This document shows positions 1-64,000 of a stretch of 64,000 nt of DNA, piece by piece. The position numbers were made by a program, and so were the translations under genes. This stretch comes from Salinispira pacifica (GTDB taxonomy: Bacteria; Spirochaetota; Spirochaetia; DSM-27196; Salinispiraceae). Position 1 is the stretch's first letter. Every line of letters begins with the position of its first letter. Location of the stretch: the NCBI RefSeq assembly GCF_000507245.1, contig NC_023035.1, positions 186,001-250,000 of the forward strand, in the 5' to 3' direction. The notes under the pieces were generated by a model that was not told the origin of the DNA, ran no database searches, and saw nothing but the letters and a program-made list of their open reading frames with translations.

Positions 1-58
1 AGCCGATAATTCCGGGCTCTGGTAATTTTCATATGTATTCCGTCCTTGTATCCCTGAA

Positions 59-74
59 TACACCCGCGGGTGTA
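59..74. repeat. 16-bp perfect palindrome
   Basis: The bases TACACCCGCGGGTGTA form a perfect palindrome just past the stop codon of the UvrD-like gene. No T-run follows on either strand, so it does not look like an intrinsic terminator. It could be an operator for a gene beyond the left edge or a chance palindrome. Confidence 0.4.
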
Positions 75-85
75 AATAGGCGGGC

Positions 86-2293
86 TTAGAAGCTGCTGAT
101 TTTTTCTATACCGCTGAAGCGGGGGATGAACTGGGCGGTTTGTCCCGACTGAAACCTGACGATGATCACTTCCTCGCTGCCGTTGAACATGCTTTTGATC
201 ACCTCTCCGGGACCATAATCGTCATGGTACACCGCCTGCCCACGGGGATAGTCACCCTGGACGTCTTCCTCTTTGCCGCCGGAGTGACGGGAAAATCCGG
301 GTTCGCCCTGTCCTGCCCGGGACCATGCGGCCCAGGGGTCTTCGTCTGAGAATATTGAAGAGGGATCCCCGGGGGTGTCCGGTGCACTGCGTCCGGAAAA
401 TTCAACCAGTTCGCCGGGGATTTCCCCCAGAAAACGGGAGGGGTTCAGCCGCTGAATTCTTCCGTGGATGCGGCGGGAAGCGCAGCTGGTAATATGAAGC
501 TCATGCCGGGCACGGGTTATGGCCACATAAAAAAGCCGGCGCTCCTCTTCAAGGGCGTCCGGGTCTCCGTTATCCGCCCGGGGGAACAGATCATCTTCCA
601 GACCGGTAATCACAACTCTGTCGAACTCCAGCCCTTTGGTATTATGCATGGTGATGAGAGTCACCATGGCATCTTCATCACTTTGCTCCCGGGAGCTGTC
701 CAGTTCTATGGCTTCAAGGAATTCCACCAGACCTTCGTAATCCGGTGAATAGAGGCTGGCTGCATTCACAAGTTCTTCCAGGTTTTGAATTTTAGTGCTC
801 CCGGCAATTTCGTCCTGATTGATATAGTATTGGGCGAGACCGCTGCGCTCCAGGCCGGAATTGATCAGCTCCCCAAGATGCCCGCCGCCGCTCTCCTTGA
901 GTTGCGTTTCCATTCCCCTGATCACATCCAGAAAGGCTGCGATTCCGGTTGATGTGCGTTTTCTGGCTGATGCCATTGCGTATTCCGCCGCAAGAACCAG
1001 GTTGCCCCGGGCGGGGTGAAGGTGAGTTTTTATATCCGCCAGCGCAGACTTTCCGATGCCTCTGGATGGTTTGTTGATAATTCTGTTGAAGGATACTTCA
1101 TCCTTCGGGTTGGCGATGAGTTTCAGAAGGGCAACGGCATCCTTGATCTCTTCCCGTTCATAAAACCGCAGGGTCCCGACGATTCGGTAAGGTATGCCTT
1201 CCTGAAGGAACCGGGTCTCAAAGAGACGGCTCTGTGCATTGGTGCGGTACAGGATGGCAGTTTCACCCTCAAAATCATCCCGTATCAGCCGGAGTACATA
1301 GTCAACTTCTGCATCACTGTCGCTGAGTCTGGCGATTACCGGAAGGGCTCCGTCTTCACGGCTTGTCCAGAGCTGTTTTCCCAGCCGTCCCTGGTTATTG
1401 GCCACCACAGAGCCGGCCAGTTCGAGAATGGGATTGGTGCTGCGGTAATTCTGTTCAAGTTTGATGATATCCGTGTTATCGAACAGCTCCGGGAAGTTCA
1501 GGATGTTTTTCACTTCAGCTCCCCTGAACCGGTAAATGGACTGGTCGTCGTCTCCCACTACACAAATATAGCTTCCCGGGCGGTACAGTTCACTGAGCAG
1601 CCGGTACTGAGCGTGGTTGGAGTCCTGATATTCATCCACCAGGATTACGGAAAAGCGGTTCCGGATGCGTTCCGCTATGGCGGGGTCGGATTGAAGCAAT
1701 TCGATGGGGCGGAGAATCAGATCTCCGAAATCGCTGTTCCCGATTTCCCTCAGCCGCCGTTCGTAGGCTGCATATACTGTCTGCAGTTCCGGATCCCCGC
1801 TGATATCTTCCAGGGAATCATCCGGGCCGAGACAGCTGTCTTTTGCCCGACTGATCAGGGTATTATACTGTTTCAGCTGCTGTCGTGATTTTTCCGGATA
1901 CAGGGTTGCAAGAAGGCTCAGGCTGTCATCGTCGTCGTAAATGGTAAAGTTTGATGATAAATTCAGTGCGGCAGCATTCCTGCGCATGAGCCAGGCTCCG
2001 AAGCTGTGAAAGGTGCGGATCACCACACCCTCTGCGGCTTCACTCAGATCCCGGGCGCGTTCCCGCATTTCACCCGCCGCCTTGTTTGTGAACGTAACCG
2101 CAAGAATTGATCTGGGATCCACACCCAGTTCCTCGATGAGATAGGCAATCTTTACGGTAATAACCCTTGTCTTCCCGGAACCCGCCCCTGCAAGAATCAG
2201 CAGGGCACTTCCCTTGTGCAGCACCGCATTCCGCTGCTGCTCGTTCAGTAATTCAAGGCTTTCATGAATGGGCTTCAAAATGCTGATCCTCAC
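86..2293 (-). CDS. UvrD/PcrA-type superfamily 1 DNA helicase
   Basis: ATP-dependent 3'-5' DNA helicase of the UvrD/PcrA/Rep family, acting in repair and replication restart. Walker A GAGSGKT lies at residues 36-42, motif II DEYQDSN at 221-227, motif III GDDDQSIYRFRGA at 248-260 and QNYRST at 282-287. Near the C-terminus are the helicase motif around TMHNTKGLEFDRV and VAITRAR. The tail GQAVYHDDYGPGEV fits the Tudor-like C-terminal domain of PcrA/UvrD, so PcrA/UvrD is likelier than Rep. The length of 735 residues is usual. The start is GTG and overlaps the stop of the upstream HIT gene by four bases (GTGA), implying translational coupling. Whether it is the uvrD or pcrA orthologue cannot be settled from sequence reading alone. 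Confidence 0.93.
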   Translation of the reverse strand: MRISILKPIHESLELLNEQQRNAVLHKGSALLILAGAGSGKTRVITVKIAYLIEELGVDPRSILAVTFTNKAAGEMRERARDLSEAAEGVVIRTFHSFGAWLMRRNAAALNLSSNFTIYDDDDSLSLLATLYPEKSRQQLKQYNTLISRAKDSCLGPDDSLEDISGDPELQTVYAAYERRLREIGNSDFGDLILRPIELLQSDPAIAERIRNRFSVILVDEYQDSNHAQYRLLSELYRPGSYICVVGDDDQSIYRFRGAEVKNILNFPELFDNTDIIKLEQNYRSTNPILELAGSVVANNQGRLGKQLWTSREDGALPVIARLSDSDAEVDYVLRLIRDDFEGETAILYRTNAQSRLFETRFLQEGIPYRIVGTLRFYEREEIKDAVALLKLIANPKDEVSFNRIINKPSRGIGKSALADIKTHLHPARGNLVLAAEYAMASARKRTSTGIAAFLDVIRGMETQLKESGGGHLGELINSGLERSGLAQYYINQDEIAGSTKIQNLEELVNAASLYSPDYEGLVEFLEAIELDSSREQSDEDAMVTLITMHNTKGLEFDRVVITGLEDDLFPRADNGDPDALEEERRLFYVAITRARHELHITSCASRRIHGRIQRLNPSRFLGEIPGELVEFSGRSAPDTPGDPSSIFSDEDPWAAWSRAGQGEPGFSRHSGGKEEDVQGDYPRGQAVYHDDYGPGEVIKSMFNGSEEVIIVRFQSGQTAQFIPRFSGIEKISSF

Positions 2294-2637
2294 CCCGGAG
2301 GCCAGGTCATGGCCCGTCCGCCGAGGATGTGTGCGTGAATATAGTCGACGCTCTGCTGGGCGTCTTTTCCCGTGTTGAATACCACACGGTAGCCGCCTTC
2401 CTCAAGACCGAGATGCAAGGCCGTCTTTCTGATCCCCTGCATGAAAGCATACAGGGTCTCGGCGTCTAATAGATTCAGCTCATGAATCCCCCGGATTTTG
2501 GTCTTGGGGATTACCAGTACATGCTCCGGAGCCTGGGGGTTGATGTCCCGAAATGCCAGGAACCCTTCCCCGTCCAGTACAATATCCGCAGGAATATCTC
2601 CGCTTATAATTTTCTCAAAGATTGTAGGCTCTTCCAT
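2290..2637 (-). CDS. HIT-family nucleotide hydrolase/transferase
   Basis: Small cytoplasmic histidine-triad protein (HINT branch), a family that hydrolyses nucleoside phosphoramidates. IFEKIISGDIPADIV at the N-terminus and QSV-D-Y-I-H-A-H-I-L-G-G near the C-terminus are typical. The usual triad HxHxHxx reads YxHxHxx: the first histidine is tyrosine, while the middle (nucleophilic) and last ones remain. An upstream ATG at 2682 is open but has no ribosome site; the ATG at 2637 has GGAG eight bases before it and matches the usual family start, so it is preferred. The gene is coupled to the downstream helicase by a four-base overlap. Confidence 0.88.
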   Translation of the reverse strand: MEEPTIFEKIISGDIPADIVLDGEGFLAFRDINPQAPEHVLVIPKTKIRGIHELNLLDAETLYAFMQGIRKTALHLGLEEGGYRVVFNTGKDAQQSVDYIHAHILGGRAMTWPPG

Positions 2638-2759
2638 CCGCATACTCCATTTGGGAAATTTGCTGTGGATTTCAGTATACATGGTTTTGGATCACTGGGA
2701 TAGAACGGTCCCGACGGTTCCGTTCCGGAGAACCTGTTAGCAGGCAGCGGGGACCCACC

Positions 2760-3881
2760 TCAGTAGAGGGGGGCCAGTTCGGTACCTTCGGGAGTTTTCC
2801 GGATCTGAAATGCCCGGGGCTGTCCGTCGCTGCCCAGCCTGATATTCTGGCCGTTCACGCTGAACTGCAGTTTGCCGGCGTTTGAGATCCAGAAGTAGCC
2901 GTCATCGGAGATCTCTGTCTGGAAACGTTCGCCGCTGCCGTACATCCTCTGCTGGATTTCCCCGTCGGCGTTCATGAAACGGAACATTACCGGTCCCCGG
3001 AATATGGCCTCCACCAGCAGGTTCGCTCCGGTGTCGGTCAAACCTGTGAGTTGCTGAACGGGGCGCTCCCTGCTTGGCTCTATGCTTCGGCCCGGGTTTA
3101 CCAGGCTTTCCTGGGCAGCTGCTTCCGTTGCAGGGGAATTCGGAGTTTGAGCATTCGTGCCGGCGATTATCCTGTCGAAGCGGATAACCGGGTTGCCGTT
3201 GTCGAGAAATGATTTCAGCATCACCCTGATATCAGGGGTTTCATCGCCGTCCATATCCACCAGAGAAATTTCATTGGGACTCAGTTCAAGTGTTTCTCTG
3301 TCGCTGTGAAGCAGCAGAGGGGAAGTGATCTCTCCGATTTCTATCCGGTACTGCTCATCACCCACGCTCACTTCAACAGCAGTCATGGGTGAGAATTCCT
3401 GCTCAAGAATTTCCGAGTTGAAGCTCACAGTCTCACGAATATCCCGTTCCGGGGATTCGCTCTGCTGACGTGCACTTGCCGTGTTGTTGTCAGCCGTCCG
3501 GCCGCCGCTTCCGGATCCCAGCCCTGCAAGGAGAAAGGCTCCCCCGGCAATAACTGTTACCGCCACAAGTATGGAAATAATCAGAGGGTAGTTCGGCTTG
3601 GGTTTTGTATCCAGAAGTTCATCTATGGGGCTGGGCTGTTCCTGAATCTGGGTGTTTTTGTACAGACTGATCAGTTCGTCGGAATCCAGTTCCAGGTAAT
3701 CCCCGTAATTCCGCAGAAATCCGATGAGATAGCTTTCTCCGGGAAAGGTATCAAAATGCTCATTCTCCAGTGCTTCCAGAAAGCGCTTGGCTATATGAGT
3801 TTCCCGTGCTGCCTGATCAATGCTGATTGACCGTTGCTCCCGCTGCTGTGTTAGCTTCTCACCGATTGATTCCATGCTCAT
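2760..3881 (-). CDS. RodZ-like membrane protein: N-terminal HTH, one TM, C-terminal DUF4115-like domain
   Basis: Residues 5-75 form a helix-turn-helix of the RodZ type (IGEKLTQQREQRSISIDQAARETHI, then FLRNYGDYLELD). One transmembrane segment lies at about 98-120. The C-terminal part from about 275 resembles the beta-rich RodZ domain (DUF4115). The HTH would be cytoplasmic and the C-terminus periplasmic. In other bacteria RodZ links MreB to the elongation machinery; that role here is inferred. Residues 120-270 contain an extra domain with FxS..ILEQEFSPMTAVEVSVG that I do not recognise. The start overlaps the stop of the LolA-like gene (ATGA), so the two are cotranslated. Confidence 0.75.
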   Translation of the reverse strand: MSMESIGEKLTQQREQRSISIDQAARETHIAKRFLEALENEHFDTFPGESYLIGFLRNYGDYLELDSDELISLYKNTQIQEQPSPIDELLDTKPKPNYPLIISILVAVTVIAGGAFLLAGLGSGSGGRTADNNTASARQQSESPERDIRETVSFNSEILEQEFSPMTAVEVSVGDEQYRIEIGEITSPLLLHSDRETLELSPNEISLVDMDGDETPDIRVMLKSFLDNGNPVIRFDRIIAGTNAQTPNSPATEAAAQESLVNPGRSIEPSRERPVQQLTGLTDTGANLLVEAIFRGPVMFRFMNADGEIQQRMYGSGERFQTEISDDGYFWISNAGKLQFSVNGQNIRLGSDGQPRAFQIRKTPEGTELAPLY

Positions 3882-4573
3882 TCAGCTCCGTACAGAAAAT
3901 TATCAAAATTATTGGAGGAGGGCGGCGAGTCATATTCGAATCGCGCCATAGGAATGCTCTGGTTAACCTGAATGTCTTTAAATGTGAACTCTATGTTTCG
4001 GCGGTCGGCGGTCACGGCTGTCATCCGCCGGATATAGAGATCAGGCGTAACGGCCAGTTCAATCTGACGAAACCCCTGGGCGGTGTTTCGCCATGTGAGG
4101 AATAATTTATACACCAGTTCTGAACTGCCCTCCGAGGAGTTGTCCAGCGGCTGGGGGTCGGGACTGTCCTTGAAGGCTATCTGGTAGTTTCGCCGCAGCA
4201 GCGACAGCCCTTCGCCGGTGGCAAAGCCGCCGGGGTTTGTCTGGTCTTTGAGCCTCTGGGTGAGGGTCACATTGTAATCGGGAACATATACCTGAATAAT
4301 TTCACCATCGGCAACCAGAACCTGCTCCTCGGGGTCGAGAAAATCGATGCGTATGAGGTTAGGATTCTTGTAATAGATAAGTCCCGACATTACTGTGTCT
4401 TCCACAGTCATTTCAAAGTCGGCACTATAGTCTTCAATGCCCTGATAGTTCTCGGCAACCCGGTCAAAAAAGTCCTGTCCGGTGATAATTTCCTGAGCTG
4501 AAACAGGTAGAGCGCACAGGAGAATTCCGAATATAATTACTGCAGTTTTAACTGGTATTTTCATATTTTTCAT
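3878..4573 (-). CDS. LolA-like outer-membrane lipoprotein carrier family protein
   Basis: Exported periplasmic protein with a signal peptide ending near LPVSAQE (cleavage about residue 26). The mature part has the LolA pattern: a helix with FFDRVAENYQGIEDYSADFEMTVED, then alternating strands including GLIYYKNPNLIRIDF, DGEIIQVYVPDYN and RQIELAVTPDLYIRRM. LolA carries lipoproteins from inner to outer membrane; LolA and LolB-like folds are hard to separate by eye. It is the first gene of a leftward group with rodZ-like, HIT and helicase genes. Two ATGs (residues 1 and 4) are possible and neither has a clear ribosome site. Confidence 0.75.
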   Translation of the reverse strand: MKNMKIPVKTAVIIFGILLCALPVSAQEIITGQDFFDRVAENYQGIEDYSADFEMTVEDTVMSGLIYYKNPNLIRIDFLDPEEQVLVADGEIIQVYVPDYNVTLTQRLKDQTNPGGFATGEGLSLLRRNYQIAFKDSPDPQPLDNSSEGSSELVYKLFLTWRNTAQGFRQIELAVTPDLYIRRMTAVTADRRNIEFTFKDIQVNQSIPMARFEYDSPPSSNNFDNFLYGAE

Positions 4574-4690
4574 AAGCAGACGTGCTCAATATCCGATGAA
4601 TGGGGGTTCTCTGTCAATCCTTCATGGAAGTGCAGAGCTTGAAAGCTCCGGGCTGTGCAGGTAAGATTGACCCGGAAAAAAGGTGGTGTA

Positions 4691-5386
4691 ATGGTCAGTA
4701 TAATTTCTCTTGGCGGTTCAATTGTTGCCCCCGACGGGGTGGATACGGAGTTTGTATCCCGTTTTATCCGGCTGATTCAAACATATACCGGCGAAGCCGG
4801 CGGGGAAGAGCGTAAAGTGATTCTCATCGTAGGCGGCGGCGGTCCTGCAAGAAAATATCAGCAGGCATACCGGAACATTGTGGATAACCCCATTCATGAT
4901 GACCAGGACTGGATCGGTATTATGGCCACCCGTCTCAATGCGGAGCTGATCCGGGCAGGTTTCGCCGGACTTTGCCTTAACCCGGTGGTTACCGATCCAA
5001 GTGCAGAATTTGAATTCACCGGTTCGGTTTTGGTGGCTGCAGGATGGAAACCGGGGTTCTCCACCGATTTCGATGCGGTAATGCTTGCTGAACGTTTCAA
5101 CGCCAGGCGGATTATCAATCTTTCAAATATCGAACAGGTGTACACCGCCGATCCAAAGCTGGATCCCAATGCCAGGCCGCTGGATCAGGTGAGCTGGAGT
5201 GAATTTCGGGAAATGGTGGGTGATGAATGGACTCCCGGAAAAAACCTTCCGTTTGACCCGGTGGCCACCCGGAAAGCGGCGGATATGGGAATGGAAGTGA
5301 TTGCAGCCGGAGGCCGGGATCTCAGCAACATCCAGGCCGTTCTTGAGGGAAGGGAGTTTTTCGGTACCAGAATCGGACCGGGGTGA
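4691..5386 (+). CDS. pyrH: UMP kinase, archaeal-type PyrH
   Basis: Amino-acid-kinase-fold enzyme that phosphorylates UMP to UDP in pyrimidine nucleotide synthesis. IISLGGSIVAPDGVD at the N-terminus, LIVGGGGPARKY, DWIGIMATRLNA, STDFDAVMLAERF and NLSNIEQVYTADPKLDP are family landmarks. The wording and the 231-residue length are closer to archaeal UMP kinases than to enterobacterial PyrH. An upstream ATG at 4655 is open, but the ATG at 4691 has AGGTGG at 4681-4686 and starts exactly where the family does. It is divergent from the LolA-like gene. Confidence 0.9.
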   Translation: MVSIISLGGSIVAPDGVDTEFVSRFIRLIQTYTGEAGGEERKVILIVGGGGPARKYQQAYRNIVDNPIHDDQDWIGIMATRLNAELIRAGFAGLCLNPVVTDPSAEFEFTGSVLVAAGWKPGFSTDFDAVMLAERFNARRIINLSNIEQVYTADPKLDPNARPLDQVSWSEFREMVGDEWTPGKNLPFDPVATRKAADMGMEVIAAGGRDLSNIQAVLEGREFFGTRIGPG

Positions 5387-5405
5387 CCCTGGGTACAGGC
5401 CGGGA

Positions 5406-7025
5406 TCAGGGCAAAAGAAGGCGGCTGTAGGATTCGATGATTGCAGCCTCTTCGTCTGTGCCCGATAAACCGGCATGAAGCTGGGAGAGTGTGAGAGCTT
5501 TCAGATAGCTGTCCTGAATAACGCTGGCCAATCCCAGAGCCAGATCGAATGAATTCAGCCGCTGATACAGCTGGGCGATTTCGTTTCGCAGCACGTCTTC
5601 GAGAGAAGAGGATTCCTGCTCGGTATTCAGTGCTCTTTCCAATAAATCCTCAAAACGACGGGTTAATTCGTCAGACGGCCCCTCATCCCCTGAGCCCAGC
5701 GTGTTCAGCTGCTCATTTACAACCGAACTGTAACCTCTGGCAACGAAAAAAGGATCACTGATCTGAGCGATGGTTTCCAGCGCCGACTCAAGCCGGTTTA
5801 GTCTGGCATAGAGGATTGCAGCTTCCAGAAGCAGGCTGTCTTTCTGACTGATATCGGTGATTCTGTCAAAGTAACTCTCCGTTGCCTCCAGGTACAATTC
5901 TGCGCTGGCTGGATCATTCAATTCGAAATAGGTCTGGGAGATGTTAAGAAGCATGGATACGACCAGCTCATCCGGTGCATTCCGCTCAAGAATTGAAAAT
6001 ATACGTTCGAATACCAGGTCGGATTGAAGAAGCTGATCAGATTCATAAAATGCCCTGGCGATTTCCAGCAGAGCGTTCAGGCGAAGCCGGTCATTACTGA
6101 TCATATTGCTGAAACTCAGAGCTTCTCCGGCATTTCCGCCTCTGGCGAGAAATATGAGAGTCTGGGAGATCTGTTCATCTGAGGTGGTTCCGGGAATTCC
6201 TGAGCCCATAGGAGCCGCGGTGCCGTCGGTCTGCAGGATTTCTACGCTCTTGTTCACGTAGCGCAGGGCAAGATCGCTGTTGCCTTCCTCCGTCAGACGC
6301 AATGCCAGCTGGCTGAAGCTTCTGGCCCGGGCAAGCTGGTTCTCTATGGAACTGGCGGCGGGGATTGCCTGCTGTAAAAGTGTGTTGGAACGCTGCCCTT
6401 CCCCGCTTTCCTGATATCTTCTGGCTGTATCCAGAAGCAAATCGGCCCGAAGCCGGTAATCCTCTATTATATATATCTTCTGAACCGCCTGACGGAGAAG
6501 GTCCAGGGCGTCGCTTCCGATGGAAAAGCAAACTGTAATGATTTCCTGAACCAGACGCCCCCGGGTCTGATCCTGATCTGAGCTTTCCGTCAGTGTCAGA
6601 GCCTGTTCCAACAGGGCGATGCTCTGGCTGATGACACCCGCTTCCACATAGTTTCTGCTCAGCTCGATCAGAAGTTCTATACGCCGCCGGCTGGATGAAC
6701 CCTCAATCAGGTTCTCTCCCAGATCCAGGACCCTTCGGGCGTCATCGGGGTTGTCTCTGCCGGTAAGGCTGGACGCGGCGCTGGTGATAATGAAAATTTG
6801 AGATTCATTCTCCGGGATATCCGGGATATGACGCATGGCGTAGCTGATCAGCGGGGGAAGATTTTCCGGGACTGTGAACGTGTTCTCGGGAGTACCGTTA
6901 GCCGTGCTCCGGCAGGATGCAAGAAGGATGACCATGAAAAGTGCCGCTGCCGCAATGAAACGGGAGAGAGATTTTCCGGGCACTGTGGATGCGGGAGCAG
7001 CTGGCATGAAATCAATGTATCCCAT
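5406..7025 (-). CDS. TPR-rich lipoprotein of unknown function
   Basis: Predicted lipoprotein: a hydrophobic segment (AAAALFMVILLASC) ends in an LASC lipobox, so the mature protein starts at the cysteine near residue 38. The rest is helical with repeated 34-residue-like units (for example ALLEQALTLTES, TLLQQAIPAASS, LALRYVNKSVEIL, ETIAQISDPFFVARGYSS). It is expected to be anchored in the cell envelope and to scaffold protein contacts. AAAGGA lies eight bases before the ATG. It converges on pyrH with a 19-base gap. No specific function can be named. Confidence 0.7.
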   Translation of the reverse strand: MGYIDFMPAAPASTVPGKSLSRFIAAAALFMVILLASCRSTANGTPENTFTVPENLPPLISYAMRHIPDIPENESQIFIITSAASSLTGRDNPDDARRVLDLGENLIEGSSSRRRIELLIELSRNYVEAGVISQSIALLEQALTLTESSDQDQTRGRLVQEIITVCFSIGSDALDLLRQAVQKIYIIEDYRLRADLLLDTARRYQESGEGQRSNTLLQQAIPAASSIENQLARARSFSQLALRLTEEGNSDLALRYVNKSVEILQTDGTAAPMGSGIPGTTSDEQISQTLIFLARGGNAGEALSFSNMISNDRLRLNALLEIARAFYESDQLLQSDLVFERIFSILERNAPDELVVSMLLNISQTYFELNDPASAELYLEATESYFDRITDISQKDSLLLEAAILYARLNRLESALETIAQISDPFFVARGYSSVVNEQLNTLGSGDEGPSDELTRRFEDLLERALNTEQESSSLEDVLRNEIAQLYQRLNSFDLALGLASVIQDSYLKALTLSQLHAGLSGTDEEAAIIESYSRLLLP

Positions 7026-7092
7026 TATAAAGTCCTTTTGAAGTGGTGGTACGGCATTCTTTCATGGCTGGTTTGTGAAGATGTGTCTGCTC

Positions 7093-7122
7093 TGGACAAG
7101 TTTTTCATGTTTAAGGTATAGT
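7093..7122 (+). promoter_or_regulatory. Sigma70-type promoter for tRNA-Leu and probably arcA
   Basis: TGGACA (7093-7098) and TATAGT (7117-7122) are separated by 18 bases, placing a transcript start close to 7129, about ten bases before the tRNA. No other promoter fits between the tRNA and the arginine deiminase gene. Confidence 0.55.
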
Positions 7123-7138
7123 CGTTCAAACAATCCAG

Positions 7139-7222
7139 GCCGGCGTGGCGGAATTGGTAGACGCAGCAGACTCAAAATCTGCCGCCAGCAATGGTGTGGG
7201 AGTTCAAGTCTCCCCGCCGGCA
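7139..7222 (+). tRNA. tRNA-Leu (anticodon CAA)
   Basis: An 84-base class II tRNA. The acceptor arm GCCGGCG (7139-7145) pairs with CGCCGGC (7215-7221) and is followed by discriminator A. The anticodon stem GCAGA/TCTGC encloses the loop CTCAAAA, giving anticodon CAA for TTG codons. A long variable arm and the T-arm GTTCAAGTC are present. The CCA end is not encoded. The arginine deiminase start codon follows after 15 bases. Confidence 0.95.
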
Positions 7223-7237
7223 CATTCGAGTATATTA

Positions 7238-8518
7238 ATGAAACAATCGTCATTTCCAGTACCCTTTCTTCATTCAGAAATCGGACGTCTCGAATCGGTG
7301 ATTATGCACCGTCCGGGACCGGAGGTGGAATCGGTGACTCCCGATTCGGCCCATGAACAGCTGTACAATGAGATTATCCCCCTTCAGGCGGTACAGAGCG
7401 AGTATTCCATGCTCTGGAACTTTATGAACCGGGTGAGCAACGTTCTGGAAATAGGCGATCTGCTGACCGAAGCTTTGGGTCATTCAGAGGCGAAACGCTT
7501 CGCCATCAAGGCCGTTGTGGAATCCGAGTCGCTTGACGGCAGCAAATATGAGGAAGTGACCGAGCGTCTGGATGCCCTCTCTCCCGGTGAACTTTCCCGG
7601 GCGATGATTCAGGGGCTGGATAAAAGCGCAAGCAGCTTCCAGGATCACCTGGATACCCGGCTCTACGATCTTTCGCCCCTCCCGAATTTTTATTTCATGC
7701 GTGACAGCGCCATGGCCTACCGTGAGTCAGTGCTGGTCGGCGGTATGGCCCACGGTGTACGGCGGAATGAATCGGTGATTCAGGAGGTGGTGTGGAATCA
7801 TCTTTCAGATCCGGAAACGGTTGTATATTCCGGGCTGCGCCATCAGCGTGCATGGCCCGAGACTGATATCCGGCTGGAAGGGGGAGACTTCCTGGTGGCT
7901 GACAGCAATCTCCTGATTATCGGTATATCCGAGAGAACGAGCCCCCAGGCCATAGACGCCCTGGTACGCTCGGTTATGAACATGTACGAAGAACCTCTGG
8001 ATGTGCTTGCAGTGAACCTGCCCCTGCAGCGGGCAACCATTCATCTGGATATGATTTTCACCTATCTGGATCAGGAGACCGCACTGGTATATGAACCTCT
8101 GGTGACCGGTCCGAAGCGCGCACGCTGTACCCACGGACATTTTGCACTTGGAAAGGAGCCCCGCTTCACTGATTACCAGGGGCTTCCGGATGCCCTGGAA
8201 GCTCTGGGCAGGGGAGTCAAGACCGTAAAATGCGGCGGAGACGATATTCACTTTCAGCAGCGGGAACAGTGGTTCGCAGGAACCAATGTCTTTGCTTTCG
8301 GGCCCGGAAAAATCGTGAGTTATGAAAGCAATATTGCGACAATTGAAGCTCTCAGCAGCGAAGGATACCGGGTTCTGCCGGTTTCCGCCGATGAACCCTG
8401 GGAAAAACTTGCGGACAGTGATGAACGCCTGGTGGTTACCGTCCCAGGAATCGAACTGGCCCGGGGAGGCGGCGGACTGCGCTGTATGACCATGCCGGTG
8501 CGCAGAACGGCTCTTTAA
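7238..8518 (+). CDS. arcA: Arginine deiminase
   Basis: Hydrolyses L-arginine to citrulline and ammonia, the first step of the arginine deiminase fermentation pathway. Family landmarks: SEIGRLESVIMHRPGPEVE (13-31), PLPNFYFMRDSAMA (147-160), EGGDFLV (214-220), HLD (269-271) and the catalytic cysteine at about 416 in GGGLRCMTMPVRR. The length of 426 residues is normal. The open frame runs back through the tRNA, but the ATG at 7238 gives the usual N-terminus; there is no clear Shine-Dalgarno. No ornithine carbamoyltransferase, carbamate kinase or antiporter lies nearby, so the rest of the pathway must be elsewhere. Confidence 0.93.
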   Translation: MKQSSFPVPFLHSEIGRLESVIMHRPGPEVESVTPDSAHEQLYNEIIPLQAVQSEYSMLWNFMNRVSNVLEIGDLLTEALGHSEAKRFAIKAVVESESLDGSKYEEVTERLDALSPGELSRAMIQGLDKSASSFQDHLDTRLYDLSPLPNFYFMRDSAMAYRESVLVGGMAHGVRRNESVIQEVVWNHLSDPETVVYSGLRHQRAWPETDIRLEGGDFLVADSNLLIIGISERTSPQAIDALVRSVMNMYEEPLDVLAVNLPLQRATIHLDMIFTYLDQETALVYEPLVTGPKRARCTHGHFALGKEPRFTDYQGLPDALEALGRGVKTVKCGGDDIHFQQREQWFAGTNVFAFGPGKIVSYESNIATIEALSSEGYRVLPVSADEPWEKLADSDERLVVTVPGIELARGGGGLRCMTMPVRRTAL

Positions 8519-9450
8519 CGTTTCCCGGCGTACACCACCAGGGTATCAATCTCCGTGTGTTCGCTGTCTGAGCGGATAATGCGGACATTGCAGTTGCCGA
8601 AGCCTCCGTTTTCCACCCAGCGTTCTATCTCTTCCTGCTCAAACCCCAGCCAGTGATCGCCGAACCTGTCCTGAAGCCATTCCTGGCTGTGACGGTATAA
8701 ATCCAGGATCAGCATTTTTCCTCCGGGTACAAGCACCCGGGCGGCTTCTTGTATCACATTTTCCGGTGAACGGCAGTGGTGCAGCGCCTGGCTGATCAGA
8801 ACCACATCCATGCTTTCGTTATCCAGGGTACAGGCTTCCATATCCGCCTGTATGAAACTCAGCCGGTCTTTCATGGATGCGTGAAGTTTCCGGGCGCTGG
8901 AAATCTGCTCCAGGCTGTTATCGATCCCCACAACCCTGTGGCCGAATTCCGCAAGAAGTCCGGCGACTCTGCCGATTCCGCAGCCGAAATCCGCAATCCT
9001 GGAAGGAGGAAGCAATCCCATAATTCCAAGAGCGAAGGATTCCCAGGTCTGTCCCGGAGAACGGCTGTTCTGTACATTCCTGTCTGCAAAGTACTGCCAT
9101 GAGGCAGCCTGGCGGGTCTTCAACACTTCCTGCAAATTCCGCTGATCCCGTTCATACCAGTCGGCGTTTTTGATATAGGGGTTAATTACGGTCATTAACG
9201 ACTCGTTTACATCCTGAGGGTATTGTCTGGGCAGTTTGTAAAAAACGTACTGACCATCCCTCCGGGATTGCACCAGACCCGAATCTTTCAGTTGGGAAAG
9301 CTGGGAGCTGAGTGTTGACTGGCTCAGCTGGAGGATCTCCAGCATCTCCTTGACGGTGAGTTCATTTCCGTCAAGGAGGCTGAGTACCCGCAGCCGATTC
9401 TGGTCTGAGAGGGTTTTTAATACTGTGGTCACATCCCGTAGATCCGCCAT
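8515..9450 (-). CDS. ArsR-family HTH fused to a class I SAM-dependent methyltransferase
   Basis: Residues 1-85 form a winged helix of the ArsR type (LKTLSDQNRLRVLSLLDGNELTVKEMLEILQLSQSTLSSQLSQLKDSGLVQSRRDGQ, written across the domain). Residues 140-300 are a methyltransferase with the SAM motif IADFGCGIGRVAGLLAEFG, then GIDNS, DMEA and LISQALHHC, followed by ARVLVPGGKMLILDL. Such fusions are known in several phyla; substrate and effector are unknown. No ArsR metal-binding cysteine pair is evident. A good -10 (TATAAT on the minus strand, 9457-9462) sits so close to the ATG that the transcript may be leaderless. The gene ends convergently with arcA, overlapping by four bases. Confidence 0.88.
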   Translation of the reverse strand: MADLRDVTTVLKTLSDQNRLRVLSLLDGNELTVKEMLEILQLSQSTLSSQLSQLKDSGLVQSRRDGQYVFYKLPRQYPQDVNESLMTVINPYIKNADWYERDQRNLQEVLKTRQAASWQYFADRNVQNSRSPGQTWESFALGIMGLLPPSRIADFGCGIGRVAGLLAEFGHRVVGIDNSLEQISSARKLHASMKDRLSFIQADMEACTLDNESMDVVLISQALHHCRSPENVIQEAARVLVPGGKMLILDLYRHSQEWLQDRFGDHWLGFEQEEIERWVENGGFGNCNVRIIRSDSEHTEIDTLVVYAGKR

Positions 9451-9456
9451 GCCAAC

Positions 9457-9462
9457 ATTATA
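9457..9462 (-). promoter_or_regulatory. -10 hexamer of a probably leaderless ArsR-methyltransferase transcript
   Basis: The minus strand reads TATAAT six bases before the ATG at 9450. The matching -35 region (TGTAC-like, 17 bases further) is weak. The predicted transcript start coincides with the start codon, and there is no Shine-Dalgarno sequence. Confidence 0.45.
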
Positions 9463-9500
9463 CCCGGCGGGCGGGAAAAGTACAGAGAATGGGAATTCCC

Positions 9501-11027
9501 TCAGGAGCGTCCGAACAGTTCGGTGATCCTGCCCAGTCTGTGTGCGTGGTCCATGGTAAGCTCCTCTTTCCGGAACCTCCAGTCCCAGTTTCCTCCCAGG
9601 GTTCCGGGGAAGTTGAACCGTCCTTCTTCACCCAGACCGAGAATATCCTGAAGGGGAAACACTGCTGTGGCGGCCACCGATGCGCTGGCGCTGCGGATAA
9701 AATCCCAGTGAACTTCGGTATTTTCCTTTGGCAGCTGCAGGTATTCCGTGGCAAAATTTCGATCCTCCGGGGAGGAGTTTGCATACCATGCGTTCACCGT
9801 TTCGTTGTCATGAGTGCCGGTGTACACCACCGCATTTTTCACATAATTGTGGGGCAGGAAATCGTTATCGTCATTGGAGTCGAAGGCGAACTGAAGCACC
9901 TTCATTCCGGGATAGCCGGTGAAAGCGATCAGTTTTTCCACCTCAGGGGTAATGACCCCCAGGTCCTCGGCAATAATATCAGCTTCGGGCAAAGCCTTCA
10001 TAATGGCGGTGAAGAGTTCTTTTCCGGGAGCCTTCACCCACTGGCCGTTTACTGCGGTGGTATCTCCATAGGGTACCGCCCAGTACGCTTCAAAACCCCG
10101 GAAGTGATCGATCCGTACAATATCATAAAGATCCATTTTGGATTTCAGGACATCTATCCACCAGCTGAAACCGTTCTCCTTCATATGTTCCCAATCATAC
10201 AGAGGGTTGCCCCAGAGTTGGCCGGTTGCGCTGAAGTAGTCCGGGGGTACGCCGGCAACATGAGTGGGTTTTCCCTGGGCATCCAGCTGAAACAGTTCGG
10301 GGTTGGCCCAGACATCAACACTGTCGTATGCCACGAATATGGGCATATCTCCGATGATCTGGATGCCGGCGGAATGGGCATAGTTCCTCACTGCAGTCCA
10401 CTGCCGGTGAAACTGAAACTGAAGATATTTCTGAAACTCGATATCCTTCCGCCGCTCCCTGCGGAATGCTTCCAGCGTGTCACCGTCCCGCATGCGGTAT
10501 TTTTCCGGCCAGTTATCCCAGCTCACCCCCTTCTGCATCTCCTTGATAACCATAAATTCTGCATAATCGTTCAGCCAGGAGGCGTTATCGTTGAGGTAGC
10601 GGCGATAATGGGCCTGCTGTACCTCATCCAGGGTCTGTTTTTCCAATTTGGTCCAGAAGGCGGAGAAGGCCGTCTCAAGAAGCTTCATTTTATGGGGGAT
10701 CATTTTTCCGAACTCAACCTTTGATTGAGACAGCTTTTCAAGCTCCTTCAACTGGGGCTCGCTGCCGGTGAGGCTTCCTTCTTCAATAAGCAGATCCAGA
10801 TCTATGAGATAGGGGTTTCCTGCGTAGGCGGAAAAACACTGATACGGCGAATCTCCGAATCCGGTGGGCCCCAGGGGGCAAATCTGCCACAGCCGTTGAC
10901 GGGATACCGTGAGAAAATCAACAAAATTGAATGCTTCTCTGCCCAGGGTGCCGATACCGTACTTTCCTGGAAGTGCCGTAGGGTGCAATAGAATGCCGCT
11001 TTTCCGGGCATTTGTCAGTCGGGACAT
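9501..11027 (-). CDS. malQ: 4-alpha-glucanotransferase (amylomaltase)
   Basis: GH77 enzyme that transfers alpha-1,4-glucan chains, used in maltodextrin and glycogen metabolism in the cytoplasm. SGILLHPTALPGKYGIGTLG opens the protein; YDIVRIDHFRGFEAYWAVP carries the nucleophile aspartate, IIAEDLGVIT the acid/base glutamate and VYTGTHDNETV the third acidic residue. The length of 508 residues is usual. The open frame extends 49 codons upstream, but the ATG at 11027 has AGGAG seven bases before it and gives the family N-terminus. No other maltose genes are adjacent. Confidence 0.94.
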   Translation of the reverse strand: MSRLTNARKSGILLHPTALPGKYGIGTLGREAFNFVDFLTVSRQRLWQICPLGPTGFGDSPYQCFSAYAGNPYLIDLDLLIEEGSLTGSEPQLKELEKLSQSKVEFGKMIPHKMKLLETAFSAFWTKLEKQTLDEVQQAHYRRYLNDNASWLNDYAEFMVIKEMQKGVSWDNWPEKYRMRDGDTLEAFRRERRKDIEFQKYLQFQFHRQWTAVRNYAHSAGIQIIGDMPIFVAYDSVDVWANPELFQLDAQGKPTHVAGVPPDYFSATGQLWGNPLYDWEHMKENGFSWWIDVLKSKMDLYDIVRIDHFRGFEAYWAVPYGDTTAVNGQWVKAPGKELFTAIMKALPEADIIAEDLGVITPEVEKLIAFTGYPGMKVLQFAFDSNDDNDFLPHNYVKNAVVYTGTHDNETVNAWYANSSPEDRNFATEYLQLPKENTEVHWDFIRSASASVAATAVFPLQDILGLGEEGRFNFPGTLGGNWDWRFRKEELTMDHAHRLGRITELFGRS

Positions 11028-11374
11028 ATGTATACTCCTGAGATTCTTTCTCAATAGTATTGTGAAAGAGTCGTGTGTTATGGGGTGGAGATCAGCACAG
11101 GCGGATAGATGTCCTCGGATGCCGATTTCTACCGTGTTCTGCAAACCCGGTAATCGTCTTACTGAATTTGCCAAGCATGATCTACGCCGTTTTTCGCTGG
11201 AAAACTGAATATGACAGAGGCATACCGTTGAGAATGCGACGTAAACCGGTTTAGTTTAGGGCTGTATTGTACGGCCAAATTTTTTATCCGTCAATTTTTT
11301 TCATACAATGATATGATGAAAACCGGAGGGTGCACCGCAGTTCGGCGGCGGATAACGGCCCCGGGAGAGTGAAA
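11028..11374. other. Divergent intergenic region between malQ and the glycerate kinase gene
   Basis: 347 bases with no supported gene. It holds the two divergent 5' regions; the part nearest the kinase is AT-rich (11275-11320) and includes TACAAT at about 11307, but I could not pair it with a convincing -35 box. Confidence 0.5.
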
Positions 11375-12703
11375 ATGAAAGCGTTCATGGAAGAACTGTA
11401 TGAAGAAGCGGTAAAGCGGGCGGATCCCTTTCAGATGATTCGGGATCGGGTGCGCTATGAGAATGAATCAGTGTACATTCTCGACGGCGACGGAGAAATA
11501 CACATTCCCCTTTCGGGGATCAACCGGATACTGTTCACCGGTGCGGGAAAAGCCAGCGCTCCCATGGCACGAGCCATGGAGATTACGTTTGAAGAGTGTG
11601 AAACAGCCATGGAAGGACTGGTTGCCGTGAAGTACGGTCACACTGCAGAGACGGAGTTTATCAGACTGAAAGAGGCGGGGCACCCCATTCCCGACGAACA
11701 CAGCGTACAGGCCGCCCGGGAGATCAGTTCCCTCCTGGAGACCGCCGATGAAAAAACACTGGTCTTTAACCTGATTTCCGGCGGCGGGTCGTCTCTGCTG
11801 GCCAGGCCCTATCCGGGAATTGCATATGAACAGTTTCAGGAAATGGTACGGGTACTTCTGGAATGCGGGGCGGATATCCATGAGCTGAACACCCTGCGAA
11901 AACATGCCAGCGGTATGAAAGGCGGGCGGATGGCTGAAATTGCACATCCCGCCGTGTTTGTGAATATTCTTCTTTCGGATGTAGTGGGAGACGATCCCCA
12001 GGTGATCGCCTCGGGGCCCGGCGTGCCGGATTCCAGCAGTTTTGCCGATGTGTGGAAGGTGATACGTAAATATCAGATTGAAAAAGAACTGCCGGACCGG
12101 ATTCTTGAACATTTTCGCCGGGGACTGGAAGGGGATGTGCCCGAAACTCCCAAGCCCGGATCCGAACTGTTCAGAAAGGTGCGAACGGTAATTCTGGGTA
12201 ATAACCGGGCATCGCTGAATGCAGCCGCCGAATGTGCGGCCCGCAGAGGCATGCAAACGCTTATTCTCACATCCCGGCTCACCGGCGAAGCCCGGGAAAT
12301 GGCGAAGCTGTTTGCGGCCATGGCAATGGATCCTCCGGACCGGAACCTTGTGATTTTCGCCGGGGGTGAGACAACCGTTACCATCCGGGGGCGGGGACGT
12401 GGAGGAAGGAACCAGGAGTTGGCTCTGTCTTATCTCAATGAAATGATCCGTTGGGGAGAGGACGCTCTTGGCAGCAGTCCCTGGTTTCTCGCCGCCGGAT
12501 CAGACGGAAACGACGGGCCCACCGATGCCGCCGGGGCGATTATCGGTCCAGAAGAAATACGAAGGCTTTCAGGCGGACCGGATATCCAGGAGTATCTGAG
12601 TCATAACAACTCCTATCAGTATCTTGCGGAGCAGGAAATTGTATACAAAACAGGCCCGACCAATACCAATGTCTGCGATTTCTGTTTTCTCTACATCCCC
12701 TGA
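11375..12703 (+). CDS. Glycerate 2-kinase, MOFRL/DUF4147 family
   Basis: Cytoplasmic kinase of the GckA/TtuD type, phosphorylating D-glycerate (to 2-phosphoglycerate in most members). Landmarks are ILFTGAGKASAPMARAME near the N-terminus, LVFNLISGGGSSLLARP, LNTLRKHASGMKGGRMAE, VNILLSDVVGDDP and the C-terminal MOFRL part with GRGGRNQELALSYL and LAAGSDGNDGPTDAAGAI. The ATG at 11375 has GGGAGAG before it; an upstream ATG at 11330 is less likely. The tail TGPTNTNVCDFCFLYIP is a variant of the normal ending TGPT.TNV.D. It is monocistronic as far as can be seen. Confidence 0.9.
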   Translation: MKAFMEELYEEAVKRADPFQMIRDRVRYENESVYILDGDGEIHIPLSGINRILFTGAGKASAPMARAMEITFEECETAMEGLVAVKYGHTAETEFIRLKEAGHPIPDEHSVQAAREISSLLETADEKTLVFNLISGGGSSLLARPYPGIAYEQFQEMVRVLLECGADIHELNTLRKHASGMKGGRMAEIAHPAVFVNILLSDVVGDDPQVIASGPGVPDSSSFADVWKVIRKYQIEKELPDRILEHFRRGLEGDVPETPKPGSELFRKVRTVILGNNRASLNAAAECAARRGMQTLILTSRLTGEAREMAKLFAAMAMDPPDRNLVIFAGGETTVTIRGRGRGGRNQELALSYLNEMIRWGEDALGSSPWFLAAGSDGNDGPTDAAGAIIGPEEIRRLSGGPDIQEYLSHNNSYQYLAEQEIVYKTGPTNTNVCDFCFLYIP

Positions 12704-12852
12704 TATGAGCTTCTCTCCGGCATTTTTCCCTATCTTTTTTGCGGCGTTTTCGTTCATTTTTCAGTCATTTTTCGGGCATTTTCCGTAAAAATCCGGAATA
12801 CACAACGTGTTCTGCGGAGTATATGGAAACACAGGGAATTTGAAAAAAAAAT

Positions 12853-12878
12853 GAACCTTCCGGCCGTCAGAAGCGTCT
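12853..12878 (+). promoter_or_regulatory. ECF-type promoter of the sigma-factor operon
   Basis: GAACC (12853-12857) and CGTCT (12874-12878) are exactly 16 bases apart, matching the common GAAC-N16-CGTC pattern of ECF sigma promoters. The predicted start is near 12885, leaving a short leader with GGAGGA before the first gene. As the operon encodes an ECF sigma factor, autoregulation is the natural reading. Confidence 0.7.
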
Positions 12879-12931
12879 ATAGAGTCAGATGAAATCAATT
12901 CTGATCAGATTGAATAACGACGGAGGAATTC

Positions 12932-13477
12932 ATGAAGACAGCACAACGGAACATAACCGGGAAAGACGGAATGCAGATCGGCGGTAATGCTGTGAAAAGA
13001 ATAGCCATTATTCTGCTGATACTCAGTTCGGCTGCAGCGGTCTGGGCTGAAGATAATTCGCCGGAAGCTGAGCTGCTTGGCAGCCTGGAGCGTCTTGGCA
13101 TAACGGAGGATGAACTTTCTACCATAACTGAAATTCAGCAGGAGTATGCTGACAGCCGGAACATACCCATGGCTGAAATAGAAATACTCCGGGCCAGAGT
13201 ATCCCGGGAGCTGCTGGCAGATGAACCGGATCTCAGAGAGGTGGAAAATCTTATCCGGGAAAGTCTGGACTATGAGCTTGAGATCCGCATGGCCGAGATA
13301 GTCAGAGAACTTGGGATGCAGCAGGTTCTGGGACCACGGCGCTGGGCTCTGATAAAGCAGCTGAACCGGCAACTTCGGCAATCGGGAATGAATTTCCCTG
13401 CCCTCAGCAGGCGAATCAGGGAAGCGCGTCCGGACCTGCGCAGGGCGATCCGCATAATGGAACTGTACGCTGAATAA
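12932..13477 (+). CDS. Spy/CpxP/CnrX-like periplasmic protein
   Basis: Exported helical protein. After an unusually long polar N-region, the hydrophobic core AIILLILSSAAAVWAED gives a signal peptide cut near residue 40. The mature part is helical and hairpin-like: LERLGITEDELSTITEIQQEY, then a long charged helix, then MQQVLGPRRWALIKQLNRQLRQ, which recalls the LTPEQR helix of the Spy/CnrX family. Members act as periplasmic chaperones or as sensors for ECF sigma factors. No histidine metal site of CnrX type is visible. GGAGGA precedes the ATG. The stop overlaps the sigma-factor start by one base (TAATG), so the two are cotranslated. Confidence 0.65.
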   Translation: MKTAQRNITGKDGMQIGGNAVKRIAIILLILSSAAAVWAEDNSPEAELLGSLERLGITEDELSTITEIQQEYADSRNIPMAEIEILRARVSRELLADEPDLREVENLIRESLDYELEIRMAEIVRELGMQQVLGPRRWALIKQLNRQLRQSGMNFPALSRRIREARPDLRRAIRIMELYAE

Positions 13478-14064
13478 TGGATGTCCGGAAACAGGATCAG
13501 GGAGGAGGGAATGTCCCGGCAGATACGGCAGCAGTCGATGATCCCGGGGCCCTCCTTGCTCCCCATATCCCCGCACTGCGCAGATATTTGTATGTGCTTC
13601 ATAACGGAAATCTCCACGATGCTGAAGACAGTCTCCAGGAGGGGCTGCTTCGGGCCATAGAGCGTTTGGAAAGTTTCCGCGGACCCGCCGGATTTAAATC
13701 CTGGCTCTTTTCCGTGTGCCGGAACGCGGCTCTGGACGGATTCCGTAAAAACCGCCGCCGCCGGGAATACAGCGGTGACTGGGAAGGGCTGCTGGAGGGC
13801 CGGGCCAGCACTCTTCCGGGTCCTGAAGAGCTGGTTCTGTCTCATGCCCAAAGGGAGACCGTGATCGATGCCCTGATGAAGCTTTCTCCCCGATTTCGCA
13901 TGCCCCTGATGCTCAAAGAAATTGAAGGAATGTCCATCCGGGAAATTTCTGAAATTCTGGGTCTGCCCGAGGGGACGGTGAAATCCCGTCTTTCAACGGG
14001 AAGAAAAAAACTTGCGGCACAGTTCACACGGCTGTACGCCGGGAAAGGAGGATTTGAACTATGA
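13477..14064 (+). CDS. ECF-family RNA polymerase sigma factor
   Basis: Sigma70 group 4 protein of 195 residues. Region 2 covers about 30-100 (DAEDSLQEGLLRAIERLESFRGPAGFKSWLFSVCRNAALDGFRKNRRR). Region 4 covers about 125-185 (VIDALMKLSPRFRMPLMLKEIEGMSIREISEILGLPEGTVKSRLSTGRKKL). It would direct RNA polymerase to a small regulon. Its start overlaps the Spy/CnrX-like gene and its stop overlaps the next gene (ATGA), so all three are translationally coupled. An ECF-type promoter lies ahead of the operon. By context the flanking products are its likely regulators. Confidence 0.92.
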   Translation: MDVRKQDQGGGNVPADTAAVDDPGALLAPHIPALRRYLYVLHNGNLHDAEDSLQEGLLRAIERLESFRGPAGFKSWLFSVCRNAALDGFRKNRRRREYSGDWEGLLEGRASTLPGPEELVLSHAQRETVIDALMKLSPRFRMPLMLKEIEGMSIREISEILGLPEGTVKSRLSTGRKKLAAQFTRLYAGKGGFEL

Positions 14065-14462
14065 AGATACTCCGGATGAAAAAAAAGAGCGGAACCCCCT
14101 CCCAGGAAGATGTGCTGAATATTCTTCGGAACCATGGCAGGGTTGAACTGGAAAGACGCATGGAAAGCGAACAAGCCCTGGACGGTGAAAGCCCCTTCCG
14201 GCGTCACCGGTCCATAGGCCGGTCAGCCGTGCAGAGAGCAGGCCGGGCGGCAATGCTGCTGTTCGCCCTGGGGGTTCTGGGGCTTGGATCCGCCGGTGTT
14301 ATGAGGACTATGAGTGTGAACCAGATGGTTTCCTCGGAGATGGAAGTGTTTGTGACCGAAATTGTCGCACCCGGGGAACGCGACGGGTATTTTCACGGCT
14401 TTGAACAGGAGATGAGTACTCTCATTGACATGGTGATACTTCCGGCCAATGAAGCTCCCTGA
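14061..14462 (+). CDS. Small one-TM protein, candidate anti-sigma factor
   Basis: 133 residues with a basic cytoplasmic N-terminus (about 1-60), one transmembrane segment at about 63-84 (AAMLLFALGVLGLGSAGVM) and a short periplasmic tail of about 50 residues. No zinc-binding HxxxCxxC motif of ZAS anti-sigma factors is present. By position (translationally coupled to the ECF sigma gene) and topology it resembles CnrY-like membrane anti-sigma factors; this is inference from context, not from recognisable homology. Confidence 0.55.
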   Translation: MKILRMKKKSGTPSQEDVLNILRNHGRVELERRMESEQALDGESPFRRHRSIGRSAVQRAGRAAMLLFALGVLGLGSAGVMRTMSVNQMVSSEMEVFVTEIVAPGERDGYFHGFEQEMSTLIDMVILPANEAP

Positions 14463-14471
14463 AATACACAC

Positions 14472-14512
14472 AAAAAAAGCCCCGTGACCGCATCTGATTG
14501 CGGCACGGGGCC
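14472..14512 (-). terminator. Intrinsic terminator of eno
   Basis: On the minus strand a GC-rich hairpin (GCCCCGTG-CCGCA stem, with one bulged base) is followed by seven T residues. The plus strand has no T-run after the stem, so it serves enolase rather than the ECF operon. Confidence 0.85.
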
Positions 14513-14533
14513 TGGCTGTCTGAAAAAGTCCGT

Positions 14534-15835
<1,302 letters not shown>

Positions 15836-16012
15836 CTAATACATGGTGATTTTCCGGAATATTCCGGCATACCGTCCGACTGCTTGGAATTAATCGGATC
15901 GGATCAGGGGTTGGCGCTCCAGGCATTGCCCGATCTCCGGGGGTGCTGAGCCCCTGTTCCGGTGACCGTGCTGTTCACGGGATTGAAAAGCCTGCCTTGG
16001 ATTGCTAACACC

Positions 16013-16041
16013 AATATCTGACAAACAATGGGGGTTGTCAA
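16013..16041 (-). promoter_or_regulatory. Sigma70-type promoter of eno
   Basis: On the minus strand TTGACA (16036-16041) and GATATT (16013-16018) are 17 bases apart. The transcript would start near 16006 and carry a leader of about 180 bases that includes a perfect CCGTG-aacag-CACGG hairpin and a second GC-rich stem. Confidence 0.6.
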
Positions 16042-16060
16042 GTCGCCCGTCATATTCCAT

Positions 16061-16090
16061 TGGACAGGATCATACCGGGCAAATTAGAAT
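16061..16090 (+). promoter_or_regulatory. Possible promoter of proS
   Basis: TGGACA (16061-16066) and TAGAAT (16085-16090) are 18 bases apart. The start would fall a few bases before the ATG at 16100, giving an almost leaderless transcript, which fits the absence of a ribosome site. Confidence 0.4.
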
Positions 16091-16099
16091 ACAGATAGA

Positions 16100-17911
16100 A
16101 TGAAAATGAGCCAAACCCTCCATGTATTCCATGACTCTCCCGAAGACGACGGCGGAACGTCCCGGCGGCTGAAAAGCACCGGCCTGCTGCTGCGGGGAGG
16201 CTATATTCAGGCTCTGGGAGATGGGCTTTTCGCGTATCTGCCCATGGGAATGAAGGTGATCCGGAACATTGCCGCCCACATAACACGGGAGCTCAGGAAG
16301 CTGGGGGGTGAAGAGGTGTTGCTGCCCCTGGTGAACCCGGGAGAGCTGTGGGAGACTTCCGGGCGGGATATTATGGTTTCTGAAGAGATTACCTGGGTTG
16401 AAGACAAGAATAATCGCCTTTTGGTCCTGGCCCCCATGCATGAAGAAGCCAGTGTGGAATGCATGCGACGGAGCATCCGTTCTGTTGATCAGCTGCCCAG
16501 GTTCATCTATCAGTTCCAGGGAAAATTCAGGGATGAGGTGCTCAGTGAAACCGGTTTGCTGAAGGCCCGGGAATTTATTATGAGCGATTCCTATTCCTTT
16601 CACCGAAGCTATACCGAATTGAACAACTTCATTCCCAAGATGTTCGCAGCATACAAGGCTATTTTCACCGGTCTGGGATTGAATATGATTACCGCCGAAG
16701 GGTCGGCGAATTTTGCAGGGGCCAGCAACTCCTACGATTTTCTTCTGGGGCATCCCTGGGGAGAGGATGTGCTGGTTCACTGTCCCGGATGCGGCTACAG
16801 TGCGAACCAGGATGTGGCTGTGGCCCGGCAGGAGTATCATGCCGGGCGTCCCCTTGAAATGGAACGGGTGAACCATAAAAACTGTTTTGATCTTGCCTGT
16901 CTCCGTCAGTCCCGGGGGCTTCCCGCCAGCAGAACTGCCGAGGCCAGGGTTTTTGCAACCCTCCGGGGATATGTGTTCGCCGTGTACCGCTCAGACCGCC
17001 GTGTCTCACCGGACAAGCTTGCCAAAGTACTGAATGTACCGATTATCACCGAAATGAATGAGACTGAGCTGGAACAAATGGGCTTCCCCGCGTATGTAAA
17101 ACCGGGGCGGGGGCGCAGAAAGGCTTCAGACCCTGCCGCGTCTCCGTTTCTCTCTCCTCTGCTGGACTCGATGCCGGATCTGGATAACTGGGAGTTTTCA
17201 GTTGCCGTGGATAACTCGGTGGCGGAAAGTGCAAACCTTATTTTCAGCGGTGGGAAACCCGGAAATTACATTATCAACGTAAACTTCGGAAGGGATTTTG
17301 ATGCGGATTTCAGCGGGGACTTCACCATGGTGGATGCCCCTGCCCGATGCTATCACTGCAATACCGAACTTGAACTGAGCAGCAGCATTAAGATTGCCAG
17401 TATTTACCGCATCGGCGAGTTTTACTCCCGGAAATTCGGCTTTCTTCTGAAGGACCGGCAGGGAGAGGATGTATATCCTTCCATGGGAGCCTACGGTTTC
17501 GGTCTTGGGCGTCTCATGGCAAGTCTGGTGGAAGCCCACGCATATAAAGACGGATACATCTGGCCCATGAATATCTCCCCATACAAGGCGGTATTGATCA
17601 TTGTGGGAAGAAGCGCAACAATCCAGGAAATCGGCAATAAAATCCATTCCCGGCTGGGACCGGAAATTCTGCTGGATGACCGGAAAATTCCGGTAATCCG
17701 CAAGTTCAGGGACCTTGACCGTACCGGCATTCCGGTTCGGATGATTATTTCCGGCCAGACTCTGGATGACGGCAAACTGATGATCTGTCACCGACGGCTC
17801 TGTCCGCCCCAGCGGGTGCAGCTCAACCACGTGGAGGCCAAGCTGCGTGAACTGGAGGATCTGGAGCAGGAACGGTTCTCCCAGGGGAAGCTTTTCCCCG
17901 AAGAAGAGTAA
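16100..17911 (+). CDS. proS: Prolyl-tRNA synthetase, bacterial type
   Basis: Class II synthetase charging tRNA-Pro. Motif 1 region LPMGMKVIRNIAAHITRELRKLGGEEVLLPLV, motif 2 FRDEVLSETGLLKAREFIMSDSYSFH and motif 3 GAYGFGLGRLMASLVE are visible. Two cysteine pairs (CPGC near 228 and CYHC near 417) flank the insertion domain of bacterial ProRS, here somewhat divergent. The C-terminal anticodon-binding domain begins near AVLIIVGRSATIQ. The length of 603 residues is slightly above the usual 570. ATGs at residues 1 and 3 are both possible. Confidence 0.93.
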   Translation: MKMSQTLHVFHDSPEDDGGTSRRLKSTGLLLRGGYIQALGDGLFAYLPMGMKVIRNIAAHITRELRKLGGEEVLLPLVNPGELWETSGRDIMVSEEITWVEDKNNRLLVLAPMHEEASVECMRRSIRSVDQLPRFIYQFQGKFRDEVLSETGLLKAREFIMSDSYSFHRSYTELNNFIPKMFAAYKAIFTGLGLNMITAEGSANFAGASNSYDFLLGHPWGEDVLVHCPGCGYSANQDVAVARQEYHAGRPLEMERVNHKNCFDLACLRQSRGLPASRTAEARVFATLRGYVFAVYRSDRRVSPDKLAKVLNVPIITEMNETELEQMGFPAYVKPGRGRRKASDPAASPFLSPLLDSMPDLDNWEFSVAVDNSVAESANLIFSGGKPGNYIINVNFGRDFDADFSGDFTMVDAPARCYHCNTELELSSSIKIASIYRIGEFYSRKFGFLLKDRQGEDVYPSMGAYGFGLGRLMASLVEAHAYKDGYIWPMNISPYKAVLIIVGRSATIQEIGNKIHSRLGPEILLDDRKIPVIRKFRDLDRTGIPVRMIISGQTLDDGKLMICHRRLCPPQRVQLNHVEAKLRELEDLEQERFSQGKLFPEEE

Positions 17912-17927
17912 AACAAAAGAGGCTTGC

Positions 17928-18857
17928 ATGAACCAAAGCGCCAATCTCAGCAGCGAACTGGTAGATCAGATTATCTTCGGAATGGAAAATCAGGAACACA
18001 GCTATTTCCTGGATCTGGACAGCCTGGAGATTATCAGCGACAGCGAATTTAATCCGGATCATGACCCGGAAGAAAACAGCGGAGATCTGGTTCCCATACC
18101 CGATTGGGAGTCCGTGGACGGCTACAACCTGATGGAAGGGTTTGTGGCAGGCTTGAAAAACCCCCTGGCCCGGGAGCAGCTGCGCCGGATTCTCCAAAGC
18201 GGCAGGGGGGTGTTCAGACAGTTTAAAAACGCATTGAAGGAACTTCCTGAGGTTGAAAAGCTGTGGTTTGCCTACAAGGACCGTGAAATGAAGCGGCATG
18301 TTCTTGAATGGTTCAACACCGTTCGCGAAAGCCGCGGTCTGGAGGCATTAAAGGCGGAAATTCCTGAAACCGAGGATCTGGTCCTCAGCGATTTCGAAAT
18401 TCATGAGGTGGAGGAGGCTCAGGAGCTGCAGCAGGCCTCCGATTTGGATAAGGCTGCATTCTCTCTGGTATTTACCGACCCCAAAGAAGCCGCATACTGG
18501 TACAGTTTTCGGCGGGATCACCTGCCGTCTCCGGAAAGCGCGGATGAGGGGTGTCTGGTTCTGGGGGTGTATAACCCCGGAGCTGAGCTGTGCGGTTTTC
18601 TGTGGGCGCTTCATGATGAGATTTCCCCGAACAAGGTGGTTGCACACATTCTGCAGTTGTATGTTGACCCCGGATACCGGGGCCTGGGGATTGCCGGTAC
18701 TCTCTTGGAGCATTATCTGCATGAATGTGCTTCGGATGACGTGCGCCAGGTGCATTTCGAGAACTGGGCGGGAGTGGGGTTTCTCGGTCCCATGCTGGAA
18801 CGGCATGGCTTCAGGGAACTCAGCACAATATATACTGCTTTTCCCGACCCCGTTTAA
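17928..18857 (+). CDS. UPF0158-like domain fused to a GNAT acetyltransferase
   Basis: Residues 1-135 match the UPF0158 pattern: a short beta-rich start with YFLDLDSLEIISDSE, then IPDWESVDGYNLMEGFV and GRGVFRQFKNALKELPEVEKLWFAYKDREMKRHVLEWF. Residues 160-309 form a GNAT acetyltransferase, with the acetyl-CoA loop at LQLYVDPGYRGLGIAGTLLEHYL and FENWAGVGFLGPMLERHGF. The substrate is unknown. AGAGG lies five bases before the ATG at 17928, 17 bases after proS, so the two may be cotranscribed. Its stop overlaps the convergent acyltransferase gene by four bases. Confidence 0.82.
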   Translation: MNQSANLSSELVDQIIFGMENQEHSYFLDLDSLEIISDSEFNPDHDPEENSGDLVPIPDWESVDGYNLMEGFVAGLKNPLAREQLRRILQSGRGVFRQFKNALKELPEVEKLWFAYKDREMKRHVLEWFNTVRESRGLEALKAEIPETEDLVLSDFEIHEVEEAQELQQASDLDKAAFSLVFTDPKEAAYWYSFRRDHLPSPESADEGCLVLGVYNPGAELCGFLWALHDEISPNKVVAHILQLYVDPGYRGLGIAGTLLEHYLHECASDDVRQVHFENWAGVGFLGPMLERHGFRELSTIYTAFPDPV

Positions 18858-19756
18858 TCTTCCCGGTAATCCGCCGGCAGCTGTTCCTTCCGATAAACCT
18901 GGGCTTGGGTATGCAGCTCCGCAAGTTCCTCCATTACCCGGTCCGCCATAAACTGCTTGGGATTTTCCCCCTGGGGCGCTTCCTTCCGGATCTCGGCCCG
19001 CCAGGGTTTTGCTTCCCTGACATCTCCGGCCTGAAATACCATGCAGTCAGGATGGACGAAATCTTCGCTCATGCTGCCCTTTGCATTCACCCTCAGGGTG
19101 TTGCCGGCTATGGCTATGGGAAGAACATAATCAAAACCCTTAATATACGAGTCCACCTCCGCAAGTCCCCGGCGGGTATCTTCGTTTCCCGGACGGTAGC
19201 GGGTCCCCGAGGGAAAAAGCAGAATAATTTTCCCCGAATGTTTGGCCCTTACCATCTCATGAAGGGCTGCCATGTTCAGTTTCCGGGCTTTGGTTTTTTC
19301 CTCTTCGTACTTCGCCGTGCCCATAAGGGGGGTGAGACTTCTGGAGGGATAAATCACAATCCGGGTGTATGCTTCGGTGAACGCTCTCACGAATTCGCTC
19401 TCCACATTCAGCTTCATACCAGCCATGGCAATAATGCTGTCGCCGATATCCTCGCCGTTGCTGTGCTTATTCTCCAGCAGATAATAGAGGTTGGGGAGGT
19501 CAAAGTTGCTGTAATGCTCCATGAGGATGAGGCATGACTTGCCTTCCTGTGCCAGATTGTGCAGTTTAAGCAGCTCTGCGAAATTTCTGATGTCACTGCC
19601 GGGCAGGAGCAGATCCTGCACTATTTTGTTGAGGATGGCTCTGTTGGATTTGTTTGCTTCCTGATAAATGGCATCTGGATCAACATGTCCTGTCTGAATG
19701 CTGTTTTGTATAAGCTCTTTGGCAATATGTCCGTATTTTTCTTTAATGGTGTTCAT
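18854..19756 (-). CDS. PlsC-like glycerolipid acyltransferase
   Basis: The acyltransferase block has the H(X)4D motif HYSNFD (about residue 82) and the later motif FPSGTRYRPG, as in 1-acyl-glycerol-3-phosphate acyltransferases. There is no strong transmembrane segment, so it may be peripheral to the inner membrane. The exact acyl acceptor cannot be read from sequence. The ATG at 19756 has GGAG seven bases before it and is preferred to upstream ATGs at 19780 and 19807. It lies downstream of the HAD hydrolase gene. Confidence 0.8.
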   Translation of the reverse strand: MNTIKEKYGHIAKELIQNSIQTGHVDPDAIYQEANKSNRAILNKIVQDLLLPGSDIRNFAELLKLHNLAQEGKSCLILMEHYSNFDLPNLYYLLENKHSNGEDIGDSIIAMAGMKLNVESEFVRAFTEAYTRIVIYPSRSLTPLMGTAKYEEEKTKARKLNMAALHEMVRAKHSGKIILLFPSGTRYRPGNEDTRRGLAEVDSYIKGFDYVLPIAIAGNTLRVNAKGSMSEDFVHPDCMVFQAGDVREAKPWRAEIRKEAPQGENPKQFMADRVMEELAELHTQAQVYRKEQLPADYRED

Positions 19757-19814
19757 GAGCGTCTCCAATCGTCCGTGCATAACGTCAAATAAATGAACGG
19801 TGAACACTTATACA

Positions 19815-20516
19815 TCATTCAGACGGGAAAAGAAAAGCCGGGAGATCAAGAATCCCGGGAATTCTGGGGTGAAGGGGGGCAGGGTGGCTCATTTGCTGAT
19901 CAATGAGAAGGCAGCGGCCGCCCAGACTGCTGAATCCGTCCAGATATCCATGAACATCATCCATGAATAAGATATCCCCGGGGTTTTTTCCCACCGCATG
20001 CAGAACCCGGGCATACGCCGATTGGTGGGGTTTCCCCTCCATCCCGTTTCCCCGGATATCGAAAATTCCCCGGAAACAGTCTGCAATTCCGTAAAACTCA
20101 AGAATCCGCATGCTGTGCTCCATGGTTGAATTGGTCAGAATATACTTATCCATGGGAAGCTGCCGTAGCATCTCTTTCAATTCCGGTAATTCGGGTAAAA
20201 ACCGTTCCACATCAGGGGGGTGGACGACATCCAGGTAGCTCTCGATATCCTGAAAGTTTTTCTCCCGTTCCAGCCATTTCAGGGTTGTGCCGTATTGTAG
20301 AAATCCACTGCGTCTGAGGTCGCCGGCTTCATCAATATCAACCCCCAAAAACTCCGAGACAAAAAGGGTTATCCGCCGGGAAATTTCCGAGGACATGGGG
20401 CTGCTTGCGGGATAGATGGTATTGTCCACGTCAAAGAGAAGAATTTCCGGAATGCTGTGATGGGGTGATACCCGGTCAGGAGTCGATGGAGAAATAGGAA
20501 TATACGCTCCCGTCAA
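19815..20516 (-). CDS. HAD-superfamily hydrolase, pyrimidine 5'-nucleotidase-like
   Basis: Haloacid dehalogenase-fold phosphatase. Motif I is LLFDVDNTIYP (DxDxT), motif II YILTNST, and motif III with the acidic pair ILFMDDVHGYLDG; the conserved lysine is in EGKPHQSAYARV. NTIYP and the helical cap resemble the Sdt1/PynN-type pyrimidine 5'-nucleotidases. The start is uncertain: the only early candidate is a TTG at 20516 inside the end of the upstream gene, and no Shine-Dalgarno is seen. The overlap with the CBM48-like gene suggests coupled expression. Confidence 0.82.
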   Translation of the reverse strand: MTGAYIPISPSTPDRVSPHHSIPEILLFDVDNTIYPASSPMSSEISRRITLFVSEFLGVDIDEAGDLRRSGFLQYGTTLKWLEREKNFQDIESYLDVVHPPDVERFLPELPELKEMLRQLPMDKYILTNSTMEHSMRILEFYGIADCFRGIFDIRGNGMEGKPHQSAYARVLHAVGKNPGDILFMDDVHGYLDGFSSLGGRCLLIDQQMSHPAPLHPRIPGILDLPAFLFPSE

Positions 20517-21240
20517 TATCGTAGCTGGACTGAATATTCAACGGATCCTGTATGGCCCGTCCTTTGTAATAATAGCTGTAATGGTATTCACCGGGAAGCA
20601 GGCGCAGTTCAATCTCGTAATTCCCCGGATCCCGGGGATGTTCTTCCAGGCGGTACATAAACGGATCCCAGTTATTAAAACTGCCGGCCAGATAGATCGA
20701 TTGTCCGGGTTCCCCTTTGTAAATGAAGCGAACCACCCTGGATCTGCCGGAAGAGGCTTCCAGAACCACAGGACTCCGGGGTCGTATCTGCCGTTGCTCC
20801 GGCAGCTGCACCACAGAAATTTTTCGCCCGCTGAGTTTCCGGCGGGATTCGGGGTTCCGGGGGTCTTCTGTCCAGATTCCGTCGATCACATAACGGTAGC
20901 GGATGCTCTCCAGATCTTCGATTTCCCGGTCCACCTGGAGAAAGAGAAAATATACTCTGCTTTCCAGTTCGCCCTGTGCATTTCGTGTATCAAAATACTG
21001 CATCTCATGAATCCGTGAAAACTGTTCATGTTCGAAGGCCACCCCCACATAGCGGGGCTGATGGCGCTGAAGATTATTCTCATATGTGAATACCAGCGAA
21101 TCCGAGGGACTGTGATATACCGGCGCCTGAGCCTCATCCAGACCGGCAATAAACAGGTGCCTGGCCAGATCATCGGCATGGACATTGCCGAAAAATTGCA
21201 TGCATATAATTAATGAGATGCCTATGATCGACTTTTTCAT
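20476..21240 (-). CDS. Exported protein with a C-terminal glycogen-binding (CBM48/E-set) domain
   Basis: The signal peptide MKKSIIGISLIICMQFFGNVHA ends near residue 22, so the protein is periplasmic or beyond. Residues about 55-150 look like a first beta-sandwich, and residues about 165-255 carry the CBM48 signature SIYLAGSFNNWDPFMYRLEEH...YEIELRLLPGEYHYSYYYKG. CBM48 domains bind alpha-glucans; an exported version may instead serve as a structural sandwich. The ATG at 21240 has GAGG upstream; an open extension to 21354 is judged non-coding. Confidence 0.8.
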   Translation of the reverse strand: MKKSIIGISLIICMQFFGNVHADDLARHLFIAGLDEAQAPVYHSPSDSLVFTYENNLQRHQPRYVGVAFEHEQFSRIHEMQYFDTRNAQGELESRVYFLFLQVDREIEDLESIRYRYVIDGIWTEDPRNPESRRKLSGRKISVVQLPEQRQIRPRSPVVLEASSGRSRVVRFIYKGEPGQSIYLAGSFNNWDPFMYRLEEHPRDPGNYEIELRLLPGEYHYSYYYKGRAIQDPLNIQSSYDIDGSVYSYFSIDS

Positions 21241-21432
21241 ATGATGCCTCGTCTTGTGCCTTGAAAACCTGCAGGGCAGTTTCAAAAACCTGATTTTTGA
21301 AAGCGTCTCCTGTATGGTATGATCATGGTTTCCCATGTCTCTTAACAGTAACATCTTCGGATTAATGCATCCGGAGCTTGAGATTTCATATTCAATGCCG
21401 AAAATACAGATGGAGAGGTAGATAAACGCAGC

Positions 21433-24400
21433 ATGCCCAACATGGATTCTCTTGAACAGTTTAACGAGACACTCATCCAGACAGGAAACGAGCCTGAGGT
21501 CGCCCGGCAGAGGGGCGAGGAGGTTGAGGCGGTAACCCCGCCTTCGCCGGATGAATTTCCCTCGGCTACGGCGGGAGAGGCAGCTGCGGCGGGTGCCGAT
21601 GATTTTTTCTCAAATCTGAGTGAAAGCCTTGCCGGCGATGAAGGGGAGGAGGCTCCCGACGGACTTGCTCCTCCCGAAGATGACTTTCTCAGTGAACTGG
21701 GCCTTGAGGATGAAGAGCCCCCGCTTCCGGAGTTCCCAGGTGAAGAGGTTCCGGACGAAGAATCCCTGTTTGAAGCAGAACAGCCGGCGGAATCCCCGGC
21801 TTCCCTGGAGCCACAGCCCCCCGTGGAAGATGAGGCGGAAGTTCAGGCGGCCGGTCAGGCTCCGGAGACAGATCAGGAAATTGCCCTGGGAGGCAGTGAC
21901 GATCTGGATGCCGAACTGGACAACCTTGAAAATCAGCTTGCAGAACTGGACGCAGAAACGGGCATGCCCGAAGAGGCCGATCAGTTCAGTGCGGATTTTG
22001 ATGAAGGGTTTGAGGATTTCGATGCCATATCGGAAGAAGATATCTCTTCAGATTTTGCCGAAGAGCCGGAAGATCTGGATGCCGAAGATCTGACTGCAGA
22101 CGAAGAAGATCCGGGAGAGGTTGAAGATTTCGAGGACTTCCAGGAGCCCGAAGATGTTTTCGGCGGCGATTTCGGCCTTGATGAGGAGACGCCCTCGGAT
22201 CTGTCTTCAGAATCCGAAGAAGACCTTTCCTCTGATTTCTCTGATGAACTCCCGGATGATTTTGATGAGGATTTTGCCGGAGATTTTTCGGAACCCAATA
22301 TTGAAGATGATCTTGCGGATCTGAGCGAAGAAGCTCCTTCGGCGTCTGTACCGGATGAAGAGGAAGACGCCGGGATTCCGGAAGAATCTGAAGACTTCCA
22401 GTTTGATGACAGTCAATTTGGTGAAGGCCAATTTGAAGAAGGCCAGTTCGATACGGGAGATGAATTTCCTGAGATCTCCCCGGATGCGGATTTCGGAGAT
22501 TTCGATACCTCCGGGTCGGAATTTGAGGATCTGTCAGCTGCTGATGCCGGAACCGGTGAAACCGAACCTTCTCCAGCTGCAGAGGATTTTTCCGCCGGAC
22601 TGGAAGATTTCAGCGATTTTGATGAAGATTTCGACGCATCAGATTTCGGCGACGAGTTCAGCATGGGGGATTTCGGTGCTGAGTTCGGAATTATGGAAGA
22701 CGAAGGCACTGAGGAAAGCTTTGCCCAGCCCGAAGAGGAAGGTCCGGAAGCCGCCTCAGGTGAAGGACCGGAAGAAGCTCTTGAGGAAGCCTCCCTGGAG
22801 GACGAAGCCCAGGGCTACCAGATAAGCGAAAAAGAATTTCAGGCCCTGAAAGAAAATCTTGCCCAGCTGCCCCTGAACCTGAAAATAGAAGCAGCCGACG
22901 TAGTCACCTCCGGTGAATATCCCTTTGATCAGGTCAAAAAAGTAATTGATGCTCTGAAAGAGGGCACCCCTCCCCGGGATCTTGCCCGGATCGTGGGGAA
23001 AATCACCGGGAAAAAAATAGAAATACCCAAGGGATACACCAAGCTCAGCGGGAAAGCCTTTGCCGAGGAGCAGGACAGCTTTGCGTACCGCTTCCGGATG
23101 AACATCTGGCCGGTGCTCCGGCTGATGCTTGCGGGTACGGCAATGCTTGGAGCCCTGCTGTTTCTCGGGTACCGCTATGTGTACCAGCCCCTGTATGCCC
23201 GGGGCCTGTATGAGCAGGGGCTGGAAAATATTGCACTGCAGGAATATGAACGGGGCAACCGGCTGTTCACCCAGGCATATGACGTATGGCCGGTGAACAC
23301 CCGGTATCTCGATTATGCCCGGGCCTTCAGGGATGAGCGGCAGTTCGCCCTTGCCAGGGAAAAGTACGAAACCCTTCTCAGCCCCGGGGTCGAGCCCCTG
23401 AACCGGAATGCGATTCTTGAATACGCCGGCTTCAGCACCCGGCAGCTCAGGGATTACGAGACTTCTCTGGAGTATCTCAACCGCCTTATTGAAGAGGATG
23501 TGTGGGACTATGACGCGCGCCTGGGACGGGGAGACACCTATCTGGAGTGGGGTATTCAGCTGCCTCCGGGGGAAGCCCGGGATGAACGCTTTGAAAATGC
23601 CCGTTTTGAATACGCCAGCCTTATGCAGGAATATGGTCAGCGGGACGAACTGCTGTTCCGGATGCTCAGGTATTTTATCCACACCAACAGGGTTGAAGAA
23701 GCACTGAATCTGAAGGACCTCTTTCTCAGCGATGAAAACGCCACCATAGAGCCCCGGGGAATGGCGGAGCTGGGCGGTTTTCTCCTGGATCTGGTTCAGG
23801 GCAAGCTGGGCCAGGTTGAGAATTTCGGTGAACAGGATGCTGTCCAAAGCTATATCGACAGCCTGAAAGGGGAATCGTCCAGGGAGAACCTGCTGAATGA
23901 TTCCATCCGTGTGTTGAACAAGGCCATGGCCGTTGATGATCAAATTGCGGACATCCATTATCACCGTGCCAGATATTCCAGAATCACCGGTGACTTTCAG
24001 GACGAGATTACCGCCCTGACCAATGCCAGGGAGCTGTATGAGGAAACCCGGAAAGAACGTCCCCTCACCCGAAGGGAAATTGCCAGGGAGATTGATACCC
24101 ATATTCGTGAGGGCGAAAACCTCTACCGGCTGGAGGAGCTGATCAGCTCCGAGACCCGGCTGCGGGAAGCTGCTGACCTGTACGAAACCGCCCTGGACGC
24201 CCGGAAAGTGGAGCCTCACCCCGATTTCGGAAGACTGTACGCCCGGCTTGGAGATATCTATTATTATCATGCCAATGATTACTCAAGCGCCCAGGCCCGG
24301 TATGAACAGGCCAGAAACAACGAATACGCCAGCCTGGGGACCCCGGGGGAAAACTTCCGGGCACGGCAGGATATTGCGTATAAAATGGGTTTTATCCACT

Positions 24401-24960
24401 ATTTCCGCGCCAATGAGCTGAGGGATGAGGATCAGGGTGATGTTGAGGACCGTCAGGAACTGCTGGACGAAGCCATTTCGGAGTTCAACAATGCCATGGG
24501 GGCCGTCCCCACCGCAAACCTGAACCTTCTCTATGCCCGTGCCAACACCCAGTATCAGCGAGAAAACTTCAATGATGCCGCCGGCATGTACCGGATCCTT
24601 CTTGATGAGCTCACTGCGGAGCGGGCAAGCATATCAACCTTCCTGCTGGAAGAGGATGACCGGCATAAGGCGCTGATCGACTTCCAGGTGAGGGCGAATA
24701 ATAATCTGGGGGTGACCCTGTATGAGCTCTACCGCCAGGGAGGCGAACGTTCCAGGGACTTCCTTGCCCAGAGCCAGCTGTTCCTCAGCCGTTCCACCGA
24801 GCTTGCGGAAAATCTTGTCCGGGACGAGGAAACCGCCGTAAGAGCCGACACCAAACCGCTGGCCTTTCTCAACCTGAATCAGGTATTGGCCCCTGAAGGG
24901 GAGGCTGCGGTGCAGATTAACCCGGATATACGCAAAGACCTTGAAACGCCGACCTTTTAG
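21433..24960 (+). CDS. Giant acidic/TPR bitopic membrane protein
   Basis: 1175 residues in three parts. Residues 1-470 are extremely acidic and low in complexity, with recurring DF/EDF/GQF units such as GEGQFEEGQFDTG. Residues 470-555 form a basic, folded linker (PLNLKIEAADVVTSGEYPFDQVKKVIDAL). One transmembrane segment lies at about 557-580, and residues 590-1175 contain many TPR-like helical pairs. With an acidic N-terminus and no signal peptide, the N-part should be cytoplasmic and the TPR part periplasmic. Spirochaetes have TPR proteins of this topology in the periplasmic flagellar collar (Borrelia BB0326 type); equivalence here is only a guess. Ribosome-site spacing (GGAGAGG to ATG) is long, so the start could be the ATG at 21442. 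Confidence 0.72.
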   Translation: MPNMDSLEQFNETLIQTGNEPEVARQRGEEVEAVTPPSPDEFPSATAGEAAAAGADDFFSNLSESLAGDEGEEAPDGLAPPEDDFLSELGLEDEEPPLPEFPGEEVPDEESLFEAEQPAESPASLEPQPPVEDEAEVQAAGQAPETDQEIALGGSDDLDAELDNLENQLAELDAETGMPEEADQFSADFDEGFEDFDAISEEDISSDFAEEPEDLDAEDLTADEEDPGEVEDFEDFQEPEDVFGGDFGLDEETPSDLSSESEEDLSSDFSDELPDDFDEDFAGDFSEPNIEDDLADLSEEAPSASVPDEEEDAGIPEESEDFQFDDSQFGEGQFEEGQFDTGDEFPEISPDADFGDFDTSGSEFEDLSAADAGTGETEPSPAAEDFSAGLEDFSDFDEDFDASDFGDEFSMGDFGAEFGIMEDEGTEESFAQPEEEGPEAASGEGPEEALEEASLEDEAQGYQISEKEFQALKENLAQLPLNLKIEAADVVTSGEYPFDQVKKVIDALKEGTPPRDLARIVGKITGKKIEIPKGYTKLSGKAFAEEQDSFAYRFRMNIWPVLRLMLAGTAMLGALLFLGYRYVYQPLYARGLYEQGLENIALQEYERGNRLFTQAYDVWPVNTRYLDYARAFRDERQFALAREKYETLLSPGVEPLNRNAILEYAGFSTRQLRDYETSLEYLNRLIEEDVWDYDARLGRGDTYLEWGIQLPPGEARDERFENARFEYASLMQEYGQRDELLFRMLRYFIHTNRVEEALNLKDLFLSDENATIEPRGMAELGGFLLDLVQGKLGQVENFGEQDAVQSYIDSLKGESSRENLLNDSIRVLNKAMAVDDQIADIHYHRARYSRITGDFQDEITALTNARELYEETRKERPLTRREIAREIDTHIREGENLYRLEELISSETRLREAADLYETALDARKVEPHPDFGRLYARLGDIYYYHANDYSSAQARYEQARNNEYASLGTPGENFRARQDIAYKMGFIHYFRANELRDEDQGDVEDRQELLDEAISEFNNAMGAVPTANLNLLYARANTQYQRENFNDAAGMYRILLDELTAERASISTFLLEEDDRHKALIDFQVRANNNLGVTLYELYRQGGERSRDFLAQSQLFLSRSTELAENLVRDEETAVRADTKPLAFLNLNQVLAPEGEAAVQINPDIRKDLETPTF

Positions 24961-25039
24961 GGGTATTTTCTAGACGTAATACTCAGGAATTGCAGCCTGC
25001 TGCGCACCCTCCATCCCGGATCGGCTCCGGAGGAGGAAG

Positions 25040-25882
25040 GTGAAGACACTGAGGTTCGGGTTCATGCGGGAAAATACACAGTCTACAGTTAGAACATCGT
25101 CTCACACCATATTGATACTCATGATACTCCTGCTGATTACCACGGTCTTCATCTCTGCTTCCTGCAGCAGCTTTGCGGGTTCTTCAGACCGCCGGGCGGA
25201 TGACCATATAAATACTAATGATAAGGTTGAACTTCACCTGGCCATAATGCCCGAAGCTGTCACCCCGGCTGAGTTTCGAAGCGGGGAATTTGCCGCAGGG
25301 GGCGGGATGATGCTCCGGCCTGAAGATGTGAGCGGGATAATTGTAAAACACGCAGGGGGAAGGCGATACCGGCTGAAGAGGTTGCCTGCAGCGCACAGTG
25401 AGCATCCCCGGCTGCCGCAGGGCGCAGTGCTTTTCCGCCGCACTCTGCCTCCCGGAGAATACTTCATACAAACCCTGATATTCGATACCGATTATCAACA
25501 TGTCCGGGGAGAAATGCGGTTTTCATTGAGTATTTCCGGCAGCAGCTCAGGGAGCAGCCCGGGCGGCATTTCCGACGCAGCTTCCGGCGATACTCGGGGG
25601 CAAGCAGAGAGCAGTCTGGAAACCGGGGTAACCGTGGGCAGGTATCTTTCGGTGCGTCTGGAAGTGGAAAACCGCCCCTCTGTACTGCTTGAACACCCGG
25701 AACCCGGGGTACACTCCGCCGGCGGTGAAGCAGGCAGCCCTGCCATGTATGAATACCGCATCCGTACAGGGCATACCGCCGAAGATGTTGAGCACCTGCT
25801 CCCCGGTGAAGCCGATATTGAGCTGCTCAGTGTTTCTGCGGGCAGCGGGGGTTCGGCTCCGGTTCAGCGGATCACACCCTGA
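25040..25882 (+). CDS. Putative lipoprotein of unknown function
   Basis: A hydrophobic stretch (ILILMILLLITTVFISASC) ends in an SASC sequence, a relaxed spirochaete-type lipobox near residue 42. The mature part has beta-rich segments (VELHLAIMPEAVTP, LPPGEYFIQTLIFD, YLSVRLEVENRPSV) and Ser/Gly-rich loops, with no family I recognise. The GTG at 25040 follows GGAGGAGG closely; the ATG at 25064 is an alternative. It lies 79 bases after the giant TPR gene and may be cotranscribed with it. Confidence 0.6.
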   Translation: MKTLRFGFMRENTQSTVRTSSHTILILMILLLITTVFISASCSSFAGSSDRRADDHINTNDKVELHLAIMPEAVTPAEFRSGEFAAGGGMMLRPEDVSGIIVKHAGGRRYRLKRLPAAHSEHPRLPQGAVLFRRTLPPGEYFIQTLIFDTDYQHVRGEMRFSLSISGSSSGSSPGGISDAASGDTRGQAESSLETGVTVGRYLSVRLEVENRPSVLLEHPEPGVHSAGGEAGSPAMYEYRIRTGHTAEDVEHLLPGEADIELLSVSAGSGGSAPVQRITP

Positions 25883-25927
25883 GATCAAAGTATTGGAAAC
25901 CGCCGAAGGTAAAAAACAGGAAGGTAT

Positions 25928-27373
25928 ATGGATTCTTCAATTTTCTTAGATATAACCCGGATTGCCGGGGATTTTTTGAACGAGGTGATTTCACTCTTTT
26001 TTCAGATGGCACCCTATCTTCTGCTGGGCTTCACAGTGGCGGGCATTCTCAGTGTAACCTTGAAACGAAGCATGGTGGCCCGTCATGTTGGATCGCCGGG
26101 TTTTTCCTCGGTGGTGAAGGCAGCCTTGTTGGGCGTACCTCTGCCCCTGTGCTCCTGCGCCGTGGTCCCCACAGCGGGATATCTGAGGCAGGCCGGGGCA
26201 TCCAAGCCCTCGCTGCTGTCATTCCTGATCTCCACCCCCCAGACCGGGGTGGATTCGGTGATTGCCACCTACGGCATGATGGGTCCGGTCTTTGCCGTTC
26301 TCAGACCGGTGATCGCCCTGTTCACCGGAATTGCCGGCGGCGTCAGCTCCATGTTTTTTTCTCGTTCCGAAAATGCAGCCGCCGCTGAAGCATCTGATGG
26401 CGGTGCTGCCGACCCAGGCGCATCCCCGGCAGAGACGGAAGAGGCGAAAGAGGAGAGAGAGGCGAAAGAGGAGAGAGAGACAGAAGAGCGGGGAAAAGGT
26501 TCAGAGCCGGCCGCCAAGGGACTCAGCATTCCCCGGGCCGCAGGGCGGGCGTTTCACTATGCATATATCGAATCCATAGATGACATTGCCCTTCATTTTC
26601 TGTTAGGTCTTGGAGTTGCCGGCCTGATATCGCTGCTGATCCCCGACGGATTTCTGGAGGGTTCGCTCATCGCCGACGGGCTGCCGGGTATGCTCCTGAT
26701 GGTGCTCATAGGCATTCCGATGTATATTTGCTCAACTTCAAGCATTCCGGTGGCCGTGGCTCTGATGGCGGCGGGGATCAGCCCCGGTGCGGCCTATGTG
26801 TTTCTGGTTGCCGGGCCTGCCACCAACGCCGCCACCCTGGCTGTGCTCAAGAGAATGCTCGGGTTCCGCAGTGTTCTTCTGTATTTGGGTACCATCATTA
26901 TCGGTGCGCTGCTCTTCGGACCTCTGGTGAATCTGGTGTTCGCCGCCGGGGGCTGGGAGCCGGTTTTATCCTCAGCGGCGGGAGAGGCTCACGGAAACGG
27001 TCTTCTTGAATACATCAGCGGCGGGGCACTGGCGTTGATGATCGGTGCGTTTTTCTATCGGACTCTGCGGTCCAGGCTGGGCCGCCGGAATACGGGGCCG
27101 GGTAATGGAGCAGAGAATACTTCCCAGGCTGACCGGATCGTAGCGGGTGACGGCCCGGATTCCCGGGAAGACGGCGGTTTCAGGATATCAATGAATATTG
27201 AAGGGATGACCTGTGCCCATTGTGCCTCCACCGTCCGGCAGGCGCTGGAATCTGTGGAGGGTACCCGGAGTGTATCTGTGGATCTGAAAAACGGCACCGC
27301 CCGGGTTCACGGCCATGCAGATGAAAACGCTCTTGCATCGGCTGTGAAAGCCCAGGGCTACCTGGTGAAATAG
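25928..27373 (+). CDS. COG0701/DUF318-type permease with C-terminal heavy-metal-associated domain
   Basis: Integral membrane protein with two sets of helices. The signature PLCSCAVVPTAGYLRQAGASKPSLLSFLISTPQTGVDS (written across motif) and its second-half counterpart GIPMYICSTSSIPVAVALMAAG...PATNAATLAVL are typical of the SO0444/ArsP-like permease family, some of which export arsenicals. A charged cytoplasmic loop at about 170-200 carries a duplicated EAKEER unit. Residues 422-481 form an HMA metal-binding domain with MTCAHCAST. Transport of a thiol-binding metal or organoarsenical is inferred. AGGAAGG precedes the ATG. Confidence 0.87.
   Translation: MDSSIFLDITRIAGDFLNEVISLFFQMAPYLLLGFTVAGILSVTLKRSMVARHVGSPGFSSVVKAALLGVPLPLCSCAVVPTAGYLRQAGASKPSLLSFLISTPQTGVDSVIATYGMMGPVFAVLRPVIALFTGIAGGVSSMFFSRSENAAAAEASDGGAADPGASPAETEEAKEEREAKEERETEERGKGSEPAAKGLSIPRAAGRAFHYAYIESIDDIALHFLLGLGVAGLISLLIPDGFLEGSLIADGLPGMLLMVLIGIPMYICSTSSIPVAVALMAAGISPGAAYVFLVAGPATNAATLAVLKRMLGFRSVLLYLGTIIIGALLFGPLVNLVFAAGGWEPVLSSAAGEAHGNGLLEYISGGALALMIGAFFYRTLRSRLGRRNTGPGNGAENTSQADRIVAGDGPDSREDGGFRISMNIEGMTCAHCASTVRQALESVEGTRSVSVDLKNGTARVHGHADENALASAVKAQGYLVK
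26441..26476 (+). repeat. Two perfect tandem copies of an 18-bp unit inside the permease gene
   Basis: GAGGCGAAAGAGGAGAGA is repeated exactly at 26441-26458 and 26459-26476, then decays. It encodes EAKEER twice in the charged loop between the two membrane halves. Being a multiple of three, copy-number change would keep the frame. Confidence 0.85.
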
Positions 27374-27471
27374 GTCCGGAAGGGCAGGGCTGTTACTGTG
27401 TATGTCCGGCCTGCCGCTGGATCTGACCCGCCGCTCACCGGTCCTGCCGGAGCGGCTACGGCGGGCGGGCC

Positions 27472-28566
27472 TCAGACTTCGAACATCCAGCCGTGGCGGT
27501 CTTTTTCTGCGCCGTACTGAATTCCTTTGAGTGTGTGAAGCATGTTGGCGGTGAACTCTCCGATTTTTCCGTTGTTGAACACGGCGGTTTTCCCCTGATG
27601 GGTGACCGATTCAATATAGCTCACTCCGGCAGCCGTGCCGGTTACAAAGCATTCCACGGCTTCGGAAAGCACCTCGTCAATGCTGATCCTCCGCTCCTCT
27701 ACCTTCACCCCTTCATCTTTGGCAAGCTGCATGACGCTTCGGCGGTTAATTCCGTTGAGAATGCGGTTCTCCAGGGCGGGGGTAACCAGGCTTCCGTCTT
27801 TGAGAAGGAAAAAGGCGTTGCAGCTTGAGCCTTCCTCAATATATTTCTGTTCTTTGTAATCAAGGAAGATGGCCTCCATGTAGCCCTGTGCCATGGCTTC
27901 TTTTTTTGCCAGGGTGGGAATGACGTAATTGGCGTTGCACTTGATCCAGCCGGTGCCGTGGTCGGTGGCGCGGACCCGGTCGGTGGTGATTGCCTTGCTT
28001 GAGGCGTCGGGGTCGAAATAGGAGCCCACCGGAGTGGTGATAATCACCACATAGGGGTGGCTGCTGAGGTTCAGGCCGATACCGCCTTCGGTCCAGCTGA
28101 ACGGTCTGATATAAATGGAGTTGGCGTGGAGAAAGTTGTCCTTTTCCCATTCATTCTGATACTCCGGGCGGAACCCCAGATTTTCGTTCCGTTTCACGAT
28201 TTCCCGCACTGCGGCAAGAAACTTTTCTTCCGGAAAGCCGGGCATTTTCAAGCCCTCCATGGATTCCCGGAAGCGCAGGGCATTCAGATCGGGACGGAAC
28301 AGTTTCAGGCTTCCGTCCTTCTGGGGAAACGCTTTCAGTCCCTCGAAACAGCCGATTCCGTACTGGCTGGTGTAGTTCACCATGGGAAGTTCCGGAAAGC
28401 TGTTCCGGCTGCCCATCAGCTCTTTGTGGGCGGCAGCGTTCATAGCTGCTTCTTCGCCGGGGGATTTGTGGGGTTTTTCCACGAATTGTTCTTTCCAGCT
28501 GCCGTCTTCGGCAAATTGGGAATTGTACGTCCAGGGATACAGGGCGAGGGTAAAACCGGCTGCCAT
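27472..28566 (-). CDS. ilvE: Branched-chain amino acid aminotransferase
   Basis: PLP-dependent class IV aminotransferase for the last step of valine, leucine and isoleucine synthesis. PMVNYTSQYGIGCFEGLKAF, the PLP-lysine region GTGWIKCNANYVIPTLAKKEA and YIEEGSSCNAFFLLKDGSLVTPAL are clear. The length of 364 residues fits the larger BCAT subgroup. GGAGG lies six bases before the ATG. Its own promoter lies about 90 bases upstream. Confidence 0.95.
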   Translation of the reverse strand: MAAGFTLALYPWTYNSQFAEDGSWKEQFVEKPHKSPGEEAAMNAAAHKELMGSRNSFPELPMVNYTSQYGIGCFEGLKAFPQKDGSLKLFRPDLNALRFRESMEGLKMPGFPEEKFLAAVREIVKRNENLGFRPEYQNEWEKDNFLHANSIYIRPFSWTEGGIGLNLSSHPYVVIITTPVGSYFDPDASSKAITTDRVRATDHGTGWIKCNANYVIPTLAKKEAMAQGYMEAIFLDYKEQKYIEEGSSCNAFFLLKDGSLVTPALENRILNGINRRSVMQLAKDEGVKVEERRISIDEVLSEAVECFVTGTAAGVSYIESVTHQGKTAVFNNGKIGEFTANMLHTLKGIQYGAEKDRHGWMFEV

Positions 28567-28651
28567 GTGGAACCTCCTGCAGGATCTGCGGCGCTATGTC
28601 TCTGCCCGGGGGCGGATTTTTAGTCTGGCGCCGGAAAAATTTGAATAAATA

Positions 28652-28680
28652 ATTGTACGCCCGAAGCATCCGGCGGTCAA
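28652..28680 (-). promoter_or_regulatory. Sigma70-type promoter of ilvE
   Basis: On the minus strand TTGACC (28675-28680) and TACAAT (28652-28657) are 17 bases apart, giving a leader of about 80 bases. No leader peptide rich in branched-chain residues was found in it. Confidence 0.65.
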
Positions 28681-28777
28681 TAAAAGTTTAATATATTGAA
28701 CCAGAGAACACGCCTCTTTTTTCAAAAATATCAAAAAATACCTGACAATATCACTATTGAACGCCATTTGAAAAAAC

Positions 28778-28807
28778 TTGACACCTTTTATAGGCGATTG
28801 CTATACT
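28778..28807 (+). promoter_or_regulatory. Strong sigma70-type promoter of the outer-membrane protein gene
   Basis: TTGACA (28778-28783) and TATACT (28802-28807) are 18 bases apart. The leader of about 70 bases holds a stem-loop and ends in a full AAGGAGG ribosome site at 28873-28879, seven bases before the ATG. Confidence 0.75.
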
Positions 28808-28886
28808 GATTCAGAAATCCTAAGAATAAGGGGATACCCCTGTTTTCGTAGAAGACAGTCCCCTGTACCTTCAAGGAGGAACTTAA

Positions 28887-30047
28887 ATGAAGAAGTTCAA
28901 CCTCGTATTAATCGCGCTTCTCGTTGCCAGCGTTTCTGTATTCGCTGTTGACGTAACTCCCAGCGCAACCGTAACTGGTGAAGCATCCATCGCATTTGGA
29001 TACGATCTCCAGGACGAGTATTTCGACATCACCAACGATGCTTCTGCAGACCTCACAGTAGAATTCGTTGCCGACACTTCAGAAGAAAAAGGTGAAGGTG
29101 ATGTTGTTGGTTACATCAAGATCTCCGGTCTTGAAGTATCTCTCAGCTCCAGCGATGTAGTTGGCGTTTTTACTGTAGATGAAGACGGAATCATTGACCG
29201 TGATGATGACGGTGACATCGATGATGATGACAAAATAACCATTCCTTTCGATGTTATCACTGGTCCTTCTGTTGAAGCACGTATCAACCTCATGGGACCC
29301 GCTCTCTATGTAGACATCACCAACCTCGGTGCTAAGACTGATTTCGCTGCAGCTCCCGACTTTGATGATGACATCCTTGATGGTTCCGAAGGCGTGAACG
29401 ATGTATCCAACGATGCTGAGCCTGCCGGTTCTGTATCTCTTGTTTACACTGGTGATGCCTTCAATGTAACCGCTACCCTTGGTGATGACGTTCATGAAGA
29501 CAATGGTTTCGATGCCGCTCTTAAGTTTGGGGTAACCGCAGTTGAAGCTCTTACTTTCGATGCAGGTGTATCCATTGACAAGATTGCTGATGCAAACACT
29601 ATTGGCTACGGTGTAAGCCTCGGTTATGACCTTGGTGTTGCAAGCCTTGGTGCAGGTCTTGATGGAAACGATGACGGAGATATTCAGATCGAAGGAACTC
29701 TTGGTGTTGATGTTGGTGCTACTGCAGATGTAACTTTCGGTACCGACACTGAAGTTAACGATCTCATTGTCAACCTGAGCACAGGTAGCCTGGTAGAAGT
29801 TTTGACTCTCGGTGTTGACGTTGAGCTTGCAGATTTCAGCGACTTCGGACTTGGCATTGATCTTTCTGTAAGTGTTGATCCTCTGAGCCCCTATGTGAAC
29901 TACACTTACACCGAAGCAGCGCAGACTCTGAAAGTTGGAACCGGTCTTGCTGTTATCGAAAATGTTGCGCTTGATCTGAATTATGAAACTGAAGATCTTG
30001 GTAACGATAACGGTGCTGTGACTTTCACAAGTACTATTTCTTACTAA
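28887..30047 (+). CDS. Abundant outer-membrane-type beta-barrel protein
   Basis: Signal peptide MKKFNLVLIALLVASVSVFA, then about 365 residues of alternating short strands (for example GYGVSLGYDLGVASLGAGLDG, LDLNYETEDLGNDNGAVTFTSTISY) ending in an aromatic residue, as for outer-membrane barrels. Residues about 98-115 form an Asp-rich loop (DRDDDGDIDDDDK) that could bind calcium. Codons are strongly biased to GTT/GCT/ACT/CTT/GAC, unlike the neighbours. Together with the strong promoter, ribosome site and terminator this points to a major surface or porin-like protein. No specific family was recognised. Confidence 0.75.
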   Translation: MKKFNLVLIALLVASVSVFAVDVTPSATVTGEASIAFGYDLQDEYFDITNDASADLTVEFVADTSEEKGEGDVVGYIKISGLEVSLSSSDVVGVFTVDEDGIIDRDDDGDIDDDDKITIPFDVITGPSVEARINLMGPALYVDITNLGAKTDFAAAPDFDDDILDGSEGVNDVSNDAEPAGSVSLVYTGDAFNVTATLGDDVHEDNGFDAALKFGVTAVEALTFDAGVSIDKIADANTIGYGVSLGYDLGVASLGAGLDGNDDGDIQIEGTLGVDVGATADVTFGTDTEVNDLIVNLSTGSLVEVLTLGVDVELADFSDFGLGIDLSVSVDPLSPYVNYTYTEAAQTLKVGTGLAVIENVALDLNYETEDLGNDNGAVTFTSTISY

Positions 30048-30070
30048 TCCTCAGGGAATTGGAAAGCATG

Positions 30071-30100
30071 GCGGCCTCATGTGGGGCCGCTTTTTTTATT
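30071..30100 (+). terminator. Intrinsic terminator of the outer-membrane protein gene
   Basis: The stem GCGGCC/GGCCGC (30071-30090) is followed by TTTTTTTATT. It lies 23 bases after the stop codon. Confidence 0.85.
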
Positions 30101-30139
30101 TTAAACCATATGATACTGTTTTCACTCGGAGGGCATTCT

Positions 30140-30835
30140 ATGAAAGCTTGTATTCTGATATGCATTCATTCACTTTTTCTATTTTCCAGTCCGCTGATCA
30201 TGGCTCAGGAACAGCAATTTAAATTTATTAATCTACCATTGCAGGATGATACACATCTTGAGCAAGGTATAGAGGATTTGATCCTTGAAGGATACCGTCC
30301 TGCCGGCATCGATGTTCTTGAGGGGCGATTTCTTTCTGTCTTAGGCCAAAAAGAACATGCAGATGAGGGTGTGAATTTTGCACTTCACTTTTTTTCCGAT
30401 CTCTCCAAGCTCAATGTAGAGTTTTCATCCTATCTGAAAAACGGGTGGACACCTGCAGATATAGCGTTTTTTGACGAAGGAGTTATCGTACTATTTTTGC
30501 AGGAAGATCACGATATTTCCTCATGGCGAATGGCAGTATTGGACGGTAGTAATACCGCTGATAAACAGCATAATTTAGTCCAGCTTATGGAGCAAATGAA
30601 TGAGGAAGGGATGCTGCCTTTTGGTCTCTCATATTTTGATGACCAACTGCTTATAGGCTTTTCTTCACCTTTCCGAGGAAAATCAGATGAAATTCTCGGA
30701 CACTATGTACTGGATCAGTATGTAAATGATGGAAATCAGTATGTTGAGGAGATCCAGGCAAGGCTGAAGGCTGGATTCTACATATCAGGATTAGAAGTTC
30801 ACGATGGTGAAGTTTTAGTTGGATATTCCAGATAA
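30140..30835 (+). CDS. Exported four-repeat protein of unknown function
   Basis: 231 residues with a signal peptide ending at LIMAQEQQ (about residue 23). The mature part consists of four imperfect repeats of about 45-55 residues, each with a helix followed by G-[YWMF]-x-P-x-[GD]-[IL] and then [DE]-G/D-x-[LV]-[LI]: GYRPAGIDVLEGRFL, GWTPADIAFFDEGVIV, GMLPFGLSYFDDQLLI and GFYISGLEVHDGEVLV. GGAGGG lies six bases before the ATG at 30140; the open frame upstream crosses the terminator and is not coding. Base composition is visibly more AT-rich than the neighbours. No known family recognised. Confidence 0.7.
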   Translation: MKACILICIHSLFLFSSPLIMAQEQQFKFINLPLQDDTHLEQGIEDLILEGYRPAGIDVLEGRFLSVLGQKEHADEGVNFALHFFSDLSKLNVEFSSYLKNGWTPADIAFFDEGVIVLFLQEDHDISSWRMAVLDGSNTADKQHNLVQLMEQMNEEGMLPFGLSYFDDQLLIGFSSPFRGKSDEILGHYVLDQYVNDGNQYVEEIQARLKAGFYISGLEVHDGEVLVGYSR

Positions 30836-30868
30836 GGGTACCACCTTCTGAATAGGTAAAAAAACAAA

Positions 30869-30898
30869 TTGACAAAAAGCTCTATAGAAGTTCATACT
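30869..30898 (+). promoter_or_regulatory. Promoter with overlapping inverted repeat
   Basis: TTGACA (30869-30874) and CATACT (30893-30898) are 18 bases apart, the same layout as the promoter of the outer-membrane protein gene. The perfect inverted repeat AGAAGT-tcat-ACTTCT (30887-30902) lies across the -10 box and could be a repressor site. Confidence 0.55.
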
Positions 30899-30929
30899 TC
30901 TGTAAACTAAATTATTTGAAAGAGGCAAT

Positions 30930-31613
30930 ATGAAAAAGCTATCATTTGTAATTTTCGGAGTATCTGTACTTTTTTTTCTGATGAGTTGAGATTTTTCTGG
31001 CAATAGTACAGTTAATTCCAAGCTTGACTTTTCTGCAGCTGTCTACCTGGATTCAGTCTACGTCTATATTCGTGTGGCAGATGATCATGAACTGGATCTA
31101 ACGGAATTTCAAATAGCAGATATAAGTTCGAATGGGGAAACTTTGTCTTATGATGATTATAGCGATGATACAATGTCCTTCATCAACAGTACTGTACAAT
31201 ATGATAACGGAGAGACTGTAACCTTTCGAATAGAGCACCCCAAACTGGAAACTATTTCCAAGTCGATAGTGATTCCTTTTCCTGTACTTAATGCCGAACT
31301 TGATGGATCTGTAGCCGATTTTGAATCCAATGTTAGCTCAGAAATTCGTATGAGCTGGTCCCATAGCGGGGCCGACTATATTTTGCCGTGGATAAATTAT
31401 TATGATGAAAACAACAATTATCTTGGCGCCACGGCTGAATGGACAACTGAAAGTTTTCATGTATTCAAACAGGAAGATAAAATACCCCATGGTGGAACTC
31501 AGGAGGCCGATTCCATAGTGTTTAGTATTCAGGCAATGAATTTCATAAATGGAGCTCTTGAAGAAAATGATATTACAGTTAGAGGGTACTCCCAGAATTG
31601 TAAGGTAGAATAG
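30930..31613 (+). pseudogene. Lipoprotein gene with a stop codon at the lipobox cysteine
   Basis: ATG at 30930 follows AGAGG and encodes a complete lipoprotein signal, MKKLSFVIFGVSVLFFLMS, then TGA at 30987-30989, then an uninterrupted reading frame in the same phase to 31613. The stop is in the exact position where the lipobox (LMS-C) needs cysteine; TGT or TGC to TGA is one base. The remaining 208 codons are intact and beta-rich (AAVYLDSVYVYIRVADDHELDL, YILPWINYYDENNNYLG). This is either a very recent nonsense mutation, a sequence error, or, much less likely, recoding. A shorter product from the GTG at 31074 would lack any export signal. The family is not recognised. Confidence 0.75.
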
Positions 31614-31683
31614 GAAAAATCCAGCTGCTTAATAGATATCAAGTCAAATTTGACGACGTGTTCTAATCCCCGATTATGGGTAT

Positions 31684-31714
31684 AGCGCAGATTTACTGTG
31701 CTGTACCTTTTTTT
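31684..31714 (+). terminator. Probable intrinsic terminator after the broken lipoprotein gene
   Basis: AGCGCAG (31684-31690) pairs with CTGTGCT (31696-31702, one G-T pair), followed after five bases by a run of seven T. The stem is modest. Confidence 0.45.
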
Positions 31715-31824
31715 GCTTTATGATTGAGTATTTATGCGAATGTTGTTTAGCATTTAATTTGATAACCGGCAATCACCGATTCGATTTACCCGGTCTAGAA
31801 GACAGAATACACAGGAGGTGCATA

Positions 31825-32256
31825 ATGAGTGCAAATCTGAATTCGGTGCTGCTGGACGGAAATCTTACGAGAGATCCGGAGCTGCGGGAGACAAGCAAGG
31901 GTACGTCAGTATGTCACTTCGGTCTGGCATCGAACCGCTACTATGAAGTGAATGACGAGAAGGTGGAAGAGGTGAGCTTCTTTGATGTGGAAAGCTGGTC
32001 TAAACTTGCCGAGGCCTGCGACAAGCATTTGAGCAAGGGCCGGGGCATACGGGTGATCGGCCGGCTGAAACAGGACCGGTGGCAGGACAAGGAAGGCCAA
32101 AATCGGAGCAGAGTGAAGGTTGTTGCCGATCATATTGTTTTCAAACCCAAGATTTCCCGGAACGAGGCCTCCCAGGCGGACTCCGAAAAAGAGATTGAAA
32201 ACGGCAAGGAATACGATCTCCTGGAAGCGGAGGAACGGGAAGCGGCCATGCTGTAA
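31825..32256 (+). CDS. ssb: Single-stranded DNA-binding protein
   Basis: OB-fold protein of 143 residues. SANLNSVLLDGNLTRDPELRETSKGTSVCHFGLASNRYY is the typical N-terminus; FFDVESWSKLAEACDKHLSKGRGIRVIGRLKQDRWQDKEG completes the fold (about 3-105). The tail is acidic (EIENGKEYDLLEAEEREAAML) but lacks the classical DDDIPF ending, so this may be a second or specialised paralogue rather than the main replication SSB. GGAGG lies before the ATG at 31825. Confidence 0.88.
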   Translation: MSANLNSVLLDGNLTRDPELRETSKGTSVCHFGLASNRYYEVNDEKVEEVSFFDVESWSKLAEACDKHLSKGRGIRVIGRLKQDRWQDKEGQNRSRVKVVADHIVFKPKISRNEASQADSEKEIENGKEYDLLEAEEREAAML

Positions 32257-32273
32257 AAATCGCAACTCAGTTC

Positions 32274-32302
32274 TTGACCTGCATATTCTGTTCTGCTATA
32301 TT
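32274..32302 (+). promoter_or_regulatory. Promoter of the trp operon
   Basis: TTGACC (32274-32279) and TATATT (32297-32302) are exactly 17 bases apart. The transcript should start near 32309, only a few bases before the leader-peptide ATG. Confidence 0.7.
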
Positions 32303-32312
32303 TAACAAGTCT

Positions 32313-32372
32313 ATGAATAATTATGCAGCGTCACAGAATCTTATATTCTCTTCTTGGTGGTGGCTCGGTTAA
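32313..32372 (+). CDS. trpL: trp operon leader peptide
   Basis: A 19-codon reading frame encoding MNNYAASQNLIFSSWWWLG with three consecutive TGG codons at 32355-32363, followed by TAA. It lies between the promoter and a strong intrinsic terminator ahead of trpE. This is the classical sensor of tryptophan-tRNA charging by ribosome stalling. There is no Shine-Dalgarno sequence, and the predicted transcript start is within about five bases, so it may be translated as a leaderless message. Confidence 0.88.
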   Translation: MNNYAASQNLIFSSWWWLG

Positions 32373-32481
32373 CGTCCGGGGACCAGTCAAGAACGGCGCC
32401 CTGGAGATATCCCAGGGATGCCGGTGCAAAGAAGCCGATCATCCGCGTGATGACCGGCTTTTTTTAGGTCCTCCCTGGGAT
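32351..32481 (+). promoter_or_regulatory. trp attenuator region
   Basis: Several exclusive pairings are visible. TTCTTG (32351-32356, at the Trp codons) pairs with CAAGAA (32388-32393). CGGC/CCCTGG (32394-32404) pairs with CCAGGG/GCCG (32412-32423). The terminator stem follows at 32433-32459. In addition ATCCCAGGGA (32409-32418) is perfectly complementary to TCCCTGGGAT (32472-32481), which lies beyond the terminator. Ribosome stalling at the Trp codons would block the first pairing and shift the balance; which partner acts as antiterminator cannot be decided by eye. Confidence 0.8.
32433..32465 (+). terminator. Attenuator terminator ahead of trpE
   Basis: AGCCGATCATC pairs with GATGACCGGCT (one mismatch region) around the loop CGCGT, followed directly by seven T residues. 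It lies about 50 bases before the trpE start and would stop transcription when tryptophan is plentiful. Confidence 0.88.
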
Positions 32482-32513
32482 ACCGCACACGGCGTGGTGA
32501 CCATGGAGGTAGT

Positions 32514-33953
32514 ATGAATAATCAATTGGTGAAGATCATCAGCGGCGATACCTTCACCCCCCTGTCTCTGGCCAAGAAGCTGAACGCCAGGGTGATTCTG
32601 GAATCATCTACGTATCAGAAAGGGCGAGAGCGGTACTCTCTTCTGATGATCGATGAGGCATTCACCCTCACCCAACGGGGTCAGGAAATCTTTATTTCGT
32701 CCCCCCTGCCTGGTGACGGGGAGGCTCATGAAGTCGGCGGTTCTTCGCGGGGACCTGAGCGGCGTATCCGCAGCAAGGCCCGGGATATCCTGGATGTTCT
32801 GAAATACTTTGCAGATCAGCACAGTTCAATGCATCAGGACTTTCCTTTCCCGGCGGGGGGAATCGGCTACTGCAGTTTCGAATTCAGCCGCTTCTGCGAT
32901 ACCATAGCGTTCACCTCCAAGCCCGATGAGCTGGATTTACCCGATGCATCGTTCATTTTCGGCCACAGCTTTGTGGTTTTCGACCATTATACCGACCAAC
33001 TGTATCTCATCGCACTGAATTACCGGGAAAAACAGATAAACCTGGAAAAGGCCATTGCCCGTACGGAACGGCGCATACGGGACCTGAATTTCAACTATCT
33101 GCAGGAAGAACATGAAAGCTACTCCGTTGAAGAGGTGAGCAGTTCTGACCATGCCGAATCCTACAAGGAAATGGTAGAGAAGGTGCGGAAAGAGGTGGTT
33201 GCAGGGAATCTTCTCCAGGCGGTTCCCAGCCGGCGCCGGCGTTTTAAAACTGATATGCCAGCCATCGAGGCGTACAGAACCCTCCGGCAGTCCAATCCCT
33301 CACCCTATCTGTTCTATCTTGACTTCGGCAACCATCAACTCTTCGGTGCCAGTCCTGAAGTGCATGTAAAAGTAAAGGAGGGACGGGTGAAGGTGCGCCC
33401 CATTGCCGGAACCAGGCGCAGGGGTGCAACCACCGCCGAAGACAACGCTCTGGAACGTGAACTTCTATCCGATGAAAAAGAGCAGGCGGAGCATCTCATG
33501 CTGGTGGATCTGGGGCGCAATGACCTGGGCCGGGTGTGCAGCCCCGGTACGGTACAGCTCAGCGACTATATGATCACAGAGCGCTACTCCCGGGTTATGC
33601 ACATTGTCAGTGAGGTGGAAGGGGAGCTGGATGAAGGGAAAACGGGAATAGATGCTCTCAGGGCCACCTTTCCTGCGGGCACCGTCAGCGGTGCACCGAA
33701 GATCCAGGCCATCAAAACCATCGATTCTCTGGAACCGGTTCAGCGAAGGTTCTACTCCGGGGTTGTGGGCTATGTTGAGCCCGGGGGCGATCTTGATACA
33801 TGCATTGCCATACGCTCAGCCCTGTATAAGGACGGAATTCTGAATCTCCAGGCGGGGGGCGGAATAGTATTTGACAGTAAACCCGAAAGGGAACTGGAAG
33901 AGACCCAGGAAAAGATGTCGGCGCTTCTGCGGGCAATCGGGATTCAGGAGTAA
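32514..33953 (+). CDS. trpE: Anthranilate synthase component I
   Basis: Converts chorismate (with ammonia from TrpG) to anthranilate, the first committed step of tryptophan synthesis. RVILESS near residue 30 corresponds to the tryptophan feedback site (LLES). The chorismate-binding half shows QAVPSRRRRF, NPSPYLFYLDFG, GASPEVHVKV, RPIAGTRRRGAT, DEKEQAEHLMLVDLGRNDLGRV, HIVSEVEG, FPAGTVSGAPKIQA and GGGIVFDSKPERELEETQEK. The length of 479 residues is normal. GGAGGT lies just before the ATG. The trpGD start follows after three bases. Confidence 0.97.
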   Translation: MNNQLVKIISGDTFTPLSLAKKLNARVILESSTYQKGRERYSLLMIDEAFTLTQRGQEIFISSPLPGDGEAHEVGGSSRGPERRIRSKARDILDVLKYFADQHSSMHQDFPFPAGGIGYCSFEFSRFCDTIAFTSKPDELDLPDASFIFGHSFVVFDHYTDQLYLIALNYREKQINLEKAIARTERRIRDLNFNYLQEEHESYSVEEVSSSDHAESYKEMVEKVRKEVVAGNLLQAVPSRRRRFKTDMPAIEAYRTLRQSNPSPYLFYLDFGNHQLFGASPEVHVKVKEGRVKVRPIAGTRRRGATTAEDNALERELLSDEKEQAEHLMLVDLGRNDLGRVCSPGTVQLSDYMITERYSRVMHIVSEVEGELDEGKTGIDALRATFPAGTVSGAPKIQAIKTIDSLEPVQRRFYSGVVGYVEPGGDLDTCIAIRSALYKDGILNLQAGGGIVFDSKPERELEETQEKMSALLRAIGIQE

Positions 33954-33956
33954 GAG

Positions 33957-35570
33957 ATGATTTGCATTATAGATAACTACGATTCGTTCACCCACAATCT
34001 GTATCAGTACTTCCGGGAGATTTGCGATCTTCCGGTGAAGGTGGTTCGGCACGATGAGATCACGGCTGAAGAAGTTGCCGGACTCAATCCCAGTCATATT
34101 GTAATCAGTCCCGGGCCCGGTCGTCCGGAAGATGCGGGAATAAGCCTGGAAGTGGTAAAACGGTATGCGGGAAAAATCCCCATTCTGGGCGTATGCCTTG
34201 GGCATCAGGCCATTGCACAGGCCTTCGGGGCCAGAATTGTGCAGGCTCAGAGAATTGTCCACGGAAAAGCTGAGGGGATGGAGCACGATGGAAAAGGTCT
34301 GTTCCGTTCCATTCCCAAGGCTGCGCCGTTCACCCGGTATCACAGTCTGGCAGTGGAGGAATCCACCTTGAACGGCGATTTTGAAATCAGTTCCAGAGCA
34401 TCGGACGGGGAAATTATGGGAATCCGCCACCGGGAATATATTCTGGAAGGGGTTCAGTTTCATCCCGAATCCATTGCTTCGGAAGACGGGAAAAATCTCC
34501 TGAAAAACTTCATCAACTACCGGCGGGAACCCTTTGTGGCCAAGGATCAGCTGCTGAAAATCATGTCCGGTGAGCATATGAGCTCGAAAGAGGCGGAGGG
34601 ATTCATGACCGAGCTCACCGAGGGAAAGCTCAGCGATATACAGATTGCGGGTTTTCTCACCGCCATCAGCACCAAGGGGATCGTTCCTGAGGAAATCGCC
34701 GGCTGTGCCGGAGTTCTTCAGAAAAAGCGAACCCCCATCAGTTCGGATCTCCCCCTGCTCGATACCTGCGGTACCGGCGGAGACGGTTTGGGAACCTTCA
34801 ATATCAGCAGTATGTCGGCCCTGGTTGCCGCAAGCTGCGGCGCTTCAGTTGCCAAACACGGCAACAGAGCTGTGAGCAGCAGAAGCGGCTCAGCGGATTT
34901 TTACCGGGAACTGGGCATAGAGATTGATCTGACGGCGGAAGAAACCCAGAATCTTCTGCGGAAGAATGACTTTGCATTTCTGTTTGCACCGGTGTTCCAC
35001 GGGGCAATGAAATATGCCGCCCCTGCACGAAAAACCCTGAAGGTGAAGACCATCATGAACCTGTTGGGACCCTTGGTGAACCCTGCGGGAGCTCATTATC
35101 AGCTGATCGGGGTGTACAGCGCCGCTTTGGCTCCTGTGATGGCCCGGGCTGCGGTGATGCTGGGCATTAAGCGGGGAATGGTGGTTCACGGTTTTGACGG
35201 GGAGGATGAACTGTCGGTAACCGGCAAGTCGCTGGTGGTGGAAATTCTGGAAGACGGCAGTCTGAAAGAGTACGAATTCGATCCCCACGAAAGCTGCGGC
35301 ATACCCAAATATTCCCTGGAAGAACTTGCCGGGGGCGACGGGAAAACCAATGCCGAACTGGCCCGGCAGATAATCGGAGGGCAGGGAGTGGATGCGATCC
35401 GGGATGCGGTGTGCCTGAATGCCGGAGCCGCTCTGTATATCTACGGGATTGCTGACAGCATAGCCGATGGGTTTTCACGGGCCAGGGAAGCGTTGAGTTC
35501 CGGGGCTGTGGCGGATAAGCTCAAGGATACAATCTATCTTGCCCGGAGAATCCGGGATGGGCGAAGCTGA
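33957..35570 (+). CDS. trpGD: TrpG-TrpD fusion: anthranilate synthase glutamine amidotransferase plus anthranilate phosphoribosyltransferase
   Basis: Residues 1-190 are a class I glutamine amidotransferase: [13 protein letters not shown], the catalytic cysteine in [14 protein letters not shown], and the His-Glu pair in GVQFHPESI. Residues 195-537 are Trp[37 protein letters not shown] (PRPP loop), [17 protein letters not shown] and [15 protein letters not shown]. The fusion channels ammonia to TrpE and supplies the second pathway step, as in Escherichia coli and Thermotoga. It is 3 bases from trpE and its stop shares a base with the trpC start (TGATG). Confidence 0.97.
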
Positions 35571-37062
35571 TGGCTGCAGAGATTCTCGAAACGATAGTTG
35601 CATCAAGACGCCGGCGCATCCGAAAAGAAGGTGCGGATCAGGGGCTTTCAGATCAGTTTCTCCGGGGAGAGGGAAGCGGCAGCCCCGGGGCTGGAACTGT
35701 GCCCTTTGTGCGCAACCCTCTGGTGATCTGTGAAGTGAAGCGGCGAAGCCCTTCCCGGGGAGATATTTCCCGGGAACTGGATCCTGCGGAACAGGCCGGG
35801 CATTATCATACATCCGGAGTAGGTTCGGTTTCTGTCCTCACTGAGCAGGATCATTTCGGAGGCAGTCTGGCTGACCTGATCAATGTAAAGCGGGCTTACC
35901 CCGCTTGTCTGTGTTGAGAAAAGATTTCCTTCTCACCATCCGGGACATTGACATAAGCTACCGGGCGGGTGCGGATGCAGTTCTGCTCATCGCCGCCATT
36001 CTAGAGCCACAGCGTCTGGGAGAACTGTACAAGCGTACTCTTGAGCTGGGCATGACTGCGCTGGTTGAAGTCCACGATTCCGGAGAGCTGAATAAGGTGA
36101 AGCAGTCGGGGATCCGTCCCGAGCTTATGGGAATAAATGCCCGAAATCTCCGGAACTTTCAGGTGGATATGCTTGGCGCTCTCAAACTGAGACAAGAGAT
36201 CGACTGGGAATGCGATGTGGTATTCGAATCGGGGATATTTGCTCCGGCCCAGGCGGCCCATGCAGCGGCAAGCGGCTTCTCGGGAGTCCTGGTTGGAGAG
36301 GCGGCGGTGAAAATTCCTGAACTGCCGGCCAGTCTCTCACATGGGTTGGAAAAACCCGGGGATTTTCCCCAGGCCGGCCATGAGTTCTGGGAGCGTCTGC
36401 TTGGTCTGAGACGCGGAGCCTGGCTGAGCGCCGGTACCGGGGGCAAACGGGCAGGCAGACCTCTGGTGAAAGTTTGCGGAATTACCCGGCGGACTGATGC
36501 CGAACATGCCGCGGCTGCGGGTGCAGATCTTCTGGGATTTGTTTTCGCCGACAGTCCCAGAAAAGCTTCCCTCGCCTTACTGGAGGAGCTCAGAGATCTG
36601 GATGTTCTCAAAGTGGCCGTGGTCACCGGCGATCCGGATGAAATGCTGCGGGAGGCCTGGAGAAGGGGGCTGATTGACGTTTTTCAGTATCACGGGGATG
36701 AAAGTCCGGAGGAATGCCAGGAACGGAAGCTTCCGTTTTACAAGGCCCTCACTCTGCGGTCAGAGGCGCAGGTGGATGACATCATGAGCTATGCATCTCC
36801 CAGAGTGCTGGTTGATGCATACAGCAGCAAAGCCCGTGGGGGGACCGGTACGTCAATTGAAGCGGATCTTGTGACCAGAGCTGCGGTCCAGAAACCGTTG
36901 TGGCTGGCGGGAGGACTGAACCCGGAGAATATTGCCAGTAAATTGGAGAGCTTCTCACCGGAGCTTGTGGATGTTTCCAGCGGTCTGGAGGCTGCACCGG
37001 GAGAGAAGGATCATGAAAAGGTGACGCGCTTTTTTCAGGAGATTAAACGTGCAGGTATATAA
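35570..37062 (+). pseudogene. trpCF: TrpC-TrpF fusion interrupted by a -1 frameshift
   Basis: Indole-3-glycerol-phosphate synthase fused to phosphoribosylanthranilate isomerase. The first frame (35570-35917) gives the TrpC N-terminus with CEVKRRSPSRGDI and VSVLTEQDHFGGSLADL, then leaves phase. The second (readable from 35905 to 37062) resumes at LSVLRKDFLLTIRDIDISY, completes TrpC (GINARNLRNFQVD, VFESGI, GVLVGEAAV) and continues into TrpF (VKVCGITRRTDAEHAAAAGADLLGFVF, YHGDESPEE, LAGGLNPENI). One missing base near the CCCC at 35899-35902 explains the break. Since the rest of the operon is intact, sequence error or recent mutation is likelier than old decay. The TTG at 35905 might still allow some TrpF to be made. 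Confidence 0.88.
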
Positions 37063-38347
37063 TAATTATTTCGGCCGGTTCGGCGGCCGCTATGTGGCGG
37101 AAGTGTTGAGGGGCGCCCTGGATGATCTTGAGGCGGCTTTTATTGATGCCATGAATGACAGGGAGTTTCTGGAAGAGATTTCCAGGCTGCAAAAGGAGTT
37201 TATCGGCCGTCCCACTCCCCTGCTCTATGCTGAGAACAGCAGCAGAGAACTGGGGGGAGCGCAGATATTCATCAAGCAGGAAGGACTGGCGGCGACCGGT
37301 GCCCATAAGATTAATAATGCCCTTGGCCAGGCGCTGCTGGCAAAACGGATGGGGAAAACCCGGATTATTGCAGAAACCGGGGCGGGGCAGCACGGAGTTG
37401 CCACAGCTGCGGTGTGCGCCAAACTGGGACTTCCCTGCAGGGTGTACATGGGGGAGGTGGATATTGCCCGTCAGCGGCCCAATGTCTTTTCCATGGAGAT
37501 GTACGGCGCAGAAGTGGTCCCGGTAAAAACCGGCAGCAGAACTCTCAAGGATGCGGTGAACGAAGCCCTGAGAGACTGGGCCGGCAGCTTCGATGAAACC
37601 CATTATCTCATCGGTTCCGCTTTGGGACCAAGTCCGTTTCCCGACATGGTCCGGGAATTTCAGGCGGTCATCGGCAGGGAAGTGCGCCAGCAGGCTGAAC
37701 GGCAGATTATCCCCAGGGGGCTCCACCTGGAGGCTCTCATCGCCTGCGTGGGCGGAGGGTCCAATGCAATGGGGTTCTTTGCCCCCTTCATTGAGGAGGA
37801 GCATCCCAGATTGATCGGCGTGGAAGCCGGCGGTAGAGGCGCAGGAATCGGCGAGCATGCCGCCCGCATGACCTCTGAGGCCAGCACGGGAATTGTCCAG
37901 GGATACAAGTCCCGCTTCCTTCTGGACGAAGACGGACAGGTTCAGCACACCCATTCCATTTCCGCCGGCCTGGATTATCCGGGCATAGGTCCCCAGCTTG
38001 CTCACCTCGGCGAAACCGGCCGGGTAGAATTCCATGCCGCCCGGGACGATCAGGCTCTGGATGCTCTGAAGTATCTGGCCTCCCGGGAAGGGGTGATTTT
38101 CGCCCTGGAGTCCGCCCACGGGGCATGGTACGGCATTGAGCTTGCCAAAACCCTGAAACCTGATCAGGCCATTGTAATTAACATGTCCGGCAGGGGAGAT
38201 AAAGATATTTTTATTACCGCTAAAGCAGTACAGCCGGAAGTGTGGTCAGAATTTCTGGGTAGTGAGATCCAGGAAATCCGGAATACCCGGACTCAGAGCA
38301 CAGCTTCGGGCCGGGGCCCGGAAACCGGAAGAGGAGAACCGTCATGA
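37049..38347 (+). CDS. trpB: Tryptophan synthase beta chain
   Basis: PLP enzyme joining indole and serine. NYFGRFGGRYVAEVL opens the protein; the PLP lysine is in TGAHKINNALGQALLAKRMGK; ETGAGQHGVATA, MGEVDIARQRPNVFSMEMYGA, VGGGSNAMGFF and GLDYPGIGPQLA are all present. At 432 residues it is about 30 residues longer than usual because of a C-terminal tail (EIQEIRNTRTQSTASGRGPE). It starts with GTG, preceded by AGGAG, and overlaps the end of trpCF by 14 bases. Confidence 0.97.
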   Translation: MQVYNNYFGRFGGRYVAEVLRGALDDLEAAFIDAMNDREFLEEISRLQKEFIGRPTPLLYAENSSRELGGAQIFIKQEGLAATGAHKINNALGQALLAKRMGKTRIIAETGAGQHGVATAAVCAKLGLPCRVYMGEVDIARQRPNVFSMEMYGAEVVPVKTGSRTLKDAVNEALRDWAGSFDETHYLIGSALGPSPFPDMVREFQAVIGREVRQQAERQIIPRGLHLEALIACVGGGSNAMGFFAPFIEEEHPRLIGVEAGGRGAGIGEHAARMTSEASTGIVQGYKSRFLLDEDGQVQHTHSISAGLDYPGIGPQLAHLGETGRVEFHAARDDQALDALKYLASREGVIFALESAHGAWYGIELAKTLKPDQAIVINMSGRGDKDIFITAKAVQPEVWSEFLGSEIQEIRNTRTQSTASGRGPETGRGEPS

Positions 38348-39120
38348 TAGAATTAATGGCCCACATGATTCCCTATTATCCAGATGCGGAAATCAGCAAA
38401 GAGGTGGCTCTGCGGATGCTGGAGGCAGGCACGAAGTATCTGGAAGTGCAGTTTCCGTTTTCGGATCCCAGTGCAGACGGACCGGTTATTGAAGAGGCCT
38501 GCCAGAAGGCTTTGAACAACGGATTTCGCATGGAGAAGGGCTTCGAGTTTGTTTCCAGTCTCATGAAGGAAAGCCCCAGGCTTCAGTCCGGAGATGCCGA
38601 GCTTTTTGTAATGACCTATGCGTCTCCGGTAACCGTCCGCGGGGTGGAAAGCTTTGTCCAGCGTGCCGCCCGGGCAGGTGTCCGGGGACTGATTATCCCG
38701 GATCTTCCTCCTGACAGCGACGAGGGGCTGTATGAGGCCTGCCGTCGGCACGGGGTTGAGGTGATACCGGTTCTCGCCACCAGCTCCCGGCCGGAACGGG
38801 TGGAATTGGCAGCTACGCATAACCCAAGGTTTATCTACTGCGCATTGCGGAAGGGAATTACCGGACAGGATACGGTGCTGGGCGGCGAAAATATCACCTT
38901 CATTGAGAATGCCGGGAAAAGCGGTGCAAAAATTATGGCCGGATTCGGCATATCACGCCGGGAACAGGTGGAAGCACTGGACGGACATGCCCATGCTGCG
39001 GTAGTGGGAAGCGCTTTTCTCCGTGCTCTGCACAAAGCAGAAGAGGAGCATGGTGCACTTGGTGCTGAACATGCGGGAAACGCCGTGGCGGATTTAGTGT
39101 CCAGCCTCCTTGGAAAATAA
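38344..39120 (+). CDS. trpA: Tryptophan synthase alpha chain
   Basis: Splits indole-3-glycerol phosphate and passes indole to TrpB. The catalytic glutamate is in YLEVQFPFSDPSADGP, with the catalytic aspartate a few residues later (SADGP). Later landmarks are GVRGLIIPDLPPDSDEG, VIPVLATSSRPERVE, FIYCALRKGITG and IMAGFGISRREQV. The N-terminus (MAHMIPYYPDAEIS) departs from the usual GDP motif. It overlaps trpB by four bases (ATGA) and closes the operon. Confidence 0.94.
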   Translation: MIELMAHMIPYYPDAEISKEVALRMLEAGTKYLEVQFPFSDPSADGPVIEEACQKALNNGFRMEKGFEFVSSLMKESPRLQSGDAELFVMTYASPVTVRGVESFVQRAARAGVRGLIIPDLPPDSDEGLYEACRRHGVEVIPVLATSSRPERVELAATHNPRFIYCALRKGITGQDTVLGGENITFIENAGKSGAKIMAGFGISRREQVEALDGHAHAAVVGSAFLRALHKAEEEHGALGAEHAGNAVADLVSSLLGK

Positions 39121-39149
39121 TTGACCCCTGCGGGAGAATCATTTACTCT
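39121..39149 (+). promoter_or_regulatory. Promoter of trxA
   Basis: TTGACC (39121-39126) and TACTCT (39144-39149) are 17 bases apart, immediately after the trpA stop codon, so thioredoxin can be expressed apart from the attenuated trp operon. Confidence 0.55.
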
Positions 39150-39179
39150 TCTAGGACGCTGATTTCCAGGAGGAATGCA

Positions 39180-39503
39180 ATGAGCGATCAGGTCACATTG
39201 ACGACTGAAAATTTTGAAAATGAAGTTCTGAAGTCTGACATTCCGGTGGTTGTTGATTTTTGGGCGGAATGGTGTATGCCCTGCAGAATGATTGCGCCGG
39301 TTCTGGAAGACCTATCCAAGGAATACAGCGGAAAAATCAAAGTCGGCAAACTTAACGTGGACGATCATGGAGATATCGGTGCAAAGTACAACATTATCAG
39401 TATACCCACCCTCCTGGTGTTCAAAGACGGACAGCTGATCAAGCAGCACGTGGGGGCCGCACCGAAAGCTACCATCCAGGAGCTGATCTCTTCAGCCATG
39501 TAA
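39180..39503 (+). CDS. trxA: Thioredoxin
   Basis: Cytoplasmic thiol-disulfide reductase of 107 residues with the thioredoxin fold intact (PVVVDFWAEWCMPCRMIAPVLEDLSKEY, KLNVDDHG, YNIISIPTLLVFKDGQ). The active site reads WCMPC instead of the common WCGPC, a change expected to affect redox potential or partner choice. AGGAGG precedes the ATG. It has its own promoter and terminator. Confidence 0.95.
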   Translation: MSDQVTLTTENFENEVLKSDIPVVVDFWAEWCMPCRMIAPVLEDLSKEYSGKIKVGKLNVDDHGDIGAKYNIISIPTLLVFKDGQLIKQHVGAAPKATIQELISSAM

Positions 39504-39527
39504 TATCTCCCGAAGTATTACCTATAC

Positions 39528-39554
39528 AGGGACCGTTCTAAGCGGTCCCTTTTT
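39528..39554 (+). terminator. Intrinsic terminator of trxA
   Basis: AGGGACCG pairs with CGGTCCCT around a 7-base loop, followed by a T-run (39550-39554). A perfect 8-bp stem. Confidence 0.9.
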
Positions 39555-39568
39555 GAATTTTCCGCTTT

Positions 39569-40642
39569 TCACGGTTCATACACATCCTGACAATTTTCAT
39601 GGCCGAAGCTGCTGCATGAAGTGGGCACGATGTGCCAGTCGTTTTTCCCGTTGGTATCGTTGAATTCCAGGTCTCTGCATATGCTCCGGGTTGATGTGGA
39701 ATCCTCGCTTCGAAGGCAATCCTCCGGAATTATCTGGTCCCCCGAATACACCCAGGCACCCGCCCCGGCGAGTTCGTTCATTACTCTCTGGGTGTAGGAT
39801 GTTCCAAAACTGCCGTAATCCTGGCCTTCTTCGTAGCTTCGGTTGCTGTATAATACGGCATCAAGAATTTCCGCACCCGGGGCGGGGCTCGCATAGATGC
39901 TCAGTGCGCCATTGGTATCGCTGAGTCCCTGGTCCCCTTCCGTCCAGAAATCCCGGACATCTGCAATTGCGTTGGGTGCCGTTGCAGAGTTTCCCGCTAG
40001 AATCCTATCTTCACCGTATTCATCTGTTTCTCCTGCCAGGCCGTCAGAGCGAAAATGAACAATAAGATACTCGCCCTGTTCAACCTCCTGATCCTGAAAA
40101 CGAAGGCAGGATTTATGATCACCGGCGGCACCGTTATATACGGTAATTCCACCCAGATTACCCTCCCGAAGCACAACGATTTCGGCTTTCTCATAGCGGC
40201 TGCTGCTGTGTTCGGTGATAAACTCACTGAGTATAAGTTGAGCCGGATTGATGTTGACTGAATAGAACGGCAGAAGAAACCAAAGTTCATTTCCTGTGTC
40301 ATCCCGCACTCTGCCTTCAAGTGTCAGCTCTTCCCCTGGGAGATCATCCCCGTTCAAGGCCAACAGAAGGCTGGTTTGATCAGCTTGCTCTATTCCGGAA
40401 ATTTCAAAGCCTCCGCAGGCGGCAAAATCATCTGAATCAAATTTGATATGCTCATTGAACTTCAGAATGAGACTTCCCCGGCCCGGCTGTTCCAGCCCTG
40501 TATACACAGGAGGCTGAAGATCCTTCATCCCCCTGATACCCTGAAACAGAGGGACACAGGATAACAGAATGCAGAATAATCCCAGACTGAGCAGAATCTC
40601 CGCTGCCCGGCGGCAAACTGGAGCCCGAACGTTCGTATCCAT
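39569..40642 (-). CDS. Lipoprotein with lamin-tail-like domain
   Basis: A signal with ILLSLGLFCILLSC gives an LLSC lipobox near residue 29. Residues about 50-130 are a beta-sandwich resembling bacterial Ig-like folds (LKFNEHIKFDSDDFAACGGFEISG). From about residue 133, AQLILSEFITEHSSSRYEKAEIVVLREGNLGGITVYNG resembles a lamin-tail domain, as found in surface proteins of spirochaetes. The role is unknown. GAGGGG lies before the ATG. Several cysteines at the C-terminus (CLRSED, SICRD, SCSSFGHENC) may form disulfides. Confidence 0.65.
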   Translation of the reverse strand: MDTNVRAPVCRRAAEILLSLGLFCILLSCVPLFQGIRGMKDLQPPVYTGLEQPGRGSLILKFNEHIKFDSDDFAACGGFEISGIEQADQTSLLLALNGDDLPGEELTLEGRVRDDTGNELWFLLPFYSVNINPAQLILSEFITEHSSSRYEKAEIVVLREGNLGGITVYNGAAGDHKSCLRFQDQEVEQGEYLIVHFRSDGLAGETDEYGEDRILAGNSATAPNAIADVRDFWTEGDQGLSDTNGALSIYASPAPGAEILDAVLYSNRSYEEGQDYGSFGTSYTQRVMNELAGAGAWVYSGDQIIPEDCLRSEDSTSTRSICRDLEFNDTNGKNDWHIVPTSCSSFGHENCQDVYEP

Positions 40643-40707
40643 AGTTTCCCCTCTTTCTCTTTGGTGACACCGGTCATTTCTGATACCGGGAAAAAAGCGC
40701 TGCTGCT

Positions 40708-40736
40708 TTGCCTGGAGAGTGTAAAACGGATATAAT
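40708..40736 (+). promoter_or_regulatory. Sigma70-type promoter
   Basis: TTGCCT (40708-40713) and a perfect TATAAT (40731-40736) are 17 bases apart, about 70 bases ahead of the exported-protein gene at 40804. Confidence 0.65.
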
Positions 40737-40803
40737 TTGAATTGCCGAAAGCCGGACCGGACAACCGACCTGCTTTTGACTACGCTGCGGAGGTTAATAT
40801 CCT

Positions 40804-41427
40804 ATGGCTGACAGAAGAAAATACGGAACGGTGATGCTGGTGTTTTTCATGTCCCTTGGACTGTCCGTCGGCCTCTCCGTCGAGCCGGGCGGCACGCTGT
40901 TCGCTGCGCCGCCGGAAATTCAGTCGGTGGAAGGGTATCTGGTAGCTACAGCAGGTCCGTTCACCGGACTGAGCAGCGGTTTTGAGTACATTCGGCAGAA
41001 CAGTAATAGTGACAGCAGATCTGTACAGCTTCCCGGAATTCTTCCCCGGGAATCAACCGAGGGGGCTGAAGAGGCTGAGGGTTCATTGGAAGATGTGTAT
41101 CTGGCCCGCTATGAATTTATGAATACAGATATCTGGGTAATCGGTTCTCAAGCATGGAATGGTTTCGCTACTGTACCGGAAAACCTCTTGAGGTGGCGGC
41201 GAAACACGCAGCTGTGTGCCGGAAGAGATCTTTTACTGGCAACCGGCGGCACCCATTTGGCCCTCTCCTTGAGTGCATCTGGGGCGGTATATCTGATTCT
41301 TTTTCCGGATACAGTGCTCGATATCTGCAGATTCCTGGATAGCTACCAGCCTCTGGCATCTTTTTTTAATCCCCGGGGGATTCAGAATGCTCCGGTTTTT
41401 CCCGGTGTTTTGGGGGTGCTTCCCTGA
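40804..41427 (+). CDS. Exported protein of unknown function
   Basis: 207 residues with a signal-like hydrophobic segment (VMLVFFMSLGLSVGLSV) ending near LFAAPPE (about residue 36). The rest contains a Glu-rich linker (ESTEGAEEAEGSLED) and a beta-rich part (YLARYEFMNTDIWVIGSQAWN, LCAGRDLLLATGGTHLALSLSASGAVYLILFPD). No family recognised. GGAGG lies nine bases before the ATG, and a good promoter is further upstream. It may be cotranscribed with the vWA-domain gene 60 bases downstream. Confidence 0.6.
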   Translation: MADRRKYGTVMLVFFMSLGLSVGLSVEPGGTLFAAPPEIQSVEGYLVATAGPFTGLSSGFEYIRQNSNSDSRSVQLPGILPRESTEGAEEAEGSLEDVYLARYEFMNTDIWVIGSQAWNGFATVPENLLRWRRNTQLCAGRDLLLATGGTHLALSLSASGAVYLILFPDTVLDICRFLDSYQPLASFFNPRGIQNAPVFPGVLGVLP

Positions 41428-41487
41428 GCTGCATCCCCGTGGTGAAAAAAGGGTAATCGAAATTCTCAGGATTCCGATATTGATATT

Positions 41488-42609
41488 ATGAAACCCGCAG
41501 GGAACCGGAACATCATATTGCTCATAATTCTGAGTGTATTTTTCTTTCCGGTGCTTTACGCACAGGATCTGGGTATCTCGGTGGAAGATCTCCGGATTGA
41601 ACAGAGCCTGGAAGGGGGCTATTACCTCTATGTGCGGAATAAAGCGGATATCGAAAGCATCATCCTCACAGAATCAACCGAGGACCCTGAGCGGGAAGTT
41701 GCAAGTTACACGTTGAGAAATCCTGAATATCACCCCGAGAACGGAGATGAGAAGCGGATCCTGGATGGCGAAATTCTCGAGGACGATACCCTTCACTTTC
41801 TGCTGGATTCTACACCGGTTCCTGATGATCAGTTCGGATCGGCCTTTCGAATTTTTATTCCCTATGTGGTGATTTATGGCTATGACTGGAGCAGACAGGG
41901 CGAAATACAGGTGCTGGACGGCACATATTTGAGCGTTAGGAGTTTTGAGCTTCCCTATGCGGATTACCGTGGAGCGTTTCAGGATAATCCATTTATTATC
42001 CGGGTTTCCCAGAGGCCTTCCCCGGGGCCGCCGGAAGGCAATTACATGGAAGAGACCGTTGAGAGCTTTTCCCGGATTGCTGAAGATACCAGCGGAAAGG
42101 TTCTGTACTCCCAGGGCGAAGAGGATATTTTAACCCGTATTGAGGAAATTCTCAGTGACGAGGAAGGCAGGCAGCTGGATCTGGTTATTGCCCTGGACAG
42201 CACCCAGTCCATGGAAAACGATATGCCCTACCTGAGAGATCATCTGGGAGATCTGATAGAACGCACAACTACCGGATTCGACCGCGTGAGAATCGGATTT
42301 GTCTACTACCGGGACTACCTGGAAGAGTATCTGTACCGGATCAGTGATTTCCAGACGGGGACTGACGTGGTTGGTGATGTGCTCGCCAGAATCCGCCCCA
42401 CCGGCGGCCGGGATATACCGGAAGCGGTAAACGAGGCCCTCTATGCGGCGCTGGAGAACTTTGCATGGATGGCTGACAACAGAAAGATAATCCTCATCGG
42501 CGATGCACCGCCCCATCCCCGGCCCAGGGGAAAAATAACCGCTGAGATGGTGAAGGAAGCGGCTTCAGAAAACGATGTAGCGGTTCATGTGATAATTCTT
42601 CCTCATTGA
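41488..42609 (+). CDS. Exported von Willebrand factor type A domain protein
   Basis: The signal peptide ends at FPVLYAQD (about residue 26). Residues 27-215 are a beta-rich region of unknown type. Residues about 230-373 form a vWA domain: the MIDAS motif DLVIALDSTQSMENDM gives DxSxS as DSTQS, and later elements are GFVYYRDY, TGGRDIPEAVNEALYAAL and KIILIGDAPPH. vWA domains bind metal and mediate protein adhesion or assembly. The protein ends with the domain and has no C-terminal anchor. Confidence 0.8.
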   Translation: MKPAGNRNIILLIILSVFFFPVLYAQDLGISVEDLRIEQSLEGGYYLYVRNKADIESIILTESTEDPEREVASYTLRNPEYHPENGDEKRILDGEILEDDTLHFLLDSTPVPDDQFGSAFRIFIPYVVIYGYDWSRQGEIQVLDGTYLSVRSFELPYADYRGAFQDNPFIIRVSQRPSPGPPEGNYMEETVESFSRIAEDTSGKVLYSQGEEDILTRIEEILSDEEGRQLDLVIALDSTQSMENDMPYLRDHLGDLIERTTTGFDRVRIGFVYYRDYLEEYLYRISDFQTGTDVVGDVLARIRPTGGRDIPEAVNEALYAALENFAWMADNRKIILIGDAPPHPRPRGKITAEMVKEAASENDVAVHVIILPH

Positions 42610-42662
42610 GCAAGATGCGCTGAACTCATTGAGAAAGCGGCGTTGAACCGGCCCCTGTTGTA

Positions 42663-43112
42663 TTAGCTCTCTTTCCGGGCTTCTTCGATTTTATTCAGAA
42701 GCTTCCGGCTCAGGACCTCCACCCATTGGGGAAGAACTGACGGATCCTCGGCGGATTCATACCGGGCGATAATATCGCTGAATCCCTCTTCCGCCTGATC
42801 AAATCTGTCCAGCTTATAGTGAATTAAAGAAATCTGATAATCCGCAGCCGCAATATTCGCCTGGTCATCAGGAAACCGCACTTTAAACTCTTCCAGATAA
42901 AACATGGCTGAATCCCAATTCAGCTCATCCATATTTTCCTGTGCTCTTTGAAAAAATTCCTGTTTGCTCAGATCCTCGGGGATTTCCTGAGGAGTGCTCT
43001 GACAGGCGGTTGTGAGCAGAAGGGCTGCAACGGCTATCGCTCCAAGAAGGCTGTGAAATGCTCTGTGCTGATTCCGGGTTTTGGGAAAATAACGGGAATG
43101 TGCTTCAATCAT
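42663..43112 (-). CDS. Small TPR lipoprotein, BamD/YfiO-like in shape
   Basis: 149 residues. The signal LLGAIAVAALLLTTAC ends in a TTAC lipobox near residue 37. The mature part has two to three helical pairs (FFQRAQENMDELNWDSAMFYLEEFKVRFPDD, AADYQISLIHYKLDRFDQAEEGFSDIIARYES), which is the pattern at the start of BamD-type outer-membrane lipoproteins. It is too short to be a full BamD. GAGG lies six bases before the ATG. Confidence 0.68.
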   Translation of the reverse strand: MIEAHSRYFPKTRNQHRAFHSLLGAIAVAALLLTTACQSTPQEIPEDLSKQEFFQRAQENMDELNWDSAMFYLEEFKVRFPDDQANIAAADYQISLIHYKLDRFDQAEEGFSDIIARYESAEDPSVLPQWVEVLSRKLLNKIEEARKES

Positions 43113-43240
43113 ATGAACCTCATTTGAAATATCAACGTTTCTATCGGAAGTATACCTGATTAACAGGACAATTACATGGGTTCACAGGTTACGGATATTT
43201 CACGGGTCCTGCAATAGCCGCATACTTTGCCCTGCCGATC

Positions 43241-43534
43241 TTAGAAAACCTCGAAGCTTTCGGGATCATACTGCTCATCCTGACCGGGAAGGCTGTGTTT
43301 CAGGTCCCGTATGAACTCCTCGGGGTCTCCCATGGGAAGGTAGGCCTCGCAGTATTCACGTTCCCTCCGGGAAACGGTGAAATACTTATAGATTTTTTCA
43401 CCGCCCTGCTGTTTTCGCCACTTTCCCGCTGTACAACGCACCCTCAAGCGCTTGTGATCCCCCCGGTTATCAACAACCAGTTTGCAGTTGGCGCAGTTGG
43501 CACAGAAGATTTTTTCTTTTCCCGTTTTGGACAT
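43241..43534 (-). CDS. Small cysteine-rich (zinc-ribbon-like) protein
   Basis: 97 residues with cysteines in CANCANC near the N-terminus, a single RVRC and a later YCEAYLPMG. This spacing suggests a zinc-binding fold. Charged, no membrane segment, so cytoplasmic. The function is unknown. Its own promoter lies about 60 bases upstream. Confidence 0.62.
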   Translation of the reverse strand: MSKTGKEKIFCANCANCKLVVDNRGDHKRLRVRCTAGKWRKQQGGEKIYKYFTVSRREREYCEAYLPMGDPEEFIRDLKHSLPGQDEQYDPESFEVF

Positions 43535-43594
43535 GATCGGCTTCTTATTCCATGAAATACGGTGAACAGACCTTACTCACCAATATGTTCAAAA

Positions 43595-43623
43595 AGTGTA
43601 ACACGACCCTATAAGGGGGTCAA
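43595..43623 (-). promoter_or_regulatory. Promoter of the cysteine-rich protein gene
   Basis: On the minus strand TTGACC (43618-43623) and TACACT (43595-43600) are 17 bases apart. The spacer contains the dyad GACCC...GGGTC. Confidence 0.55.
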
Positions 43624-43641
43624 TGTGGCTGTGGAATTGCC

Positions 43642-45000
43642 TTACCAGACCTGAAATTCAGGATGTTCATCCAGAATGGGAATCATGCTGTAGCGGCCGC
43701 CGATATGATCCAGCCGGGTGATTTTTTCAAGGGCCGCAGTCAGTTTGGCTTCTTCAACCCTGTGGGTGGTGATCACCAGGGGAACGGGAGTTTCATGGCT
43801 TTCGGGTACATCCGGAACCTCATGCTGAAGTACCGAGCTGACGCTGATGTCGTATTCCGCCAAAACCCTGGTGACGCCAGCGAGTATGCCGGCTCTGTCT
43901 TCAAGCTGAAGTCGGATGTAATACCGCCGGAGAATGTGGTCTGCTGGAGTGAGCCGTGCCCCGGGACTGAGGTCCGGCCATGTTAAGAGACTTGAGAACA
44001 GGGCGGGGTAGCTGCCGTTGGCGATGCTCAGAATATCAGCCAGCACCGCCGATGCCGTGGGGCTGCCGCCGGCTCCCCGGCCGTAGTACATGGTATGGCC
44101 CACGCTGTGGCCGTATACGCTGATGGCATTGAAAGCGCCGCTGATCCATGCAAGGGGGTGGTCCCGATTGATAAAGGCCGGCTCCACCCTGAGAAAACTT
44201 CCTTCGCTGCTGCGGGTTGCCGATGCGATGAGCTTTATGACATATCCCATTTCAGAGCCGAACGCAACGTCCTCGGACTGAAGGGTATCGATACCCTTCA
44301 CCGGGATCTGCTCAAGTGCGACCGCTTCGCCGAAGGCAAGGCTGCCCATGATTGCGATTTTATGGGCTGAGTCTGAACCGTTCACATCCAGACTGGGATC
44401 AGCCTCCGCCAGTCCGCTTTCCTGGGCCAGGCCCAGTGCTTCGGAATAGCTCATTCCGTTTTCTATCATTTCGGTCAGAATAAAATTGCTTGTTCCGTTC
44501 ACGATACCGTAAATGGCATCAATATTATTGGCGGTGAGTCCGTCTGTGAGTGCTCTGATTATGGGGATTCCTCCCCCGCAGCTGGATTCGAATGCAAGGC
44601 TCACACCGTTCTTCCGGGCTGTCTGAAACAGCTCCGGTCCCTCATGGGCCAGAAGGGCTTTGTTGGCGGTAACCACATGTTTCCCCGCCTGAAGGGATTC
44701 TCTGATCAGCGTCCCTGCAAAATCCGTCCCGCCTACCAGCTCCACAACAATGCCGACATCTTCGTCCCGGAGAATATCCCGGTAATCCAGGCTGATGAGT
44801 TCAGAGGGGACTCCCGCATCCAAAGCGCTTTCTCTGCGGCGTACGACCACTTTTCGAAGATATATGTCGGCGGAGCTTCTGGTTCGCCGTGTTTCCCGGT
44901 CATTGAGCAGCAGACGGGCTGCACTGGCTCCCACCGTACCGCAGCCCACTATGGCTACGCCCACAGGCCTGTGAGATCTATTTTCGGAACTCCTGTCCAC
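43642..45000 (-). CDS. hom: Homoserine dehydrogenase with C-terminal ACT domain
   Basis: Reduces aspartate semialdehyde to homoserine for threonine, methionine and isoleucine synthesis. The NAD(P)-binding motif is VAIVGCGTVGASAARLL; LVGGTDFAGTLIRESLQAGKHVVTANKALLA, FESSCGGGIPIIRALTDGL, GIVNGTSNFILTEM and EADPSLDVNGSDSAHKIAIM are standard. The C-terminal regulatory ACT domain begins at RLQLEDRAGILAGVTRVLAEYDISV (about 365), consistent with threonine feedback. The start is GTG with AGGGGG before it. The 452-residue length is slightly above the usual 430. Confidence 0.95.
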   Translation of the reverse strand: MDRSSENRSHRPVGVAIVGCGTVGASAARLLLNDRETRRTRSSADIYLRKVVVRRRESALDAGVPSELISLDYRDILRDEDVGIVVELVGGTDFAGTLIRESLQAGKHVVTANKALLAHEGPELFQTARKNGVSLAFESSCGGGIPIIRALTDGLTANNIDAIYGIVNGTSNFILTEMIENGMSYSEALGLAQESGLAEADPSLDVNGSDSAHKIAIMGSLAFGEAVALEQIPVKGIDTLQSEDVAFGSEMGYVIKLIASATRSSEGSFLRVEPAFINRDHPLAWISGAFNAISVYGHSVGHTMYYGRGAGGSPTASAVLADILSIANGSYPALFSSLLTWPDLSPGARLTPADHILRRYYIRLQLEDRAGILAGVTRVLAEYDISVSSVLQHEVPDVPESHETPVPLVITTHRVEEAKLTAALEKITRLDHIGGRYSMIPILDEHPEFQVW

Positions 45001-45105
45001 ATATACCCCCTGATGTATATTTATTACATCTTATTGTATAAAGCACCAATCTATGCGTTGGTCAAATGACTGTCAAGACCGTGTGTTCATGCTACAATTC
45101 AGGTA

Positions 45106-46017
45106 ATGATAGATATGATCAGCCCGGAAGAGTTCCGAACTCTTCCCCGTGTTTTCGAATTCGGCGGTCTTGATTCTGATTGGGGGGACTCCCCCTGGCT
45201 GCCCCTGCCGGTGATTTTTGAGCTGTCCCGGGGAGATGACCGGAATTCAGATACCGTATTCAATCTCAGTACTGCATACCCCGAAAAGCAGCTTCAAACC
45301 GAAGCCGGCATAGCTGTACGGCGTCTCACAGGCCAATCCAGAGCTGAACTGTACCGGCAGTGGTTTCTCATGCGGAAAAATCGTGCAGGTTTCAAGGGAT
45401 TCAGTGTGGAGCAGATATGCACGATTTACCGGGAGCTCTGCCGGAACTCCGTAGACATAGATGAGCTGAAGTCGCTGATTCACAGGGATGTGAAGCTTTT
45501 TTCACAGCTTGATGCCTTGTGTGCACTGGAGAGCGAATGGTTTTGGTGTATATCCGATATGAACCTCCCCTGGTCTCATGCCCTGAAATTTTCTCATTTG
45601 CCCATAGCCCTGCTGCAGAATCTGAAACGGCATCAGAAAGCCGATGAGCGAAGGGACGGGGGGAAGCTGACCTCTTCGGAATTCCGCATCCATCTTCAGC
45701 TTCTTCACGACCTTCATAAACGGGGCATGAGTGAGGAGGAGCTTGTAGATCTGCAGCAGGAGGAGTTCCGTCAGCCGGGAACACTTCACCGGGCCAGAAA
45801 CCCCCAACTGAGTATCCGGAAAGAGAAGCTGCATCGTATTCAGCAGTCGGCGCTGAAGCATAGCGGCATCAGCATAGATATCCCGGAAAACCTTGAAGGA
45901 GACCGGATCCGGCTCAGTTTTTCCGTGAGGAACGGAAATGAGCTGGATCAGAAGCTGATATCATTAAAAAACCTGACCGAAGAGATGGACCGCATTGAAC
46001 GAATTTTATTTGAATAA
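45106..46017 (+). CDS. Unknown protein coupled to a radical-SAM gene
   Basis: 303 residues, soluble and mostly helical, with FRTLPRVFEFGGLDSDWGDSPWLPLPVIFELSR at the start and several Leu-rich helices. No family recognised. The stop lies 23 bases inside the start of the radical-SAM gene, so the two are coupled and probably work together. Confidence 0.65.
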   Translation: MIDMISPEEFRTLPRVFEFGGLDSDWGDSPWLPLPVIFELSRGDDRNSDTVFNLSTAYPEKQLQTEAGIAVRRLTGQSRAELYRQWFLMRKNRAGFKGFSVEQICTIYRELCRNSVDIDELKSLIHRDVKLFSQLDALCALESEWFWCISDMNLPWSHALKFSHLPIALLQNLKRHQKADERRDGGKLTSSEFRIHLQLLHDLHKRGMSEEELVDLQQEEFRQPGTLHRARNPQLSIRKEKLHRIQQSALKHSGISIDIPENLEGDRIRLSFSVRNGNELDQKLISLKNLTEEMDRIERILFE

Positions 46018-47122
46018 TATATCCCAGCTGTACATTCACCGAAGTGTGGAAAAACTTCCGGGCACACTCAGAGGGCTTGAAAAGCTGCGGGAGCTGGGTA
46101 TTCATGAACACCGGGTGGTGAACGACAGAAGCGAAATACCCGGTGAACATCTCCGCCAGTCCACACTCTATCTGAGCCCGGTTCGGGGAGAACCTCTTGG
46201 ACATTGCCCGGGCAGCAAGGGGCATATCTGCTGCAACTACCACACGCTGGATCTCTACATGGGGTGTTCGCTGGGCTGCAGCTACTGTGTTATGCAGAGT
46301 TACCTGAATTTCAGTCCGATCACGATTCAAATGGATACTTCTCCGATGATCGATTCCATCCGCCGGCTGGCGGAAACCAATCCCGATAGACAGATCCGGG
46401 TGGGAACCGGGGAAGTGGGCGATTCACTGCTGTTTGATCCGCTGTTTCAATTGAACGGCGAGCTGATGGCCGCTCTGGCTGATATTCCCAATCTGGTCCT
46501 GGAATTCAAGACCAAAACCGATTATGTGGATCATCTGCTGCAGCTGCCGGGGAGAAAATTCACGGTGATCGGGTTTTCGTTGAATACGGATGAAATATCC
46601 CGGGCCGAAGACGGGTATTCGGTAAGCATTATACGAAGGTTTGAAGCTGCGAAGAGGGTGCTGGATGCGGGCATGAGCGTCGCCTTTCATTTTGATCCCA
46701 TGATCCGCTCAGGAGACTGGAAGCCCGGATACGAGAAGCTGTGCAACAGCATTCTGGAACTCCATCAATATGCCCTGGAGGAATGTGAAGACCCCGGAAA
46801 CGGGCTTTGGCCTATTGCGTGGGTCAGCATGGGTACTGTACGATTTACATCGGCACTGAGAGATAAAATTGCAGACAGACCCTATTTGTATGATGAGTAC
46901 AGCAGAGGCCGGGACGGAAAATTCCGCTATCTGCAGCCTTTGCGGGCAGAACTGTATCGATTGATACATGGAAACCTCCAGCCGATACTGGAAGGTGAAC
47001 GGCCGCTGCGCCTTTATATGTGCATGGAAAGCGATGCCATGTGGCGTCAGGTGTTTGGCAATACTCCGGCTCATATTCCGGAACTGAAGCCGATTTTTCA
47101 GCCCCTCAGGAGCGCTCCATGA
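45995..47122 (+). CDS. Radical SAM protein, spore photoproduct lyase-like
   Basis: 375 residues with the iron-sulfur motif GCSLGCSYC (CX3CX2C) at about 90, followed by VMQSYLN; the SPL-family phrases are LGHCPGSKGHICCNYHTLDLYMGC, RVGTGEVGDSLLFDPLF and FSLNTDEISRAEDGYSVSIIRRFEAAKR. SPL repairs the spore thymine dimer, but related proteins occur in non-sporulating bacteria with unknown substrates, and this is one of those. The start is a TTG at 45995 with a weak ribosome site; a TTG at 46010 is an alternative. Confidence 0.85.
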   Translation: MNEFYLNNISQLYIHRSVEKLPGTLRGLEKLRELGIHEHRVVNDRSEIPGEHLRQSTLYLSPVRGEPLGHCPGSKGHICCNYHTLDLYMGCSLGCSYCVMQSYLNFSPITIQMDTSPMIDSIRRLAETNPDRQIRVGTGEVGDSLLFDPLFQLNGELMAALADIPNLVLEFKTKTDYVDHLLQLPGRKFTVIGFSLNTDEISRAEDGYSVSIIRRFEAAKRVLDAGMSVAFHFDPMIRSGDWKPGYEKLCNSILELHQYALEECEDPGNGLWPIAWVSMGTVRFTSALRDKIADRPYLYDEYSRGRDGKFRYLQPLRAELYRLIHGNLQPILEGERPLRLYMCMESDAMWRQVFGNTPAHIPELKPIFQPLRSAP

Positions 47123-47127
47123 TGAGT

Positions 47128-47211
47128 GTTGTACGAGGAGTGTCGTCTGAGAAGCGTTGTATGAGAAACGTTGTATGAGAAACGTTGTATGAGAAACGTA
47201 GTATGAGTTGT
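47128..47211 (+). repeat. 14-bp tandem repeat, six copies
   Basis: Three perfect copies of GTTGTATGAGAAAC (47156-47197) are flanked by two degenerate copies before (47128-47155) and one after (47198-47211). The array fills most of the space between the radical-SAM stop and the FecR-domain gene. Confidence 0.9.
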
Positions 47212-47244
47212 AAGAGTTACGTGGTATGAAACGAGGAGTTCTAC

Positions 47245-48372
47245 ATGTCTAAAATCCGCTTTTTGATATTGTTCCTGGCTTTCACATCTTTTGGCAGTAT
47301 CTGGGCAGATGCCGATGTGATCGGCGAAATTCTTTTCATCGACGGGGATGTTCAGATTTTTCGCAATACCGAGGAATTGGACCGTCCGGACTTCGGGGAC
47401 AGGATTGAAAATCTTGACCAGGTAATTACCGGAAGTAACGGCAGTCTGGAAGTTGCCGTATATCCGGAAACAGGAATTCATGCCTCTATCATCATACAGC
47501 CCGACACCAGCATGTACTTCGATATCACCGGCCTGCGGGAAGAGCAGAGCGGTGCCCTTGAACTGCTCACCGGACGGGTGGATCTCACCGTGGGGAGGCT
47601 CAGCGGACGCAACCAGCTGGATATCCGTACCGGATCCGCTGCAATGGGCGTACGGGGCACCACATTTTCCGTAAGTTCCACCCCTGGCGGTGATGTGCTG
47701 CTCACCACTGCAGAAGGGCGTGTGGAGTGCCGTACAGCCTCGGGTGAACGGTTCTTTGCCGTTCCAGGTGAAGTGGTGGAGAAACGCAGCGACGGCGTCT
47801 GGCAGAATCTCAGTGTCGATCCCGAAGAACTGGAGACATTCCGGGACAGATGGATATCCCAGCGAATAGAAGCGCTGGACGCCCAGGCATCCCGGGCTAT
47901 AGCAGACTACGGCCAGCGCTACCTGGATTTACGTGACAGATTTATCGATGCCTATGTCAGACTGATGAATAACCGCGAGGTGATCCAGAAATGGATGAAC
48001 GAAGATCGTGTGGGAAAACTCGGCAGCCGCAGCGACAGGCTCAGGGAAAAGCGGCAGATCATCGGAGCCCTCATGAATATCCGGGGCGTCCAGTTTATGT
48101 TTGAGAGGGTGTATTACCGCCTTGCCCAGCTTTCTGAACGCTATCCCGGAGTAAACGGAAACGTGAATGTACGCCCCGGACTTTCCATACGGAACTTTTA
48201 CCGCCAGTTTGAACAGGACAGGGATATGTTCAGCCGCCGAATGAGAGAGGTGAGGTATATCCTGAAACTCTATGCTCTCCGCAATGAGGGGCGTACGCCC
48301 TTTGATGATTTTATGTCCGGGGGATTTGAATCTGAGGAAGATTTCTTCGGCAGTGACGATGACTTTTTTTAA
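47245..48372 (+). CDS. Exported FecR-domain protein
   Basis: The signal peptide ends at FGSIWADAD (about residue 22). Residues 24-165 form a FecR domain: VIGEILFIDGDVQIFRN, DQVITGSNGSLEVAVYPETG, ALELLTGRVDLTV and GSAAMGVRGTTFSVSSTPGGDVLLTTAEGRVE. The second half is helical and charged, ending in a very acidic, Phe-rich tail (EEDFFGSDDDFF). Exported FecR proteins of this kind are common in spirochaetes; unlike enterobacterial FecR it has no TonB-receptor context. A 14-bp tandem array lies just upstream. Confidence 0.85.
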   Translation: MSKIRFLILFLAFTSFGSIWADADVIGEILFIDGDVQIFRNTEELDRPDFGDRIENLDQVITGSNGSLEVAVYPETGIHASIIIQPDTSMYFDITGLREEQSGALELLTGRVDLTVGRLSGRNQLDIRTGSAAMGVRGTTFSVSSTPGGDVLLTTAEGRVECRTASGERFFAVPGEVVEKRSDGVWQNLSVDPEELETFRDRWISQRIEALDAQASRAIADYGQRYLDLRDRFIDAYVRLMNNREVIQKWMNEDRVGKLGSRSDRLREKRQIIGALMNIRGVQFMFERVYYRLAQLSERYPGVNGNVNVRPGLSIRNFYRQFEQDRDMFSRRMREVRYILKLYALRNEGRTPFDDFMSGGFESEEDFFGSDDDFF

Positions 48373-48410
48373 GCAGCATTTTCCACAAGCTTCTGTGCAC
48401 TGTCAAAGCT

Positions 48411-48450
48411 AAAAAAAAAGCCTCCGGGAAAATCCCGGGGGCTTTTTTTT
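48411..48450. terminator. Bidirectional intrinsic terminator
   Basis: The stem CCGGGA/TCCCGG with flanking GCC/GGC is preceded by nine A and followed by eight T, so it can end both the FecR gene (plus) and the ATPase gene (minus). Confidence 0.9.
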
Positions 48451-48484
48451 GCAGATTCTATGGGGCTTCCGTTCAAACGGAAGC

Positions 48485-49585
48485 TTAGTCCAGATTCACC
48501 GCATCATCTGTTTCCAGATCAAAGAAAATCACTTTTTCCATGTCCGGTTTGAAATGCGCAGTATCTCCCACGTTGAATGTGATGTGGGGATCTACACGGG
48601 CAATCATCTGGTGCTTCTCAGTGCTTCCGTATACGTGAGTTTCCGCACCCAGGGGTTCGATAACACCTACGGTTACAGCCATTGATTTTCCATCAACCGC
48701 CTTGTCACTGTACACAAGATCTTCGGCCCGGTATCCGAATACCATGGATTTTCCCACATAGGGTTTGATGGCTTCGGCATTCTTTCCCTCAACGTTGAGT
48801 TTGAAGGTTCCTTCGTCGATTACGATCTTGCCGCCCTCTTCTTTCACTTCAACATTCATGAAGTTCATTGGGGGGGAGCCCATGAATCCGGCAACGAAGC
48901 GGTTCACCGGCTTGTTGTACAGGGTGAGGGGATCACCGATCTGCTGGATTACGCCGTCTTTCATTACAACAATTTTGTCACCCATGGTCATGGCTTCAAC
49001 CTGGTCATGAGTTACATAGATCATTGTTGCCTGAAGGCGGGTATGCAGAGAGGAAATTTCCGCACGCATCTGTACACGCAGCTTTGCATCAAGATTTGAA
49101 AGGGGCTCATCGAAGAGGAAAACCTTGGGATGACGCACGATTGCACGGCCTACGGCAACACGCTGCCGCTGACCACCGGAAAGCTGCTTGGGCCGACGCT
49201 CGAGAAGTTCCTTGATTTCAAGGATCTCGGCTGCTTCGTCCACACGCTTTTGGATCTCTTCCTTGTCGTATTTCCGGATTTTCAGACCGAAGGCCATGTT
49301 ATCGAATACGGTCATATGAGGATAGAGCGCGTAGTTCTGGAATACCATTGCAATGTCCCGGTCTTTGGGGGGAACATCGTTCACCAGTTTTCCATCGATA
49401 TAGAGTTCGCCGCTTGAAATATCTTCAAGACCGGCAACCATTCGGAGCGTGGTAGTCTTACCACAGCCGGAAGGACCGACAAGGACCACAAATTCCTTGT
49501 CCTGGATGGTGATGTTTGCATGTTTTACTGCATGAACACCGCCATCATACACTTTGTTGACATTTTTCAGTTCAACTGTAGCCAT
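48485..49585 (-). CDS. ABC transporter ATPase, MsmK/UgpC/MalK type
   Basis: Energises binding-protein-dependent sugar or glycerol-phosphate import. Walker A GPSGCGKT (37-44), Q-loop [13 protein letters not shown], signature [14 protein letters not shown], Walker [17 protein letters not shown] and the switch [13 protein letters not shown] are all present. The C-terminal TOBE part ([16 protein letters not shown]...[15 protein letters not shown]) identifies the MalK subfamily. No permease genes lie nearby, so it may be a shared ATPase for several importers. GGAGG precedes the ATG, and codon use looks biased as for an abundant protein. Confidence 0.93.
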
Positions 49586-49621
49586 AAGATGGGACCTCCA
49601 TCATTTTATCTTATCGCTATT

Positions 49622-49650
49622 ATGATAGGTGCAATTATATGAGCTGTCAA
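49622..49650 (-). promoter_or_regulatory. Promoter of the MsmK-type ATPase gene
   Basis: On the minus strand TTGACA (49645-49650) and TATCAT (49622-49627) are 17 bases apart, with the start near 49614 and a 30-base leader. Confidence 0.7.
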
Positions 49651-49661
49651 TCAAAAGATTA

Positions 49662-50918
49662 TCAGCGGTATCTGCTGTTGAGTTTGTAGAAGCTTTCAAT
49701 ATCAGCCTCCAGATCTCCCGCTGTCACATTCTCCGTGTAGAGGTAATCCTGAAGCCAGGGGTAGTACACTTCATTCCTCACCCGGTTCCAGAGATAATCG
49801 GGCGCAGCCGGAAAGATGATCTGTTCGGCAGGGGGGACCGGAAGTTCCGGCCCGGCTTGGGATGCCGACAGCACCCGCTCGTTTACCAGGCGGCTGCTGC
49901 TGAATCCCTGGAGGAACCCCACAGGGCTGTCATCACGGCTGACTCTGAATTCAAAATAGGCACTTTGAAACTCGCTGCTGAGAATTTTCCGCAGAAACCG
50001 AAAGGCTCTGCGTGTATTCCTGCTTGAATCGAGAACTGCCGAATACATAATGGGCTGAATCACCTCTGCTCCGTCATCAGAATAGAGCCATTTATAGCTG
50101 AATTCACGGATCCTGGAGGGGCCCGCCTGGAGGTGTTCGTGTAAACTGCTGAGTGCCGAGTGAATCCGCCGGGCTTCCATATCCGCATGATCCGCAGAGT
50201 AGGCAAATACGCTGTTGAAATACAGCTGTGCCGGGGGACGCTGTTCCAGTTGTTCCAGCTCGGACCGGATTGTCTCCAGTGCAGGTTCCAACGTGGACGA
50301 GTCAGGTACGCGTCCCCTTACAGATGTTTCCTGCCGGATGAGGATGTCGAGAAAACGGATATCTCTCAGACTTGAAAACCCCATTTCAGAGTAATTTTCA
50401 CCCCGTATGCGGGTGTACTCCTCTGCCAGCCTCAGCAGGTCAGAGCTGCCGATGCTATGGGTGTCCGGCCTTGCCGCTGCCATTTCCTGGTTGAAATACA
50501 CAATAGGCAGGTTGAACGAGAGGGGAACAATCCCCAGTCGTTTGTCCCGGATAAAGGGACGGTATGAACCGGGATACAGATCCGCGAACACGAAGCTGTC
50601 TCTGGCAGGGGTCAACTGCTCCCAGCGTCTCAGGGGATATGAGTGTATGAACGGGGAAAACGCCTGGTTTGCGATGCTGCTGCTGATGATGATGTCCGCC
50701 TGACTTCCTCCGATTGCCGCAGAACGGTCAGCTTCGCTGCTGAATTCGATATGAAAATCCTGGTGCTCCGACGCGCCTCTGATGAATTCGAGATAATCAG
50801 CCACCTGGGGATCGTCTGTGATAATCGTAAGGGGTCGGGAAAATATGCCGCAGGAATAGATGCCTGCGGCGCCAATAATGATAATCAGCAGGAAAACCCA
50901 TCTTCCCTCAGCTTTCAT
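49662..50918 (-). CDS. Lipoprotein resembling an ABC extracellular solute-binding protein
   Basis: A signal with FLLIIIIGAAGIYSC gives an IYSC lipobox near residue 23. The mature protein has the two-lobe pattern of family 1 binding proteins: an early LTIITDDPQVADYLEFIRGASE, a mid-region LGIVPLSFNLPIVYFNQE, and a late RNTRRAFRFLRKILSS. The match is loose and the ligand unknown. It lies upstream of the MsmK-type ATPase on the same strand, but a promoter sits between them and there are no permease genes. GGAG lies five bases before the ATG. Confidence 0.65.
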   Translation of the reverse strand: MKAEGRWVFLLIIIIGAAGIYSCGIFSRPLTIITDDPQVADYLEFIRGASEHQDFHIEFSSEADRSAAIGGSQADIIISSSIANQAFSPFIHSYPLRRWEQLTPARDSFVFADLYPGSYRPFIRDKRLGIVPLSFNLPIVYFNQEMAAARPDTHSIGSSDLLRLAEEYTRIRGENYSEMGFSSLRDIRFLDILIRQETSVRGRVPDSSTLEPALETIRSELEQLEQRPPAQLYFNSVFAYSADHADMEARRIHSALSSLHEHLQAGPSRIREFSYKWLYSDDGAEVIQPIMYSAVLDSSRNTRRAFRFLRKILSSEFQSAYFEFRVSRDDSPVGFLQGFSSSRLVNERVLSASQAGPELPVPPAEQIIFPAAPDYLWNRVRNEVYYPWLQDYLYTENVTAGDLEADIESFYKLNSRYR

Positions 50919-50975
50919 GAAGCTCCCGGGCTGTGGTAATCACCTCTGAGTACAGGGTATCAATTTCGTCATGAT

Positions 50976-52241
50976 CTACGCGGCAAAGGCGATGCGGAGG
51001 TAATCTTCACCGATTGCGATGCTTCCGATCCCTTTTTCCAGCAGTGCAAGACGCAGCTGTTCAGCGGAAACTCCGGGCGTACGGAACGCCATAAAATATC
51101 CGGAGTTAAAAGGCAGGGGCGTAAGTATCCGGGAAAGCTCTTCCCCCGCCGGCCCGGTACTCCCGGTCCAGAATGCTGCGCACCTTCAGGTAGCGCTGTT
51201 TCAGATCCTCAGCCGCGGCCTGCTTCTGTGCAGAGTAATCCGGGTGCTGGAGAATCTGAATCAGAAGGTTCTGGCTCAGGCCGGGGCAGTTGGATACGGT
51301 ACCACGGATTGAACCCATGAGCTTCTGCAGCATGGGGTTGAACTGTTCTTCGGTCATCCCTTTGGATGCAAAGGTCATAAAGCCACCCGGAATCCCCAGG
51401 CGTACTCTTCCTTGGTTGCGCCGTCCACCTTCAGTGCCACCACATTTTCATGAAGGTCCGCACAATCGGTGAAAAGACTTTCCCTGCGGATATTCTCTTC
51501 ATAAAAAAGGCCGAAGTAGGCGTCGTCATGAACGGTGAGAATATCATTTCCCTGTTCGGCGGCCTCCAGAATTGCAGCGCTCAGCTGCTTCGCCTCTTCT
51601 TCTGTGGGGCTGTAACCTGTGGGGTTATTGGGAAAATTCAGAAGGATAATCACCTTTCCCCGGCTGCCGTTTTTCCGGGATTCCCGAAGGCTGGCATTCA
51701 GCTGCTCCCTGAACCCGTCAGTGTTCAGACTGCCCTGGCCGGTGAAAAACGGGAAGCTGTCAATTACCGCTTCCCTGCGCTCACTGAGTATCAGTTTGTA
51801 GTTTCCCCAGAACATATCCGGGACAATCACCCTGTCACCGGGGTTCACAAACAACTCAGCCATCTGAAAGATGCCGGATGTGAGGCCGGCGACCACCATG
51901 GGCAACGTGGCGTTCTTCCCCTTCAACCCGGGGTTGCGCGCCAGCTGCTGTTCCCGCCACAGCTCTCTCAGCCGGGGATTTCCACCGGTGGGAGCATAGG
52001 ACACTGCTTCCGCTTCGCTCAGGCTGGGAAGCATGGAATCAAGCAGAGGCAGGGCATAGGGGTGGCCGTCTTTGTATGCCATGCCGATGGTGGCGTTCAT
52101 GCGCTCTGCCTTCTTTTTTGCTTCTGCGCTCTGTGCAACGATGCCTTTGGGGAAGAACATTTTTTTCCCCAGTTCCGAGAGCATCCGGTACACCGCTGTA
52201 TGTTCAATTTCTTCGTTTAATTCGTTTGCCAGTGGATTCAT
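50976..52241 (-). pseudogene. Class I/II aminotransferase interrupted by two compensating frameshifts
   Basis: PLP-dependent aminotransferase starting at MNPLANELNEEIEHTAVYRML (ATG 52241). YAPTGGNPRLRELW, LLNFPNNPTGYSPTEEE and TVHDDAYFGLF are intact, and the PLP lysine is in DGATKEEYAWGFRV. There the frame stops; the text resumes one base out of phase as FMTFASKGMTEEQF (from 51378), then loses phase again at about 51147-51151 and resumes as GEELSRILTPLPFNSGYFMAFRTPG to the TAG at 50976. A missing G near 51380 and an extra G in a GGGGG run explain both. The substrate is not evident. Confidence 0.85.
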
Positions 52242-52305
52242 AGAGCAAGAATAGCAAGATGGGTGTTGATTGACAACTGGTGGGAATTCTCTTACTGTAA
52301 TTATC

Positions 52306-53879
52306 ATGGCAAGCACATCGGGAAATGATGAATCCGGGGCGATGAATATCCTGAACTGGATTCTGAATGTTTTTACCGGCGGGAATGATCCCGAGCGGGA
52401 GAAAAAACGTTTACTCAAACAATTGGGGAAAGATCTTTCCCGTGGAAAGTATAAATTCTACAAGCCCAGAGGTTCCCAAGCCTTACCGGGGCTGGGAAAG
52501 TTTTTTTTCGAGATATATAAAATAACCGCCAGTGCCGCCACTCTCCTGAGAAATGCACAGTCCAGCACCGCCCTCCGGGAAATGTGCATCGAATACTTCA
52601 TGACGACAAACAGCGTGAACTTGCAGCATCGTTTGAAGAATCCGCAATCCGTGAATCCGCAAAAACCATGGATCCCAAAGTGCATGCTTCAAAGCTCAAG
52701 GATAATATGGTGAGCTTCTTCAGCAGTTTCGACAGCGGCATGGTGAATCAGGTTGACGGGGCATATTCCCGGATTCAGCAGCTCATCGAATTCGTGAACT
52801 TCGATTATTATTTTGTTCTGAAAAAGTTTGACTCATCATTTCAGGAAGGTAATGTAACTGCGCCGCCCAAGCTGGAGGCGATCAACGCCGATTACGTGAG
52901 CGATGATATTAAGGACTTTCTGGAAGTGATGCTCCCGCTGGACCGTGAGGGAGACTGGAACCAGGTGATGGATATTCTTGCCCAGTACAAGGGTGTGGAG
53001 GTGGTAAACCGCCAAGCCTGGAACCGTCTCATGAATGCGCTGAAGGGTATTGTGAACTCAAATGTGCTCACAATGATTGTTCAGCACATAGATCAGGACC
53101 CGTACTGGACGCCCCAGATGGAAGTCACCAGAACCCGGATTATAGAGTCCTATCTGGAAACTCTGCGGACCCGGACGGAAAATGTGGTGCAGAAAATTCT
53201 CTCCGAGAAACGTAATGCAAAGGTTGAAAAGCTCTGCGTTGCAGTGTTCGGTTCAAATCCCACGCCGCGGATGAAGTTTTACAATGAGAAAGCGAACATG
53301 ATGTTCAGCAAGAAGCTGAATGTTGAATACCTGTATACAACTCCCATGAATTACCTGAAAACTTTTCTCCTGGATTTCTTTAAAAAAGATATTCGCGAGC
53401 TTGAGGATCTCCTTCTTGTGAGGGGCAAATGGTCCACTAATGTCATGTCCCAGCAGATGTCCGATGCCTATTACCGGGTGCTGGAAATTTCTGAGCAGCT
53501 CCTGCAGTTCGATGAAAGCCTGAACGAGGAAGGAGAGCTTGGATCCAGACTGAAGCGTTCTCTTGCACGGGTTGTGGACCGGGATCCCTCAACTGCTCGG
53601 AATGTACAGACCATGGTGAAAGAGATCAATGACGATGCCATACAAATTATCAATGAAGCAGCAGGAAACCTCATATCTTTCGGCAAAAACCTGAAAAGCC
53701 TTATTGAAGACTCGGAAAGAAAAGACCATGAGCTGATTATCAATTGGAAAGAACTTGAGAGCATGTCTGAAACGCCGGTGAAAAACCGGATGGCGGATGC
53801 CTACAAGAAAATCTACTATTTCATTCAGCTGATGCAGATGTTTGTAAAACCCGGGAAACCTGAAGTTCCGCCGGTGTAA
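52306..53879 (+). pseudogene. DUF5312-like spirochaete protein with a single frameshift
   Basis: About 525 residues in total, helical and soluble, without recognisable catalytic motifs; it resembles the DUF5312 proteins I know from treponemes, though I could not check this. The first frame (from ATG 52306, or 52345 at MNILNWILNVF) runs to IEYFM at about 52602; the second frame continues from DDKQRELAASFEESAIRESAKTMD to 53879 without further breaks. One missing base at the ATGAC of 52600-52604 (GGAC expected) restores a single protein. No ribosome site is visible before 52306. A TTGACA with a poor -10 lies at 52270. Confidence 0.7.
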
Positions 53880-53938
53880 CAGCCTGCCCCAGCCTGTATC
53901 CACCGGGAGAGGGCTGAGCGTATGGCCCTTCAGAATCC

Positions 53939-54469
53939 TCAGCCTTCACCCGTATGCACGCCTTCCAGCTCCAATAGAAATTCCTTGATCTCCCGGCCCC
54001 GGACTGCGTCCAGTCTGGACAGGGAGTATTCTCCCAGTCCGCCGCTTTTAGGAACCACCCGGTGACAGGGAATGACGATGGGAACGGGATTGATGCCTAC
54101 AGCCCTTCCGACGGCCTGGGCTGCGAATTTTCTTCCCACTTTCTGGGCCACCTCACCATAGGTCATGGTGCTTCCGAACGGGATCTTCTGAACCCGGGAC
54201 CACACATCCATCTGAAAATCTGTACCTTCCAGCACCACATCCAGCTCGAAATGATGCAGCCTTCCCTGAAAATATTCTTCAAGCTGATATGCAAGTTCAC
54301 CGCAGGCATAGCGGTTCTCTTCCACACGAAAATCAGATAAATCATCATGCACAGGAGTGTAGCTGATACGCAGAACTGCACCGTCCCTGTCCACCGCCAG
54401 GTAGAGCGGGCCGATGGGACTTTTCATGCTGTGGGTGAATACAGTGGCAGACACATTATTCGGGTTCAT
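53939..54469 (-). CDS. ogt: Methylated-DNA--protein-cysteine methyltransferase
   Basis: Repairs O6-alkylguanine by transferring the alkyl group to its own cysteine. The active site IVIPCHRVVPKSGGLGEYS, the DNA-binding segment DVWSRVQKIPFGSTMTYGEVAQKVG and AAQAVGRAVGINPVPI are intact. The N-terminal domain (SPIGPLYLAVDRDGAVLRISY) is that of Ogt rather than of the Ada fusion. The length of 176 residues is typical. Confidence 0.95.
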   Translation of the reverse strand: MNPNNVSATVFTHSMKSPIGPLYLAVDRDGAVLRISYTPVHDDLSDFRVEENRYACGELAYQLEEYFQGRLHHFELDVVLEGTDFQMDVWSRVQKIPFGSTMTYGEVAQKVGRKFAAQAVGRAVGINPVPIVIPCHRVVPKSGGLGEYSLSRLDAVRGREIKEFLLELEGVHTGEG

Positions 54470-54526
54470 TATTCATATTATACGAAGCCGGAAGCCGGCT
54501 GTCCAAGGGAGAAGGGGGCGTGACAG

Positions 54527-54997
54527 TTAAAACTTCAGGTGCAGTCCGGTAAACCCAGGCGAAAATATCAGCCTCGAGACATCCGGTGAGTAGCTGCCGT
54601 ACTCATAGGCATTCAGAGAAAAACTGCCTTCAAGAGTTAATGCCATTCCGAAGCTGGAGAGTACCAGCCCTGTGTAGAACGGAATATAATGGAGCCGCTG
54701 AGCTCTGCGGAGCTCCGCTTTGGCATCCTCCAAATCATCGATGCTTCCGCTGCCCTCAAATGATTCGTATGCCGCCAGCGCTTCATTCAGTGGTTTCCGG
54801 TTTACGGCCCCCCAAACGGTGACTCCTCCCCCCGCAATACTCATGATGAGTCCGGCTATCATTTTCTGTTCACCGCTGAGCACCTGGCCGGAGTCCTGCT
54901 CATCAGTCTGAAGCGGGGAAGGAACAGGTTCTCCCTGAAGTGCCGGCGGGGCGACGAGAAGCAGCATCATTAGTACGGCCAGTGCGGGGCGTATCAT
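54527..54997 (-). CDS. Small exported protein with a possible membrane hairpin
   Basis: 156 residues from the ATG at 54997, which has GGAGG nine bases upstream and overlaps the methyltransferase stop (ATGA). The signal peptide ends near LLLVAPPALQGEP. Two further apolar segments (MIAGLIMSIAGGGVTVWGAV and YIPFYTGLVLSSFGMALTL) are joined by a helical acidic stretch. The family is not recognised. The coupling to the DNA methyltransferase gene is unexplained. Confidence 0.6.
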   Translation of the reverse strand: MIRPALAVLMMLLLVAPPALQGEPVPSPLQTDEQDSGQVLSGEQKMIAGLIMSIAGGGVTVWGAVNRKPLNEALAAYESFEGSGSIDDLEDAKAELRRAQRLHYIPFYTGLVLSSFGMALTLEGSFSLNAYEYGSYSPDVSRLIFSPGFTGLHLKF

Positions 54998-55956
54998 TGT
55001 GAAATATCCTCCAGCGTAATTTCCGGAAACGGTGATTCCCACTGCCAGCCGGTTTTTCCTTCCCGGCGGTAATGTTCCACCCTCCGAATACTAATTTCGG
55101 CAAAAATCGGGTCTATATCAAGGGTGATGCAGCGCCTTTCCAGTCTCTCCGATGCAAGAAGTGTGGTTCCGGCATGGGAAAAGCTGTCAATCACCGTATC
55201 ATCCGCATTGCTGCTGCTGAGTATAACCCGTTCCATGGCCTGTAACGGCTTTTGAGCATAGGCTCCCGGTACATTTTCCTCCAGCCGGTAAAACACCTGC
55301 TGAAGATCTACCCAGACATTACCCGGACGGATGTTCTCATTTCTGCTTCGCTGTTCATTGCTGCGCTGATTCCGGTAATAGCCCTTCAGAATTCGGGGGA
55401 TCTGAGTGTACACCGGCTGAAATGAGGGCGTTCCTCTGGTGTAATACAGCAGTTCCTGTCGTACGCTCATCCAGTTTTTTTGGGTTCCGTATCCGCGCTG
55501 ATTTCTCATGGTAATAAAACTCCGGCTTCTGAGTTCTTCAAATTGCCGCATCATCAGCATAAATTCCGGAAGGGGCTGGAAATGATCGTTTTGGTCCGCT
55601 CCCAGCCAGATGTAAAAATTCAGATCCTCTGCGCATACTTCCAGAAGGGATCGTACCCAGGACTCGCTGAAACTGATGTATGCTTCCCGATCACCGGAAA
55701 ACAGCTGGCGGCTGCTGCGCCCTCCCACTTTGAAATTATACGGGGGGTCGCAGAGAGCCAGTACAGGGGGGGATGACCGGAAATCCGGAGACTGAGTGAG
55801 ACTTTTCAGAAAGTCCGGGTCACGGGCATCACCCGCAGCCACTACATGCCTTCCCCGGGGATCCTTCCACACCTCTCCGGGCTGCAGCCTGCAGTGGGGC
55901 AGGAGCAGGGACCGCAGTTCCGGGGATGTATCCAGCCTGGGGAGAGCTTCTTTCAT
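54994..55956 (-). CDS. Beta-class DNA (adenine-N6 or cytosine-N4) methyltransferase, apparently solitary
   Basis: 320 residues. Motif IV LALCDPPYNFKVGG (about 88) comes first, and the SAM-binding motif DTVIDSFSHAGTTLLASERLERRCITLDIDPIFAEISIRRVEHY comes near the C-terminus (about 250-290), the order of the beta class. The middle (RNQRGYGTQKNWMSVRQELLYYTRG) holds the second catalytic-region strands and target recognition. DSFSHAGTT replaces the common DPFxGSGTT. No restriction endonuclease gene is adjacent. It overlaps both neighbours by four bases, within an operon downstream of hflX. Confidence 0.85.
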   Translation of the reverse strand: MKEALPRLDTSPELRSLLLPHCRLQPGEVWKDPRGRHVVAAGDARDPDFLKSLTQSPDFRSSPPVLALCDPPYNFKVGGRSSRQLFSGDREAYISFSESWVRSLLEVCAEDLNFYIWLGADQNDHFQPLPEFMLMMRQFEELRSRSFITMRNQRGYGTQKNWMSVRQELLYYTRGTPSFQPVYTQIPRILKGYYRNQRSNEQRSRNENIRPGNVWVDLQQVFYRLEENVPGAYAQKPLQAMERVILSSSNADDTVIDSFSHAGTTLLASERLERRCITLDIDPIFAEISIRRVEHYRREGKTGWQWESPFPEITLEDISQ

Positions 55957-57263
55957 GGTTCTCCGTCCAGCAGCTCCAGATGAATGCCCGAGTCCGCTTC
56001 CTTTTCCTTGCTTTGGATCATGCTCAGGAGCCTGGGGGGCAGAAATGCAGTCACCACTACATCCTGATCGCCGTACTCAGTTTCTATAACTCTTCCTTCC
56101 CGGTGGGCCAGAGAGATGATATCGCCCTTGTTGTGGGTCATGGTGAGCCGCACCTTCTGAAGGGTTTTGGAAATCTGGTGTTCCACGGCCTGTGCAAGCT
56201 CATCAAAACCTTCCCCGTTCTTTACAGAAATAAACAGGGCATCAGGATAGCGCTGACGCATAAAACTCTTCTGATCTCCCCGGGCTGCATCGCATTTGTT
56301 GAATACAAGAATTTCCGGTTTATCCTCTACGCCGATCTCTTCCAGTACCGCCCTGGTGGTGGCAATATGCTGATGAAGGTCCGGGTTGGTGATATCTACG
56401 ATGTGCAGCAGGAAATGGGCAAGGACCGTTTCTTCCAGGGTGGATTTGAAGGCATCCACCAGATCATGGGGCAGCTTTCGGATGAATCCAACGGTGTCGG
56501 TGAGTAGAACCTCCATTCCCGAAGGCATATGGTAGCGCCGGGTGGTTGGATCCAGGGTGGCAAAAAGCTTATCTTCCACAAGGATCTGCGAATCGGTGAG
56601 GGCTTTGTGAAGGCTGGATTTCCCGGCATTGGTGTAGCCCACAATTGCCGCAGTGGGTACCGGAATGGATTCCCGCTGCTTTCTCAATGTAGATCTCTGG
56701 CTTTGAACCTGGGAAAGTTCGTCCTTCAGACGTGCGATCCGGGCTTCCACCAGCCTTCGGTCAACTTCGAGCTGGGTTTCCCCCTCGCCTCTGGTCCCTT
56801 TCGCTCCTCCCCGCTGACGGGAAAGATGGGTCCACATGCGTCTGAGCCGGGGCAGACTGTAAATCAGCCGGGCGAGCTCCACCTGGAGCCGCGCCTCCCG
56901 GGTATTTGCCCTCTGAGCGAAGATTTCGATGATCACCTGATGCCGATCAATAACCGGTTTTTTGCAGAGCTTCTCAAGATTCCGCTGCTGACTGGGGGAG
57001 AGATCGTCATCGAACACCACGTAGTCTGCTTCCAGAGCTTCCGCCTGCACGGCGAGCTCTTCCGCCCAGCCGCTTCCGATGAGGTATTTGGGCTGGGGTT
57101 CCCGTACCGGGACGATAAACTCTCCCGCGCTTGTAAAACCCAGGGTTGTGCATAACCCTTCCAGTTCCTCCAGATGATCTCGGGCTTCACGGTCACTGAG
57201 TTCTCTGTTCCGGAGCGTTATGAGAAGAGCACTTTCTTCTTTTTGTTGTTCGTATTCTATCAT
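55953..57263 (-). CDS. hflX: Ribosome-associated GTPase HflX
   Basis: GTPase that splits stalled or dormant ribosomes. The N-terminal HflX domain contains LEELEGLCTTLGFTSAGEF, KYLIGSGWAEEL, VVFDDDLSPSQQRNLEKL and RQRGGAKGTRGEGETQLEVDRR. The G domain has G1 IVGYTNAGKSSL, G3 DTVGFIRKLPHDL and G4 VFNKCD. The length of 436 residues is usual. Downstream come the DNA methyltransferase and a small exported protein, both coupled by ATGA overlaps. Confidence 0.96.
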   Translation of the reverse strand: MIEYEQQKEESALLITLRNRELSDREARDHLEELEGLCTTLGFTSAGEFIVPVREPQPKYLIGSGWAEELAVQAEALEADYVVFDDDLSPSQQRNLEKLCKKPVIDRHQVIIEIFAQRANTREARLQVELARLIYSLPRLRRMWTHLSRQRGGAKGTRGEGETQLEVDRRLVEARIARLKDELSQVQSQRSTLRKQRESIPVPTAAIVGYTNAGKSSLHKALTDSQILVEDKLFATLDPTTRRYHMPSGMEVLLTDTVGFIRKLPHDLVDAFKSTLEETVLAHFLLHIVDITNPDLHQHIATTRAVLEEIGVEDKPEILVFNKCDAARGDQKSFMRQRYPDALFISVKNGEGFDELAQAVEHQISKTLQKVRLTMTHNKGDIISLAHREGRVIETEYGDQDVVVTAFLPPRLLSMIQSKEKEADSGIHLELLDGEP

Positions 57264-57381
57264 GCCTCTTCAGTATACCCCGGTACGGATATTCTGAGTA
57301 GCGAGGCAATTTCGAAAAACAGAGATTTTAGAAGTTATCCCGGTCATTTCTTGTATCATTTTACCCGGGGAAACACCGGAA

Positions 57382-58149
57382 TCAGAGAATCATGGCGGAT
57401 CTGGCCCAGTCGTAATGATTCTGGCGCAGGAACTCAATATCGGGCATGGGATAGAACAGGACATTTTCCCCCTCGCCGATATAAATACCCCGGTTGATAA
57501 TGTTATAGGAAAAGCTTTCGCTGTGGCTGCGCTCCACGTTTTTATTCATTTTGTGAGGATCATCCAGTACGGAATGGATGCAGTCTTTGAAATGATCAAG
57601 ATTCCGGTCGTAGGTGGAGCCGATATTGCCGGTTTTTTCGGGGTTGTCCAGATCGATGGTTTTCAAATCGGCGAATACCACCTTGGGAACAGACACCTTC
57701 ACTTTGGGGTTTGTCATGTATGCTGCAAATTCATGGGGATCCAGCCGGCTCACCACCAGAGGATTGATGGGACACAGTTCATTGTAGACATAGAATTGAG
57801 CATCTCTGGGAGCTGCGTATGCCTCCGGCTGAATTTCCAGGCTTCTTCCGTCGGTGGTCACAAGAAACATGGACTGCATCATGTCCAGAGGGGTATGCTC
57901 CAGGCTGCGGTATACTGAAAGCCACACGGAATTCTTCGGGCGGCCGTCATCGTGCATCACACAACGCTCCCTGGCATAGTCCCAGTCGAAGTAGTCACCA
58001 TAATTCCCCTTGACCTGTATAAACATGATCCGTTCGAAGGAACCGTTGGTTTTTCCGGTAGCCATATAGCTTCCAAAATGCCTGGGTTCAAGCTGACTTG
58101 CGATTAATGCCTGGTTTGGAAAAACTGAAAGATAAAAATAGGTCTGCAT
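57382..58149 (-). CDS. Unknown protein with an internal duplication
   Basis: 255 residues, soluble. Two halves share a recognisable unit: NQALIASQLEPRHFGSYMAT (12-31) followed by a strand, and NPLVVSRLDPHEFAAYMTNP (about 130-149), also followed by KVVFADL. No catalytic motif or family is recognised. It is monocistronic and leftward. Confidence 0.6.
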   Translation of the reverse strand: MQTYFYLSVFPNQALIASQLEPRHFGSYMATGKTNGSFERIMFIQVKGNYGDYFDWDYARERCVMHDDGRPKNSVWLSVYRSLEHTPLDMMQSMFLVTTDGRSLEIQPEAYAAPRDAQFYVYNELCPINPLVVSRLDPHEFAAYMTNPKVKVSVPKVVFADLKTIDLDNPEKTGNIGSTYDRNLDHFKDCIHSVLDDPHKMNKNVERSHSESFSYNIINRGIYIGEGENVLFYPMPDIEFLRQNHYDWARSAMIL

Positions 58150-58213
58150 ACCGTGTACCTCCCCTAAAATCTTATGCCCAACCGTTCAAATTGTACATAA
58201 AAAAAAGTAAGAT

Positions 58214-58411
58214 ATGATCATGACTGGGGAAGAAGCGCATCCGCCGAACTGCCATAAATGCATTCACTTCTACGTGACCTGGGACCCGGTATTTCCCAAA
58301 GGCTGCCGCCAGTTCGGTATCAAATCGAAGCAGCTGCCCTCCATGCTGGTGAGAAAAAATACCGGCCGCCGCTGTCCGTCATTTCAGAAAAATCCGAAAA
58401 TCAAGGACTGA
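58214..58411 (+). CDS. Small four-cysteine protein
   Basis: 65 residues with CHKCIHFYVTWDPVFPKGCRQFG and GRRCPSFQ: four cysteines in a CxxC...C...C layout that suggests a zinc- or iron-binding fold. The phrase TWDPxFPxGCRxFGxKS is one I associate with small conserved proteins of many bacteria, of unknown function. The ATG at 58214 or 58220 could be the start; there is no clear ribosome site. Confidence 0.65.
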   Translation: MIMTGEEAHPPNCHKCIHFYVTWDPVFPKGCRQFGIKSKQLPSMLVRKNTGRRCPSFQKNPKIKD

Positions 58412-58446
58412 CCACCACTGTGAAGCTTTCCGGATACCCGGATCGG

Positions 58447-58473
58447 GCAATGCAAGCGTTTGTGTTGCATTGC
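58447..58473. repeat. 9-bp perfect inverted repeat between convergent genes
   Basis: GCAATGCAA (58447-58455) and TTGCATTGC (58465-58473) can form a hairpin with a 9-base loop. Neither strand has a T-run, so a classical terminator is unlikely. It lies between the small cysteine protein gene and the end of galE. Confidence 0.6.
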
Positions 58474-58494
58474 AGTTGAAATCCTTTGGCTGAA

Positions 58495-59478
58495 TTAAAT
58501 GGCAAAGTGGCGGGTATATACCTGCCAGGTGCTGGATACCAGGCTTTCGACATCGCTCTCCCGGGCCTCCCAGTTCAGCAGCTTTTTGGCCTCCCTGCTT
58601 GAGGCTACCAGTTTTGCGGGATCCCCCGGGCGCCGGTCGGCAACTTTGGACGGAATGCTCTGACCAGTGAGCCTTCTTGCGGTTTCAAGCATTTGATTCA
58701 CCGAGATTCCCGACTCGCTTCCCAGATTGACGATGATGTCGGAATTTTGGGTATCGAGATATTCCATCGCCGAAACGTGGGCCCGTGCCAGATCGCTCAC
58801 ATGAACGTAATCCCGTACGCCGTATCCATCCTCCGTATCAAAATCGTTTCCGAAAATGCTCAGTTCAGGGCGCTTTGAGACTGCCACCTCCATGATCACC
58901 GGGAGAAGGTTTGCGGGATTCTGTTCCAGCCCGGTGATGCGTCCTTTTGCGTCATATCCAGCAGCATTGAAATAGCGGAGGGCGGCAAAACGGATGTCCC
59001 TGAGTTTGGAGTACCACTGGAGGAAGCGCTCGATCTCAAGTTTTGTGAAGCCGTAGTAGTTTTCCGGGTCGCATTCGTGCTTCTCATCTATGGGAAGATA
59101 CCGGGGTTCGCCGTAAACCGCAGCAGAGGAGGAGAAAACGATCCGGGGCGTTCCGGTCTCCGACATGGAGTTGAGAATGTTCAGTGTTCCGGTGATATTA
59201 TTCACCGAGTACTTTTCCGGTTTAATCATGGACTCCCCGGCAGCCTTGAACGCCGCAAGATGGATCACACAGTCAAACGGCCCCTTGTTTTCCATGCAGC
59301 TCACCAGCTGCTCCTTCTGAAGAATATCTCCATGAGTGAATCCGGCACCGCTGAAAAGGTTTTCCCTCACACCGCTGGAAAGGTTGTCAAAGACTTCAAC
59401 GCTGTGCCCCTGTTCAAGCAGCTCAAGGGTTACATGGCTTCCAATGTAGCCTGCTCCGCCGATTACCAATACGTTCAT
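58495..59478 (-). CDS. galE: UDP-glucose 4-epimerase
   Basis: Extended short-chain dehydrogenase interconverting UDP-glucose and UDP-galactose for surface polysaccharide or galactose use. NAD motif GGAGYIGSHV, FDNLSSG, VIHLAAFKAAGESM, VFSSSAAVYGEP, the catalytic YYGFTKLEIE and RDYVHVSDLARAHV are intact. The length of 327 residues is normal. Confidence 0.93.
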   Translation of the reverse strand: MNVLVIGGAGYIGSHVTLELLEQGHSVEVFDNLSSGVRENLFSGAGFTHGDILQKEQLVSCMENKGPFDCVIHLAAFKAAGESMIKPEKYSVNNITGTLNILNSMSETGTPRIVFSSSAAVYGEPRYLPIDEKHECDPENYYGFTKLEIERFLQWYSKLRDIRFAALRYFNAAGYDAKGRITGLEQNPANLLPVIMEVAVSKRPELSIFGNDFDTEDGYGVRDYVHVSDLARAHVSAMEYLDTQNSDIIVNLGSESGISVNQMLETARRLTGQSIPSKVADRRPGDPAKLVASSREAKKLLNWEARESDVESLVSSTWQVYTRHFAI

Positions 59479-59612
59479 ATCTGCTCCTTGCCCTGGTTCA
59501 TTCCCCTTTTACGGGGGGTCATTCTTCTTGTAAGCCGTCTTGCCTTCTATTAGTATGTTGTATGTCCCGTGACGTCTCTAACGGGTATTCCCATTTCAAG
59601 AAGGTGCGGCGC

Positions 59613-60953
59613 ATGTCTGAAAATAGAGAAAAGTACGATTTTACCATTCCAACCCTGGGGCTGGGAAAGGTAAAGTCCCCGATTCTTCTTTCCAAGGTGT
59701 TTGGAGATACTATAGCAAACTATGTGAGTGATGACGAGAAAATTCTCTACCATATTCAGGTGGATGAGGATTCTCCCGGCTGTGCCTATGAGGATTACGG
59801 CACCATTCAGAAGGCAGGACCAAGGGAAAAGATCTATTTCAATCCTGATCATGTGCGCGCCGGCATCATCACCTGCGGAGGGCTGTGTCCGGGGCTGAAC
59901 GATGTCATCCGCTCTGCGGTACGCACTCTGTGGTACCGCTACGGAGTCAGGCGGATTACGGGCATCAAGTTCGGGTATAACGGTCTGCTGGGGGCGGTGG
60001 AAGATTCGCTCATGGATCTGAATCCTGATGTGGTGGATGATATTCACCGCATCGGCGGTAGCATTCTGGGAAGTTCACGGGGCGGCGGGGACCGCACCGA
60101 TGAGATTGTGGATGCCATTGAGCGATTGAACCTCAACATGCTGTTCACAATAGGCGGAGACGGAACCCAGAAAGGGGCTCTTGCCATTGCAGAGGAAATC
60201 GAACGGAGAAAACTGAAAATCGCAGTGGTGGGCATACCGAAAACGATAGACAACGATCTCAGCTTTATCGAACGGAGTTTCGGGTTTGAAACGGCGGTTG
60301 TACGGGCCACCGAATCGGTATTTGCAGCCCACCAGGAAGCCCACTCCGCCATAAATGGTGTGGGACTTGTGAAGCTGATGGGCCGGGACAGCGGGTTTAT
60401 CGCCGCCCATACCGCCATGGCAAGTCACGATGTGAATTTTGTACTCATCCCCGAAGTTCCCTTCGATCTTGAAGGTGCCGACGGTCTTTTTGAACAGCTG
60501 AAAAAGCGGTTGGAACGGAGAAACCATGCGGTTATCGTGGTGGCCGAAGGGGCCGGACAGGAACATCTTGCAGCCGATGCCCGCACCGATGCTTCGGGCA
60601 ATAAAGTATTGGGGGATATCGGGCTATATCTGAAGCGGCGGATTGTGGAGCATTTTGATTCCATCGGATATCCGGTGAACCTGAAGTATATCGACCCCAG
60701 CTATATCATCCGGAGTTCCGTGGCCATTCCCACGGACAGTCTCTACTGCTCCCGTCTGGGCACCAATGCAGTGCATGCGGCAATGGCGGGGAAAACCAAG
60801 ACCCTTATCAGTCTGTTGAACAACCACTATGTACATGTTCCAATAGAATTGGCAACCAGAACCAGAAATTACGTGGATCCCGAGGGCAGTCTGTGGAGGG
60901 ATGTTATCGACTCCACCAGCATGCCGATCCAGATGACCAATCCGAAAAAATAA
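59613..60953 (+). CDS. 6-phosphofructokinase, spirochaete long type
   Basis: Phosphorylates fructose 6-phosphate in glycolysis. AGIITCGGLCPGLNDVIRSAV, FTIGGDGTQKGA, GIPKTIDNDL, GFETAVV, LMGRDSGFIAAHTA and VVAEGAGQEHL are present. GGDGT, not GGDD, points to ATP rather than pyrophosphate as the donor, while PKTIDND and the 446-residue length place it in the long group that includes Borrelia BB0727 and plant enzymes. The ATG at 59613 has AAGGTG six bases before it; an upstream ATG at 59562 is less likely. Confidence 0.9.
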   Translation: MSENREKYDFTIPTLGLGKVKSPILLSKVFGDTIANYVSDDEKILYHIQVDEDSPGCAYEDYGTIQKAGPREKIYFNPDHVRAGIITCGGLCPGLNDVIRSAVRTLWYRYGVRRITGIKFGYNGLLGAVEDSLMDLNPDVVDDIHRIGGSILGSSRGGGDRTDEIVDAIERLNLNMLFTIGGDGTQKGALAIAEEIERRKLKIAVVGIPKTIDNDLSFIERSFGFETAVVRATESVFAAHQEAHSAINGVGLVKLMGRDSGFIAAHTAMASHDVNFVLIPEVPFDLEGADGLFEQLKKRLERRNHAVIVVAEGAGQEHLAADARTDASGNKVLGDIGLYLKRRIVEHFDSIGYPVNLKYIDPSYIIRSSVAIPTDSLYCSRLGTNAVHAAMAGKTKTLISLLNNHYVHVPIELATRTRNYVDPEGSLWRDVIDSTSMPIQMTNPKK

Positions 60954-60988
60954 CACCCGGTTCATGCAGGCGGGTACGGAGAGCCTAT

Positions 60989-62083
60989 ATGCAAATAATT
61001 TACGATCCGTCGGATACTCTTGATATTTCCGATTACGGTATAGATATACCCATCTCATTTAATAATGCACGGAAAACCACCGAGCTGCTCACTGAAGATT
61101 ACCGGAAGTCCGCCGAAAATAAAGCCGGAGAAAAGGCCGGAGAAAATCGGCGCATGGCTTCTTTACCTTCCTGGTATCATACTGAGCTGGACCCGCCGCC
61201 GGGAACACGGGAGTTGTCGGCAGTGCACGATCCGGCGTATATCGGCCGGCTCTTGGACGGCGGAACAAACCTTGAAAAGGAAATTATCCGCACCTTCGAG
61301 CTGGTCGACGAAGATGGAAACTATAACCGGTATTCTCCCGATTCCGCTGGGAAAAACCTGGAAGAACTTTTTGCGGTTATCCTGAGACGGGGGGGCGGCA
61401 GTGCCAAAGCCGCCCGTCTGGCACTGGAAAAGGGTTCCGCCTTTTATTTCGGCGGAGGATTTCACCATGCTCACTACAGCTTCGGTTCGGGATTCTGTTT
61501 TTATAATGATATGCTTGCCGCACGTGAGATGCTTTCTTCCCCGGGGGATGCACCTCTTACCTGGATTATTGATATCGATGCCCATAAGGGCGACGGAACC
61601 GCAGAGCTTGTACAGAGGATGAATGAACAGGAAGACCGATCTGTTATAGATCTGAGCATTCATATGGCCCAGGGCTGGCCTCTGGATCTGAAACGCATAC
61701 CACCGGGGTATGATGCGGATCCCGCCTGGATCCCCGCCGCTCTTGATATTCCCGTATTCACCCACGCCCAGGATCAGTACCTTCCCCTGCTTCGGAAAGG
61801 GCTGGAAGATATGGAAGCCATGAGTCTGAAACGCTGGGGCCGGAAAACCCCGGAACTTGCCTTCGTGGTGGCGGGAGCCGACCCCTTTGAGGAGGATGAG
61901 CTGCCATCCACCCAGCTTCTGAAGCTGAGCCGCAGCACCATGCTTGAACGCAACCGTCTGGTGCACGGTTTTCTCATGGAGCGGAATATCCCCGCAGCAT
62001 ACGTTCAGGCCGGAAACTACGGGAACAATTCATGGAAGGTGTATTACGATTTTCTCAGCGAATTGCAGGCCCGGGAGCGCTAG
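60989..62083 (+). CDS. Histone-deacetylase-family amidohydrolase
   Basis: Zinc-dependent deacetylase of the HDAC/acetoin-utilisation/acetylpolyamine group. The catalytic histidine pair is in YFGGGFHHAHYSFGSGFCFYND, the zinc ligands in IIDIDAHKGDGTAEL (DxDxH) and VAGADPFEEDELP. The substrate is unknown; candidates are acetyl-lysine or acetylpolyamines. GGAGAG lies before the ATG at 60989. It follows the phosphofructokinase gene by 35 bases and is probably cotranscribed. Confidence 0.88.
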   Translation: MQIIYDPSDTLDISDYGIDIPISFNNARKTTELLTEDYRKSAENKAGEKAGENRRMASLPSWYHTELDPPPGTRELSAVHDPAYIGRLLDGGTNLEKEIIRTFELVDEDGNYNRYSPDSAGKNLEELFAVILRRGGGSAKAARLALEKGSAFYFGGGFHHAHYSFGSGFCFYNDMLAAREMLSSPGDAPLTWIIDIDAHKGDGTAELVQRMNEQEDRSVIDLSIHMAQGWPLDLKRIPPGYDADPAWIPAALDIPVFTHAQDQYLPLLRKGLEDMEAMSLKRWGRKTPELAFVVAGADPFEEDELPSTQLLKLSRSTMLERNRLVHGFLMERNIPAAYVQAGNYGNNSWKVYYDFLSELQARER

Positions 62084-62202
62084 GGAGTACCGGATCGCCG
62101 GATTCGGCCGCTCAGGGCGGGAATACTGAATACGGCGGGTTTGCCTGGCCCCGACCCGGCAATCCAATTCGGCTCACTCCGCTTCCCCGGCCCTTTTTTC
62201 TT

Positions 62203-62235
62203 GGCCCTTTCAGCACCTGGGGCCCTTTCAGCACC
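62203..62235 (+). repeat. 15-bp direct repeat
   Basis: GGCCCTTTCAGCACC occurs at 62203-62217 and again at 62221-62235, an 18-base period, followed by short GC-rich divergence. Confidence 0.8.
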
Positions 62236-62251
62236 CGGCGGGGAAACGGGC

Positions 62252-62280
62252 AAAAAAAGGGCCGGCACTCACTGCCGGCC
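62252..62280 (-). terminator. Intrinsic terminator on the minus strand
   Basis: The perfect 8-bp stem GGCCGGCA/TGCCGGCC is followed on the minus strand by a single C and seven T. It is the first classical terminator after serC, about 290 bases downstream of its stop. Confidence 0.8.
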
Positions 62281-62371
62281 TTATCCATCGGGGGTACTAC
62301 ACCCCGGGATGTTTTGTACCAATGTCATAGACATGGAATCGAATGTTTGGGCTTCGTTGCCCGGGGGATAT

Positions 62372-62407
62372 TGAATTGAGGCGGTATTCGAGTTTCACCT
62401 CAATTCA
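62372..62407. repeat. 10-bp perfect inverted repeat
   Basis: TGAATTGAGG (62372-62381) and CCTCAATTCA (62398-62407) pair perfectly around a 16-base loop. There is no T-run, so it may be an RNA structure or a protein-binding site. Confidence 0.65.
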
Positions 62408-62569
62408 TCCCCTGCATGTTTAGGTGGATTATTCATATGAATCCTCCCGTACTATATGCAGCTAAGCTTCCGGACGGGCGACAATTTCCCGCCGTTCCGG
62501 AACTTGGAATCCGTGCTGATCTACATCAACTAACAAAATTCTAATACCGCCCGGGCCCGGGGTCAATGC

Positions 62570-63652
62570 TTAACCGTTCTTTTTTGCAAATTCTTTCATA
62601 TAATCCGCAAGAGCCTGCACACCTTCCAGAGGCATTGCATTATAGATGGACGCCCGGCATCCGCCCACAGAGCGGTGACCCTTCAGTCCGAGCATATCCC
62701 TCTGGGAAGCTCCTTTGAGGAACTCATCCTGCAGCTCTTCATTCTTTAATGTGAACACAACATTCATGTGGCTGCGCACATCTTTATCCACCGGGCAGTT
62801 ATAGAATCCGTCGGTATTATCAATCACTCCGTACAGCAGTGAAGCCTTCCGGCTGTTCAATTCCTGAATTCCTTCAAGACCGCCTTTTCCTTCGATCCAT
62901 TTCAGAACCTTGCTCATTGCCCAGATGGGGAACACCGGAGGGGTGTTGTACAGGCTGTCTTTATCTGCGTGGGTTTTATATTTCAGGTATGCTCCCAGTT
63001 TTTCGGGTGCCCGGTTGATCATATCTTTCCGGATAATCACCATGGTAACGCCGGCCGGGGCAAGGTTTTTCTGTGCACCTGCATAGATCAGTCCGAAACG
63101 GTCCACAGGGAGGGGGCGGGAGAGAATATCTGACGACATATCCGCAACAACTGGAATATCACTTTCGGGAAAATCCTTCCACTGAACACCGTTGATAGTC
63201 TCATTGCTGGTGATATGGAGATATGCGCTTTCCGCATTGGGTTTCAAATCCGCAGGAGAAGGCAGACTGGTATAAGCTCCGTCTTTCCCGTCCCAGAGAA
63301 CATTGGCCTCAGCGTAGAGCTTGGCATCCGCCAGCGCTTTTTTCGCCCAGGTACCGCTTACAACGAAATCCACCGAAGATTTATCTCCCAGCAGATTCTG
63401 GGGAATCATTGAAAACTGAAGGGTTGCACCGCCTCCCAGAAGGAGAACCTCATAATCGTCGGGTACATCGAGCAGGGATTTAATGCCGTTGATAACGGAA
63501 AAATGCACCTCATCATATTCTTTGCTTCGGTGACTTGTTTCCACCAAAGAAAGACCGCTGCCCTGATAATCAACCAGATCCTTTTCAAGCTCCTTCAACA
63601 CCTCAAAAGGCAGGGTGGAAGGTCCGGCGTAGAAATTATACTTTCGTGCCAT
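62570..63652 (-). CDS. serC: Phosphoserine aminotransferase
   Basis: PLP enzyme of serine synthesis (3-phosphohydroxypyruvate to phosphoserine), also used in vitamin B6 synthesis in some bacteria. NFYAGPSTLPFEVLKELEKDL, LSLVETSHRSKEY, VLLLGGGATLQFSMIPQNLL, the PLP lysine region GLIYAGAQKNLAPAGVTMVII and GHRSVGGCRASIYNAMP are intact. The length of 360 residues is standard. AAGGAG lies seven bases before the ATG; a TCCGGC/GCCGGA hairpin (63679-63697) sits just upstream of it. Confidence 0.97.
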   Translation of the reverse strand: MARKYNFYAGPSTLPFEVLKELEKDLVDYQGSGLSLVETSHRSKEYDEVHFSVINGIKSLLDVPDDYEVLLLGGGATLQFSMIPQNLLGDKSSVDFVVSGTWAKKALADAKLYAEANVLWDGKDGAYTSLPSPADLKPNAESAYLHITSNETINGVQWKDFPESDIPVVADMSSDILSRPLPVDRFGLIYAGAQKNLAPAGVTMVIIRKDMINRAPEKLGAYLKYKTHADKDSLYNTPPVFPIWAMSKVLKWIEGKGGLEGIQELNSRKASLLYGVIDNTDGFYNCPVDKDVRSHMNVVFTLKNEELQDEFLKGASQRDMLGLKGHRSVGGCRASIYNAMPLEGVQALADYMKEFAKKNG

Positions 63653-63678
63653 GTGTGGTCTCCTTGTGTTTTCCTTTG

Positions 63679-63697
63679 TCCGGCAAAATTCGCCGGA
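63679..63697. repeat. Hairpin in the serC leader
   Basis: TCCGGC (63679-63684) pairs with GCCGGA (63692-63697) around a 7-base loop, in the likely 5' leader of serC and without a T-run. Confidence 0.5.
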
Positions 63698-63766
63698 AAT
63701 CGATAATTATTTATAGTATACGAATGGGTATTCCACTGCAATACACCTCGGGAAGTGCACTTCAAA

Positions 63767-64000
63767 TCAGCTTAACGTAAAATCAAGATATACGGAAATA
63801 ATGGATAACAGCTCCAGAGTGATGGCGGTGATAAAAAACAGCATTCCTCTGGAAAGCCATTTGGTTTTCCGCATGTTGATCTTTGAGATAGCATACAACT
63901 GTTTGCTGAACATGGTATACACCGCATGATCATCCTCCGCCAGATCTGCAAGATAGCGTGCATAATTGCCGGGGGTTCTGAAACGGGAGATACCGCCGAA
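63767..64000 (-). CDS. C-terminal part of a DUF5706/Pycsar-effector-like membrane protein (5' end outside the window)
   Basis: The last 77 codons of a leftward gene that begins beyond 64000. The sequence opens FGGISRFRTPGNYARYLADL, continues with DDHAVYTMFSKQLYAISKINMRKTKWL and ends with an apolar segment (GMLFFITAITLELLSIISVYL) and a TGA at 63767-63769. The pattern FG-x-IS, then Y..YL..L, D, then QLYAISKI...K, then a final transmembrane helix is what I remember of DUF5706 (PycTM), the membrane effector of Pycsar phage defence. The cyclase partner, if any, would lie outside the window, so this is a tentative call. Confidence 0.5.
   Translation of the reverse strand, partial: FGGISRFRTPGNYARYLADLAEDDHAVYTMFSKQLYAISKINMRKTKWLSRGMLFFITAITLELLSIISVYLDFTLS

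Follow-up and report, generated by a model that had tools for sequence, protein, structure and literature searches.

What does a three-gene operon at positions 12853–14462 of the window (the whole 64-kb stretch of DNA analysed here) respond to, a metal or a disturbance of the cell envelope? The first-pass annotation had read it as a periplasmic helical protein, an ECF sigma factor and a membrane anti-sigma factor behind an autoregulatory promoter, a set resembling CnrYXH of metal resistance but possibly forming a spirochaete envelope-stress circuit of new type. To our knowledge, hardly anything has been established about how spirochaetes sense envelope stress. Our analysis supports the assignment of these parts, and the envelope reading is favoured over the metal reading.

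Layout of the operon and its promoter

The region contains a promoter and three overlapping genes, all on the forward strand, and reading of the sequence and its open reading frames agrees with the earlier description. The predicted ECF-type autoregulatory promoter (12853–12881), assigned from the sequence and from homologous operons, has a -35 element GAACC (12853–12857), a 16-nt spacer and a -10 element CGTCTATA (12874–12881). It is followed by a leader of about 50 nt containing the Shine-Dalgarno sequence GGAGG (12922–12926) of the first gene, which starts at the ATG at 12932 and encodes a Spy/CpxP-like periplasmic helical protein of 181 aa (12932–13477). The TAA of this gene overlaps the ATG of the gene for an ECF sigma factor of 195 aa (13477–14064) in the sequence TAATG at 13475–13479. 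The stop codon of the sigma gene in turn overlaps, in ATGA at 14061–14064, the start of the third gene (14061–14462), which encodes a zinc-less putative anti-sigma factor of 133 aa with one transmembrane (TM) segment. Both the promoter GAACC-N16-CGTCT and the overlapping three-gene set are therefore confirmed in the sequence, and by the overlaps behind a conserved ECF promoter the three genes are predicted to form one autoregulated unit.

The operon is isolated and without transport genes, since it is flanked on the 5' side by a gene ending at 12703, whose product, a MOFRL/DUF4147 protein, is by family of the glycerate 2-kinase type, and on the 3' side by an enolase gene on the opposite strand. 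Searches with tblastn found no homologue of CnrC, CnrB, CnrA or CnrT in any of 48 loci or anywhere in the 64-kb window, in keeping with the earlier remark that metal and efflux genes are absent. A sigma-70 promoter scan gave no site on the operon strand, and an Rfam search returned no match.

A genome scan for the promoter motif had been proposed earlier as a way to define the regulon. The bare decamer GAACC-N15-17-CGTCT is not enriched in the window genome, where it is found 17 times, compared with 20 times for its reversed control, and comparison of homologous operons was needed because the decamer alone carries no such signal. This comparison reveals clear conservation. When the 350 bp in front of the first gene of each operon were scanned against shuffles for the core GAAC-N15-17-CGTC, exact matches were present in 11 of 43 operons (0.45 expected) and matches with at most one mismatch in 38 of 43 (12.6 expected). 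The consensus (G)GAACC-N16-CG[A/T]CTAAT, usually located 50–80 bp upstream of the start of the first gene, fits 34 of the 43 operons with at most one mismatch, the window operon included, while some loci of other classes have GGTCTAA at the -10 position. The predicted promoter before the window operon exceeds what chance would give. Its motif is also a generic ECF consensus, which weighs against the reading proposed below.

Across 39 genomes carrying the three-gene module, all 14 sites of the strict motif are the promoter of the module itself. With one mismatch allowed, the window genome contains 34 sites, of which only the one before the operon is in promoter position; nearly all the others lie inside genes. 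On its contig (G000:C1), a 27-bp motif neighbour is located in four near-identical coding copies near 2175324, 2220589, 2223987 and 2232289 (L223 and L225–L227), which are probably a repeated or mobile gene.

Nature of the three proteins

The first protein carries a signal peptide, probably cleaved after residue 39 (AVWA/ED), and its assignment draws on a family profile, on PF13801 and on comparison with E. coli Spy. PF13801 (Metal_resist) is matched at E ≤ 0.1 by 23 of the 42 family members, with a best value of 1.4e-9, and no other family is matched by more than four of them; the window protein itself scores 13.1 bits, below the cut-off of 29.2. The 42-member profile aligns with E. coli Spy in register over 90 residues with a score of 30.0 (P = 3e-4), against a maximum of 16.9 among 60 shuffles. 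With CnrX (taken from L230) the hhalign score is 13.2 (P 0.23) and shuffles reach 16.8. The Spy part of the earlier label 'Spy/CnrX-like' thus stands, whereas the CnrX part is at shuffle level. A search of PDB sequences with the sensor profiles gave no significant match, Spy being fourth with E = 0.13, and a single-sequence AlphaFold model is all-helical with low confidence (pLDDT 55), too weak for a fold search or for a claim about the four-helix cradle of the Spy/CpxP superfamily. The window protein contains no histidine and no cysteine, and no histidine or cysteine column is conserved across the 42 relatives, so that the lack of histidine ligands noted in the first-pass annotation extends to the family. 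We predict that the first protein is Spy-like, with nothing in it that points to metal, and presume that it serves as sensor, as chaperone output, or as both.

The second protein is assigned from Pfam, NCBIfam and a tree. It matches Sigma70_r2 (PF04542, 3.6e-15), Sigma70_r4_2 (PF08281, 5.7e-16) and TIGR02937 (8.4e-30) and comprises sigma2 and sigma4 domains without a large sigma3, as predicted for a standard ECF sigma factor. CnrH is 35% identical to it over 123 aa. This identity, the family name Metal_resist and the presence of the same three kinds of protein as in CnrYXH would fit a CnrX-like metal sensor operon whose efflux genes have been lost or are controlled elsewhere. However, the missing histidine and cysteine residues, the shuffle-level score of CnrX, the lack of CnrCBAT homologues and the envelope nature of the candidate targets described below make such an operon very improbable.

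The third protein has about 62 cytoplasmic residues, a TM segment at residues 63–81 (14247–14303) and a short periplasmic tail, as judged from hydropathy, and it matches no anti-sigma family in Pfam. Its putative function is based on its position and on profile homology to HxxxCxxC anti-sigma factors in sister operons. The HxxxCxxC motif marks class I zinc anti-sigma factors (ASDI) (PMC7406223); it occurs in 13 of the 42 sisters and is absent from the window protein. A profile built only from the zinc members scores above 10 bits with 21 of the 29 zinc-less sisters and with none of 134 TM controls, a score that comes partly from the TM segment, as 12% of segment-preserving shuffles also exceed 10 bits.

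The window protein reaches 9.6 bits with this zinc-only profile, and this low score, together with the missing Pfam match, would be expected if the third protein were an unrelated membrane protein and the sigma factor were regulated by transcription only. Against this, zinc anti-sigma factors occupy the same position in the 13 sister loci, and the window protein scores 16.0 bits with a profile of all other members, above all of 300 TM-preserving shuffles and all TM controls; its identity to the G382 protein is 28%. We consider an unrelated protein hardly credible here; the third protein is probably a membrane-bound anti-sigma factor by which the sigma factor is kept inactive. The one-TM proteins form a homologous series that runs from zinc HxxxCxxC forms to short zinc-less forms like that of the window. 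Within a single genus the zinc motif is kept in G154 and G207 and lost in G227, and it therefore seems that the anti-sigma domain was repeatedly reduced towards the size of CnrY.

Distribution of the module and its candidate targets

A search with a six-member profile found relatives of the Spy-like protein in 47 of 395 Spirochaetia genomes (31 of 133 genera). In 43 of the 48 Spirochaetia loci fetched, the gene immediately downstream of the Spy-like gene, in the same orientation, encodes an ECF sigma factor, and a gene for a one-TM protein follows the sigma gene in 42 of these 43, usually at an ATGA overlap; the sole locus without it is interrupted by a contig end. These counts derive from ORFs called mechanically and from a simple scan of hydropathy. 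A draw from the whole phylum gave matches in 65 of 296 genomes, Spirochaetia members included, and an ECF sigma gene lies beside the Spy-like gene in all 13 loci inspected from other classes of Spirochaetota. Relatives of the Spy-like protein reach distant families and mostly adjoin ECF genes. The predicted module is widespread in the spirochaete phylum, and in this respect the earlier claim was too narrow. The conserved neighbour genes of module loci are lineage-specific only, and none of them is a metal-transport gene. At L087 (G130:C4, 4505–5992), the sigma frame extends to 495 aa across the anti-sigma gene, which is in another frame; this long frame reflects either a frameshift from sequencing or the loss of a stop codon.

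In 91% of bootstrap trees a single branch unites the 40 module sigma factors and leaves CnrH outside; the support of this branch itself is weak (87/49). The nearest relative of the window sigma factor is in family f41 (support 99/94) and not in its own family, of which the three other genomes are without the module. These two facts suggest that the window module was gained laterally, or else that many losses occurred. Relatives of the sigma protein in the closest genomes are only about 35% identical, a search for related loci with the window sigma protein gave matches only to actinobacterial ECFs, and the Spy-like protein of G382 is 36% identical to that of the window.

A relaxed motif search returned a few further sites in promoter position, mostly before genes for secreted proteins. 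As a class this search was no better than its reversed control, and single matches are therefore treated as leads only. One of them, a lipoprotein family of about 410–420 aa, withstood closer study, and it provides the best evidence that the motif may act in trans. In G129 the motif precedes a gene for a 421-aa lipoprotein that heads the module operon (L113, G129:C31, 1695–3013). The family occurs in only six of the 395 genomes, all six of which carry the module (hypergeometric p = 1.2e-6, a value that takes no account of shared ancestry, one family contributing four of these genomes). Upstream DNA is readable for five copies, each of which has the motif 26–50 bp upstream of the gene, and three of these five genes are on a contig other than that of the module. 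The loci of the family are L113, L234, L235, L233 and L236; in the last of these (G217:C302, 1440–2901) the lipoprotein gene contains an in-frame TAG stop or a frame break. The family is absent from the genome of the window.

In family f42, a gene matching bacterial alpha-2-macroglobulin in Pfam lies 3' of the anti-sigma gene, by 17 bp in L117 and by 41 bp in L118, and alpha-2-macroglobulin is probably also driven by the module sigma factor in some lineages. This gene, which encodes a lipoprotein, runs from 5650 in L117 and from 5758 in L118, and is found a little further downstream in L109 and L115.

A module-type promoter is also present 23–64 bp before five genes, namely L182, L183 and L184 in G136 and L194 and L195 in G242, with products that are DUF1800-like, cyclic-nucleotide-binding-like, cellulase-like and secreted, DUF1549/1553-like, and a lipoprotein. 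DUF1800 and DUF1549/1553 proteins, with motif matches in G136 and G242, were considered as a general regulon and rejected; DUF1800 is not a general target because it is present in only two of the 395 genomes. ECF-type motifs also precede two Spy-like genes of G058 that have no sigma gene beside them, which suggests that Spy-like genes may be targets in trans. The same genome contains, at L265 (G058:C150), an ECF sigma gene with a zinc anti-sigma gene and an adjacent gene whose product looks RseB/MucB-like by eye.

Proposed working and comparison with known systems

We consider it probable that the three genes make up a single autoregulated ECF module for envelope stress, with a Spy-like protein among its products. 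The envelope role proposed in the first-pass annotation is supported, and the candidate targets found are envelope proteins. As judged from homology and position, the one-TM anti-sigma factor would keep the sigma factor inactive until a disturbance of the periplasm, with stress as the presumed input, inactivates it. Most likely, the Spy-like protein would bind or protect the short periplasmic tail of the anti-sigma factor and leave it for unfolded clients, in the way that CnrX acts on CnrY or CpxP on CpxA. The freed sigma factor would then transcribe from GAACC-N16-CG[A/T]CTAAT promoters, a recognition suggested by the motif. Its own operon would be the main target, and the additional Spy-like protein produced would reset the loop. 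In some lineages the sigma factor may also drive envelope genes, namely the lipoprotein family and probably bacterial alpha-2-macroglobulin; in the window genome no target other than the operon itself was found.

Only tentatively do we go further and propose that, across the phylum, a Spy-type chaperone may be both sensor and main product and gate its own ECF sigma factor through the anti-sigma factor, and that, inside a single family of orthologues, the anti-sigma domain would have dwindled from the zinc class I form to a minimal one resembling CnrY. Alternatively, the Spy-like protein could be an output chaperone only, the anti-sigma factor sensing stress itself through regulated proteolysis of its tail. 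In Phocaeicola vulgatus spy is an output of the sigma factor CirY (PMC13114119), the lone Spy-like genes of G058 could be targets in trans, and the periplasmic tail of the anti-sigma factor is conserved across the family, all of which would fit this alternative. However, the Spy-like gene nearly always heads the sigma operon and hardly ever occurs without it, as would fit a dedicated partner, and the tail is short with no protease gene linked to it; we regard the output-only role as rather unlikely.

An autoregulated envelope-stress module of this kind, with a defined operon, a phylum-conserved motif and concrete candidate targets, would make the pathway directly testable in a cultivable spirochaete. 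The series from zinc to minimal anti-sigma factors in one conserved operon bears on the origin of CnrY-like (class II) anti-sigma factors. No paper describing the spirochaete module was found in the open-licence literature.

CnrYXH/NccYXH of Cupriavidus metallidurans likewise combines a one-TM anti-sigma factor, a periplasmic helical protein and an ECF sigma factor in overlapping genes, and the putative one-TM anti-sigma factor of the window shares the short cytoplasmic part. However, the gene order in the spirochaetes is X-H-Y and not Y-X-H, the sigma factors belong to another group, and histidine ligands, a CnrX match and RND efflux genes are lacking. The kinship to CnrX implied by the earlier label is not supported, and on sequence grounds the metal analogy appears to be architectural only. 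With class I zinc anti-sigma factors (PMC7406223) the module is linked through its zinc-bearing sisters and the zinc-less ones that match their profile, whereas the window protein, without zinc ligands and with a short cytoplasmic part, is nearer in shape to class II CnrY. E. coli Spy and CpxP (Metal_resist, LTxxQ superfamily), of which Spy gave the in-register match, are under the control of CpxAR/BaeSR and not part of an ECF operon as in spirochaetes. An Azospirillum operon of RpoE8, a hypothetical protein and a 'periplasmic heavy metal sensor' also joins an ECF sigma factor, a small protein and a Metal_resist-type protein, in another gene order; its function was not studied in that paper (PMC12826043).

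The closest studied analogue is CirY-CirZ-Spy of P. vulgatus, where an ECF sigma factor, an anti-sigma factor and a Spy-like protein are likewise encoded in one operon. When its anti-sigma factor is removed, cirY and spy rise, and so do two genes downstream that may have roles in peptidoglycan (PMC13114119). There the sigma factor drives its own operon and envelope outputs, a behaviour to which the spirochaete module is likened from its genes and motif only. The gene order (sigma/anti-sigma/spy), the phylum and the output genes differ, and the likeness is one of architecture. Because this operon has already been described, 'new type' was too strong, and the general scheme is supported and is not a new kind; what is new here is a variant that spans the spirochaete phylum and has a defined promoter and candidate targets.
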